Shown here: positions 1 through 37,788 of the stretch, piece after piece
Layout of the letters: each line of letters starts with the position of its first letter
Position numbering within the stretch: position 1 is the stretch's first letter
Source: Prevotella sp.
GTDB taxonomy: Bacteria; Bacteroidota; Bacteroidia; Bacteroidales; Bacteroidaceae
Direction: 5' to 3'
Assembly: GCA_024682415.1 (NCBI GenBank)
Contig: JAIKZG010000034.1
Span: forward strand, 1-37,788
DNA length: 37,788 nt
Notes under the pieces: model-generated
Databases searched by the model: none
Told to the model about the DNA's origin: nothing
Seen by the model: only the letters and a program-made list of their open reading frames with translations
Program-made: the position numbers and the translations under genes

Positions 1-300
1 AATGATACCGGAAGGCGGTGGAAATGGCTCTAAATAGGGGCGCATTTCTGCTGCTTTTTTGTTGATGGGATAAGGGGATTAAGGTTATTAGAGTGATTAG
101 GGGTGTTAATGGCTCTAAAATGCGATAAATAAAGGGGTTGTGGGCGGTGGCTGGTAATGCTGCCATGGGCGAAATTGGGGGCGATTTTTAGGGATTATCG
201 GGGCTTTTGAGGATAGGAATCTTAGGATGGATGGGAGGCTTAGGAGGAATGGAGATAATTGGGGGAATTTGGGGCGAAATCGGGAGATTTAGAAGGGATA

Positions 301-330
301 AATAGGAGGTTTGGGAAACCGTGGATGCCT
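301..330 (+). repeat. 30-bp degenerate direct repeat, copy 1
   Basis: This matches 757-786 at 26 of 30 positions. Both copies start AATAGGAGG and end GGATGCCT, and both lie in the G-rich non-coding stretch. The shorter phrase GGGAGGCTTAGGAGG near 234 resembles the middle of the unit. No function is evident; it may belong to a dispersed intergenic repeat family. Confidence 0.55.
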
Positions 331-459
331 ACTGGGAGAATGGCGGAAAATGAGCCGATTTTGGGGGCGAAAATGAGGGGGAAATGGCATGAAAAGGGGG
401 CGGTTTTGTGGGTGTGGTCAAAAGGGCGCAAAAGTGGGCAAAATGGGCGAAAATAATTA

Positions 460-530
460 TTGGCGTGACAATTGGCGTGACATATTGCCGTGACATATTG
501 CCGTGACAAATTAAAATTATTGGCGTGACA
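460..530 (+). repeat. Five copies of TTGSCGTGACA
   Basis: The 11-mer TTGGCGTGACA or TTGCCGTGACA occurs at 460-470, 472-482, 485-495, 498-508 and 520-530. The first four starts are 12-13 bp apart and the fifth 22 bp further on. The units are nearly identical while the linkers differ. The spacing is close to one helical turn, as in a protein-binding cluster, but no flanking gene suggests a role. Confidence 0.7.
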
Positions 531-756
531 AATCTTGGTGAAATTGGGGGGGGTATAGGGGGGCGTAGTGCCTGTTTGGGGTGGTTTGAGCGTTAATTTT
601 TAGTTAATAGGCAAAGTGTTCTTGCAAATTTATGTTAATTGAGGGCGGCAAAAATGCGGTAAAATCAGGGGTTTAGCTGGTGGGCGGTGGATAAAGGGGG
701 TGACACGCTTTTTAGGGGACACTACCATTGGGATTGGGACACCATTACAAGGACAC

Positions 757-786
757 AATAGGAGGCTTAGGAGACCGAGGATGCCT
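757..786 (+). repeat. 30-bp degenerate direct repeat, copy 2
   Basis: Partner of 301-330 with four mismatches over 30 bp. It lies shortly upstream of the hairpin at 831-866. The two copies are 456 bp apart in the same orientation. Confidence 0.55.
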
Positions 787-830
787 GAAAGAGGACTAAT
801 GCAATTAAAGTTTTTTTAAGATGAATAATG

Positions 831-866
831 AAAAATCGCTAATCTTTTTGGAGGTTAGCGATTTTT
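831..866. terminator. Perfect 12-bp stem hairpin, terminator-like
   Basis: AAAAATCGCTAA (831-842) is the exact reverse complement of TTAGCGATTTTT (855-866), with a 12-nt loop. The A-rich and T-rich ends would allow termination in either direction. On the minus strand it follows the phage head/toxin relic. The TTTG of the promoter call at 847-877 lies in its loop, so one sequence may serve two roles. Confidence 0.6.
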
Positions 867-877
867 GTGTATATTTG
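847..877 (+). promoter_or_regulatory. Bacteroidota-type promoter
   Basis: TTTG (847-850) is followed after 19 bp by TATATTTG (870-877), matching the TTTG / TAnnTTTG sigma consensus of Bacteroidota. Transcription would start near 884 and run into the hairpin series ending in a T-tract at 957. No protein-coding gene lies downstream on this strand before the DUF3987 relic. Confidence 0.5.
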
Positions 878-881
878 CAAT

Positions 882-957
882 AGCTTCGTAAGAAGTTAGC
901 ATGTGCTACGGCACGTTGCATCGAGCAGGGAAGTTTTTTACTTCCCTGCTGTCTTTT
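882..957 (+). ncRNA. Candidate small RNA with three hairpins and intrinsic terminator
   Basis: Immediately after the consensus promoter at 847-877 come three short stems. They are AGCTTC/GAAGTT with loop GTAA (882-897), GTGC/GCAC with loop TACG (903-914), and a perfect 11-bp stem AGCAGGGAAGT/ACTTCCCTGCT (924-950) followed by GTCTTTTT. The unit would yield an RNA of about 75 nt. The last hairpin could instead serve only as terminator of the convergent relic whose stop codon is at 957-959. No known RNA family was recognised. Confidence 0.4.
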
Positions 958-1784
958 TAATAGAACTCACCATCTTTATAGAAAAGCCTTACATCTCCTT
1001 TCTCGTAAAGCCATACTTCATTTATCACTTGCCCCGGCAATTTCTTTCTTGCCATTATGGCTTTTCGGATAAATCTATTAGATGCACCTTTCGTATTGTC
1101 AATGACGACATAAGAAGATTGATTAAGTCCATGGCTTAGCATTCTTCCGACTTTCTTTTTCGTCCATGGTCTTTCATATCCTTCATATTCATAGAAGATT
1201 CCGTCTACCTGAAAATCTGGACATTTCTTCTCATATTTCGTTCCTAACAACGAACCATAAATCCGTTTATACTCTTCAGATTTAAATTGCTCTCTTGGAG
1301 TAACCCTAACGACATGCCCATCTTGTGCAAAAGAATTGGCAATGCGCATGATGGCTTTAAAATCATCTTTCTTGTCTTTATATACATCGGAATGCACATA
1401 AATAGCACCACCATTTGGATAACCTTTCTTTAACTCGAATCCTGGATTATTCGTTCTTTCGATGCACTTATTTGCATAAGGGCAGTTATAGCAATCCTTT
1501 TTGCGGTCGGTAAACAGCCCTTTTAAGCGGTCTTTTATCGTCGGCTTATAGAATGGGCACTTACTGCACGACTGTGGCATATAAGGATGATTCTGTGAGA
1601 ATACAGCCTTAGTCTTTGCAGGGTTGTCGTCAAGTCCTGGCTGAGGGCGTGAAGCCTTGGAAAGCTTGTCGGGGACGGTGGGAATACTCGTCACCGGCTC
1701 ATCGGTAGACGATAGATAGCATTTGCAGTTCCATCGGTCGCCCGGGCGGTGGTCATTCCAGAAAGCGTGCTGCCGTGATAGGGT
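957..1784 (-). pseudogene. 5'-truncated phage minor-head protein fused to a nuclease toxin domain
   Basis: The open minus-strand frame begins directly after a stop at 1787-1785 and has no plausible start; the first start-like codon is GTG at 1694. The upstream part reads HAFWNDHRPGDRWNCKC, then STDEPVTSIP and a NHPY motif. This is the typical C-terminal region of Mu gpF/SPP1 gp7-type minor-head proteins. A Cys-rich linker follows (SCSKCPFY, then DCYNCPYANKC). The last ~130 residues resemble the CdiA-C tRNase / PD-(D/E)xK toxin fold, with PDFQVDGIFYEYEGY as the probable active-site strand and a QSSYVVIDNTKGASN segment. Fusion of toxins to phage head-morphogenesis proteins is known. Here the N-terminal head domain is missing, so this is a relic. 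No immunity gene is evident. Confidence 0.7.
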
Positions 1785-2233
1785 TCAGATGCGGAGTGAT
1801 ATTTCAGCTACTGGAAAATGAGGGGGATTTTTCTCAGGAAAATTCTGAAAATGCTTCTCAAAAGAATGCTTCTTCTTCAAAAGAAAAGAATTCTGAAAAT
1901 TCTTCTTCTCAGGAAAATAATAATGAAAATGAAATCCCTTTGGTGGAGTCGGCTGCTTCATGTAAGTTTGCCTGCATGATAGCGGAATACGCCCTGAGGG
2001 AGCAGTGCATGATATTCGGCAAGGAGGCTATGGAGATACGCGACGACGGAAGCAACCGCTATACGGCAAATAAATCCGTGTTCGACTCTCTGCCTCATAA
2101 GTTCACTCGTGGCGACCTCGCCTTTGCCAAGGGTATGCCCCTCCATTCCTCTTCGCTCCGCTCTATTCTCCACCGTTGGCGAAAAGACCGATGGATAAAG
2201 CAGGTGGGCGAAAATGCGTTTGAAAAGAAATGA
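1775..2233 (+). pseudogene. C-terminal fragment of a DUF3987-like mobile-element protein
   Basis: The open frame can start at a GTG (1775), but there is no ATG near its beginning and its N-terminus overlaps the opposite-strand relic, so it is probably a fragment. It has a Ser/Asn/Glu-rich low-complexity stretch (about residues 18-50). A helical region follows with EQCMIFGKEAMEI and VFDSLPHKFTRGDLAFAKG, ending in a winged-helix-like LRSILHRWRKDRWIKQVG. This resembles the C-terminal tail of the DUF3987 (VirE-N/primase-helicase-like) proteins common in Bacteroidales mobile elements, recalled without a search. The other possibility is a small DNA-binding protein. A terminator-like hairpin follows at 2302-2328. 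Confidence 0.5.
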
Positions 2234-2244
2234 GCGTTGCACGC

Positions 2245-2276
2245 CGTTGCAGCGTTGCACGTTGCAATAAGCATAT
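2245..2276 (+). repeat. 32-bp direct repeat bounding metH-metF, left copy
   Basis: This is identical over 32 bp to 7010-7041. It contains several GTTGCA hexamers followed by ATAAGCATAT. The left copy sits 12 bp after the stop of the DUF3987 relic and 142 bp before metH. An additional GTTGCA lies just outside it, so the array itself is a short tandem of GTTGCA-type units. Confidence 0.8.
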
Positions 2277-2301
2277 TATAATAAGGTGTGTCCCTCTATA
2301 T

Positions 2302-2328
2302 GCCTCTCTCATTTTTGGGGAGGCTTTT
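2302..2328 (+). terminator. Hairpin terminator
   Basis: GCCTCTC (2302-2308) pairs with GGGAGGC (2318-2324) with one G-U pair, and TTTT follows. It lies 68 bp after the DUF3987 relic stop and about 90 bp before metH, so it would separate the two. Confidence 0.5.
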
Positions 2329-2401
2329 ATGTATTTTTTCCTTAAAATAATTTATTAGAAAATAAAGCTATCAAAAGGTATGGCATTTCTGCTTTTTTTC
2401 G

Positions 2402-2409
2402 TATTTTTG
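2402..2409 (+). promoter_or_regulatory. -7 box adjoining the metH start
   Basis: TATTTTTG (2402-2409) fits the TAnnTTTG -7 consensus. The metH ATG is at 2418, so the predicted start of transcription is within a few bases of the start codon, implying a leaderless or nearly leaderless mRNA. No clear -33 TTTG is seen at the expected distance, which weakens the call. No cobalamin or SAM riboswitch could be recognised in the short gap. Confidence 0.35.
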
Positions 2410-2417
2410 TCACGCTT

Positions 2418-5400
2418 ATGAGAGAAATATTAAACAAACGAATACTTATTCTTGACGGAGCGATGGGCACGCTCATTCAGCAATATAAACTCGGCGAAGA
2501 AGATTTTCGCGGAGCGAGATTCTCGGCCCATGAGCTTCCGCTAAAGGGAAACAACGATATTCTGAATATCACTCGCCCTGATGTGATAGCTTCTATCCAT
2601 CTGAAATATATTGAGGCGGGAGCCGACATAATTTCTACCAACACTTTCAGCAGTCAGCGCATTTCGCAGAAGGATTATGAATGCGCCTCCCTCGCCCGGG
2701 AGATGGCATATAAAGGCGCGCTGATAGCCCGCAGCGTGGCTGATGCTCAGAGGGATAGAAAAATATGGGTGGCAGGCAGCATGGGCCCTACCAATAAGAC
2801 GCTTTCCCTCGCATCGGATATAGCAAAGCCTGAATCGCGAAGCATTGATTTTGATGAACTGAGCGAGGCTTATTATGAGCAGGCAGAAGCTCTGGTGGAG
2901 GGCGGAGTAGACGTACTGCTGCTCGAAACGTGCTTCGATGCTCTTAACGTGAAGGCAGCATTATGCGCCATCGAGAGGATTAACGAGAAAAGAGAGCAGC
3001 CCATTGAGGTGATGGTATCTGCCACGCTCAACGACCGCAGCGGGCGCACCCTCACGGGTCAGACGCTTGAAGCATTCTATGTGGCGATAAGCCATTATCC
3101 CATTCTCTCGTTTGGCATCAACTGCTCATTCGGCATCGAGGCGTTGAAGCCATTCGTAAGGCATTTAGCAGATGTGGTGCCAGCATTTATCAGCGTGCAC
3201 CCCAATGCGGGAATGCCGAATGAGATGGGCGAATATGATGAAAACCCCGACTTCACGGCACGCCACCTCAAGGCTCTCGCCGAGGAGGGCTGCATCAATA
3301 TCGTGGGAGGATGTTGCGGCACCACTCCGCGCCACATCCAAAGCATCGCCGAGGCTATGCGTGGGGTGAAGCCTCATGTGCCGAAAGAAAAAGACAGCCG
3401 CCTCCATCTATCAGGATTGGAGCCGATAGTGGTAGACCGAGAGCTGAATAATTTCACAAATATAGGAGAGCGCACCAATGTGGCTGGCTCCCGAAAGTTT
3501 GCGCGCCTCATAGCAGCCCACGATTTCGAGGCTGCTGCCGACATCGCCCGCCATCAGGTGGAGAACGGAGCGAGCGTGATAGACATCAATATGGACGACG
3601 CCATGCTCGACAGCGCTGAGGAGATGAAAAATTTCGTGCGCTTCATCTCTAATGATCCAGCCATCGCCGAGGTGCCATTCATGATAGATTCCTCTAACTG
3701 GCCCACGATATTGCAAGGCCTGAAGAATGCTCAGGGCAAATGTATCGTCAATTCTATAAGCCTAAAGGCGGGCGAGGAGGAGTTCATAGAGAAAGCACGC
3801 CAGATAAGGCAGCTCGGAGCAGCCGTGGTGGTGATGGCTTTCGACGAGATAGGTCAGGCCACTACTTACGAGCGCAAGATAGAGATTTGCCGTAGAGCTT
3901 ACTCGCTGCTCGTAGATAAAGTGAAATTCCCCCCTCAGGATATCATCTTCGATGTGAACGTGCTCTCCGTGGGCACGGGCATTGAGGAGCATGCCAACTA
4001 TGGAGTAGACTTCATAAAGGCCGTGGCGTGGATAAAAAGTAATCTGCCCGAAGCTAAAACGAGTGGCGGCCTTTCTAATCTCTCGTTTGCTTTTCGTGGA
4101 AACAATGCGGTGCGCGAAGCCATGCACAGCGTGTTCCTCTATCATGCCATAAAAGCGGGGCTCGATATGGCGATAATGAATCCATCGATGATTCAGGTGT
4201 ACGACGAGATAGAGCCTCATTTGCTGAAATGTTGCGAAGACGTTATCCTAAATAAAAATGCAGAGGCTACCGAGAGGCTCATAGAGCTTGCCTCAGAGAT
4301 AAAAGCTAAGGCCGACGCCCAGAAAGCAGGCTCATCTGGAGGAAGCCCTGCCACGAAGAAAGCTGCCGACTGGCGAAAAGGCAACGCATCGGAGCGCTTG
4401 GCTTACGCTTTGAGTAAAGGCGTGGCCGACTATTTGGAGGAAGACATCCGCGAGGCATTCTCAGAGCAAGGCTCTGCCGTGGGAGTGATAGAAGGCCCAT
4501 TGATGCAAGGCATGGAGCGAGTGGGCAAGATGTTTGGCGAGGGCAAGATGTTTCTGCCTCAGGTGGTGAAAGCCGCCAAGGTGATGAAGCAAGCCGTAGC
4601 CTTTCTGCAGCCTATGATGGAAGCTGCCGAGAATGAGGGCGAGAGAAATGTGGAGAAACCAAAGATTGTGATGGCTACAGCTAAGGGCGATGTTCACGAC
4701 ATCGGAAAAAATATCGTAGACATCGTTTTGGCGTGCAACAACTTCGATGTAATCGACCTCGGAGTGATGGTAGACGGCGAGAAAATCCTTCAGGCCGCCG
4801 AGCGAGAGAAGCCCGTAATGGTGGGCATAAGCGGACTTATTACCCCCTCGCTGAAGGAGATGGAAAACGTTTGCCGCCTCTTCGAGCAGAATGGCATGAA
4901 TATGCCTATATTCGTGGGTGGAGCTACCACGTCTGCCGTCCACACCGCCGTGAAACTCGCCCCTTTATATTCGGGCGGAGTGTTCTATGGCAGCGATGCC
5001 TCGATGACTTCCGTGCTTGCCAAAAAGCTGATGGCATACCCACGAAAAACCATGGCAGACAACATCGAGAGCCAGCAACACGTAAGAGAAATTTACGAAA
5101 ACCGAAAGATAGAAATTTCATCTTACGAAGAAGCAAATGCCCACGCCCCGAAACTCGACATGAACTCTCTCCCCACGATGGAGGAGATGAAGCCCGCAGA
5201 AAACCTCCTCCCCACGCTGAGCGACATCGAGCCGCTTATAAATTGGAAGATGCTGCTCGCCTTTTGGGGATTCAGAGGTAAGGATTTGAATGCCGTGAAT
5301 GGCAAAGACCCTCATGCCATGCCTATGGGTGAGGATAAATGGCGTTTTGAGCCTAACGAAGAGGCAATAAAGACGCTGAGAGATGCGCGCGAACTTTTCC

Positions 5401-5999
5401 GAAAAGTGAAAGAAGACGGCTCTTTGCAGCTTAAGTCGATGTTGAGATTCTTCCCAGCTCATCGCGAGGGCAATGATATCGTAACAGCCGATGGCGTGCG
5501 CCTTCCGATGCTCCGCAGCCAGAGGGATAGATTCCTTTCGCTTGCCGATTATCTGCCTGCCGATAAAGACGCTCCTTTGGGTATGCTATGCGTAACCGTT
5601 CACGACGTGCTTAAAGATGAAGTCGCCGACCAATATCAGCAGCTCATGCGTTACGCTCTTCGCGCACGCATCGCTGAGGCTGCCGCCGAGTGGATGCAAA
5701 CTCATGCCGCGGCGGGGAGGAATGCCATTCGCCCCGCATTCGGATATGCCTCATGCCCCGATCATAGCCTGAAACGAGTGGTGATAGATAAGCTCGATGC
5801 CGAAGAGAAGCTTGGCATATCATTGACTTATAATTATTCCATCACTCCTTCCACCACTATATGCGGCCTGCTGATAGTCCACCCCGAGACGCATTATTTC
5901 TCTGTGGGAAAGATAGACGATGAGCAGTTCTTCGATTATATTAAGAGAAACAACATGACCGAGGAGGAGGGACATCAATTCCTCGGCGAAAACCTATAA
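2418..5999 (+). CDS. metH: Cobalamin-dependent methionine synthase
   Basis: Cytoplasmic enzyme that transfers the methyl group of 5-methyl-tetrahydrofolate through cobalamin to homocysteine. All four modules are present in 1193 residues, a normal length. The homocysteine-binding barrel (about 1-310) opens with ILDGAMGT and has zinc ligands Cys236, Cys299 and Cys300. The pterin-binding barrel (about 325-600) carries NIGERTNVAGS and DINMDDAMLD. The cobalamin cap and Rossmann domains (about 640-880) include DVHDIGKNIV, whose His760 is the lower ligand of cobalt. The C-terminal AdoMet reactivation domain (about 900-1193) has RPAFGYASCPDHS. The ATG at 2418 is the only reasonable start; the family's N-terminal strand begins within ten residues. 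metF follows after 37 bp, so the two are probably cotranscribed. Confidence 0.98.
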   Translation: MREILNKRILILDGAMGTLIQQYKLGEEDFRGARFSAHELPLKGNNDILNITRPDVIASIHLKYIEAGADIISTNTFSSQRISQKDYECASLAREMAYKGALIARSVADAQRDRKIWVAGSMGPTNKTLSLASDIAKPESRSIDFDELSEAYYEQAEALVEGGVDVLLLETCFDALNVKAALCAIERINEKREQPIEVMVSATLNDRSGRTLTGQTLEAFYVAISHYPILSFGINCSFGIEALKPFVRHLADVVPAFISVHPNAGMPNEMGEYDENPDFTARHLKALAEEGCINIVGGCCGTTPRHIQSIAEAMRGVKPHVPKEKDSRLHLSGLEPIVVDRELNNFTNIGERTNVAGSRKFARLIAAHDFEAAADIARHQVENGASVIDINMDDAMLDSAEEMKNFVRFISNDPAIAEVPFMIDSSNWPTILQGLKNAQGKCIVNSISLKAGEEEFIEKARQIRQLGAAVVVMAFDEIGQATTYERKIEICRRAYSLLVDKVKFPPQDIIFDVNVLSVGTGIEEHANYGVDFIKAVAWIKSNLPEAKTSGGLSNLSFAFRGNNAVREAMHSVFLYHAIKAGLDMAIMNPSMIQVYDEIEPHLLKCCEDVILNKNAEATERLIELASEIKAKADAQKAGSSGGSPATKKAADWRKGNASERLAYALSKGVADYLEEDIREAFSEQGSAVGVIEGPLMQGMERVGKMFGEGKMFLPQVVKAAKVMKQAVAFLQPMMEAAENEGERNVEKPKIVMATAKGDVHDIGKNIVDIVLACNNFDVIDLGVMVDGEKILQAAEREKPVMVGISGLITPSLKEMENVCRLFEQNGMNMPIFVGGATTSAVHTAVKLAPLYSGGVFYGSDASMTSVLAKKLMAYPRKTMADNIESQQHVREIYENRKIEISSYEEANAHAPKLDMNSLPTMEEMKPAENLLPTLSDIEPLINWKMLLAFWGFRGKDLNAVNGKDPHAMPMGEDKWRFEPNEEAIKTLRDARELFRKVKEDGSLQLKSMLRFFPAHREGNDIVTADGVRLPMLRSQRDRFLSLADYLPADKDAPLGMLCVTVHDVLKDEVADQYQQLMRYALRARIAEAAAEWMQTHAAAGRNAIRPAFGYASCPDHSLKRVVIDKLDAEEKLGISLTYNYSITPSTTICGLLIVHPETHYFSVGKIDDEQFFDYIKRNNMTEEEGHQFLGENL

Positions 6000-6036
6000 T
6001 AATTTATAAACAGATTTTCTATAAAGAGAGTATATT

Positions 6037-6993
6037 ATGAAGAAAGTAATTGATATATTGAGAGAGAGCAAAGAGCCTTTTGCGTCGTTCGAGCTCGTGC
6101 CTCCCGTTAAGGGGGTGGATGCTTCGGGCCTATATGATAGCATCGAAAAGCTGATGGAATATAATCCGCCCTTCATCAACGTGACGTGCCATAGAGATGA
6201 AGAGGAATATGTGCCAAATGATGACGGCACATTCTCAAAGCTCACCCTCGCCAAGCGGCCGAGCACATTGGCAATCGTCGCGGCTATCATGCAGAAGTTT
6301 GATGTAGATATTGTTCCTCACGTGATATGCGGAGGTTCAAGCAAGACCAAGATTGAGAGCGAGCTTCTCGACCTCAACTTTCTCGGCATTCATAATGTGG
6401 TGGCTCTGCGTGGCGATGCTATGCCCGGCCAGCAGAAGTTCATGCCTGAAAAGAACGGCTTCGCACATTCATGCGAACTCGTGAAGATGATAACTAACCT
6501 TAATAATGCGAAATATCTCGACCCGAGCGTGAAGAATGGCATGGCTACAGATTTCTGTATAGGTGTGGCGGGTTACCCCGAGAAGCATTTCGAAGCCGCC
6601 AATTTAAAGCATGATGTGGTCAACCTTAAACGTAAGGTGGATGCCGGTGCCGACTATGTTGTAACGCAGATGTTTTTCGATAATGAAAAATATTATCGCT
6701 TCGTAGATTTATGCCGAGCTGAGGGCATAAATGTGCCCATCATTCCGGGCATTAAGCCGTTGTCTACCCCTAAGCAGCTCGAGGCTCTTCCGCGCGCCTT
6801 CCATCTCGATTTGCCAGAAGACCTCACCGCTGCCCTTGATGGAGTGAGCGATAGAGCAAAGGTGTTTGAAATAGGCGTAGAGTGGTGCATCGCCCAATGT
6901 AAAGACTTGATAGCTCATGGCGTGCCTGCCATTCATTTCTACACCATGGGCAAGGCGGAGAATGTAAAGCGAGTGGTGGAAGCCGTATTTTGA
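6037..6993 (+). CDS. metF: Methylenetetrahydrofolate reductase
   Basis: Reduces 5,10-methylene-tetrahydrofolate to 5-methyl-tetrahydrofolate, the methyl donor used by MetH just upstream. The 318-residue protein is a full-length FAD-dependent TIM barrel. Visible family features are FASFELVPP near the N-terminus, including the catalytic Glu; VPHVICGG; ALRGDAMP; FCIGVAGYPEKH; and GADYVVTQMFFD. The ATG at 6037 lies 37 bp after the metH stop, with no terminator between. The pair therefore supplies and uses the methyl group in one operon. The right 32-bp direct repeat starts 17 bp after its stop. Confidence 0.97.
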   Translation: MKKVIDILRESKEPFASFELVPPVKGVDASGLYDSIEKLMEYNPPFINVTCHRDEEEYVPNDDGTFSKLTLAKRPSTLAIVAAIMQKFDVDIVPHVICGGSSKTKIESELLDLNFLGIHNVVALRGDAMPGQQKFMPEKNGFAHSCELVKMITNLNNAKYLDPSVKNGMATDFCIGVAGYPEKHFEAANLKHDVVNLKRKVDAGADYVVTQMFFDNEKYYRFVDLCRAEGINVPIIPGIKPLSTPKQLEALPRAFHLDLPEDLTAALDGVSDRAKVFEIGVEWCIAQCKDLIAHGVPAIHFYTMGKAENVKRVVEAVF

Positions 6994-7009
6994 TTCTGCC
7001 GTTGCATGG

Positions 7010-7041
7010 CGTTGCAGCGTTGCACGTTGCAATAAGCATAT
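7010..7041 (+). repeat. 32-bp direct repeat bounding metH-metF, right copy
   Basis: Identical in sequence and orientation to 2245-2276. It is preceded by another GTTGCA unit and followed by two copies of GTGATGTAGCTTTT (within 7048-7080). It lies between the convergent metF and tamL genes, where no ordinary terminator hairpin is obvious. Confidence 0.8.
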
Positions 7042-7047
7042 CCTAAG

Positions 7048-7080
7048 GTGATGTAGCTTTTTCTGATGTGATGTAGCTTT
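7048..7080 (+). repeat. Short tandem pair GTGATGTAGCTTTT
   Basis: GTGATGTAGCTTTT occurs twice in direct orientation about 19 bp apart, running up to the tamL stop codon. It is probably a small local duplication. No stem is formed. Confidence 0.5.
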
Positions 7081-9371
7081 TAGAACGGATATCCTATAGC
7101 GAGGTTGAGGCTCTGCGATTTGCGGAAGTTAGGCATGTTATACCATCCTCTCTTCTCCCCATCGTAAGGCGCATGAAGGCCTATTCCCCAATCGAGGCGA
7201 AGCACGAAGAAGTCGAGGTCGTATCTCAAGCCTACGCCCGTGCCTACAGCCAGCTGCTTAAAGAGATTGCCCGCCTTTAGCTTGGCGTTCTCCCGATAGT
7301 CGTCTTTCAATGCCCACACGTTGCCCGCATCTATAAATGTAGCTCCATATAGATTTCCGAAGAGGCGCGCGCGATACTCCAGATTGCATACAAACTTCAG
7401 GTCGCCCGTCTGGTCTACATACGAATATTTCGGCTTATCAGTGTGATATCCGCCGGGGCCTATACTCCTCACGGCGAATGCTCTTATGCTATTGGCTCCT
7501 CCCACATAAAATTGCTCGCTGTAGGGAGCGCGCTCGCTATTGCCATAAGCATAGATTATGCCCGCTGCTATGTGGCCTACAAGCTGTGTGTGGCCGCCGA
7601 ATGTACACGTCTTTCTATAGTCGGTCTCTATCTTTATGAATTGCGCGAAGGGGTTTTCAAACATTTCTTTATTCCCCTCACTCCATTTCTTGCCTGTCGC
7701 CATATAGCCCAACGCAAGCACATTTCCGCTCTCGCTGATGGTGGTGCGCCAATATATAGGGCTTAGATAATTGCGAGGGCTCGTGTATGTATATGTGTAG
7801 CTCATCTTTGGGATAAGCTCATCCTGCATCGACATCTTCAGATAAGGGTTCTCCTCAAGAATGGTCTTAAAGGAGTCGGTGGCATTCTTCATGTAGTCAT
7901 ATTCCAATATCAATGGGCTGAAGCTATGATGAGAGTTTGGCGTGGGCTGAAAGTTATATGTAAGCTCGCCCGAAACGATGTGGCGTTTAAAGAAATCAGC
8001 TCTATTGATGATATCTGACGAAGCCTTCAACACCGTCGTGGGCGTGGCGAAATATCTTCTTCTCTTTTTCACGAAAGGCAATAGCAATCGAGGTATCGAC
8101 AATGATATGTCGCCACCATATTCATAAGAATTGAGATTACCTTTCGAGCCTGAAGTCTTATGCCCCGTCTGCCATTCATAAGAGCCATGCAGATTGATGT
8201 CTATCTTCTCACCGCCATGAAAAGCATTCATCTTGCTTAAGCCCACGATGAGCTGAGGGCCCCATCTGCCGGTGGTCTTGCCCTTGGCATTCGTTTCCAC
8301 ATAGAGTTGGTATGGCTTATCAAGCACGCAGCTTAGATTCAGGTCTAAGGTGTCATTCTCCGCCGTGGTGTCGCGAGGGGTGAAGTTGAAGTTCACATAA
8401 GAATATATGCCTTGAGCCGAAAGCTGGCTTGCGCTCTGCTGATATTTCTCATAGCTGAAAAGTTGGCGTGGGCGTAGCTCTAAATCGCGAAGTATCACTC
8501 CCGCGCGGATAGGAGGTCGCCTGCCATTAAAGCGTAGATGCAGATGACGGAAGTGCATAGCATTGTCGAGAGAGTCCATAAACTGCTTTCTAAACTCCAC
8601 ATTTATGTTGCCAATATACCATTTACGCCTTGCGCGCGCATCCACATCGCTCGCCATCTGAAATTTCATCGTAGCCTTATGAGGGGTGGTGATGGTGTCG
8701 GCAAGATATGAGGCGTAAGATGGCTGATAATAGTAATATCCATTATTGCGCAAAAGGGTGGAAATGCGATTTCGCTCCGCCTCGAGATTGCTCACGTCGA
8801 ATGGCGCTCCGCTCTTTATCCTCGCCTCGTTGAGGGTGGCTGCTATTAGGCTGTCGCATTCTTTAGGGAAACGTTCGTAAGTGAGCGTGTCGATGGTGGT
8901 GAGCGCCCCCATGTTCACGCTATATTTTATCTTGGCCTTCTTCTCGCTTATGGTGATATTGTCAAAATCCACCTTTCCGCTGAAATATCCATGATTATGA
9001 AGCACATTTTCAGCTACCGAAGCGCGCAGCCGAGGGTTTACATTGCTCATCAATATTGGCTCTCTGCCGAAAGTCTTACACATCCATCTGCTGAATGCCG
9101 AAGAATCGCGCGAGAAAGCATTCCATATCCATAATCCAGTCTGAATGGGGGAGCGATAATATGGGCTGCCGAGAAGCGCGCCGTTTGGAGTCATCGCGAG
9201 GGCTGCTTCCACCTCTGTCTGCGTGTTGGTAGCTTGAGATGAAGGCTCATAGTTATTATATTCTATCTTCTTCATTCCGACATATAGCTGGTCGCCTTCA
9301 GGCACATTCCTCGTCTGAGAGCAGGCTGCCAAAAGCATTGCTGCCATAATGCCGTAAAATAGTTTTCCCAT
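7080..9371 (-). CDS. tamL: TamA-type outer-membrane assembly lipoprotein (BamA/TamA family)
   Basis: Outer-membrane protein of the Omp85/BamA-TamA family. In Bacteroidota the TamA counterpart is a lipoprotein (TamL) thought to work with TamB in inserting or exporting envelope components. The 763-residue product starts MGKLFYGIMAAMLLAACSQ, a type II signal with lipobox LAAC and Cys17 as the modified residue. POTRA-like segments fill roughly residues 100-330 and a 16-strand barrel fills the C-terminal half. The barrel includes the family's GGANSIRAFAVRSIGPGG loop motif and ends in the terminal strand LNLAIGYPF with C-terminal Phe. No tamB is adjacent, although the two are often linked. A good promoter lies at 9407-9437 on the same strand. 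Confidence 0.85.
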   Translation of the reverse strand: MGKLFYGIMAAMLLAACSQTRNVPEGDQLYVGMKKIEYNNYEPSSQATNTQTEVEAALAMTPNGALLGSPYYRSPIQTGLWIWNAFSRDSSAFSRWMCKTFGREPILMSNVNPRLRASVAENVLHNHGYFSGKVDFDNITISEKKAKIKYSVNMGALTTIDTLTYERFPKECDSLIAATLNEARIKSGAPFDVSNLEAERNRISTLLRNNGYYYYQPSYASYLADTITTPHKATMKFQMASDVDARARRKWYIGNINVEFRKQFMDSLDNAMHFRHLHLRFNGRRPPIRAGVILRDLELRPRQLFSYEKYQQSASQLSAQGIYSYVNFNFTPRDTTAENDTLDLNLSCVLDKPYQLYVETNAKGKTTGRWGPQLIVGLSKMNAFHGGEKIDINLHGSYEWQTGHKTSGSKGNLNSYEYGGDISLSIPRLLLPFVKKRRRYFATPTTVLKASSDIINRADFFKRHIVSGELTYNFQPTPNSHHSFSPLILEYDYMKNATDSFKTILEENPYLKMSMQDELIPKMSYTYTYTSPRNYLSPIYWRTTISESGNVLALGYMATGKKWSEGNKEMFENPFAQFIKIETDYRKTCTFGGHTQLVGHIAAGIIYAYGNSERAPYSEQFYVGGANSIRAFAVRSIGPGGYHTDKPKYSYVDQTGDLKFVCNLEYRARLFGNLYGATFIDAGNVWALKDDYRENAKLKAGNLFKQLAVGTGVGLRYDLDFFVLRLDWGIGLHAPYDGEKRGWYNMPNFRKSQSLNLAIGYPF

Positions 9372-9406
9372 ATTATTATTTATAATGTAGTAAATGTATA
9401 TATCTG

Positions 9407-9437
9407 CAAAGTTAGTTTAACTTATGAGAAATGCAAA
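9407..9437 (-). promoter_or_regulatory. tamL promoter
   Basis: On the minus strand TTTG (9437-9434) is followed after 19 bp by TAACTTTG (9414-9407). The fit to the Bacteroidota consensus is near perfect. The tamL ATG lies about 35 bp downstream of the -7 box. Confidence 0.75.
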
Positions 9438-9442
9438 ATCTT

Positions 9443-9474
9443 TTTGGGTTTTCGGGAAAAAAGAACTATTTTTG
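9443..9474 (+). promoter_or_regulatory. uxaA-family gene promoter
   Basis: TTTG (9443-9446), 20 bp, then TATTTTTG (9467-9474). It faces away from the tamL promoter, with the two -33 boxes only about 5 bp apart. The predicted leader of the downstream gene is about 110 nt. Confidence 0.75.
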
Positions 9475-9592
9475 CACATCATTATTCAAAAAGCAAATTG
9501 AAATTATATGGCAATCGCTTATTTAATTACGCCAATAAATAGGCCTTTGAAATAAAAATATACATAAAACAAAAGAAACTATAAAATCTCTA

Positions 9593-11089
9593 ATGGAACA
9601 AGCTGCATTTTTGAGAATAAACCCTAAAGATTCAGTCGTAGTTTGCTTACGCGACTTGAAGAAGGGCGAAAACATAAAGGTTGCCGACTATGATGTGACA
9701 GCCTTGCAAGACACTCCTGCAGGTCATAAAATTCTGCTGAAGGATACTGCCGAGGGTGAAGACATCATCAAGTATGGTTATCCTATAGGTCATGCCAAGG
9801 AAAATCTTAAGGCAGGCGTATGGGTAAACGAAAATAATCTCAAGACCAATCTTGCAGGTACCCTCACTTACTCTTACAACCCCGTAGAAGACGAGGTAGA
9901 CATCCCTATGGAAAATCGTACCTTCGAGGGCTATGTGAGAGAGAATGGCGAAGTGGGCGTGAGAAACGAGATATGGATCGTTCCTACCGTAGGATGCGTA
10001 AATGGCATTGCCGAGAAGTTGGTAAATAAGTTCATTAGCGAGGTAGGACTTGAAGGCATCGACGGAATCCATTCATGGCATCACAACTATGGTTGCTCTC
10101 AGCTCAGCGGCGACCATGAGAACACTCGCAAAGTGCTTCGCGACATCGTGATGCACCCTAATGCAGGTGGCGTTTTGGTGTTGAGCCTCGGATGTGAAAA
10201 CAATCAGCCAGATAAATTCATGGAGATGCTTGGCGACTATGATAAGAGCCGCGTAAAGCTGATGGTTTCTCAGCGTGTAGAAGGCGACGAAGTGGAGGAA
10301 GGCATGAAGCTTCTTCGCGAAATCTACGCCGTAGCTAAGAACGATAAGCGCCAGACTTGCCCTGCAAGCAAACTTCGCATTGGTATGAAGTGTGGTGGCA
10401 GCGATGGATTCAGCGGAATTACCGCCAACCCATTGGTAGGTGAGTTCTCCGATTATCTCGTAGCTCAAGGCGGAACTACTATATTGACAGAGGTGCCTGA
10501 AATGTTTGGCGCGGAAACAATATTGATGAATCGCTGCAAGAATGAAGACTTGTTCAACCAGACGGTAAGCCTTATCAACAACTTCAAGGAATACTTCCTG
10601 AGCCATGGCGAGCCTGTAGGCGAAAACCCATCACCGGGCAATAAGGCAGGCGGTATCTCTACATTGGAAGACAAAGCTTTGGGATGCACTCAGAAGTGTG
10701 GTCGTGCCCTCGTGAGCGGAGTTTTGGAATATGGCGACCGCTTGAAGGTGAATGGTCTTAACCTCCTTTCAGCGCCAGGCAATGACCTCGTGGCTTCAAC
10801 GGCATTGGCAGCAGCCGGCTGTCAGCTCGTGCTCTTCACTACAGGTCGTGGAACGCCTTTCGGCACATTCGTTCCTACAATGAAGATTTCTACCAACAAT
10901 GTGCTTGCCAAGAACAAGCCTAATTGGATAGACTTCAATGCGGGCGAGCTGCTCAATGGCGTGGATATGACCGAATTGCGCAATAAATTTATCGATAAGA
11001 TTTTGGCTGTGGCAAGTGGCGAACTCACTCGCAATGAGCAGAATGGCTATCAGGAAATATCGATTTTCAAAAATGGCGTAACACTATAA
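9593..11089 (+). CDS. uxaA: Altronate dehydratase family protein (UxaA)
   Basis: Member of the UxaA / GD_AH family, which dehydrates altronate to 2-keto-3-deoxygluconate in hexuronate (galacturonate) breakdown. The 498-residue length is typical. Residues 1-90 form the SAF-type domain (INPKDSVVVCLRDLKKGENI). The rest is the altronate dehydratase domain, with GYVRENGEVGVRNEIWIVPTVGCVN, HNYGCSQL, LSLGCENNQ, GMKCGGSDGFSGITANP, and ALGCTQKCG followed by a C-terminal TTGRGTPFG. No uxaB, uxaC or uronate transport gene is close, and the gene is transcribed alone from its own promoter. Bacteroidota carry several UxaA-like paralogues, so the exact sugar acid is inferred from the family. Confidence 0.88.
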   Translation: MEQAAFLRINPKDSVVVCLRDLKKGENIKVADYDVTALQDTPAGHKILLKDTAEGEDIIKYGYPIGHAKENLKAGVWVNENNLKTNLAGTLTYSYNPVEDEVDIPMENRTFEGYVRENGEVGVRNEIWIVPTVGCVNGIAEKLVNKFISEVGLEGIDGIHSWHHNYGCSQLSGDHENTRKVLRDIVMHPNAGGVLVLSLGCENNQPDKFMEMLGDYDKSRVKLMVSQRVEGDEVEEGMKLLREIYAVAKNDKRQTCPASKLRIGMKCGGSDGFSGITANPLVGEFSDYLVAQGGTTILTEVPEMFGAETILMNRCKNEDLFNQTVSLINNFKEYFLSHGEPVGENPSPGNKAGGISTLEDKALGCTQKCGRALVSGVLEYGDRLKVNGLNLLSAPGNDLVASTALAAAGCQLVLFTTGRGTPFGTFVPTMKISTNNVLAKNKPNWIDFNAGELLNGVDMTELRNKFIDKILAVASGELTRNEQNGYQEISIFKNGVTL

Positions 11090-11103
11090 TCATGACTATA
11101 ATG

Positions 11104-11185
11104 AAAACTCATCGCTTAGACACAACACTTCACAAAACAAAAATTGGGAAGAAAATGTTATGCTCAGCGGTGAGTTTTTCTTTTT
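11104..11185 (+). terminator. Probable terminator after the uxaA-family gene
   Basis: AAAACTCATCGCT (11104-11116) pairs with AGCGGTGAGTTTT (11166-11178) with one G-U pair, and a T-rich tract follows. The loop is long (about 49 nt), so this may be a folded 3' end rather than a classic terminator. Confidence 0.5.
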
Positions 11186-11215
11186 ATCAATATAACCTAT
11201 AAATATTTAAGAAGT

Positions 11216-11623
11216 ATGGAACTACCTGATTTTATGAAGTATAAAGACATGTTCAATGTCGGCGACTTTGCGGAGAAAGTGCAGAGAGTGGCTAAGCGTG
11301 CGGGCGCGAAGCTCATTTATGCTGCCCTCATCTTGTATTACACCATGCAGAGCGACAAAGTGTCTGTAAAGGATAAAGCTATCATCATTGGGGCTTTGGG
11401 CTATCTTATAAGTCCGCTTGATGTGGTGCCCGATGCTATTCCTCTCGCCGGTCTTGGCGACGATTTGGCGGTGCTTATCTATGTGCTTCATAAAGTTTGG
11501 GGAGAAGTTTCCGACGACATCAAGGCAAAGGCTAAGGAGAAGCTTGCCACATGGTTTGACGATGATGAGATAGAGAAAGTAGACGATATCTTCTCTGAAC
11601 GACCAGAGGACACACCAGTATGA
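11216..11623 (+). CDS. YkvA family protein (DUF1232)
   Basis: A 135-residue protein with the DUF1232 core: a hydrophobic segment around residues 50-85 with KDKAIIIGALGYLISPLDVVPDAIP, where SPLDVVPD is the family signature, then GLGDDLAVL. Family members are small proteins associated with the membrane; their function is not known. The C-terminal third is charged (KAKAKEKLATWFDDDEIEKV). The stop overlaps the first possible ATG of the next gene (ATGA at 11620-11623), so the two are translationally coupled or at least cotranscribed. Confidence 0.9.
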   Translation: MELPDFMKYKDMFNVGDFAEKVQRVAKRAGAKLIYAALILYYTMQSDKVSVKDKAIIIGALGYLISPLDVVPDAIPLAGLGDDLAVLIYVLHKVWGEVSDDIKAKAKEKLATWFDDDEIEKVDDIFSERPEDTPV

Positions 11624-12366
11624 CATACAAGGAGAATGATATGCAGGCTATGATATTCGCCGCCGGTTTGGGCACACGCCTCAAGCCATTGACCGACAGA
11701 ATGCCAAAAGCTCTCGTGGAGGTGGGCGGAAAGCCATTGCTGTGGCATGTGATAGAGAAGTTGAAAGGAGCTGGGGCTAAGCGCATTGTGGTGAATGTGC
11801 ACCACTTTGCAAGTCAGATAGAAGACTATCTCGCGCAGCATTACTTCGGAATCGACATCAAAACAAGCGATGAAACGCAAATGCTTCTCGAAACAGGCGG
11901 CGGAATAAAGAAAGCCATCCATCTGTTTGATAGCGACAGCCCTGTGCTTATCCATAATGTAGACATTTTGAGCAATGTAGATTTGGCTTCGTTTTATTCC
12001 CATAGCATGGGGCATGATGCCACATTGCTGGTGAGCGAGCGAAAGACTAAGCGATATCTGCTCTTCGATGACGACATGAAGCTTATGGGGTGGACTAATA
12101 TCGAAACAGGCGAAGTGCGCACTCCTTACAATAATCTTGATTTGAGCAAATGCCATCGCTATGCTTTTTCCGGCATTCATGTGTTCTCTCCTAAGCTTGC
12201 GGAGAGAATGAGCGCATATCCCGATAAGTTTGGCATTATCGACTTCTATCTTAAAGAGTGCGCCACTGCTGATATCCGCGGCATGCTAAAGAGCGATTTG
12301 CGACTTATGGATGTGGGCAAACTCGACACATTGCAGCAGGCCGACGACTTCTTAAATTCACTATAG
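11620..12366 (+). CDS. Sugar-phosphate nucleotidyltransferase (NTP_transferase family, MurU-like)
   Basis: Cytoplasmic enzyme that joins a nucleoside triphosphate to a sugar-1-phosphate. The signature MIFAAGLGTRLKPLTDRMPKAL is at the N-terminus (quoted in part: GLGTRLKPLTDRMPKAL). PVLIHNVDILSNVD provides the metal-binding Asp. The fold ends in a DVGKLDTLQQADDF segment typical of this family. At about 240 residues and without a C-terminal beta-helix, it is closest to MurNAc-1-P uridylyl- or mannose-1-P guanylyltransferase-like proteins. The AmgK-type kinase that usually accompanies MurU is absent, so the substrate is open. The annotated start overlaps the previous stop. ATG at 11641 is preceded by AAGGAG at 8 bp and matches the family's N-terminus better; it is probably the true start. 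Confidence 0.85.
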   Translation: MTYKENDMQAMIFAAGLGTRLKPLTDRMPKALVEVGGKPLLWHVIEKLKGAGAKRIVVNVHHFASQIEDYLAQHYFGIDIKTSDETQMLLETGGGIKKAIHLFDSDSPVLIHNVDILSNVDLASFYSHSMGHDATLLVSERKTKRYLLFDDDMKLMGWTNIETGEVRTPYNNLDLSKCHRYAFSGIHVFSPKLAERMSAYPDKFGIIDFYLKECATADIRGMLKSDLRLMDVGKLDTLQQADDFLNSL

Positions 12367-12428
12367 AGAAGCCACAAAAAACTAACGAATAAAAATTATT
12401 TTCATCATAACACAACAATAACAACGTA

Positions 12429-13973
12429 ATGCAACAGAAGATTGTCATTTTGAATTTCGGTTCGCAGACTACGCAGCTTATAGGCCGTCGTGTGCGCGAA
12501 CTTGACACGTTCTGCGAGATTCTGCCATACAACAAGTTCCCAAAGAACGACCCCTCGGTCATTGGCGTAATCTTGAGCGGCTCTCCTTATTCAGTGCATG
12601 ATAAGGACGCCTTCAAGTGCGATTTGAGCGAAATCGTGGGCAAATATCCTGTCTTGGGAATATGCTATGGCGCGCAGTTTATCTCTTATAGCAATGGAGG
12701 ATCGGTGGAGCAGACAGGCACACGCGAGTATGGTCGTGCCAATTTGGAAACCATCGACTTGGATAATCCATTGTTTAAAGGCTTCGACAAAGGCTCGCAG
12801 GTGTGGATGAGCCATGGCGACACCATCACAGCCATCCCTTCCGACTGTCATGTCATTGCCTCTACTGCCGATGTGAAGTATGCAGCTTATGCTTCTACCA
12901 AAAATCCATTGTGGGCTGTGCAGTTCCATCCAGAGGTGTTCCATTCTACTCAAGGCAAGCAGCTCCTTAAAAACTTCGTTGTCGATATCTGTGGCAGCAA
13001 GCAGGAGTGGAGTCCTGCCTCATTCGTAGATTCTACTGTAGAGGAACTGAAGAAGCAGATTGGCAACGACCGAGTAATCCTTGGACTTAGCGGCGGCGTG
13101 GATTCAAGCGTGTGCGCTACATTGCTCAATAAGGCTATCGGCAAGAATCTCACTTGCATCTTCGTTGATCATGGAATGCTTCGCAAGAACGAGTTCCAAA
13201 AGGTGATGGACGCTTACAAAGGCTTAGGTCTTAATGTTATAGGTGTAGATGCGAGCGAAAAATTCTTCAAGGATTTGGAAGGCGTTACCGACCCTGAGCA
13301 GAAGCGCAAGATTATAGGTCGTGATTTCGTTGAGGTGTTCAATGAGGAAGCCAAGAAGATAACAGATGCCAAATGGCTTGCTCAAGGCACTATCTATCCC
13401 GACCGCATAGAGAGCCTTAGCATTACGGGCATGACAATCAAGAGCCATCACAATGTGGGCGGACTGCCTAAGGAGATGAAGCTCAAGCTGTGTGAGCCAT
13501 TGCAGTGGCTGTTTAAGGATGAAGTGCGTCGCGTGGGCTATGAACTCAAAGTTCCTGATAGCCTCGTTAAGCGTCATCCATTCCCAGGCCCTGGTTTGGC
13601 AGTGCGCATCCTTGGCGACATCACTCGCGAGAAAGTGCGCATTTTGCAGGAGGCCGACGACATCTATATCGAGTCTATGCACAACTATCAGTGTGAGGAC
13701 GGTACATCGCTCTACGACCATGTTTGGCAGGCTGGAGCAGTGCTTCTCTCTACCATCCGCAGCGTAGGAGTTATGGGCGATGAGCGCACCTATGAGCATC
13801 CTGTTGCTCTTCGTGCCGTCACAAGTATGGACGCCATGACCGCCGATTGGGCACGCTTGCCTTACGACTTCCTCGCCAAGGTTTCCAACGAGATTATCAA
13901 CAAGGTGAAGGGTGTAAACCGCGTTTGCTATGATGTCTCTTCAAAACCACCTTCGACAATAGAGTGGGAGTAA
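12429..13973 (+). CDS. guaA: GMP synthase (glutamine-hydrolysing)
   Basis: Converts XMP to GMP using glutamine and ATP in the last step of guanine nucleotide synthesis. The 514-residue protein has the normal three parts. The class I glutamine amidotransferase domain (about 1-190) has nucleophile motif GICYGAQ and HPEVFHS. The ATP pyrophosphatase domain has P-loop GLSGGVDSS near residue 220. The C-terminal dimerisation domain ends PPSTIEWE, the expected terminus. The gap to the preceding gene is 62 bp with no obvious promoter, so it may be read from upstream. A strong terminator follows at 14003. Confidence 0.98.
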
Positions 13974-14002
13974 TCCTCTCCACATAGTATCAATAAATTA
14001 AG

Positions 14003-14050
14003 AATAGCTTTCCTCTTGAGAATAACTCTTGAAGAAAGCTATTTTTATTT
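14003..14050 (+). terminator. guaA terminator
   Basis: AATAGCTTTC (14003-14012) pairs perfectly with GAAAGCTATT (14034-14043), followed by a T-rich tract. Inside, CTC...GA(A)G pairing lengthens the stem. The site lies 30 bp after the guaA stop. Confidence 0.85.
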
Positions 14051-14061
14051 TTTTCTTCTTT

Positions 14062-14096
14062 TTTGCTTGCTGATTTAAAAACAATGTTTATATTTG
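14062..14096 (+). promoter_or_regulatory. Promoter of the structured leader / fimbrillin-like gene
   Basis: TATATTTG (14089-14096) is a consensus -7 box. The best TTTG at 14062-14065 is 23 bp upstream, slightly longer than the usual spacing. It is placed right after the guaA terminator and about 380 bp before the fimbrillin-like ATG, implying a very long leader. Confidence 0.6.
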
Positions 14097-14102
14097 CAAA
14101 TA

Positions 14103-14390
14103 GAAAAAGTGCGTAGCACCTTATGTATCGGTGTAGCGTGCCTTATGGGTTTAGAAAAATAGCATTAGCTATTATCTTGTTCGTTATGATATGAATCCGG
14201 AAAATTCAAAACAACTAACAGAACAAATGATAATAGATTAATGCCTACGTATAGCGTGGGCATTGTTTCTGTATCTATATGTTAGTTGGGGTCTTTCCGG
14301 AACCTATATCATAGATAGACGCAGATAATAATGCTCACGCATCGTATATGTATCTATCTGAAACACCAAGTTTATAGCAAATACTATGAT
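14103..14390 (+). ncRNA. Long structured RNA: leader of the fimbrillin-like gene or independent ncRNA
   Basis: This non-coding stretch folds by eye into a nested rod. TATGATAT (14185-14192) pairs with ATATCATA (14306-14313). TCCGGAAA (14196-14203) pairs with TTTCCGGA (14294-14301). CAACTAACA (14212-14220) pairs with TGTTAGTTG (14280-14288). ATGCCTACG (14241-14249) pairs with CGTGGGCAT (14255-14263, one mismatch). Upstream are hairpins GTGC/GCAC (14109-14119) and AATAGC/GCTATT (14158-14173). Downstream AGATAGA (14313-14319) pairs with TCTATCT (14353-14359). Some 33 bp of perfect long-range pairing is unlikely by chance. A consensus promoter starts it and no terminator ends it, so it may be a regulatory leader. 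The rod shape also recalls 6S RNA. No known family was identified. Confidence 0.6.
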
Positions 14391-14477
14391 TCTTAATCCC
14401 ATAAGAAACTTGTTTGTCGAGCGAGCCAAACGAAATGAATGAACAAACAAAGGCTATAAACATAAAAAGATGAAGTT

Positions 14478-16229
14478 ATGAAACAGATTAGATTAATTCC
14501 AATAGGAATGGTATGCGCTGTGGTTGCGTGCCTCTTTGTGTCGTGCGCCTCTGATGATGTGGGTGTGGTGGAAAAGAGCGACAAGGCTCTTGTTCTCAAT
14601 GGTGGCATTCTCTCTGTGAAACCAATTGAAATGAAAACTCGTGGCATTAGTTTTACAACTGCTCCGATGAATCCCGACAGCATTATTGAGGGTGAATATA
14701 CAATTACCGCAGAAGACGCGACTCGCACCCCAGTTAATGACAACAACTGGGCTGGTATTGATGGTAACCGTGATATTGCCGTGCAGATAGGTGACGGCAC
14801 CGCGCCTTATAAATATAGTGTAGACGCAGTAGGCAAACTCACGAGCGCCAATCCATATTACATCACTACCGCTAATAATTTCACAGTGAAATCATGGTAT
14901 CCTTACACATCAACGGCATTGAGCGCAAGCGGATTTACCGTGCAGAGCAATCAGTCGAGTATCGCAAATTTGCAAAAGAGTGATTTGTTGTTTAGTACAA
15001 ATACTGCTGTTAATGTTTCTAATTCAGCCAATAATATGACTTATACTCATGCTACTGCTCGTCTGATAGTAAAAGTTGTCAGTACTAAAGCAAATTATAT
15101 GCTCAATCAGGGTATTCCAACTTCTATTACGTTTACAGGCGCAAAACTTTCAAGTTCAGTTTCCACGTCGGGCGTATTGACGGCAACAGGCAGTGCATCA
15201 GAGGTATCAATGTATAAGTTGAATTCTTCGGTTTCAAATAATGTAGCAACCACTTATTATGTGGCGTGTATTCCTCCGCAAAGCGCAAAGCTAAGTCTTA
15301 ATATCTTCATAAACAATATGAAATATACGGCAGCGATGAGTAGTAACGGTACATTTGTTGCAGGTAAAGGCAATGAACTAACGGTTAATATCAATTCAGC
15401 GAAAGTCTATATTTCTTCGGGCAATACAATAGAAGTTGGTGATTATTATTGTAGCACTCCGAGTGGACAGGCATGGATAATAAAGGTTGATGACTTGCTG
15501 ACAGCAAGAGCTACTCATAGTGCAACTCCTGTTGCTGTCGTATTCTCAACTTCTACAAGCACAACAGACCAAGAACATGGTTGGCGTTTAGGATATGCTA
15601 TGGCATTAAAAGATGCTAATGATGGTGCTACATGTGCATGGAGTACTGATAATACTAAAATGGTAATGTCAAAACAATTTCCATATAAGAAAGAAAAAGA
15701 CTTAACGTATTTTGAGGATTTAGATGGTTATACTTATTCTCATGTCGTTATTGATAATCCTAACTATAATTCAACTACATATCCTGCATTTTTTGCGGCT
15801 TATAATTATCAAAATACAGTGCCTGTTAGTAGTCTTACATCGAAATGGTATTTACCATCTGTGGGACAATGGTATTATGTTTGCTTTAAATTAGGAACAG
15901 CAAATACAAGAGAGCTTTATTCATGGACTGGTCCTAATGATATATCGGGAGTTCTTACTGGTGAATGGTGTTATGCTAGGCAAGCTCCGCAGATTGCGAC
16001 GGCACTGAACGCTAAAATGTCAGAAGTCGGAGAAGCATATTATACTCCATTCCAGGTGGCACCAGATTGTGAACTTGGAACAGGAGAGCATTTTTGGTGT
16101 AGTAATGAAAGTAGTTCTTCGAATGGTGTGTATTCTGGTTTTTATAATAATCTTGATATGCATATATTTGGAACGAATCGTGATAAAACATTTACCAATA
16201 ACTATGTTAGGGCATTTTTGGCATTCTAA
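14478..16229 (+). CDS. Fimbrillin-like surface lipoprotein (Mfa-like N-terminus, DUF1566-type C-terminus)
   Basis: Predicted exported lipoprotein of 583 residues. A type II signal ends at lipobox FVSC with Cys23. The N-terminal half (about 40-310) resembles Bacteroidales fimbrillin / Mfa-like proteins: ATRTPVNDNNWAGIDGNRDI, then a TVKSWYPYT strand and a Ser/Thr-rich, beta-rich segment. The C-terminal half (about 330-583) resembles DUF1566/FISUMP modules, with GYAMALKDANDG, SKWYLPSVGQWYYV and a terminal FWCSNES...NYVRAFLAF. Such proteins are pilin or adhesin subunits lipidated in the periplasm and displayed on the surface. Base composition in the second half is more AT-rich than neighbouring genes, suggesting transfer or relaxed selection. 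There are no other fimbrial assembly genes nearby. The long leader suggests RNA-level control. Confidence 0.75.
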   Translation: MKQIRLIPIGMVCAVVACLFVSCASDDVGVVEKSDKALVLNGGILSVKPIEMKTRGISFTTAPMNPDSIIEGEYTITAEDATRTPVNDNNWAGIDGNRDIAVQIGDGTAPYKYSVDAVGKLTSANPYYITTANNFTVKSWYPYTSTALSASGFTVQSNQSSIANLQKSDLLFSTNTAVNVSNSANNMTYTHATARLIVKVVSTKANYMLNQGIPTSITFTGAKLSSSVSTSGVLTATGSASEVSMYKLNSSVSNNVATTYYVACIPPQSAKLSLNIFINNMKYTAAMSSNGTFVAGKGNELTVNINSAKVYISSGNTIEVGDYYCSTPSGQAWIIKVDDLLTARATHSATPVAVVFSTSTSTTDQEHGWRLGYAMALKDANDGATCAWSTDNTKMVMSKQFPYKKEKDLTYFEDLDGYTYSHVVIDNPNYNSTTYPAFFAAYNYQNTVPVSSLTSKWYLPSVGQWYYVCFKLGTANTRELYSWTGPNDISGVLTGEWCYARQAPQIATALNAKMSEVGEAYYTPFQVAPDCELGTGEHFWCSNESSSSNGVYSGFYNNLDMHIFGTNRDKTFTNNYVRAFLAF

Positions 16230-16323
16230 ATGGTATTTCTATTATGGTCGCCTACGATAGCAGATTATTCATTAGTGAATGGATAATATATGGCGACTAA
16301 CTTCACAAATATATAAAATGAAA

Positions 16324-16356
16324 GGAGCGGCATTCTCGTGATGAGAGTGCTGCTCC
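16324..16356 (+). terminator. Hairpin after the fimbrillin-like gene
   Basis: GGAGCGGCATTCTC (16324-16337) pairs with GAGAGTGCTGCTCC (16343-16356) with two G-U pairs and a 5-nt loop. The stem is strong, but the following sequence is only weakly T-rich, so termination is likely but not certain. A second, weaker hairpin lies at 16264-16287. Confidence 0.55.
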
Positions 16357-16375
16357 ATTGCTTTCAATATCTACT

Positions 16376-16572
16376 AAAACTACATTTTTCAATGAAATTT
16401 GGTACTGCAAAACTACACTTTTCAATGGAATTTGGTGCCACAGAACTACACTTTTCAATGAAATTTGGTACCACAAAACTACACTTTTCAATGGAATTTA
16501 GTGCCGCGAAACTACACTCTTAATGACATTTAGTACCATAAAACTATAATTTTCAATGAATTAAGGTGAGTT
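16376..16572. repeat. Tandem array, six units of 33 bp with A/B alternation
   Basis: Units start at 16376, 16409, 16442, 16475, 16508 and 16540, each resembling AAAACTACACTTTTCAATG plus an AATTTGGTRCC tail. Units alternate between a TGAAATTTGGTACC form and a TGGAATTTGGTGCC form, so the real period is 66 bp. As 33 is divisible by three, repetitive open frames arise on both strands (11-residue units such as LHFSMKFGTTK). These lack start context and promoters and are treated as by-products. The array directly follows the fimbrillin-like gene's hairpin. Confidence 0.9.
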
Positions 16573-16590
16573 TTTTAAGTTTTCTATAAA

Positions 16591-16980
16591 GATTTGTCTG
16601 CAGAGTTGTGTGGCGAAATCTTCGTTTTAGGATTTCTCTGCAGAGTTGTGCAGCGAAATCTTCATTTTAAGATTTGTCTGTAGAGTTGTGTGGCGAAATC
16701 TTCATTTTAGGATTTGTCTGTAGAGTTGTGCAGCGAAATCTCACTTTTAAGATTTCTCTGCAGAGTTGTGTGGCGAAATCTTCATTTTAGGATTTCTCTG
16801 CAGAGTTGTGCAGCGAAATCTCATTTTTAGGATTTGTGTGTAGAGTTGTGTGGCGAAATCTTCGTTTTAGGATTTCTCAGTAGAGTTGTGCCGCGAAATC
16901 TTCGTTTTTAGGATTTGTCTGTAGAGTTGTGCAGCGAAATCTTCGTTTTAGGATTTGTCTTGTAGAGTTATAATTGCCAA
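16591..16980. repeat. Tandem array, about 9.5 units of 40 bp with A/B alternation
   Basis: Units begin with GATTTGTCTG or GATTTCTCTG at 16591, 16631, 16671, 16711, 16751, 16791, 16831, 16871, 16912 and 16952. The core alternates strictly for the first seven units between GTTGTGTGGCGAAATC and GTTGTGCAGCGAAATC, giving an 80-bp dimer. The last unit is cut off six bp before the HxlR gene's stop codon. No open frame of interest is present. It is unrelated in sequence to the neighbouring 33-bp array. Confidence 0.92.
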
Positions 16981-16986
16981 CTCTTT

Positions 16987-17352
16987 TTAGCTTGCTTGTG
17001 CCATGCGGTCTTTTATGATTTCTGCCATGTGGTCGTAAGCCCAGTTGATGATATTTTCCAAATGAGGCCAGAGGGAGAGGGCACGTGAGGTGAGGGCGTA
17101 TTCTACGCGTGGGGGCACTTCGGCATAAACCGTGCGGCTCACGAAGCCATCTTCCTCAAGCATTTTAAGGGTAGTGGAAAGCATCTTCTGCGAAATGTCG
17201 CCGATGGATTTCTTTAACTCGTTGAAACGCATTGTGCCATGATTCTTCAATGTGAAGATGATGAGCACCGACCATTTGTCACCGATGCGTGAGAGCACAT
17301 TGCGAATAGGGCATTTCGGCTCAAAGCTATCTATAATGAAGTCTCTTTTCAT
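16987..17352 (-). CDS. HxlR-family winged-helix transcriptional regulator
   Basis: A 121-residue MarR/HxlR-type repressor, usually responding to redox or electrophile stress through a Cys near the N-terminus. Here FEPKCPIRNVLSRIGDKWSV matches the family start, with the conserved Cys and the GDKW motif. The wing region reads ISQKMLSTTLKMLEEDGFV and PPRVEYALT. The frame is open to a TTG at 17376, but that codon lies inside the -7 promoter box, so the ATG at 17352 is the real start. The gene is divergent from the cupin gene and probably controls it and itself through the palindrome at 17464-17483. Confidence 0.92.
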   Translation of the reverse strand: MKRDFIIDSFEPKCPIRNVLSRIGDKWSVLIIFTLKNHGTMRFNELKKSIGDISQKMLSTTLKMLEEDGFVSRTVYAEVPPRVEYALTSRALSLWPHLENIINWAYDHMAEIIKDRMAQAS

Positions 17353-17373
17353 ATTAATTCCTGTTTCGGTGTG

Positions 17374-17381
17374 CAAAAGTA
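17374..17381 (-). promoter_or_regulatory. -7 box of the HxlR gene
   Basis: TACTTTTG on the minus strand (17381-17374) fits TAnnTTTG and lies 22 bp before the ATG at 17352. GTTAC just upstream on the same strand (17383-17379) equals a half-site of the operator at 17464-17483. Confidence 0.6.
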
Positions 17382-17463
17382 ACCATTATTATTCTATGGG
17401 CGATTGCGATGATTGTTAAGTTATCATAAAACTAAAATGCGCAATCTGTAGCAGCAGTCGCAA

Positions 17464-17483
17464 TAGTTACCTCAAAGTAACTA
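17464..17483. promoter_or_regulatory. Palindromic operator candidate for the HxlR regulator
   Basis: TAGTTAC, 6 bp, GTAACTA is a perfect inverted repeat in the divergent intergenic region, 20 bp upstream of the cupin -33 box. HxlR-type dimers bind inverted repeats of this size. A lone GTAAC half-site also occurs at the HxlR promoter. Binding itself is inferred. Confidence 0.6.
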
Positions 17484-17503
17484 TCTAACCTCTTGGTGCT
17501 CTC

Positions 17504-17534
17504 TTGACGGCTGACGTTTTTTAGCTTATCTTTG
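17504..17534 (+). promoter_or_regulatory. Promoter of the cupin gene
   Basis: TTGA (17504-17507), 19 bp, TATCTTTG (17527-17534). The -7 box is consensus and the -33 box is one base off. The ATG is 34 bp downstream. Confidence 0.65.
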
Positions 17535-17567
17535 CATCGTAATTAAGAAACATAAATAACAGAAGAT

Positions 17568-18023
17568 ATGAAAGAAATAAAGACAATCAAGAGTGGAAAG
17601 AACTATAGTGCGATAACAGTTGGTAAGATGGACGAGCTTAATGAGCACGTTTTGCAGATGGGAGAGGGTATGGTAACTCACGGCAAGGTGTTTGTGGGTG
17701 ATGCTCTCGGCGCGACAGGCTCGCAGATGTCGTTCCAAAGTATGCCGGTGGGTGCCGACAGTCCTTTCCTCCATGCTCATAAGACTCATGAGGAGCTTTA
17801 CATTATCGTAAAGGGCGAAGGAGAATATCAGGTGGATGGAGAAATCTTCCCTATAGCAGAGGGCAGCGTGGTGAGAGTAGCTCCCGATGGTAAGCGCGCT
17901 CTTCGCAACACAGGCAAAGAGCCTTTGGTTATGATTTGCGTGCAGTATAAGGCTAACTCCTTCGGCAAGGACGACGATGCAATGACCGACGGCATAATTC
18001 TGCAAGAGTCATTGAAGTGGTAA
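17568..18023 (+). CDS. Cupin-domain protein
   Basis: A 151-residue single-domain cupin. The metal-binding motif is seen as FLHAHKTHEELYIIVKGEGE (two His, one Glu spaced as in motif 1) followed by AEGSVVRVAPDGKRALRN (motif 2, with the usual terminal His apparently replaced by Arg). Cupins include dioxygenases, isomerases and quercetinase-like or storage folds, so no reaction can be assigned. A divergent HxlR repressor and an operator between the two genes suggest induction by a small reactive molecule. A very strong terminator follows 23 bp after the stop. Confidence 0.85.
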   Translation: MKEIKTIKSGKNYSAITVGKMDELNEHVLQMGEGMVTHGKVFVGDALGATGSQMSFQSMPVGADSPFLHAHKTHEELYIIVKGEGEYQVDGEIFPIAEGSVVRVAPDGKRALRNTGKEPLVMICVQYKANSFGKDDDAMTDGIILQESLKW

Positions 18024-18045
18024 CCCACATTTTTAATAAATGAAT

Positions 18046-18091
18046 AATCGCTCTTTAATCAGCATTTAAACACTGATTAAAGAGCGATTTT
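18046..18091 (+). terminator. Cupin gene terminator
   Basis: AATCGCTCTTTAATCAG (18046-18062) is perfectly complementary to CTGATTAAAGAGCGATT (18073-18089), a 17-bp stem with a 10-nt loop, followed by TT and a T-rich stretch. Confidence 0.9.
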
Positions 18092-18135
18092 GTTGTTTGT
18101 TTTTGTAGCTTATTTACATTCTTTCGTGTTTTAAT

Positions 18136-18166
18136 TTTGATTTAAATGTTATTCTTAGTACTTTTG
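18136..18166 (+). promoter_or_regulatory. Promoter of the small membrane protein gene
   Basis: TTTG (18136-18139), 19 bp, TACTTTTG (18159-18166): a full consensus match 31 bp before the ATG, which supports the short gene being real. Confidence 0.7.
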
Positions 18167-18196
18167 CAGCAGAAATAAGAAAAATCAAAAAAAGTT

Positions 18197-18415
18197 ATGA
18201 CAGCATTAGAAGGATTTATCCTGTTTGTTGCCGTAAGTCTGATAGGCTGGGCAATAGTAGAACTCAAATACCGCGCAGTGGGTTTTGAGCATAGTGAGGA
18301 GGAAAATGTGGCAAACGAAAAGGCTGTTGCCCTCTTGAAAAAAGATGGTTATAAGGAATCAAATATTCGCGATATCCTTTCAAATAGCTCTTTCACAGGC
18401 TTCGACGCTGTGTAA
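18197..18415 (+). CDS. Small single-pass membrane protein, unknown
   Basis: A 72-residue product with one hydrophobic segment at about residues 5-22 (GFILFVAVSLIGWAIVEL). A cytoplasmic-looking charged tail follows, ending in a short helical KKDGYKESNIRDILSNSSF. I do not recognise the family. Support for it being a gene comes from a consensus promoter 31 bp upstream, an ATG start, an independent terminator downstream and isolation from both neighbours. Confidence 0.7.
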   Translation: MTALEGFILFVAVSLIGWAIVELKYRAVGFEHSEEENVANEKAVALLKKDGYKESNIRDILSNSSFTGFDAV

Positions 18416-18463
18416 AAAAGAGTATAGGAATATAGCGACAATATATTCGCAACGCATAAAAAG

Positions 18464-18507
18464 AAATGTGCGCCTGACAAAATGAAAGTCGGGCGCACAT
18501 TTTTTAT
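18464..18507. terminator. Bidirectional terminator
   Basis: AAATGTGCGCC...GAC pairs with GTC...GGCGCACATTT around an 8-nt loop. A-rich and T-rich flanks serve both the small membrane protein gene (plus) and the Dlt-like operon (minus); the stop codon of the SGNH-type gene is inside the right arm. Confidence 0.8.
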
Positions 18508-19496
18508 TTATATAGCTGCTTCATCATCTCGTTGCCTACTACGGCGCGATAATGACCGGGGTCATAATAATAATGATAGTCGCGATATTTTGCGTGGGCT
18601 TCGTCAGAGAAGTTGAGCACATTTTTCGGGCCGAACACATCTTTTATTATCTTCAAATCAGCCTTGCTTATACATTCACATTTGAATGTAGGGCCGATGG
18701 CAATCTTGATGTCGCTTCCTAAAGAGTCGCATAATGCTTTAATCTTGCTAAGGCATTCTCTCTGCTTGGTCTTTATTACGGCAGCATGCACCGATGGCTG
18801 GCATTTCTGGTTATGCCAATCTCTTTCCTGCCAATATTTCTCACCATATTTCTTTATGTAATCGTCTTGCCACATTACAGCATCGTTTGTGAGACGGTCG
18901 CGGATTTTGCCGTTTATGTTGATTACATCCCTCATTGAGTTGTCATATTTGTGGGTGAACTGGTATTTCAGAAAAGGAGAGAGGAAACTTGGCATATAGA
19001 AAGCCTGCAGGAACTCTATCTGAAAACTCATTCTGCTCATTCCGCTTACATCGGGTGGCATAATGTGAACTACGCCAGCCTGTGGCAAGTCGTGCTCAAA
19101 AATATATGGCTCGGCTACGATGAGCATATGCTTTATTTCCTGATCGGGCTGCTTTGCCAACGCCTGAAGTTTAAGGAGAATATCGCCTATTCCCTCGTCG
19201 TTGCAAAACATGCGGTAAGGACGGCCCTTAATGTATCTGTTCCAGTCGTAGGTGCGGAAAGCCTTGCTGCATGATGTTCCGAATATGAAGGAATCGTAGC
19301 GCATCTGCTTTCTGTGGTCTTTGTATTTTGTCCATGCTATCATGCCCTCGCTTTGCTGTATCGAGGGGCTGTCGTAGTCATCGTAATGGCGCAGCACCAT
19401 GAAAGGGTCTAACACAAAATAACTTATCAGCAGAGCCAGAAAAGGAGAGGCTGCCAGCACGCATTTTATGATGAATGTAAATAGATTACGCTTCAT
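18504..19496 (-). CDS. SGNH-hydrolase-like membrane-anchored protein (DltD-position)
   Basis: Last gene of the Dlt-like operon; 330 residues. It has an N-terminal membrane anchor (about residues 8-30) and then a periplasmic domain. Two catalytic-looking motifs are visible. FIFGTSCSKAF contains Ser75 in a block I-like setting, and YYYDPGHYRAVVGNEMM near the C-terminus contains Asp312 and His315 as in the SGNH D-x-x-H. Similar proteins sit next to MBOAT acyltransferases, where they hand the acyl group to the final acceptor or trim it, as DltD or AlgX/AlgJ do. Overall similarity to Gram-positive DltD is not evident from reading, so the role is inferred from position and motifs. Nine bp separate it from the MBOAT gene. 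Confidence 0.7.
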   Translation of the reverse strand: MKRNLFTFIIKCVLAASPFLALLISYFVLDPFMVLRHYDDYDSPSIQQSEGMIAWTKYKDHRKQMRYDSFIFGTSCSKAFRTYDWNRYIKGRPYRMFCNDEGIGDILLKLQALAKQPDQEIKHMLIVAEPYIFEHDLPQAGVVHIMPPDVSGMSRMSFQIEFLQAFYMPSFLSPFLKYQFTHKYDNSMRDVININGKIRDRLTNDAVMWQDDYIKKYGEKYWQERDWHNQKCQPSVHAAVIKTKQRECLSKIKALCDSLGSDIKIAIGPTFKCECISKADLKIIKDVFGPKNVLNFSDEAHAKYRDYHYYYDPGHYRAVVGNEMMKQLYK

Positions 19497-19505
19497 GTGT
19501 GTAGG

Positions 19506-20876
19506 TTAAAATTGAATGTAGATAAAATTGTCCACACCGAAAGCTCCGTAGAGGAATATCAATGTGATGAATACAAAGTAAATGGGCCAGCGCAGATAAG
19601 TCTTCTGGCAGGCAGTCCATTTAATGATGTCGCAGCGAGAATTCACGTATTCCCACGCAAACATCAGCACCGTGGCAATGCCAAAGGCTATCCATTCACT
19701 GTCTTTCAGGCATAGGCGCAAATCCTTTACATAGAATGACGACCAGTCAAGTATGTGGGTATATGTGTAGACCACATCGTCGAGATTTGCTATGCGGAAG
19801 AATAGTAGCGAGATGGCAAACAGCAGATATGTGCGCACCATCATTATAGGCTTATACGCCTTGTCGCCCATAAACGCGCGCAGACTGTCGTGCCATTTCT
19901 TTGTGGCTGTCTCGTAAATGATTACTACGCCTTGAAACAATCCGTATAGAGCGAATGTCCAGCCTGCTCCGTGCCACACTCCGATTGTCACGAATGTGGT
20001 GATTATGGCAATGTAAATTCCCCATTTCTTCATGTGGCGCAGCTCGGCGGAAAGCGGTGTGTAGATGTAGTCACGGCACCAGAAAGAAAGGGATTGATGC
20101 CAACGACGCCATAGCTCGCCCGTAGTAAGCGAGATGAAAGGGCGGTCGAAGTTTGGCGTGAGGGTAAACCCGAACATCGCGCCGAGTCCGAGAGCCATAT
20201 TGGTGTATCCCGCGAAATCAGCATACAGCTGAATAGGATAGAGCATAGTGGCAATAAACAGTTGAGGCCCAGTGGCGCTTTGCACGTCATTGAACACGGA
20301 ATCCAATGACGGAGCTATCCTGTCGGCAATTACTAGTTTCATAAATGCTCCCCACGCCATCAGCTTCAGTCCTGCCACCACCTTTTCATAATTGAAGGGG
20401 TGAGCTTTTTTGAGTTGAGGCAACAAGTCGTAGCATCGCTCGATAGGGCCTGAGAGAAACTTCATGAACAGAAGCATGTAGACGGAAAACTTTATCGGGT
20501 CTTCCTCCGGCTCTTCTTCCCAATAGATTTCTATCAGATAAGATATTGCTTGAAAAGTGTAGAATGATATGCCTAAGGGGAAGAACGGAGAAGCATAACG
20601 TGCGGTGAGCCAAATGCCCACCAACACCGCTATGCTTACTGATAGCATCCATAATCCGATTTTCTTCTCTAAGTTCTTATGCAGCAGCTTGCCTGCGACA
20701 AAGGTGAAAGTCGTTATTCCCAATGCGTAGATTAGGAATGCCCAGTTATAGTAGCCTATAAAGACAATGCTTGCTGTAAGAAGCAGAATATGTTGCAAGC
20801 GGCGATTGCTTTTTATGTAGTATAAAAGAAACGTTACTATGATAAAAGCAACAAATGGCAATGAAAGAAATTCCAT
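19506..20876 (-). CDS. MBOAT family membrane O-acyltransferase (DltB/AlgI-like)
   Basis: Integral membrane protein of 456 residues with about eleven hydrophobic segments. The MBOAT signatures are GELWRRWHQSLSFWCRDYIY and GVWHGAGWTFALYGL, in which His302 is the invariant catalytic histidine. The family transfers acyl or aminoacyl groups from a cytoplasmic donor to an acceptor across the membrane: DltB for D-alanine, AlgI for acetate. Here a dedicated carrier protein and adenylation enzyme lie directly upstream in the operon, which favours a DltB-type aminoacyl donor rather than acetyl-CoA. The C-terminus ends in a hydrophobic helix. The start at 20876 is 20 bp after the carrier-protein stop. 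Confidence 0.9.
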   Translation of the reverse strand: MEFLSLPFVAFIIVTFLLYYIKSNRRLQHILLLTASIVFIGYYNWAFLIYALGITTFTFVAGKLLHKNLEKKIGLWMLSVSIAVLVGIWLTARYASPFFPLGISFYTFQAISYLIEIYWEEEPEEDPIKFSVYMLLFMKFLSGPIERCYDLLPQLKKAHPFNYEKVVAGLKLMAWGAFMKLVIADRIAPSLDSVFNDVQSATGPQLFIATMLYPIQLYADFAGYTNMALGLGAMFGFTLTPNFDRPFISLTTGELWRRWHQSLSFWCRDYIYTPLSAELRHMKKWGIYIAIITTFVTIGVWHGAGWTFALYGLFQGVVIIYETATKKWHDSLRAFMGDKAYKPIMMVRTYLLFAISLLFFRIANLDDVVYTYTHILDWSSFYVKDLRLCLKDSEWIAFGIATVLMFAWEYVNSRCDIIKWTACQKTYLRWPIYFVFITLIFLYGAFGVDNFIYIQF

Positions 20877-20896
20877 ATCTTCTTATAAGGTCGCCG

Positions 20897-21145
20897 TTAT
20901 TTGTCTTCGTATTTGCTGAGGATAGTGTCGCAGAGCGCGCCTATATTCTTCATCTTGATAATCTCGCGAAGTTTCAGCTTGATGCAGAATGTATCTTCCA
21001 CTTCGCTTATGATTGTCATGTTGGTCACCGAGTCCCATGCCTCAATATCGTTGGTGGTCATGTCGTCGTTGATAACGATCATTGGTTCGTTAAGCACTTT
21101 CGCGAATATGCCGCGCAAAGTGTCTTTTACTTCTTCTCTTGTCAT
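20897..21145 (-). CDS. Acyl/aminoacyl carrier protein (DltC-like)
   Basis: An 82-residue carrier protein. IEAWDSVTNM gives the phosphopantetheine attachment Ser39 in the W-D-S-V/L context, typical of DltC and related carriers rather than fatty acid ACP (DSLD). It would carry the activated amino acid as a thioester from the adenylation enzyme to the MBOAT protein. Its ATG overlaps the stop of the adenylation gene by 4 bp, so expression is coupled. Confidence 0.9.
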   Translation of the reverse strand: MTREEVKDTLRGIFAKVLNEPMIVINDDMTTNDIEAWDSVTNMTIISEVEDTFCIKLKLREIIKMKNIGALCDTILSKYEDK

Positions 21146-22623
21146 CCTATTAATTGTTTAATTTGTTTTCTGTCTATTTTGTTGTTGGCGTTCTGAGGAA
21201 ATTTGCCTATGAAATGTATCTCCTGTGGCATCATGTAGGCAGGGAGTTTCGATTTCATGTAGTCGTGAAGCTCCTTCTCCTGCTTGTCGTCCTTTCCTTC
21301 CAAGGCAAGCTGTATAAAGTTGTTGCCCTTGTCGTCGCTGTTTACCACTGCCACGGTTGCAATTTCTCCGTTGAAGAATTCTCGTGCCACGCATTCTATC
21401 TCGCTCAGCTCTATGCGATAGCCTTGTATCTTCACCTGTGAGTCTTTTCTGCCATAATATGCAATGTCGCCATCGGCATCGGCTTTGCATATATCGCCCG
21501 TGCGGTAATATCGTGTGCCGTTCTTTCCTATGAAGAAAGCCTCCTTGTTCTTCTCCTCATTCTTCCAATAGCCAGGGGTGAGCTGTCCGCCGGCAAGACA
21601 TAATTCGCCAGTTTCGCCCACAGCGCATGGAGTGCCATCATCATTCATTACGATAGCTTCCACGCCGCGCATAGCCTTGCCTATTCCCACATTGCCGTTC
21701 ACATGCTTTATCTCGCCAGAGGTGTTGAGCTTATATGTGGTGCAGTAGATGGTGCATTCCGTAGGGCCATACACATTCCACAGCATGGCGTTGGGCACGC
21801 ACTGCTCCCATGCTTTCAGATCGTCGAGGTTGAGTGCTTCGCCGCAGAACAGAGAATAGCGCATATCCTTAGCCTCTATCTCGTCCATGTAAGGGCGCAG
21901 ACAATGTATCACCGAAGGCACCATCAGCGCGGCTGTGAGATTGTATTCATCAAGCAATCGGAACACGCCTTGATATTTTATCAGGTTGTATGGCACAGTA
22001 TATACGCATGCGCCTGCCATCAGCGGCAGCAGATATGACTGCACGGAGAGGTCGAAAGTGAGGTCAAACATCTGCAAGCAGCGGTCTGTGTTAGTGAGCT
22101 TTATGCCCATGTCAGCCACTGCTGCCGTGAATGAAGCCACATTTCCGCGAGTGATAGGCACACCCTTTGGTCTGCCTGTGCTGCCCGATGTGAATAATAT
22201 GTAGGCGAGCGACTCGTCAGATGTTTTTACGGGCTGAGTCATTTCCGCTTCGTCAGTCAGAGTGGCGGTGCTTATAATGTCGTGATTTGTGTATCGTGTG
22301 TTTTCGCTTGAGTCGAGGATTGTTGTTATTCCCACCTGCTCAATGATGTCAAGACATCTGTCGAGAGGCTGTCCGGGGTGGAGTGGCACATAGCATTTTC
22401 CCTCCATCCATAGAGCCAAAATAGAAGCATAGGTATTTATATCGTCGTTGGCTACCAGTCCGATATTTTTGCTTTCCACTTTGCTTAACGCTTTTCTGAT
22501 GGCGGCAACACGTTTTTTCAGATAAGCATAATTATAAAATTGGTCGTCAATGCAAAAGGCGTTCTTTTCTTTGTCTGCTTCGAGAGTATTCACTATCGGA
22601 GCAATCACTTTTTCGTCAAACAT
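21142..22623 (-). CDS. Amino acid adenylation enzyme (DltA-like)
   Basis: ANL-superfamily ligase of 493 residues that should activate an amino acid with ATP and load it on the carrier protein encoded next. Core motifs in order: P-loop YILFTSGSTGRPKG (141-154); A4 FDLSVQS with Asp191, the residue that usually binds the amino group; A5 NVYGPTE (283-289); YYRTGD; GRKDSQVKIQGYRIE; and the C-terminal catalytic lysine Lys482 in NANNKIDRK. It is a stand-alone domain of DltA size, without condensation or thioesterase domains. The FDLSV motif agrees with DltA, which uses D-alanine, but the full specificity pocket was not compared. It is first in the operon, with a -7 box 55 bp upstream. Confidence 0.88.
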   Translation of the reverse strand: MFDEKVIAPIVNTLEADKEKNAFCIDDQFYNYAYLKKRVAAIRKALSKVESKNIGLVANDDINTYASILALWMEGKCYVPLHPGQPLDRCLDIIEQVGITTILDSSENTRYTNHDIISTATLTDEAEMTQPVKTSDESLAYILFTSGSTGRPKGVPITRGNVASFTAAVADMGIKLTNTDRCLQMFDLTFDLSVQSYLLPLMAGACVYTVPYNLIKYQGVFRLLDEYNLTAALMVPSVIHCLRPYMDEIEAKDMRYSLFCGEALNLDDLKAWEQCVPNAMLWNVYGPTECTIYCTTYKLNTSGEIKHVNGNVGIGKAMRGVEAIVMNDDGTPCAVGETGELCLAGGQLTPGYWKNEEKNKEAFFIGKNGTRYYRTGDICKADADGDIAYYGRKDSQVKIQGYRIELSEIECVAREFFNGEIATVAVVNSDDKGNNFIQLALEGKDDKQEKELHDYMKSKLPAYMMPQEIHFIGKFPQNANNKIDRKQIKQLIG

Positions 22624-22677
22624 GATATATGTATATGTGTTTCGTTTTTATTTCGTGATTAATATTATAAGTTTTCG

Positions 22678-22685
22678 CAAAAGTA
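22678..22685 (-). promoter_or_regulatory. -7 box of the Dlt-like operon
   Basis: TACTTTTG on the minus strand (22685-22678) fits the Bacteroidota -7 consensus 55 bp before the adenylation gene's ATG. No clear -33 TTTG is found at the usual distance, so the promoter may need an activator or be weak. Confidence 0.45.
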
Positions 22686-22789
22686 TTGATTTTCAATATT
22701 ATATGTAATATAGTATGTCGCGAAACGGTAAAAATCAAGCCTGAACTGTTGTTTTTCGTGGCTGAAAAATGACATCTCTCATCTATTTT

Positions 22790-22820
22790 TCTCACAGATG
22801 CCACAGATTAACACAGATTT
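22790..22820 (-). repeat. Dispersed ATCTGTG repeat, copy 1
   Basis: On the minus strand the element carries three ATCTGTG heptamers starting 10 and then 9 bp apart, framed by AA and AGA. Nearly the same sequence is at 35608-35640 and 37531-37564 on the plus strand. All three copies are intergenic. Confidence 0.8.
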
Positions 22821-22866
22821 TTATTTCCTTTTCGCAGTTCACATTAGACCAATGTTAATCCATTAG

Positions 22867-22971
22867 CTCCTTTCCACCTTTCCTTTTGGCAAATGCTCGT
22901 TCAGAGAAAAAGTTGTGCAGAAAATCGTGGACAACGATAATCCCGTGTTTTCGTTTAGCAAGACTTCATAG
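22867..22971 (+). other. Short open frame without start, possible relic
   Basis: Between the Dlt-like operon and the outer-membrane barrel gene, a plus-strand frame reads FREKVVQKIVDNDNPVF among about 34 codons before TAG. It has no start codon or promoter. It may be the tail of a lost gene or part of an intergenic repeat. The remainder of 22624-23069 holds the repeat above, the operon promoter and a terminator, and nothing else recognisable. Confidence 0.3.
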
Positions 22972-22979
22972 AAAATGAA

Positions 22980-23024
22980 AATGCCATTGTCTATTTCCAA
23001 AATATGGTAATAAACAATGGCATT
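22980..23024 (-). terminator. Terminator of the outer-membrane barrel gene
   Basis: AATGCCATTG (22980-22989) and CAATGGCATT (23015-23024) form a perfect 10-bp stem with a 25-nt loop, 45 bp after the stop codon at 23070. The sequence beyond it on the minus strand is T-rich. Confidence 0.65.
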
Positions 23025-23069
23025 CTATAATTCTTCGTAGACTTTTCCTACGAAATGCAGTAATGTGCT

Positions 23070-26000
23070 TTAGTCGAAGCGAGGGCCACCGAAGCCACCA
23101 CGTCCTCCGCGGTTGCCGCCGAATCCTCCTCTCGTTGGTCTTCCGCCACGGTTGAAGCCACCCTCAGGGCCACCCATGTTAGCACCCTTGCCGCCGAAGA
23201 TGTTGAGGCGATAAGTGGCATGGAGCATAACGTAGCTGTTGATGGCGTTATATTCCGTGTCGCTGCGCTGCATGGCAGTGATAGAGCGAGAGATGTTGCT
23301 CTGCTTCTTCAATATGTCGTAGAACTGCAAGCTTACAGACAATGCTTTGCCTTTGAGGAAGCTCTGCGCTATCTGAGCGTTCCATACGAGTTCGTTGGTG
23401 TTCATCGCGTTGTCTGAATATCCACGGCGGCTGTTCTCATGCAAATCGGTAGAAAGGCTTGTGCCCCAAGGAGCGGTCAGTCCTAATGTCGCGCCATAGG
23501 CAAACTGCCATGTGTTGAGGTTGCCGTAGCTTTGAAGCTCGTTCTTCGCGTGGTTGTAGTTGAAAGAACCATCGATGGCAAACTCTATCCAGCTGTTGCG
23601 ATAGCTTCCCTCAATGCGCTCACCAATGGTCCACTGCTTGGTGGTGTTCTTTTGTGAAGCAGAGGTGTTGTCGAGAGCAAGATAGCCCACGGCATTTGAG
23701 TATCTCACGTTGGTCATCGTGTTCACATTCCACACTCCGAGAGTGTCGAGCGATGTGTTAAACATGAATGCGCCCATCGCGTTCCAGTTACCGTTGATGT
23801 TTTCAGGTCTTGTGGTGCGTCCACCGGTAGTTTCGTCGTATGTCACCTTGTTGCTTATAGAGTTTTGCGTTGTAGAGAAATTCACAAATGTCATTATCGC
23901 GCGGTTGTAGCCCTGAATGTAATTGTTGTAGAACAATCGCAGATTCTGAGTAAACGCAGGCTTCAATCCAGGATTACCTTTAGAGATGTTGAGCGGGTCG
24001 CTGTCGTCGGTAATGTCGAGGAGCTGCGAAATGGTAGGCTGAGTCGTTGTGCCACGATAGTTGATGCGCAGATTGCTCACCTTAGAGAATCTGTAGCGGA
24101 AGTCGAGGGTAGGGGTGAAGTTGGTCACATTTCGTGTCGTGTCTACGCTTACGCCCTTGTAGTTCTGAATGTAGTGCGACTTCTGTGGCTGAACCATGAA
24201 ACCTACGTTGAGGTTGTATTTGTTTCTTATCATTCTAAACATAAGCTCTATCTGATGAGTGTAGTTCTTATATTCAGAGAAGCGGCTCAGGTCGGTGTCT
24301 AAATAGTCGGTGTAAGGGTTGATGAGCTGGTTAAGATAATCGTTCCAGCCGCGGTAGCGAGGAGTGATTTCGCTGAAAAAGCCCTCATTGCTGAAGTCGT
24401 AAGTAGAGCGGTCGCTCTTGCTGTAGCTGTAGGTGTATTTATAGCGCAGCTGCAAGAAAGTAGCTTTCCACAATGGCTCGCTGTAAGTGGCCTGAGCAGA
24501 ATAGCTCCAGTTCTTGGTAGGAGCGAGGTTAAATCTGTTGGTCTGATATGTAGAGTCGCCTGTTTCTAAATAGTTTTTCAGCAGATACAGGTGTACGCTG
24601 TTGGCAGATAGGCTCTTGCTGTCGGTGTTGCCATAGTTGCCGTCTATGCGCAGAGTGAAGTTTCGTCCCATGTTGTTCAGCTTGCGGTTGAACTGCAACA
24701 TTCCGCTATACGACTTTGAGTCGCTGTAGCTTATGCTGTTGTCATTGCGTGAGTTCACCATTAGGCTGTCGGCAGCCATTTTCTCAATCGACTCTGCGTC
24801 CAATGGGTCGATAACATATTTATATGGGTCTTCATTGTATGAAGCAGAGTTGCTCCATCCTCGGCTGTCGCTCTTGCTGAGCGAGATTGTAGGGCGAAAC
24901 ATGATGTCGGTAAGCGTGTCAGGCTTCCATTCCAGTCGTCCGCGTATGTCAAACTGATCAGAACGAGTGTAGCTCTGGCGGAGGCTGTTAGAGAAAGATC
25001 CCACGGTGCTCACGAAGTTTTCCGAAGCAGTTTTGGTGAAAGTATCGCCATCTTTATGGTTCCAGCGGAAGCTCGCGTCAATCGTAAGCTTGTCTTTCTT
25101 CTCCCAGTTGAAGTTAGTGCCAAGCATCTTTGAGGCGTTCAGTCCGTTGTTTCCTCTGCCGAAGTTTCCTCGTCCGCCACCGCCGGGGAATCCCATGTCG
25201 TTCACGTTGTTGGCGTTGCCGAAGAACATCAGTCGGGTGTTGTTGTTGAAATAAGCAGCCATCAGTCTTTCGGCATATCTGTTTTTGTTGCCCACAGAGA
25301 GGTCGGCATTAGCGAATGTGCCTTTGTTCATGCCTTTTTTCACGCCGAAGTCGAGCACCGTCTCCTCTTCTCCGTCGTCAATGCCCGTCACTCTTGAGAG
25401 GTCGCTCCTCTGGTCGTAGGCTTTCACCTTTTCTATAATAGAGATAGGGATATTCTTCATGGCGGTCTTGGTGTCGCCCGTCATGAATTCCTTGCCATCG
25501 AGCATGATTTTCTTCACCTCCTTGCCGTTGATGGTAATCTTGCCGTCGTCGTCGATCTGCGCGCCAGGCAGTCTTTTCACAAGCTCTTCGAGCACAGAGC
25601 CTTCCGGAGTGCGATAAGCATTTGCGTTATATACGAATGTATCCTCTTTCAGTGTCACCTTCAGTGCCTTTCCCGTTACGGTCGCTTCCTGCAGCATGAT
25701 GGCGTCTTCCTTCATGCTTGTAGTGCCGAGGTTGAGGTTCTTGCCGTTGATGGTCACGTTTTTTGTGATGTCGGCAAAACCGATATTTGTATATTTCGCT
25801 GTGTAAGTGCCGTTCTTTACGTTGCTGAGAGTGAATTTGCCGTCAATGTCGGTCACTGTGCCCGCAACGAATTTTCCGCTTTTGTCGAGTAGTTGTATCG
25901 TGGTCTGCACCATTGGCTCGCCTTTCTTGTCTACAACTTTTCCTGTAATCTTCACGCCTTGCGCCACAGTCAATGTAGGCGTAGCGGTGATTTGCGGAAC

Positions 26001-26099
26001 AGACTTGTCGCCATTAGTCTGTGCCGCAATGGTGATTGTCGTCATCAGTGAGATGAGTAGAAAGAGTATTCGTTTCATATTTTTATAAATTTCATTCAT
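23070..26099 (-). CDS. Outer-membrane beta-barrel protein (OMP_b-brl_3 type) with Gly/Arg-rich tail
   Basis: A large TonB-receptor-like outer-membrane protein of 1009 residues; ATG at 26078 (MKRILFLLISLMTTITIAAQ) is the likelier start, giving a clean signal peptide. Next come a carboxypeptidase-regulatory-like domain (about 50-130, GKVVDKKGEPM...DIDGKFTL), a plug-like region (VLEELVKRLPGAQIDDDGKI, TINGKEVKKIMLDGKEF) and a long aromatic-rich barrel. There is an internal glycine loop (GGGGRGNFGRGNNG). The C-terminal ~40 residues, after the last barrel strand, are Gly/Arg/Phe-rich with repeated RGG and GGFGG units. The protein has no SusD partner next to it, so it is not a classical glycan-uptake pair; its cargo is unknown. 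Confidence 0.85.
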   Translation of the reverse strand: MNEIYKNMKRILFLLISLMTTITIAAQTNGDKSVPQITATPTLTVAQGVKITGKVVDKKGEPMVQTTIQLLDKSGKFVAGTVTDIDGKFTLSNVKNGTYTAKYTNIGFADITKNVTINGKNLNLGTTSMKEDAIMLQEATVTGKALKVTLKEDTFVYNANAYRTPEGSVLEELVKRLPGAQIDDDGKITINGKEVKKIMLDGKEFMTGDTKTAMKNIPISIIEKVKAYDQRSDLSRVTGIDDGEEETVLDFGVKKGMNKGTFANADLSVGNKNRYAERLMAAYFNNNTRLMFFGNANNVNDMGFPGGGGRGNFGRGNNGLNASKMLGTNFNWEKKDKLTIDASFRWNHKDGDTFTKTASENFVSTVGSFSNSLRQSYTRSDQFDIRGRLEWKPDTLTDIMFRPTISLSKSDSRGWSNSASYNEDPYKYVIDPLDAESIEKMAADSLMVNSRNDNSISYSDSKSYSGMLQFNRKLNNMGRNFTLRIDGNYGNTDSKSLSANSVHLYLLKNYLETGDSTYQTNRFNLAPTKNWSYSAQATYSEPLWKATFLQLRYKYTYSYSKSDRSTYDFSNEGFFSEITPRYRGWNDYLNQLINPYTDYLDTDLSRFSEYKNYTHQIELMFRMIRNKYNLNVGFMVQPQKSHYIQNYKGVSVDTTRNVTNFTPTLDFRYRFSKVSNLRINYRGTTTQPTISQLLDITDDSDPLNISKGNPGLKPAFTQNLRLFYNNYIQGYNRAIMTFVNFSTTQNSISNKVTYDETTGGRTTRPENINGNWNAMGAFMFNTSLDTLGVWNVNTMTNVRYSNAVGYLALDNTSASQKNTTKQWTIGERIEGSYRNSWIEFAIDGSFNYNHAKNELQSYGNLNTWQFAYGATLGLTAPWGTSLSTDLHENSRRGYSDNAMNTNELVWNAQIAQSFLKGKALSVSLQFYDILKKQSNISRSITAMQRSDTEYNAINSYVMLHATYRLNIFGGKGANMGGPEGGFNRGGRPTRGGFGGNRGGRGGFGGPRFD

Positions 26100-26153
26100 T
26101 TCTGATTGATATGACGCATTTTTTCACCATCGGTTTAATTACGCCTGTAAAAA

Positions 26154-26173
26154 ACGCAAATAAATGTTTGCGT
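26154..26173. promoter_or_regulatory. Inverted repeat overlapping the aroB -33 box
   Basis: ACGCAAA (26154-26160), 6 bp, TTTGCGT (26167-26173) is a perfect inverted repeat. Its right arm contains the TTTG of the aroB promoter, and the site lies midway between divergent genes. It could be a repressor site; no candidate regulator is adjacent. Confidence 0.45.
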
Positions 26174-26197
26174 GTATCGTTATTTTCCTTAATTTTG
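26167..26197 (+). promoter_or_regulatory. aroB promoter
   Basis: TTTG (26167-26170), 19 bp, TAATTTTG (26190-26197): full consensus. The leader to the aroB ATG is about 60 nt. Confidence 0.75.
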
Positions 26198-26262
26198 CAC
26201 ATAGACACATTAACGTGCAATAATATCTTTTTTTTACCACTAATATATTTACATTAAGTAAT

Positions 26263-27312
26263 ATGGAACAGAGAATTATCATATCTAAGAATTTTGCCGA
26301 AGATTTGGCAATAGCGATTTCAGAGTGTGAACACGACAAGATTTTTGTGCTTACCGATACTACAACGTGTGATAAATGCTGGCCAGTACTTAATAAGATG
26401 TATCGCATGCGTGGCGCGAAAATGATAACCATTGAGCCTACCGATGAAAGCAAAAATCTCGAATCCCTTTCTCATGTGTGGACAGAGCTTGGCAATGGAG
26501 GAGCTACGCGCCATTCATTGCTTATAAATCTCGGTGGCGGCATGGTAACTGATTTGGGAGGTTTTGCCGCTTCCACATTCAAGCGTGGCATGAACTTCAT
26601 CAATATTCCTACCACGCTTCTTGCCATGGTGGATGCTTCTGTAGGTGGTAAAACAGGTATCAATTTCAACGGATTGAAAAACGAGATAGGAGTATTCAAC
26701 GACAGCAAATTTGTTATTCTTGATACAGTCTTCCTGAAATCTCTTGATAGCCAAAATATTATTTCGGGATATGCCGAGATGTTGAAACACGGCCTTATCA
26801 GCAACGAGAAGATGTGGGCAGATCTCGTAAGCTTCAATCTTGCCGAGCCTGATTTAGATAAACTGAAAAAGATGGTAGGCAAGAGCGTAAAGGTGAAAGA
26901 AGACGTGGTAAAGAAAGACCCTCATGAGCGTGGTTTGCGCAAGGCTCTCAACTTCGGCCATACAATAGGTCATGCCTTTGAGTCTTTCGCTTTGGCTAAC
27001 AATCGCCCGATACTTCATGGCTATGCCGTGGCTTTTGGAATGATTTGCGAGCTATACCTCAGCGCGATAAAGACAGGTTTCCCACAGGATAAGCTTCGCC
27101 AGACAGTGTCGTTCATTAAGGAAAACTACGGCTCTTTTGTTTTCACTTGCGATGATTATGATGCTCTTATCGAGCTGATGACTCATGATAAGAAGAATGT
27201 AGCCGGCAAGATAAATTTCACTCTTCTTGGCGGTATCGGCGACATCCGTATAGACCAGGTGGTGAAGAAAGAGCTTATCAAGGAATCATTAGATTTCTTC
27301 CGTGAGGGATAA
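26263..27312 (+). CDS. aroB: 3-dehydroquinate synthase
   Basis: Second enzyme of the shikimate pathway; converts DAHP to 3-dehydroquinate using NAD and a divalent metal. The 349-residue protein shows the nucleotide-binding GGGMVTDLGGFAASTFKRG, the substrate loop PTTLLAMVDASVGGKTGINF, and metal ligands in SGYAEMLKHG, NFGHTIGHAFE and LHGYAVAFGM. Length and order are normal. It is transcribed alone, with its own promoter and a strong terminator. Confidence 0.97.
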   Translation: MEQRIIISKNFAEDLAIAISECEHDKIFVLTDTTTCDKCWPVLNKMYRMRGAKMITIEPTDESKNLESLSHVWTELGNGGATRHSLLINLGGGMVTDLGGFAASTFKRGMNFINIPTTLLAMVDASVGGKTGINFNGLKNEIGVFNDSKFVILDTVFLKSLDSQNIISGYAEMLKHGLISNEKMWADLVSFNLAEPDLDKLKKMVGKSVKVKEDVVKKDPHERGLRKALNFGHTIGHAFESFALANNRPILHGYAVAFGMICELYLSAIKTGFPQDKLRQTVSFIKENYGSFVFTCDDYDALIELMTHDKKNVAGKINFTLLGGIGDIRIDQVVKKELIKESLDFFREG

Positions 27313-27384
27313 AGGCACACATCGGGTGCTTTATCTCTTTCATTGGCAATATCTTTGATTTTTCCTATAAAGATATAAAAACAA

Positions 27385-27424
27385 AAAAAGACTCCTGCAA
27401 TCTCATGAATGCAGGAGTCTTTTT
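27385..27424. terminator. aroB terminator, bidirectional
   Basis: AAAAAGACTCCTGCA (27385-27399) pairs perfectly with TGCAGGAGTCTTTT (27410-27423) around a 10-nt loop. A-rich and T-rich flanks would end transcription of aroB and, on the minus strand, of the secreted-protein gene stopping at 27467. Confidence 0.92.
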
Positions 27425-27466
27425 GTATGTAAAAGTGTTGATTTTGCTTGTCAAAATCGTTGGTCT

Positions 27467-27838
27467 TTATTTAAGACCACGATTGATGAATGTAGTGTTC
27501 AAAACTGAACGATACTTGTTGAACTGGTTGTCGCTGAGCACGTAGTGCATGTTGCGAAGGTCGCGTGTTACGGCTTTCTCTACGAGAGCCTTACGCTCTG
27601 CGGCGTTGGTAGCCTTTGCAGCCTTGCTCATGTCGTAGCAGAAACGATCGTGAATGTTCTCGATTTCGTCAGCCTGCTCAATGTTGAGGTCGAGCAAACG
27701 CGCGAGACTATTATAGTTGAGGCTCATGTCGTAAGCCTTTGCGTCAGCTACCGGAGTTATGTTCAACTCATTCTCGTTACCTGCAAATGCGCTTGTCATG
27801 CTAAGCATTACCATTGCCATCAATACAATCTTTTTCAT
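27467..27838 (-). CDS. Small secreted helical protein, conserved in Bacteroidales, unknown
   Basis: A 123-residue protein with a signal peptide (MKKIVLMAMVMLSMTSAFAG). The mature part is helical: YNSLARLLDLNIEQADEIENIHDRFCYDM, then AAERKALVEKAVTRDLRNM and LSDNQFNKYRSVLNTTF. I recognise this as a pattern seen in uncharacterised Bacteroidales periplasmic proteins. It recalls the Spy/CpxP layout in its helices and repeated L-x-x-x-Q-x-x-x-Y spacing, but lacks the LTxxQ motif. It has an unusually long leader (about 290 nt) from a consensus -7 box at 28138-28145. Confidence 0.75.
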   Translation of the reverse strand: MKKIVLMAMVMLSMTSAFAGNENELNITPVADAKAYDMSLNYNSLARLLDLNIEQADEIENIHDRFCYDMSKAAKATNAAERKALVEKAVTRDLRNMHYVLSDNQFNKYRSVLNTTFINRGLK

Positions 27839-28131
27839 CTTTTTACCTTTCTTTTTGAATGAGAGGCAGGGGATTTTGGCGATGCAACTTTTCTATTGTT
27901 TCTCTCTCTTTCCTAAGTGAATTGCCAACCCTTCTCTCAATATTAATTATTTGTTATCCTTTTGAAACTGAAACTTTTGATTTCGTCTCTTTTAAATTCT
28001 CTATTTTTAAATTGTTATATCTCTAAGAACAAGTCTTGTCGATATTATAATTTAATCTCTTCTCTATTTTTGTAATTCAAAAATAATTTCTATGTAATCT
28101 CTCGTGATCATCGAGTTCCCTCTTCTTAATC
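27839..28131 (-). promoter_or_regulatory. Long purine-rich leader of the small secreted protein
   Basis: Between the predicted transcription start near 28131 and the ATG at 27838 there is about 290 nt with no gene. Read on the minus strand it is purine-rich and carries at least seven AGAGA motifs separated by A/T-rich spacers. Such an array could be a binding platform for an RNA-binding protein or a regulatory RNA. This is an inference from composition. Confidence 0.45.
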
Positions 28132-28137
28132 ACGATG

Positions 28138-28145
28138 CAAAGGTA
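28138..28145 (-). promoter_or_regulatory. -7 box of the small secreted protein gene
   Basis: TACCTTTG on the minus strand (28145-28138) matches TAnnTTTG. Possible TTG-type -33 sequences lie about 21-23 bp upstream. Two perfect inverted repeats follow just upstream (28182-28195 and 28209-28235). Confidence 0.6.
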
Positions 28146-28181
28146 GGGCAATTATTTGAAGTGAACAACAAAATAACAGAT

Positions 28182-28195
28182 TGTTTGCGCAAACA
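28182..28195. promoter_or_regulatory. 14-bp perfect palindrome TGTTTGCGCAAACA
   Basis: This fully symmetric site lies about 40 bp upstream of the -7 box of the small secreted protein gene, a usual activator position. It is probably a dimeric regulator's operator; the regulator is unknown. Confidence 0.55.
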
Positions 28196-28208
28196 GCCAC
28201 TTTTCTTA

Positions 28209-28235
28209 ATTTAAATCAACCCGATTGATTTAAAT
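28209..28235. promoter_or_regulatory. 11-bp inverted repeat around CCCGA
   Basis: ATTTAAATCAA, 5 bp, TTGATTTAAAT is a perfect inverted repeat 13 bp from the previous palindrome. It has no T-tract and no gene ends there, so an operator is likelier than a terminator. Confidence 0.5.
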
Positions 28236-28310
28236 CTGTAAGTTGGGTTATCTTAGAGGGCGTATTGCTTACACCTATTATATATAGTGGCTTATAGCGC
28301 GTTAAGGTTC

Positions 28311-28355
28311 ATAAAAATAGCTCTCTTCCCAAATGGAGTAGGGAGGAGAGCTATT
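28311..28355 (-). terminator. Porin gene terminator
   Basis: AATAGCTCTC (28316-28325) pairs perfectly with GAGAGCTATT (28346-28355), with an inner CCC/GGG pairing. On the minus strand the stem is followed by TTTT, 30 bp after the porin stop. Confidence 0.85.
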
Positions 28356-28384
28356 ATATATAATAATGTATATGCGCGTATTGC

Positions 28385-29530
28385 TTAGAACTTGAAGTCG
28401 AGCTGCACGTCAATCATGTTTGAATTCTTGTCTGCCTTGTTGCGGTCATTAACAAAAGCATATTCAAAGTTCACCTGAATGTTCTTGTTGAATTCATAGT
28501 TCATGCCCACTTCATAAAGCGAACGCGCTGAATTCCATTCCGCTGTAGAGCGATAAAGGTCGTAACGTGCTTTGGCGTAGAGCTTTTTCTTAATTACAGG
28601 AGCTATCACTGCTGCATAGTAAGCGTCTGCCTTATCGCCGAGAGCGGCGTTGATGTTGGCATTGCTCTCGTTTTCTTTGTCGTTAGCCGATTTAGCAAAA
28701 GCATAACCTGTGCTGTGAATGTATTCCGTGCGGAAAGTCCAGTCGTTGGTTAAGTATTCCGCAGAGAAAGCATAGCGACGCTTTTGCAGCTTGCGAGTGC
28801 CTTCGTGAGCTTCTTCATCGCCTGTAGTGGCGTTGATTTCAGTCCATTTGCCTTTGCGTGCATACGAGCCAGTCCATCCGAATGCTCCGATGCGCATGCC
28901 CTTTATTGGCATAACCCACAGTCCACCGATGATGTCTTTCTGCTGGTCTACATCTTTCTTGTTTATGCCCTGACCATTATATACACCAATCTGATAGTGA
29001 AGCAAGTTGCGTCCGTTGCTGTTTTTCAGGAAATCACCCTGCAACTGCACACCGATGTCGCGTCCGTTGCTTGAATGCTCGTTTGTGCGGTCGCTCATGC
29101 CGGCAAGTTTGTTGATGGCTTGAGCATAAGTGTAGAAGCCCTCTGTGATAGGGTGCATTGGGTTTTCAAATGTGAATGCGCGCTTAAACTGTCCCACCTT
29201 AATGCGTGCGAAGTCATACTTCTGCCACTCCGCGAAAGCGTCTACGATGCGTGGCGAGCCGCCTTGGTTGGCAGTGTTGCCATTTGCCTGAAACTGCAAC
29301 TTCCAATAGAAATCATTCGCAACGCGTCCGTCGAGCGACAATCGTATCAAACGTAGGTTGAATGAATTAGCCTTCGCGCCTTCCTCGTCGGTGTATGAAT
29401 ACTGAGTCATGGCATAGCCAGATAGCTTCACGTCGTTCACCCATGATGGCAGCGTGACTGTTTTCTTTTCTTGAGCGCCTGCTCCAAGCCCATAAGCGAG
29501 GATGAGCGCAGAAATAAGGAGTTTTTTCAT
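28385..29530 (-). CDS. Porin of the phosphate-selective O/P type
   Basis: Outer-membrane porin of 381 residues with a signal peptide (MKKLLISALILAYGLGAGAQ). The family's first strands are KLSGYAMTQYSYT and FNLRLIRLSLDGRV, followed by DFYWKLQFQ and RIKVGQFKRAFTFENPM. The last strand is NMIDVQLDFKF with terminal Phe. Strands alternate through the rest as in OprO/OprP-like barrels. The name implies phosphate, but in Bacteroidota these are general or unknown-substrate porins. It lies 67 bp downstream of the oxidoreductase gamma gene on the same strand with no terminator between, so it may be cotranscribed. Confidence 0.85.
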   Translation of the reverse strand: MKKLLISALILAYGLGAGAQEKKTVTLPSWVNDVKLSGYAMTQYSYTDEEGAKANSFNLRLIRLSLDGRVANDFYWKLQFQANGNTANQGGSPRIVDAFAEWQKYDFARIKVGQFKRAFTFENPMHPITEGFYTYAQAINKLAGMSDRTNEHSSNGRDIGVQLQGDFLKNSNGRNLLHYQIGVYNGQGINKKDVDQQKDIIGGLWVMPIKGMRIGAFGWTGSYARKGKWTEINATTGDEEAHEGTRKLQKRRYAFSAEYLTNDWTFRTEYIHSTGYAFAKSANDKENESNANINAALGDKADAYYAAVIAPVIKKKLYAKARYDLYRSTAEWNSARSLYEVGMNYEFNKNIQVNFEYAFVNDRNKADKNSNMIDVQLDFKF

Positions 29531-29597
29531 GTTACCTTTATTTAATAGATAATGTATATATGTAAATGTGTATTCGCTTAATGCTCTTTCGGCTTCG

Positions 29598-30137
29598 TTA
29601 TTCCTCTACGGAATTCATGCCTGCCTCCACGGCTTTCATGTTGAGCGGTATCATGTCGTGGTGGCGCTGGGGCAATGTCTTGTAGAGTGCTTTGTTAAGT
29701 CCGTCGATGCTTACCACAGGGCACACTTTCAGCAATGCGCCAAGCACCACCATGTTAAACACCTTGATGTTGTTCAGCTCGGCTGCGATCTTCATCGCGT
29801 CAAGACAATACACCTTGATGTCACTTCGCTTCGGAGGAGTGAGCACGCCATATTTATCGTAGATTAATATGCCGCCTGGCTTCACTTTCGGCTCAAACTT
29901 GTCGAGTGATGGCTGATTGAATACCACAGCCACATCATATTTGCTAAGTATAGGCGATGAAATTCTGTCATCGCTCACTATTACGGTGACGTTGGCAGTA
30001 CCTCCTCGCTGTTCAGGGCCATAAGCAGGCATCCATGTCACCTCCTTATTGTCCATAAGTCCGGAGTAGGCTAATATCTTGCCCATCGACAATACGCCCT
30101 GACCGCCAAAACCTGATATTATTATTTCTGATTTCAT
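29598..30137 (-). CDS. 2-oxoacid:ferredoxin oxidoreductase, gamma subunit
   Basis: A 179-residue gamma-domain protein of the 2-oxoacid:ferredoxin oxidoreductase family. It begins IIISGFGGQGVLSMGKILAYSG and carries TWMPAYGPEQRGGTANVTVIVS, the two family signatures. With the alpha, beta and ferredoxin subunits encoded just upstream it would form the enzyme that converts a 2-oxoacid and CoA to acyl-CoA, CO2 and reduced ferredoxin. It starts 58 bp after the beta-subunit stop. Confidence 0.92.
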   Translation of the reverse strand: MKSEIIISGFGGQGVLSMGKILAYSGLMDNKEVTWMPAYGPEQRGGTANVTVIVSDDRISSPILSKYDVAVVFNQPSLDKFEPKVKPGGILIYDKYGVLTPPKRSDIKVYCLDAMKIAAELNNIKVFNMVVLGALLKVCPVVSIDGLNKALYKTLPQRHHDMIPLNMKAVEAGMNSVEE

Positions 30138-30195
30138 TATATAAATGTCTTCTTCCTTTTATTCTAATATTCCTTTCGGTAATGAGAGGAAAGGC

Positions 30196-30960
30196 TTACT
30201 TATCAGTGTCGTCTTTCAAATCTCCGATAGGATATTGCTTAAACATGTTTTCCTCCATCCATTTATTGGCTTTCACCGGCGATAGCTTCCATCCGCTGTT
30301 GCAGGTGCTCACAATCTCAATGAGCGCTGAGCCTTTGCCTGCCATGTTAGCCTCAAATGCCTTGCGAATTGCTGCCTTTGCCTTGCGTATCGCTCCTACG
30401 CTGTGTACGCTCTGTCGAGTCACGTAGCATGTGCCTTGCAAGTGGGCAGCGAGTTCCGTCATGTTGAGAGGATAGCCATGAAGCTGAGGCTCACGACCAT
30501 AAGGACAGGTAGCCGTCTTCTGACCAATGAGTGTGGTAGGTGCCATCTGTCCGCCTGTCATGCCATATATAGCGTTGTTGATAAATATCATTGTGATGTT
30601 TTCGCCACGGTTAAGCGCGTGAATGCTTTCTGCCGTTCCTATGCAGGCTAAGTCGCCATCACCTTGATAGGTAAATACAAGGCGGTCGTTCCATAGTCTT
30701 TTAATGGCAGTGGCACAGGCTGGAGCACGTCCGTGGGCAGCTTCCTGCCAGTCGATGTCGAGATAGCGATAAGCAAACACGGCGCATCCCACAGGGCATA
30801 CGCCTACAGCCTTATCTGCCATGCCCATTTCTTCTATTACTTCTGCCACGAGCTTGTGCACCACGCCATGAGAACAGCCAGGACAATAGTGCATAGGCAC
30901 ATCGTTCATCAGCGATGGCTTCTTATATACAATATTTTCTTCTGATATTATATTCTCCAT
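30196..30960 (-). CDS. 2-oxoacid:ferredoxin oxidoreductase, TPP-binding beta subunit
   Basis: Binds thiamine pyrophosphate. The signature GDGDLACIGTAESIHALNRG followed by ITMIFINN is the GDG...NN TPP motif. HYCPGCSHG and GVCPVGC supply the Cys residues used for an iron-sulfur cluster in this family. The frame is open to a TTG at 30972, but the ATG at 30960 (MENIISEEN) is the likely start, giving 254 residues. It lies 37 bp after the alpha-subunit stop. Substrate (2-oxoglutarate or branched-chain 2-oxoacids) cannot be fixed from this subunit. Confidence 0.93.
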   Translation of the reverse strand: MENIISEENIVYKKPSLMNDVPMHYCPGCSHGVVHKLVAEVIEEMGMADKAVGVCPVGCAVFAYRYLDIDWQEAAHGRAPACATAIKRLWNDRLVFTYQGDGDLACIGTAESIHALNRGENITMIFINNAIYGMTGGQMAPTTLIGQKTATCPYGREPQLHGYPLNMTELAAHLQGTCYVTRQSVHSVGAIRKAKAAIRKAFEANMAGKGSALIEIVSTCNSGWKLSPVKANKWMEENMFKQYPIGDLKDDTDK

Positions 30961-30997
30961 TTCTGTAATCAATAGGATTAAAATTGATAGTGTGGGG

Positions 30998-32077
30998 TTA
31001 GAAATTTGTTTTCAGAGCCTTGACAATCTCTTCAGGCTCTGGCACAATACCGCCAAGTCTGCCGAAATGAGCCACGCTCACAGCGCCGTTCACTGCTAAG
31101 CGCACGTCTTCCACCATCTGTCCGGCGTTGATTTCCACGGTGAGCACGCCCTTCTTGCCCTTTGCTGCTTCAGCGATAGCCTTTTCTGGGAAAGGCCATA
31201 GAGTAATAGGGCGCAGAAGTCCCACTTTCATTCCCTCGCCACGTGCCAGCTCCATTGCTTTCTCCGAAATTCTCGCTGCTGAGCCGAAAGCTACTATCAA
31301 GTAGTCGGCATCTTCGGTATTTGCAGTTTCGTAGCGCACTTCCTTAGCTTTTATCTCAGCGTATTTCTCCTGCAATGCTATGTTGCGTTGTTCCATCACT
31401 TCCGGTTTCAGCTCAAGTGATGTTATGATGTTAGGCTCACGATTCGGAGTGCGTCCGAATGTAGCCCAAGGGCATTCTTTCTTAATCTCTTCTTCCGTGC
31501 GGCGTGGCTTGTAGGGTGGCAATACCACCTTTTCCATCATCTGCCCGATTACGCCGTCACTCAATATCATGGCAGGGTTTCTATATTTGAATGCGAGCGT
31601 GAATGCAAGGTCTACAAAGTCTGCCATCTCCTGCACCGAGTTAGGGGCAAGCACAATTACGTTGTAGTCGCCATTGCCACCGCCGCGAGTAGACTGAAAA
31701 TAGTCTGCCTGTGATGGCTGAATAGTGCCAAGACCTGGGCCGCCACGTTGCACATTTACAAACACGCCGGGCACTTCCGCTCCTGCCATATATGCTATGC
31801 CCTCCTGCATGAGTGCCACGCCAGGTGATGATGATGTGGTGAGCACCTTTTTGCCTGCTCCCGCTCCGCCATACACCATGTTGATGGCAGCTACCTCGCT
31901 TTCAGCCTGCAACACCACCATTCCTGTGGTTTCCCATGGCTTAAGCAATGAGAGGGTTTCTATAATTTCGCTTTGTGGAGTTATAGGATAACCGAAGAAT
32001 CCATCAGCGCCACATCTGATGGCAGCGTGGGCAAGAGCCTCGTTGCCTTTCATTAATACTACTTCGTTGTCTTCCAT
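30998..32077 (-). CDS. vorB: 2-oxoacid:ferredoxin oxidoreductase, alpha subunit (VorB/KorA-like)
   Basis: Large subunit with pyrimidine-binding and domain II folds. KGNEALAHAAIRCGADGFFGYPITPQSEI marks the N-terminus (motif YPITPQSEI). AESEVAAINMVYGGAGAGKK and RGGPGLGTIQPSQADYFQ are family blocks. The frame extends upstream to 32146, but those codons overlap the ferredoxin gene. The ATG at 32077, one base after the ferredoxin stop codon, is the right start and gives 359 residues. Proteins of this type in Bacteroidota are usually called VorB (3-methyl-2-oxobutanoate) or KorA (2-oxoglutarate); the choice of substrate is uncertain. Confidence 0.93.
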   Translation of the reverse strand: MEDNEVVLMKGNEALAHAAIRCGADGFFGYPITPQSEIIETLSLLKPWETTGMVVLQAESEVAAINMVYGGAGAGKKVLTTSSSPGVALMQEGIAYMAGAEVPGVFVNVQRGGPGLGTIQPSQADYFQSTRGGGNGDYNVIVLAPNSVQEMADFVDLAFTLAFKYRNPAMILSDGVIGQMMEKVVLPPYKPRRTEEEIKKECPWATFGRTPNREPNIITSLELKPEVMEQRNIALQEKYAEIKAKEVRYETANTEDADYLIVAFGSAARISEKAMELARGEGMKVGLLRPITLWPFPEKAIAEAAKGKKGVLTVEINAGQMVEDVRLAVNGAVSVAHFGRLGGIVPEPEEIVKALKTNF

Positions 32078-32078
32078 T

Positions 32079-32312
32079 TTATTCCTCCATTTTCTTGCGA
32101 TACACAGTAATACTTCCGTCGGGGCACACAATTCCGCATGAGGCACAGCCTACGCATTCTTCAGCACGCGCTGCCACAACGTATGGGTAGCCATGCTTAT
32201 TCACTTTCTTCTGTGCCAGTTCAATCACGCCCTTAGGGCATGCTTCCACACATAGTTGGCAGCCCTTGCATCGATCAGTGTCGATTACTATCGCGCCTAT
32301 AAGTTTACTCAT
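32079..32312 (-). CDS. 2x[4Fe-4S] ferredoxin subunit of the 2-oxoacid oxidoreductase
   Basis: A 77-residue ferredoxin with two complete cluster motifs, CKGCQLCVEACPKGV and CVGCASCGIVCPDGS. It passes electrons from the TPP subunit to free ferredoxin. It is first of the four oxidoreductase subunit genes, one base from the alpha gene. Confidence 0.95.
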   Translation of the reverse strand: MSKLIGAIVIDTDRCKGCQLCVEACPKGVIELAQKKVNKHGYPYVVAARAEECVGCASCGIVCPDGSITVYRKKMEE

Positions 32313-32359
32313 ATAAGTGTTTTGTTTTTAAGTAGAAAATTTAGTAGTAATATTTATTG

Positions 32360-32551
32360 TTAAGGATTATATATGTCCTTACAGTAGTAGTTTATTATAT
32401 TCTCCATCATCTCAGCCATTTCTTTGGCAGGAGATGATGGAGAGAGATTCGCGGCAGCCAAATAATTATTAAGGGCCTCGGCAAGCTTTCCTTCTTGCCT
32501 GCATTTATTGCCTAATTCATAATAGTCGTCTGCCGTCATAATGTTAGTCAT
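32360..32551 (-). CDS. Small TPR-like protein
   Basis: A 63-residue protein with one recognisable tetratricopeptide-like helix pair, YYELGNKCRQEGKLAEALNNY, then a second short helix (AKEMAEMMENIINYYC). It starts two bases after the folD stop; an internal ATG at 32539 is an alternative start. It lies between folD and the ferredoxin gene in one orientation, so it is very likely cotranscribed. Its partner is unknown. Confidence 0.75.
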   Translation of the reverse strand: MTNIMTADDYYELGNKCRQEGKLAEALNNYLAAANLSPSSPAKEMAEMMENIINYYCKDIYNP

Positions 32552-32553
32552 TA

Positions 32554-33432
32554 TTATTTATAGTATTCTTTCTTGCCTGCTGCCAATGTATTCTTCATCA
32601 GCGAGCAGATTGTCATAGGGCCTACACCGCCAGGTACAGGCGTGATGAAAGAGCATTTCGGCGCTACTTCGTCAAACTTCACGTCGCCGTTAAGTCTGTA
32701 GCCACGCTTTTTTGTAGCGTCAGGCACGCGTGTGGTGCCCACGTCGATGATTACAGCGCCGTCTTTCACCATGTCGGCAGTTACAAAGTCAGGCTTACCT
32801 ATGGCAGCGATGATGATGTCTGCCTTTAGGCATTCCTCCTTGATGTTGGCTGTGTGAGAGTGGCAAACGGTAACAGTAGCGTCGCCATATTGCTTCTGCA
32901 TCATGAGCTGAGCCATAGGCTTGCCCACGATATTGCTTCTGCCTATCACCACGCATTTCTTGCCCGATGTCTCAATGTTATAATGGCGAAGAAGAGTGAT
33001 AATGCCGAGCGGAGTGGCAGAGATGAAGCATGGAAGTCCGATAGCCATACGTCCCACGTTGATAGGGTGGAATCCGTCTACATCCTTGCGATAGTCGATA
33101 GCTTCTATTATGCGCTGCTCATCAATGTGTTTTGGCAATGGCAACTGCACAATGAATCCGTCTACATCGTCGTCGTGGTTGAGCTTGTCTACGCATTTCA
33201 GAAGTTCCTCCTCCGTAATATCGTCTTCAAAGCGTATTAATGTAGATTTGAATCCGCATTGCTCGCAGGCAATAACTTTGTTCTTCACATAGGTCTCGCT
33301 TCCTCCGTCGTGTCCCACCAACACTGCGGCAAGGTGTGGTTGTTTGCCGCCGGCGGCTACAATCTTTTTTACTTCTTCTGCTATCTCCTGCTTTATTGCG
33401 GCAGCAGTAGCTTTTCCATCTATTAGAGTCAT
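32554..33432 (-). CDS. folD: Methylenetetrahydrofolate dehydrogenase / methenyltetrahydrofolate cyclohydrolase
   Basis: Bifunctional one-carbon enzyme interconverting 5,10-methylene- and 10-formyl-tetrahydrofolate; it produces or uses the substrate of MetF encoded elsewhere in the window. The 292-residue protein has catalytic Tyr/Lys in [14 protein letters not shown], the [11 protein letters not shown] substrate loop, the NADP-binding [16 protein letters not shown], and the C-terminal [15 protein letters not shown]. All family blocks are intact. Confidence 0.97.
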
Positions 33433-33452
33433 GTATGTGTATATATTAAAAT

Positions 33453-33480
33453 GTGGGGGCGCAGATTATTCCGCGCCCAC
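33453..33480 (-). terminator. Hairpin between ffh and folD
   Basis: GTGGGCGC (minus strand, from 33480-33473) pairs with GCGC(CC)CCAC (33462-33453) with a small bulge and a 10-nt loop. The downstream minus strand reads ATTTTAATAT, only weakly U-rich. It may partly terminate ffh transcripts, yet no promoter is visible between it and folD, so read-through into folD seems needed. Confidence 0.5.
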
Positions 33481-33495
33481 TTCTTTTATATCGTC

Positions 33496-34854
33496 TTAGA
33501 ATTTAGGCATCTTCATGCCCTTCAATGCTCCAAGTCCGCCCATGCCTTTCATCATGTTTGCCATGCCCATACCAGATACCATTTTCATCATCTTGCGTGT
33601 TTGGTCAAACTGCTTGATAAGGCGGTTCACCTCATTGATGTCAGTGCCCGAGCCGTTGGCAATGCGGCGCTTGCGTGAGCTGTTGATAATCTCAGGGTGT
33701 GAACGCTCCTTTGGAGTCATGCTGTGGATTATTGCTTCTATGCTCTTGAAAGCATTGTCGTCGATGTCTACATCTTTGATAGCCTTGCCAACGCCAGGAA
33801 TCATCGCAGCCAGATCCTTGATGTTACCCATCTTCTTTATCTGGTCTATCTGCTTTAGGAAGTCGTTGAAGTCGAACTGATTCTTTCTAATCTTCTTCTC
33901 CAGGCGGCGTGCCTCTTCCTCGTCAAACTGCTCCTGCGCGCGCTCCACGAGTGAAACCACGTCACCCATACCCAAGATACGGTCTGCCATACGCTCTGGG
34001 TGGAACACATCAAGTGCTTCCATCTTCTCGCCCGTACCGATAAATTTGATAGGCTTTGTTACAACGGTGCGGATAGAGAGAGCAGCACCACCGCGAGTAT
34101 CGCCATCAAGCTTTGTGAGCACTACGCCGTCGAAATCCAAACGGTCGTTAAACTCCTTAGCGGTGTTTACAGCGTCCTGACCTGTCATTGAGTCTACCAC
34201 GAAGAGCGTCTCGTCTGGGTTTACAGCTTCTTTCAGAGCTGCAATCTCGTTCATCATCTCCTCGTCTACAGCCAGTCGTCCCGCGGTATCGATGATTACC
34301 ACATCGTTGCCGTTTGCCTTAGCCTGGTGAATAGCGTTGTTGGCTATCTCTATTACGTTCTTGTTGCCTTCCTCTGTGTAAACAGGCACTTCTATCTGCT
34401 CTGCCACAACCTTCAGCTGGTCGATAGCGGCAGGACGATAAACGTCGCACGCAACAAGCAATGGATTTTTCTTCTGTTTGTTTTTCAGCAGGTTGGCAAG
34501 TTTTCCAGAGAATGTAGTCTTACCCGAACCTTGCAGACCGCTCATCAATATTATTGCAGGCTTGCCTTGCAGGTTAAGTCCTACGGCTTCGCCACCCATG
34601 AGTTTTGCCAGCTCGTCGTGTACGATTTTCACCATCAGCTGACCCGGCTTTACTGCCGTGAGCACATTCATGCCAAGTGCTTTTTCCTTTACCGTGTCGG
34701 TGAAAGACTTTGCCACTTTGTAGTTTACGTCGGCATCGAGCAAAGCTCTGCGCACGTCTTTCAGTGTTTCGGCTACGTTAATCTCAGTGATTTTGCCTTC
34801 ACCTTTCAGTATTTTGAAAGAGCGTTCAAGTCTGTCGCTTAATTTCTCAAACAT
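33496..34854 (-). CDS. ffh: Signal recognition particle protein Ffh
   Basis: GTPase subunit of the signal recognition particle that binds signal sequences and targets ribosomes to the membrane. The 452-residue protein has the N domain, then G domain motifs GLQGSGKTT, DTAGRL, TKLDGDTRGGAAL, and the M domain with a Met/Gly-rich tail ending KGMKMPKF. All are typical. The -7 box TAGTTTTG at 34925-34918 (minus strand) lies about 65 bp upstream of the ATG. Confidence 0.97.
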   Translation of the reverse strand: MFEKLSDRLERSFKILKGEGKITEINVAETLKDVRRALLDADVNYKVAKSFTDTVKEKALGMNVLTAVKPGQLMVKIVHDELAKLMGGEAVGLNLQGKPAIILMSGLQGSGKTTFSGKLANLLKNKQKKNPLLVACDVYRPAAIDQLKVVAEQIEVPVYTEEGNKNVIEIANNAIHQAKANGNDVVIIDTAGRLAVDEEMMNEIAALKEAVNPDETLFVVDSMTGQDAVNTAKEFNDRLDFDGVVLTKLDGDTRGGAALSIRTVVTKPIKFIGTGEKMEALDVFHPERMADRILGMGDVVSLVERAQEQFDEEEARRLEKKIRKNQFDFNDFLKQIDQIKKMGNIKDLAAMIPGVGKAIKDVDIDDNAFKSIEAIIHSMTPKERSHPEIINSSRKRRIANGSGTDINEVNRLIKQFDQTRKMMKMVSGMGMANMMKGMGGLGALKGMKMPKF

Positions 34855-34917
34855 ATTTTATATCTAATTTTCTTTTTATTTTCTTGTTTTGTTAGTATGC
34901 CTTCGTGGCACCGCGTG

Positions 34918-34925
34918 CAAAACTA
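34918..34925 (-). promoter_or_regulatory. -7 box of ffh
   Basis: TAGTTTTG on the minus strand matches the TAnnTTTG consensus. No clear TTTG lies at the -33 distance. It would also drive folD and the oxidoreductase genes if they are read through. Confidence 0.5.
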
Positions 34926-35018
34926 ATAATAAAATAGGTAATTTTGGGATTGTTCACACCTATTTAAGGTATTTTATAATTGTTTCCTCCTTTTCTGCTC
35001 AGTCGTTATTGATGTGTG

Positions 35019-35480
35019 CATTTCGTATGGTACGCTGCGAGTTTGTAATTCTTGCGAACTCATTTCTGCATTGCATCTGCGGTTCTCACTTTTTACAAAG
35101 CCATTTCGTATGGTACGCTGCGTGTTTGTAATTTTTGCGAACTCATTTCTGCATTGCAGTTATGTGTTCTCACTTTTTACAATGTCATTTCGTAGAGTAC
35201 GCTGCGAGTTTGTAATCTTTGCGAACCCATTTCTGCACTGCATCTGCGGTTCGCAGTTTTTACAATGTCATTTCGTAGGGTACGCTGCGAGTTTGTAATT
35301 CTTGCGAACCCATTTCTGCATCGCATCTGCGGTTCTCACTTTTTACAATGTCATTTTGTAGGGTACGCTGCGAGTTTGTAATCTTTGCAAACTCATTTCT
35401 GCACTGCATCTGCGGTTCCCACTTTTTACAATGTCATTTCGTAGGGTACGCTGCGCCTTTGTAATTCTTGCGAAGTCATT
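35019..35480. repeat. Tandem array, 5.5 units of about 83 bp
   Basis: Units start with CATTTCGTA at 35019, 35102, 35186, 35269, 35352 and 35435, spaced 83-84 bp, with few differences between units. Each unit seems to consist of two related halves of about 41.5 bp sharing CATTTC, 10 bp, CTGCG. Plus-strand open frames across it (80-94 codons) are by-products of the repeat. The array runs directly into the surface-protein relic at 35481. Confidence 0.92.
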
Positions 35481-35609
35481 TATTTTTCTGCTACAACCTA
35501 CAGTACTGGTCTTTTCTATGGTTTTAATGTAAGCGAAAATAGCATTAACGTTTTCAATGACGTTGCTAAAGCAGGTTACGCACGCTCAATACGTGCCGTT
35601 TTTAATTAA
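35481..35609 (+). pseudogene. C-terminal relic of a DUF1566/FISUMP-like surface protein
   Basis: Directly after the 83-bp array one plus-strand frame reads YFSATTYSTGLFYGFNVSEN and then a VFNDVAKAGYARSIRAVFN terminus before TAA (35607-35609). This YWSST...YGF...GYSVRAVR-like pattern is the usual C-terminal end of DUF1566/FISUMP-type surface proteins. It resembles the last residues of the fimbrillin-like protein at 14478-16229. No start codon or upstream domain remains; the array replaced or pushed away the rest. Confidence 0.65.
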
Positions 35610-35640
35610 ATCTGTGTTCATCTGTGCCATCTGTGAGAGA
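35608..35640 (+). repeat. Dispersed ATCTGTG repeat, copy 2
   Basis: Three ATCTGTG heptamers 10 and 9 bp apart, followed by AGAGA. It begins inside the stop codon of the relic and is nearly identical to 37531-37564. Confidence 0.8.
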
Positions 35641-35658
35641 TAAAGAAACATTTATTAT

Positions 35659-35906
35659 AGCTTCATAAAGCTAAGTTTATAGCCAGTGGTGCGTAGCTCG
35701 CGAGAGTCAAAGCACCACTTTTAAAAAGAAAGTTTAAAAGAATGCTTCTTAAAGGACTTTTAAAAAGCTTTTAAAGAGGATAGTTTCAAAATAAAAATAG
35801 GGAAGTTATTCTTCCCATTGAGGGCGATCAGCATTTTCGTTTTCAGCTGATTGCCCCCTCCTTGAGTTGCGGTGCACTGCTCGTGAGAGTGAGTGCACCG
35901 CTTTTG
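35659..35906 (+). other. Cluster of five hairpins
   Basis: Stems are AGCTT/AAGCT (35659-35672), AGTGGTGC/GCACCACT followed by TTTT (35685-35723), and GGGAAG/CTTCCC (35800-35816). Two more are GGGCGATCAGC/GCTGATTGCCC (35822-35856) and a perfect 10-bp GCGGTGCACT/AGTGCACCGC followed by TTTT (35869-35905). The second and fifth share loop sequence GCTCGNGAGAGT and could be copies of one element. The AT-rich part 35724-35799 repeats CTTTTAAA. No gene is visible. Confidence 0.55.
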
Positions 35907-35934
35907 GTATTCTTCACATGGCTTGATATATTTG
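35903..35934 (+). promoter_or_regulatory. Orphan Bacteroidota-type promoter
   Basis: TTTG (35903-35906), 20 bp, TATATTTG (35927-35934) is a full consensus. The transcript would start near 35941 and run about 50 nt to a T7 tract (35989-35995) just before the stop of the convergent ATPase gene. No open frame fits, so a very small RNA or an antisense transcript is possible. Confidence 0.45.
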
Positions 35935-35997
35935 CGGAGAGTTCCGTTGTGAAGCAGCAAATTGCGGACGCAAATAGGTGGATATATTTTTTTATTA

Positions 35998-37260
35998 TTA
36001 ATCTTTCAAGCAGTTAATAGGTACTACATATATACCATCTTTGCGACGATAAGCAGAGCCTGTGGCTGTAAGTATCATCATGAAAGATGGTTCTTGCTTG
36101 ATATTTATATCCGCTTTAAGCTTGATGAGATTTTTTACACCTTCTTCAATAAGTTTTTCTCCGCCTAATTTTATTTCAATAAGTGCCCATCGGCCATCTT
36201 CTAAATGAACTACAGCGTCGCATTCCAATCCTCTGCTATCACGATAATGTCTTACTTCACCGCCTTTCTGCATGGAATATATCTTCAAATCTCTTACGGC
36301 CATGTCTTCAAAGAATAATCCAAAAGTATTCAAATCATTCATTAAGTCGGCTGGCTTAATTCCAAGTGCGCAGCAAGCAATGCTTGTATCTACAAAATGA
36401 CGTGTCGCCGTTGAGCGAATAACTGTTTTAGAACGCAAATTCGGATTCCATGCGTCAATATCATCCAATATATATAAATCTTTTAATGCGTCGCGATATT
36501 CATCGAATGTTTTTGAGTCCATTGTTCTGTTGTTGGATGCAATAAGATCCTTAATGATTGTTTGATAAGAAGCTTCTGTCGATATATTTCTCGCGTAGCT
36601 GCGCAATATCATACGCATTATTTCCGGGCTTTTATTGCGGAATTTCTTGTTTTCGCTATTCTCAAAGTTGAAAAGTCCTTGATAATAGTTTTGTGTAACA
36701 TCTAATGCTACTTGTTTGTCTTCTTGTAGTGATAATGGCCATCCGCCTCTGCAAAGAAGAAAGGCTGTATCAGATAGCTGCCAGTCTTCATTCATATCGA
36801 AAATTGGCATGTTTGGATTGTCGAATAGTGCATTCAATGATACTGTTCCTCGTGAGTTTTGCGATTCATACAAACTCATAGGACGCATCATAATTGTTGT
36901 GATTCTTCCAGCTCCGCTATGATAGATTTGTGTTTTGTCGGCAGGTGTGCTGCTTCCAGTTAGGATAAATTGTCCAAATTGTGGATTTTCATCAATCCAT
37001 GCTTTGATTTCATTCCAAATGTCAGGCACAGTTTGCCACTCATCAATGAGATGTGGCGTTTCGCCAATAAGCATATTGCGCGGTTCCATCTTTGCCAACT
37101 GGATAGTTTTGTATGTATTTAATTTTACCGTGCTGTTGGCAAAAAGTTCCGCAGTCGTAGTCTTTCCGCAAAATTTAGGACCACTTATTACGACTGCTCC
37201 TGATGATTTGAGCTTTCTTTCAATAATCCCTTCAATATATCGTTTTAGATATTTTGCCAT
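35998..37260 (-). CDS. AAA-type ATPase with DUF4143 domain
   Basis: A 420-residue member of the ATP-binding/DUF4143 group common in Bacteroidales, of unknown role; some are suspected toxin-antitoxin or defence components. Walker A is GPKFCGKTT (27-35) and Walker B lies in PHLIDEWQ, followed by sensor-like FILTGSS. The C-terminal DUF4143 region includes FFEDMAVRDLKIYS and then HYRDSRGLECDAV...WALIEIKLG, which looks like a PD-(D/E)xK-type D...EIK motif. The gene stands alone with a consensus promoter covered by 23-bp iterons, suggesting autoregulation or control by another DNA-binding protein. Its base composition is more AT-rich than the housekeeping genes around it. Confidence 0.9.
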   Translation of the reverse strand: MAKYLKRYIEGIIERKLKSSGAVVISGPKFCGKTTTAELFANSTVKLNTYKTIQLAKMEPRNMLIGETPHLIDEWQTVPDIWNEIKAWIDENPQFGQFILTGSSTPADKTQIYHSGAGRITTIMMRPMSLYESQNSRGTVSLNALFDNPNMPIFDMNEDWQLSDTAFLLCRGGWPLSLQEDKQVALDVTQNYYQGLFNFENSENKKFRNKSPEIMRMILRSYARNISTEASYQTIIKDLIASNNRTMDSKTFDEYRDALKDLYILDDIDAWNPNLRSKTVIRSTATRHFVDTSIACCALGIKPADLMNDLNTFGLFFEDMAVRDLKIYSMQKGGEVRHYRDSRGLECDAVVHLEDGRWALIEIKLGGEKLIEEGVKNLIKLKADINIKQEPSFMMILTATGSAYRRKDGIYVVPINCLKD

Positions 37261-37291
37261 AAATGTCTGATATTAAATGAATTTCATGTTG

Positions 37292-37323
37292 CAAATGTAC
37301 TCTTTTTTATCGAAAATCCCAAA
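37292..37323 (-). promoter_or_regulatory. Promoter of the DUF4143 ATPase gene
   Basis: On the minus strand TTTG (37323-37320), 20 bp, TACATTTG (37299-37292). The ATG is 31 bp downstream. The -33 box is inside the first 23-bp repeat unit. Confidence 0.75.
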
Positions 37324-37408
37324 CTTATGAGGCTTTAATTCCCTAATTTGTGATATTTTGACTCCCAAACTTGTGAGGTTCTCATTCCGTAATTTGTGAG
37401 TTTTATTT
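37317..37408. repeat. Four 23-bp iterons at the ATPase promoter
   Basis: Units start at 37317, 37340, 37363 and 37386, exactly 23 bp apart. Each begins TCCC or TCCG and contains AACTTRTGAGG or TAATTTGTGA. Units 1 and 3 share one form and units 2 and 4 the other, so the array is (A-B)x2 with a 46-bp period. A degenerate fifth motif is near 37418. Location upstream of and overlapping the -33 box suggests operator sites. Confidence 0.85.
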
Positions 37409-37530
37409 TGTTTCTATGATTTGTGTTTTTGTGCTATATTATATAAAGGTGGAAATTCGTCACCAAATTGGTTTCTGTGAACTTCTTATTTTTTTTATAT
37501 CTATTGCAAAATTTAATCTGTGAAATCAAC

Positions 37531-37564
37531 AAAATCTGTGTCCATCTGTGCCATCTGTGAGAGA
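37531..37564 (+). repeat. Dispersed ATCTGTG repeat, copy 3
   Basis: Same three-heptamer element as 35608-35640, with one or two differences. It lies between the iterons and the last promoter of the window. The rest of 37409-37690 is AT-rich with no gene visible. Confidence 0.8.
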
Positions 37565-37690
37565 TTATTATCATCATCTGTAATTTGTTCACCAGCTCGG
37601 TAAATAATTGTGTCAAAACAACAAAACGATGCATAAAATACGCTTGAAAAATAAAAAATGGCGAAAAATGATATTTTTTTATTCTGTTTC

Positions 37691-37721
37691 TTGCATATTT
37701 TAAAACGAAGTGTTATCTTTG
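37691..37721 (+). promoter_or_regulatory. Promoter at the right edge
   Basis: TTGC (37691-37694), 19-20 bp, TATCTTTG (37714-37721). The -7 box is consensus. It would drive a gene lying mostly outside the window. Confidence 0.6.
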
Positions 37722-37729
37722 CAAGCGTT

Positions 37730-37788
37730 ATGAGGAGAAATGGTGTCGTGAAGACATTAATCACTCGAAATGCACACAAAATGTTGTT
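37730..37788 (+). CDS. Possible start of a truncated gene
   Basis: ATG at 37730 opens a frame (MRRNGVVKTLITRNAHKML) that stays open to the window end, 9 bp after the -7 box of a good promoter. With only 19 codons no identity can be given. The stretch may equally be untranslated leader. Confidence 0.25.
   Translation, partial: MRRNGVVKTLITRNAHKML

Follow-up and report, generated by a model that had tools for sequence, protein, structure and literature searches.

The locus described here raises the question of what a set of Dlt-like genes would do in a Gram-negative member of the Bacteroidales, since the dlt(X)ABCD operon of Firmicutes serves the D-alanylation of teichoic acids. The window, by which we mean the whole stretch of DNA analyzed, comprises positions 1 to 37,788 of the forward strand of contig JAIKZG010000034.1 from Prevotella sp. 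(GCA_024682415.1). A sequence-only reading had described four genes on one strand, in the order A-C-B-D, as a complete Dlt-like aminoacylation operon. The list of open reading frames agrees with this description in frames, positions and order and places all four on the minus strand, and every residue it had named was found by script. Gene A (21142..22623) encodes a stand-alone amino acid adenylation enzyme of 493 amino acids with the motifs FDLSV at residue 190, which contains Asp191, and NNKID, which contains Lys482. Gene C (20897..21145) overlaps A by 4 bp and encodes a carrier protein of 82 amino acids with WDSV at residue 37 and a predicted phosphopantetheine site at Ser39. The product of B (19506..20876) is an MBOAT membrane acyltransferase of 456 amino acids, in which a WHGAGW motif contains His302. 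Immediately after B follows D (18504..19496), encoding an N-terminally anchored protein of 330 amino acids with a predicted SGNH fold, the motifs GTSC (Ser75) and DPGH (Asp312/His315), and a predicted role as final transferase.

In comparisons with family models, A exceeds the cut-off of the general amino acid adenylation model TIGR01733 (322.6 bits, cut-off 317.4) and matches the Pfam family AMP-binding (PF00501) with 190.5 bits. The DltA models are its second and third NCBIfam matches, but its score against TIGR01734 (DltA) is far below the equivalog cut-off (253.3 versus 559.85 bits). The DltA model gave no match above its cut-off in any of 15 genomes. Similarly, B matches MBOAT (PF03062) with 63 bits, and its sole NCBIfam match, the DltB model TIGR04091, reaches 158.4 bits with a cut-off of 375. 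C matches the PP-binding family (PF00550) with 29.6 bits (cut-off 20.8), and the genome also contains matches to the phosphopantetheinyl transferase and alanine racemase families. For D, a Pfam search at E ≤ 5 returned only an insignificant match (Reprolysin, 12.9 bits) and no DltD model; the DltD family (PF04914) has no match in the genome, while the B. subtilis and L. lactis controls do match. A first contig scan with D as query found no relative, and a protein search found nine, for which the only name given, once, was "hypothetical protein".

The AlphaFold2 model of B (pLDDT 89.7, pTM 0.88, with only about 50 in the last residue block) has DltB as its closest solved fold (6bug, E 3.4e-12; 8jem, E 1.2e-11). 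In a Foldseek search with the model of D, the nine best rows are DltD, the best with an E of 1.8e-3 and none reaching 0.001; by Z, DltD and generic SGNH esterases are level. A DltB-like fold for B and an SGNH fold for D are thus predicted. Ser75 and His315 are present in all 41 aligned D proteins (the window plus 40 of 64 D rows), whereas the acidic residue at position 312 varies, with Asp in 23 of them and Glu in the other 18.

A further feature of B had been overlooked. At its C-terminal end, residues 451-456 read FIYIQF and are directly followed by the stop codon (19506..19526, minus strand). A search of all six frames of the window for F.Y..[FYW] located 0-3 residues before a stop returned a single occurrence, the end of B. 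According to the accessible text of PMC12148441, FxYxxF is an acyl-shuttle motif that is carried by DltX in Dlt systems and by the MBOAT itself in PatA, where it is fused via two added helices and acetylation of its Tyr has been demonstrated. The late helices of the B model (392-414 and 426-443) may be read as these two extra helices of the PatA type. The FxYxxF motif is terminal in 118 of the 120 MBOAT matches listed, the remaining two being shorter (429 and 365 amino acids), and His302, Phe451, Tyr453 and Phe456 are identical in all 45 aligned MBOATs (the window, 31 of the 120 protein matches listed and 13 loci). The genome, complete to 87%, contains no match to the DltX family (PF12459) anywhere, while both B. 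subtilis and L. lactis gave the expected match; a separate DltX with an unrelated sequence may possibly lie elsewhere in the genome. Of the "complete" operon, the four genes therefore stand, while DltX is missing and the predicted shuttle motif on B, with Tyr453, would replace it. The same source divides MBOAT-SGNH systems into Dlt, with carrier and DltX, and others, with acyl-CoA and the motif on the MBOAT. At the sequence level, the operon unites a carrier with a predicted fused shuttle motif and would fall outside this two-way split as outlined there (PMC12148441).

The arrangement is not confined to the window. Of the genome-contig loci, 60 encode an MBOAT with an identity of 42% or higher, and A-C-B-D is present in this order on one strand in 57 of them, which rules out a chance neighborhood. 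The exceptions are L113, in which C-B-D is duplicated and A lies on the other strand, L138, where a carrier piece fell below the score limit of 80, and L144, which is cut by the contig end; in several of the 57 (L125, L135, L136 and L145), the frame of A, B or D is split. The carrier site is WDS or WNS in 57 of the 59 C rows from these loci and WTS in two. The MBOATs of these loci form one clade (SH-aLRT 100), requiring one change compared with a shuffled mean of 43 by a quick method. Over 52 loci, pairwise distances, which are not controlled for host relatedness, correlate with r = 0.89 for A-B, 0.92 for A-D and 0.86 for B-D, and with lower values of 0.69 to 0.79 for pairs involving C. What holds of the proposed Dlt-like set is thus a conserved A-C-B-D unit, with A and B below the DltA and DltB cut-offs and D outside the DltD sequence family. 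A survey of conservation in Bacteroidales, suggested along with the sequence-only reading, found the operon in several families, with hosts among some Bacteroides, Phocaeicola, Butyricimonas, Odoribacter and Prevotella-group species, but its distribution is patchy, with 7 of 150 genomes within the genus. Beyond the order, A is rare: across 296 genomes of the phylum, three, one of them its own, contain it at E ≤ 1e-110, and neither B nor D was seen near A in the inspected regions of the other two. The literature titles and abstract openings listed contained no published account of the Bacteroidales operon; one study of the DltX relay lay outside this coverage.

What A activates can be approached through its pocket, computed as Asp191, Leu192, Gln195, Leu233, Leu258, Cys260, Val284, Ile292, Tyr293 and Lys482, which we take to correspond to GrsA positions 235 to 517. 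Of 61 A rows, 60 keep the amine-binding Asp and likewise 60 the Lys; the deviating rows are the two parts of a single split A. This agrees with the earlier claim of an amino acid substrate and speaks against a fatty acid or an aryl acid. In DltA of B. cereus, D-alanine is selected by Cys268 (PMC8972799, as far as its text was accessible). When we mapped that pocket onto A by motif and spacing, Asp, Leu and Cys appeared to be kept, with a Cys of A at the presumed place of Cys268 and Gln where DltA has Met; this mapping is no more than suggestive of D-alanine. Over 60 rows, however, the column of this Cys most often holds Thr (28 rows), followed by Cys (17), Ala (12) and Ser (3), and the best PDB match of A, domain 2 of LgrA, which we take to be a glycine module, also has a Cys there, so that this residue is no proof of D-alanine. 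In a PDB search with a clostridial A, all alignments listed were to LgrA. A relative of A with 43% identity, encoded within a polysaccharide locus of a plasmid from Segatella copri in the order A-carrier-NAT-alanine racemase, has Cys at the same column within an otherwise different code (DFSQICMVFK). The pocket codes also differ within the conserved loci: they start with DVV in all 24 rows of the MBOAT group with 43-48% identity to the window, compared with none of 28 rows of the group with 58% identity or more, a count from which L113, which breaks this rule, was excluded. Examples of the two classes are the code of A in the window, DLQLLCVIYK, and DVVAVTLIYK.

A conserved set of adenylation enzyme, carrier, MBOAT and SGNH protein is best read as carrying an amino acid to the periplasmic side. 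As the best explanation, to which we assign a probability of roughly 0.8, we propose that A would charge a small amino acid, as judged from the pocket likely D-alanine or glycine, onto C; that B would take the aminoacyl group from C onto Tyr453 of its own C-terminus; and that D would receive it from the tail of B at Ser75 and esterify an acceptor of the envelope in the periplasm. The acyl-Tyr453 intermediate and its transfer to Ser75 we infer by analogy to published work on Dlt and PatA. Regarding the acceptor, clustering of the neighbors of the 60 loci, some of them cut by contig ends, gave no linked acceptor gene and no cluster present in more than nine; the one found in nine is an open reading frame that runs antisense to the operon, and it is followed by clusters of 7, 6 and 5 loci. 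The other window genes with matches (methionine synthase, MTHFR, TamL, GMP synthase, 2-oxoacid oxidoreductase, FolD, Ffh and others) include no pointer to LPS or capsule synthesis. Because the cassette lacks recurrent neighbors, LPS core or lipid A, peptidoglycan or a general glycan seems a likelier acceptor than an adjoining capsule, and our guess is a generally present envelope component.

This proposal has to be weighed against readings that place the locus within known systems. The locus shares with dlt the adenylation enzyme, the carrier, the MBOAT with its conserved His and the single-anchor SGNH protein, and the predicted models, with DltB closest to B and DltD rows leading for D, as well as the DltA and DltB models among the NCBIfam matches, would suit a canonical Dlt system that was taken over from Gram-positives and D-alanylates a teichoic-acid-like polymer. 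Yet the operon differs from dlt in its gene order (A-C-B-D instead of X-A-B-C-D), in having FxYxxF on B, in its Gram-negative Bacteroidales host and in a Bacteroidales clade whose MBOATs go down to 42% identity to the window; the DltA and DltB cut-offs together with the absent DltX and DltD family matches led us to reject this candidate, and we consider it very unlikely. Dlt operons of the Gram-negative Dickeya and Pectobacterium, set beside ours by description, probably modify LPS, and a DltX of the same topology is reported from Gram-negative species in the accessible part of PMC5541007. PatA/PatB, which O-acetylate peptidoglycan, and the related alginate and cellulose MBOAT-SGNH systems resemble the locus in the shuttle motif at the MBOAT C-terminus and in the separate SGNH partner, here the adjoining D, but in the portion of PMC12148441 available they are carrier-free and fed by acyl-CoA, in contrast to the adenylation enzyme and carrier of our 57 loci. 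B and D might be an ordinary CoA-fed O-acetyltransferase pair of the envelope merely located beside A and C, an amino-acid-activating pair acting elsewhere. Relatives of A are indeed found with other partners, and in 41 inspected loci all 42 MBOATs end in FxYxxF while only four loci have both A and C; the motif by itself is thus common among MBOATs without adjoining A or C, and B-type proteins can work without them. The joint conservation of the four genes, the single clade of linked MBOATs and the A-D correlation, even if uncorrected for host relatedness, make this separation of the two pairs very unlikely.

The nature of the donor leaves more room for doubt. It could be another α-amino acid, such as Ser, Thr or a larger one, with the two pocket types representing two amino acids, as the two discrete code classes track the two MBOAT groups; on the other hand, the codes depend on the GrsA numbering that we presume, and no DVV-type reference A domain was found in this analysis. 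We regard this as a serious, though not the favored, possibility. A glycine system acting on lipid A like AlmEFG of V. cholerae would agree with LgrA domain 2, of presumed glycine specificity, as best match of A. In the available text of PMC3783018 and PMC12930378, AlmEFG likewise combines an adenylation enzyme and a carrier in a Gram-negative organism, and AlmE activates glycine (PMC12930378). Its transferase AlmG is, however, of the LPLAT type, and the accessible part of PMC3783018 describes neither MBOAT nor SGNH protein, whereas our locus encodes an MBOAT-SGNH pair; the type of transferase led us to reject an Alm-type system, and this reading is unlikely.

Returning to the proposed relay from the carrier through Tyr453 to D, we lean, with slightly better than even confidence, towards a third architecture of envelope acylation in Bacteroidales: a carrier-fed, self-shuttling MBOAT that would aminoacylate a glycan or lipid of the surface independently of DltX. 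Its two lineages, given their differing pocket codes, might use two amino acids, and a parallel fused form would exist in Clostridia. If true, the Dlt and PatA branches would be joined in one mechanism. Since carrier and fused motif occur together in one operon, the locus allows the acyl-Tyr relay model to be tested directly. Amino acid esters of this kind are readily lost under alkaline conditions and could for this reason have escaped notice. The host Bacteroidales species are predicted to carry a labile amino acid ester on their surface, and if the third architecture holds, Bacteroides and Prevotella relatives would bear an ester-linked surface amino acid that has so far not been sought.

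The four genes lie on the minus strand of the window, which is one entire contig of the host genome (2.52 Mb in 49 contigs, 86.9% complete). They follow each other as A, C, B and D: a 493-aa adenylation enzyme (A, 22623–21142), a carrier of 82 aa whose gene overlaps that of A by 4 bp (C, 21145–20897), an MBOAT protein of 456 aa (B, 20876–19506) and a protein of 330 aa with a single hydrophobic segment at its N-terminus and a predicted SGNH fold (D, 19496–18504). From the gene coordinates, 20 bp separate C from B and 9 bp separate B from D. The sequence-only reading had described a complete Dlt-like operon with this gene order on one strand; we found the order as described, and every residue it had named is present in the four proteins. 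A terminator-like stem of 20 pairs (18089–18046, minus strand) lies between the operon end and a convergent cupin gene. The sequence TACTTTTG (22685–22678, minus strand), 54 nt upstream of A, resembles the Bacteroidales –7 box consensus; no TTTG was found at the expected distance upstream of it.

A-C-B-D is a real and conserved operon that recurs patchily across the Bacteroidales. Seven aligned MBOATs served as the query for a scan of genome contigs, and the best 80 of 220 relatives, which represent 79 loci, were kept. In 57 of the 60 loci with an MBOAT identity of at least 42%, the four genes stand in this order on one strand, with median intergenic gaps of 12, 13 and 5 bp; a few of the 57 have A, B or D split into more than one frame. 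The named hosts among these best 80 relatives include Segatella, Hoylesella, Hallella, Prevotella, Phocaeicola and Bacteroides (with B. fragilis, B. cellulosilyticus and B. oleiciplenus) as well as Butyricimonas, Odoribacter, Ancylomarina and Carboxylicivirga. A quick-method tree was built from 128 MBOATs, with sequences of 380 aa or less (L145 among them) excluded. In it the 64 operon-labelled rows form one side of a single branch (SH-aLRT 100) and span Prevotellaceae, Bacteroidaceae, Odoribacteraceae, Marinifilaceae and Marinilabiliaceae; the label was given per locus and covers L113 (two rows), L138 and L144, all outside the strict count of 57. L113 carries a tandem duplicate of C-B-D, with A on the opposite strand. 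Across 52 loci, pairwise distance correlations among A, B and D are r 0.86 to 0.92 and those involving C r 0.69 to 0.79, uncorrected for host kinship; nine loci in which a gene was split, short, missing or duplicated were excluded. No recurrent neighbor gene was found beside more than a few A-C-B-D loci.

The operon is patchy: A was detected in 7 of 150 same-genus genomes including its own (E≤1e-90), and in all seven A, C, B and D stand together. One of them (G024) has the MBOAT closest to B among those searched (71%); its A (L052, 7612–9089) consists of two open frames (138 and 338 aa), and the other three genes are intact. Across the phylum, A was found in 3 of 296 genomes including its own (E≤1e-110), and the regions of the other two contained neither B nor D.

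The proposed likeness to Dlt stood in part. DltB proteins are the nearest solved structures to the model of B, and the nine top Foldseek rows for the model of D are DltD, all weaker than E 0.001, with PatB and generic SGNH esterases tied by Z. Against the curated models, however, A scored 253.3 for DltA (cut-off 559.85) and B 158.4 for DltB (cut-off 375), and D showed no family match of substance; A and B of B. fragilis (L141) give the same picture. The host genome (86.9% complete) gave no match to the DltX or the DltD family, with B. subtilis and L. lactis as positive controls. Canonical Dlt membership was rejected on these grounds; the operon appears close to Dlt by predicted fold and outside it by curated models.

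What replaces DltX is suggested by the end of B. According to PMC12148441, the amino acid in Dlt passes from DltC via DltB to the tyrosine of an FxYxxF motif at the DltX end and then to DltD; in PatA-type MBOATs two extra helices bring this motif to the C-terminus of the MBOAT itself, and the motif tyrosine of PatA was demonstrated to be acetylated. B itself ends in FIYIQF, and its model has two late helices (392–414 and 426–443), followed by a low-confidence tail. Apart from the end of B, no F.Y..[FYW] ahead of a stop was found in the window. Among the MBOAT relatives listed, FxYxxF forms the C-terminus in 118 of 120, the other two being shorter. Taken alone, the motif on an MBOAT end is common: it ends all 42 MBOATs from 41 inspected loci, just four of which have both A and C. 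The unusual feature is a fused motif alongside an adenylation enzyme and a carrier dedicated to the same system; PMC12148441 states that non-Dlt MBOAT-SGNH pathways have no such carrier.

The pocket code of A is DLQLLCVIYK, and the pocket Asp and Lys are each present in 60 of 61 A rows, the exceptions being both fragments of a single split A. The D-alanine methyl group in DltA of B. cereus is surrounded by Leu, Met and Cys268, the last of which disfavors L-alanine (PMC8972799). By motif and spacing rather than by alignment with DltA, Leu192 and Cys260 appear to map to this Leu and Cys268, with Gln195 in place of Met. The Cys is not decisive for D-alanine, because domain 2 of LgrA, a glycine domain, has Cys in the same column, and over 60 rows this column varies (Cys 17, Ala 12, Ser 3, Thr 28). 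Two code classes track two MBOAT groups (DVV in 24/24 versus 0/28); L113 breaks this rule, its A bearing the code of the other group. On this pocket evidence we favor, with moderate confidence, D-alanine or glycine as the probable substrate of the window enzyme, a claim that does not extend to the DVV class. In the host genome, the phosphopantetheinyl transferase family has a match and the alanine racemase family has two, one of them strong.

Relatives of A also occur with other partners. In the order, A relatives were found in 25 of 295 genomes including its own (E≤1e-75). Twenty regions, which account for 21 of 26 non-window matches, contained a carrier in 17 cases, A-C-B-D in three and another MBOAT in eight; in all three regions tested (L194, L197, L206), A and the carrier are separated by a GNAT-type protein. 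On Segatella copri plasmid NZ_CP085933 (L166, 7992–11890), an A relative, a carrier, an Antibiotic_NAT-type transferase and an alanine racemase follow in order inside a polysaccharide locus with phosphonate genes; this A agrees with the window at the Asp and Cys columns, and the rest of its pocket code differs. We read such cassettes as a sign that A and C together may serve as a portable aminoacyl donor across Bacteroidota; alanine is hinted at best by the link to the racemase.

Other arrangements were also seen. In L198, L199 and L204, A is accompanied by a 223–229 aa protein (GNAT by Pfam at the matching position of L197), a carrier, a pair of large proteins and an MBOAT. The large proteins that were tested are GDSL-type: both of those in L198, one of which has LysM repeats, and one in L204. 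Such loci perhaps transfer an N-acylated amino acid. L056 and L067 have a carrier and a fused-motif MBOAT without adenylation enzyme, and the FkbH-like protein upstream of the L056 carrier suggests a glyceryl-type donor. In four Clostridial or Bacilli metagenome loci (L149, L162, L164, L165), A with a code starting DAK is accompanied by a small acidic carrier-like protein (74–76 aa) and an MBOAT of 526–533 aa with C-terminal F[VM]YxxF, in three of the four followed by an open frame of 336–358 aa, a possible Gram-positive form without DltX.

A literature search, most subscription papers lying outside its coverage, found no description of this operon, which is best called a variant among carrier-fed MBOAT-SGNH systems. 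The A-C pair would load the amino acid, which would form acyl-Tyr453 on B and pass to Ser75 of D for esterification outside the cytoplasm. By analogy to Gram-positives, this may change surface charge and peptide resistance.
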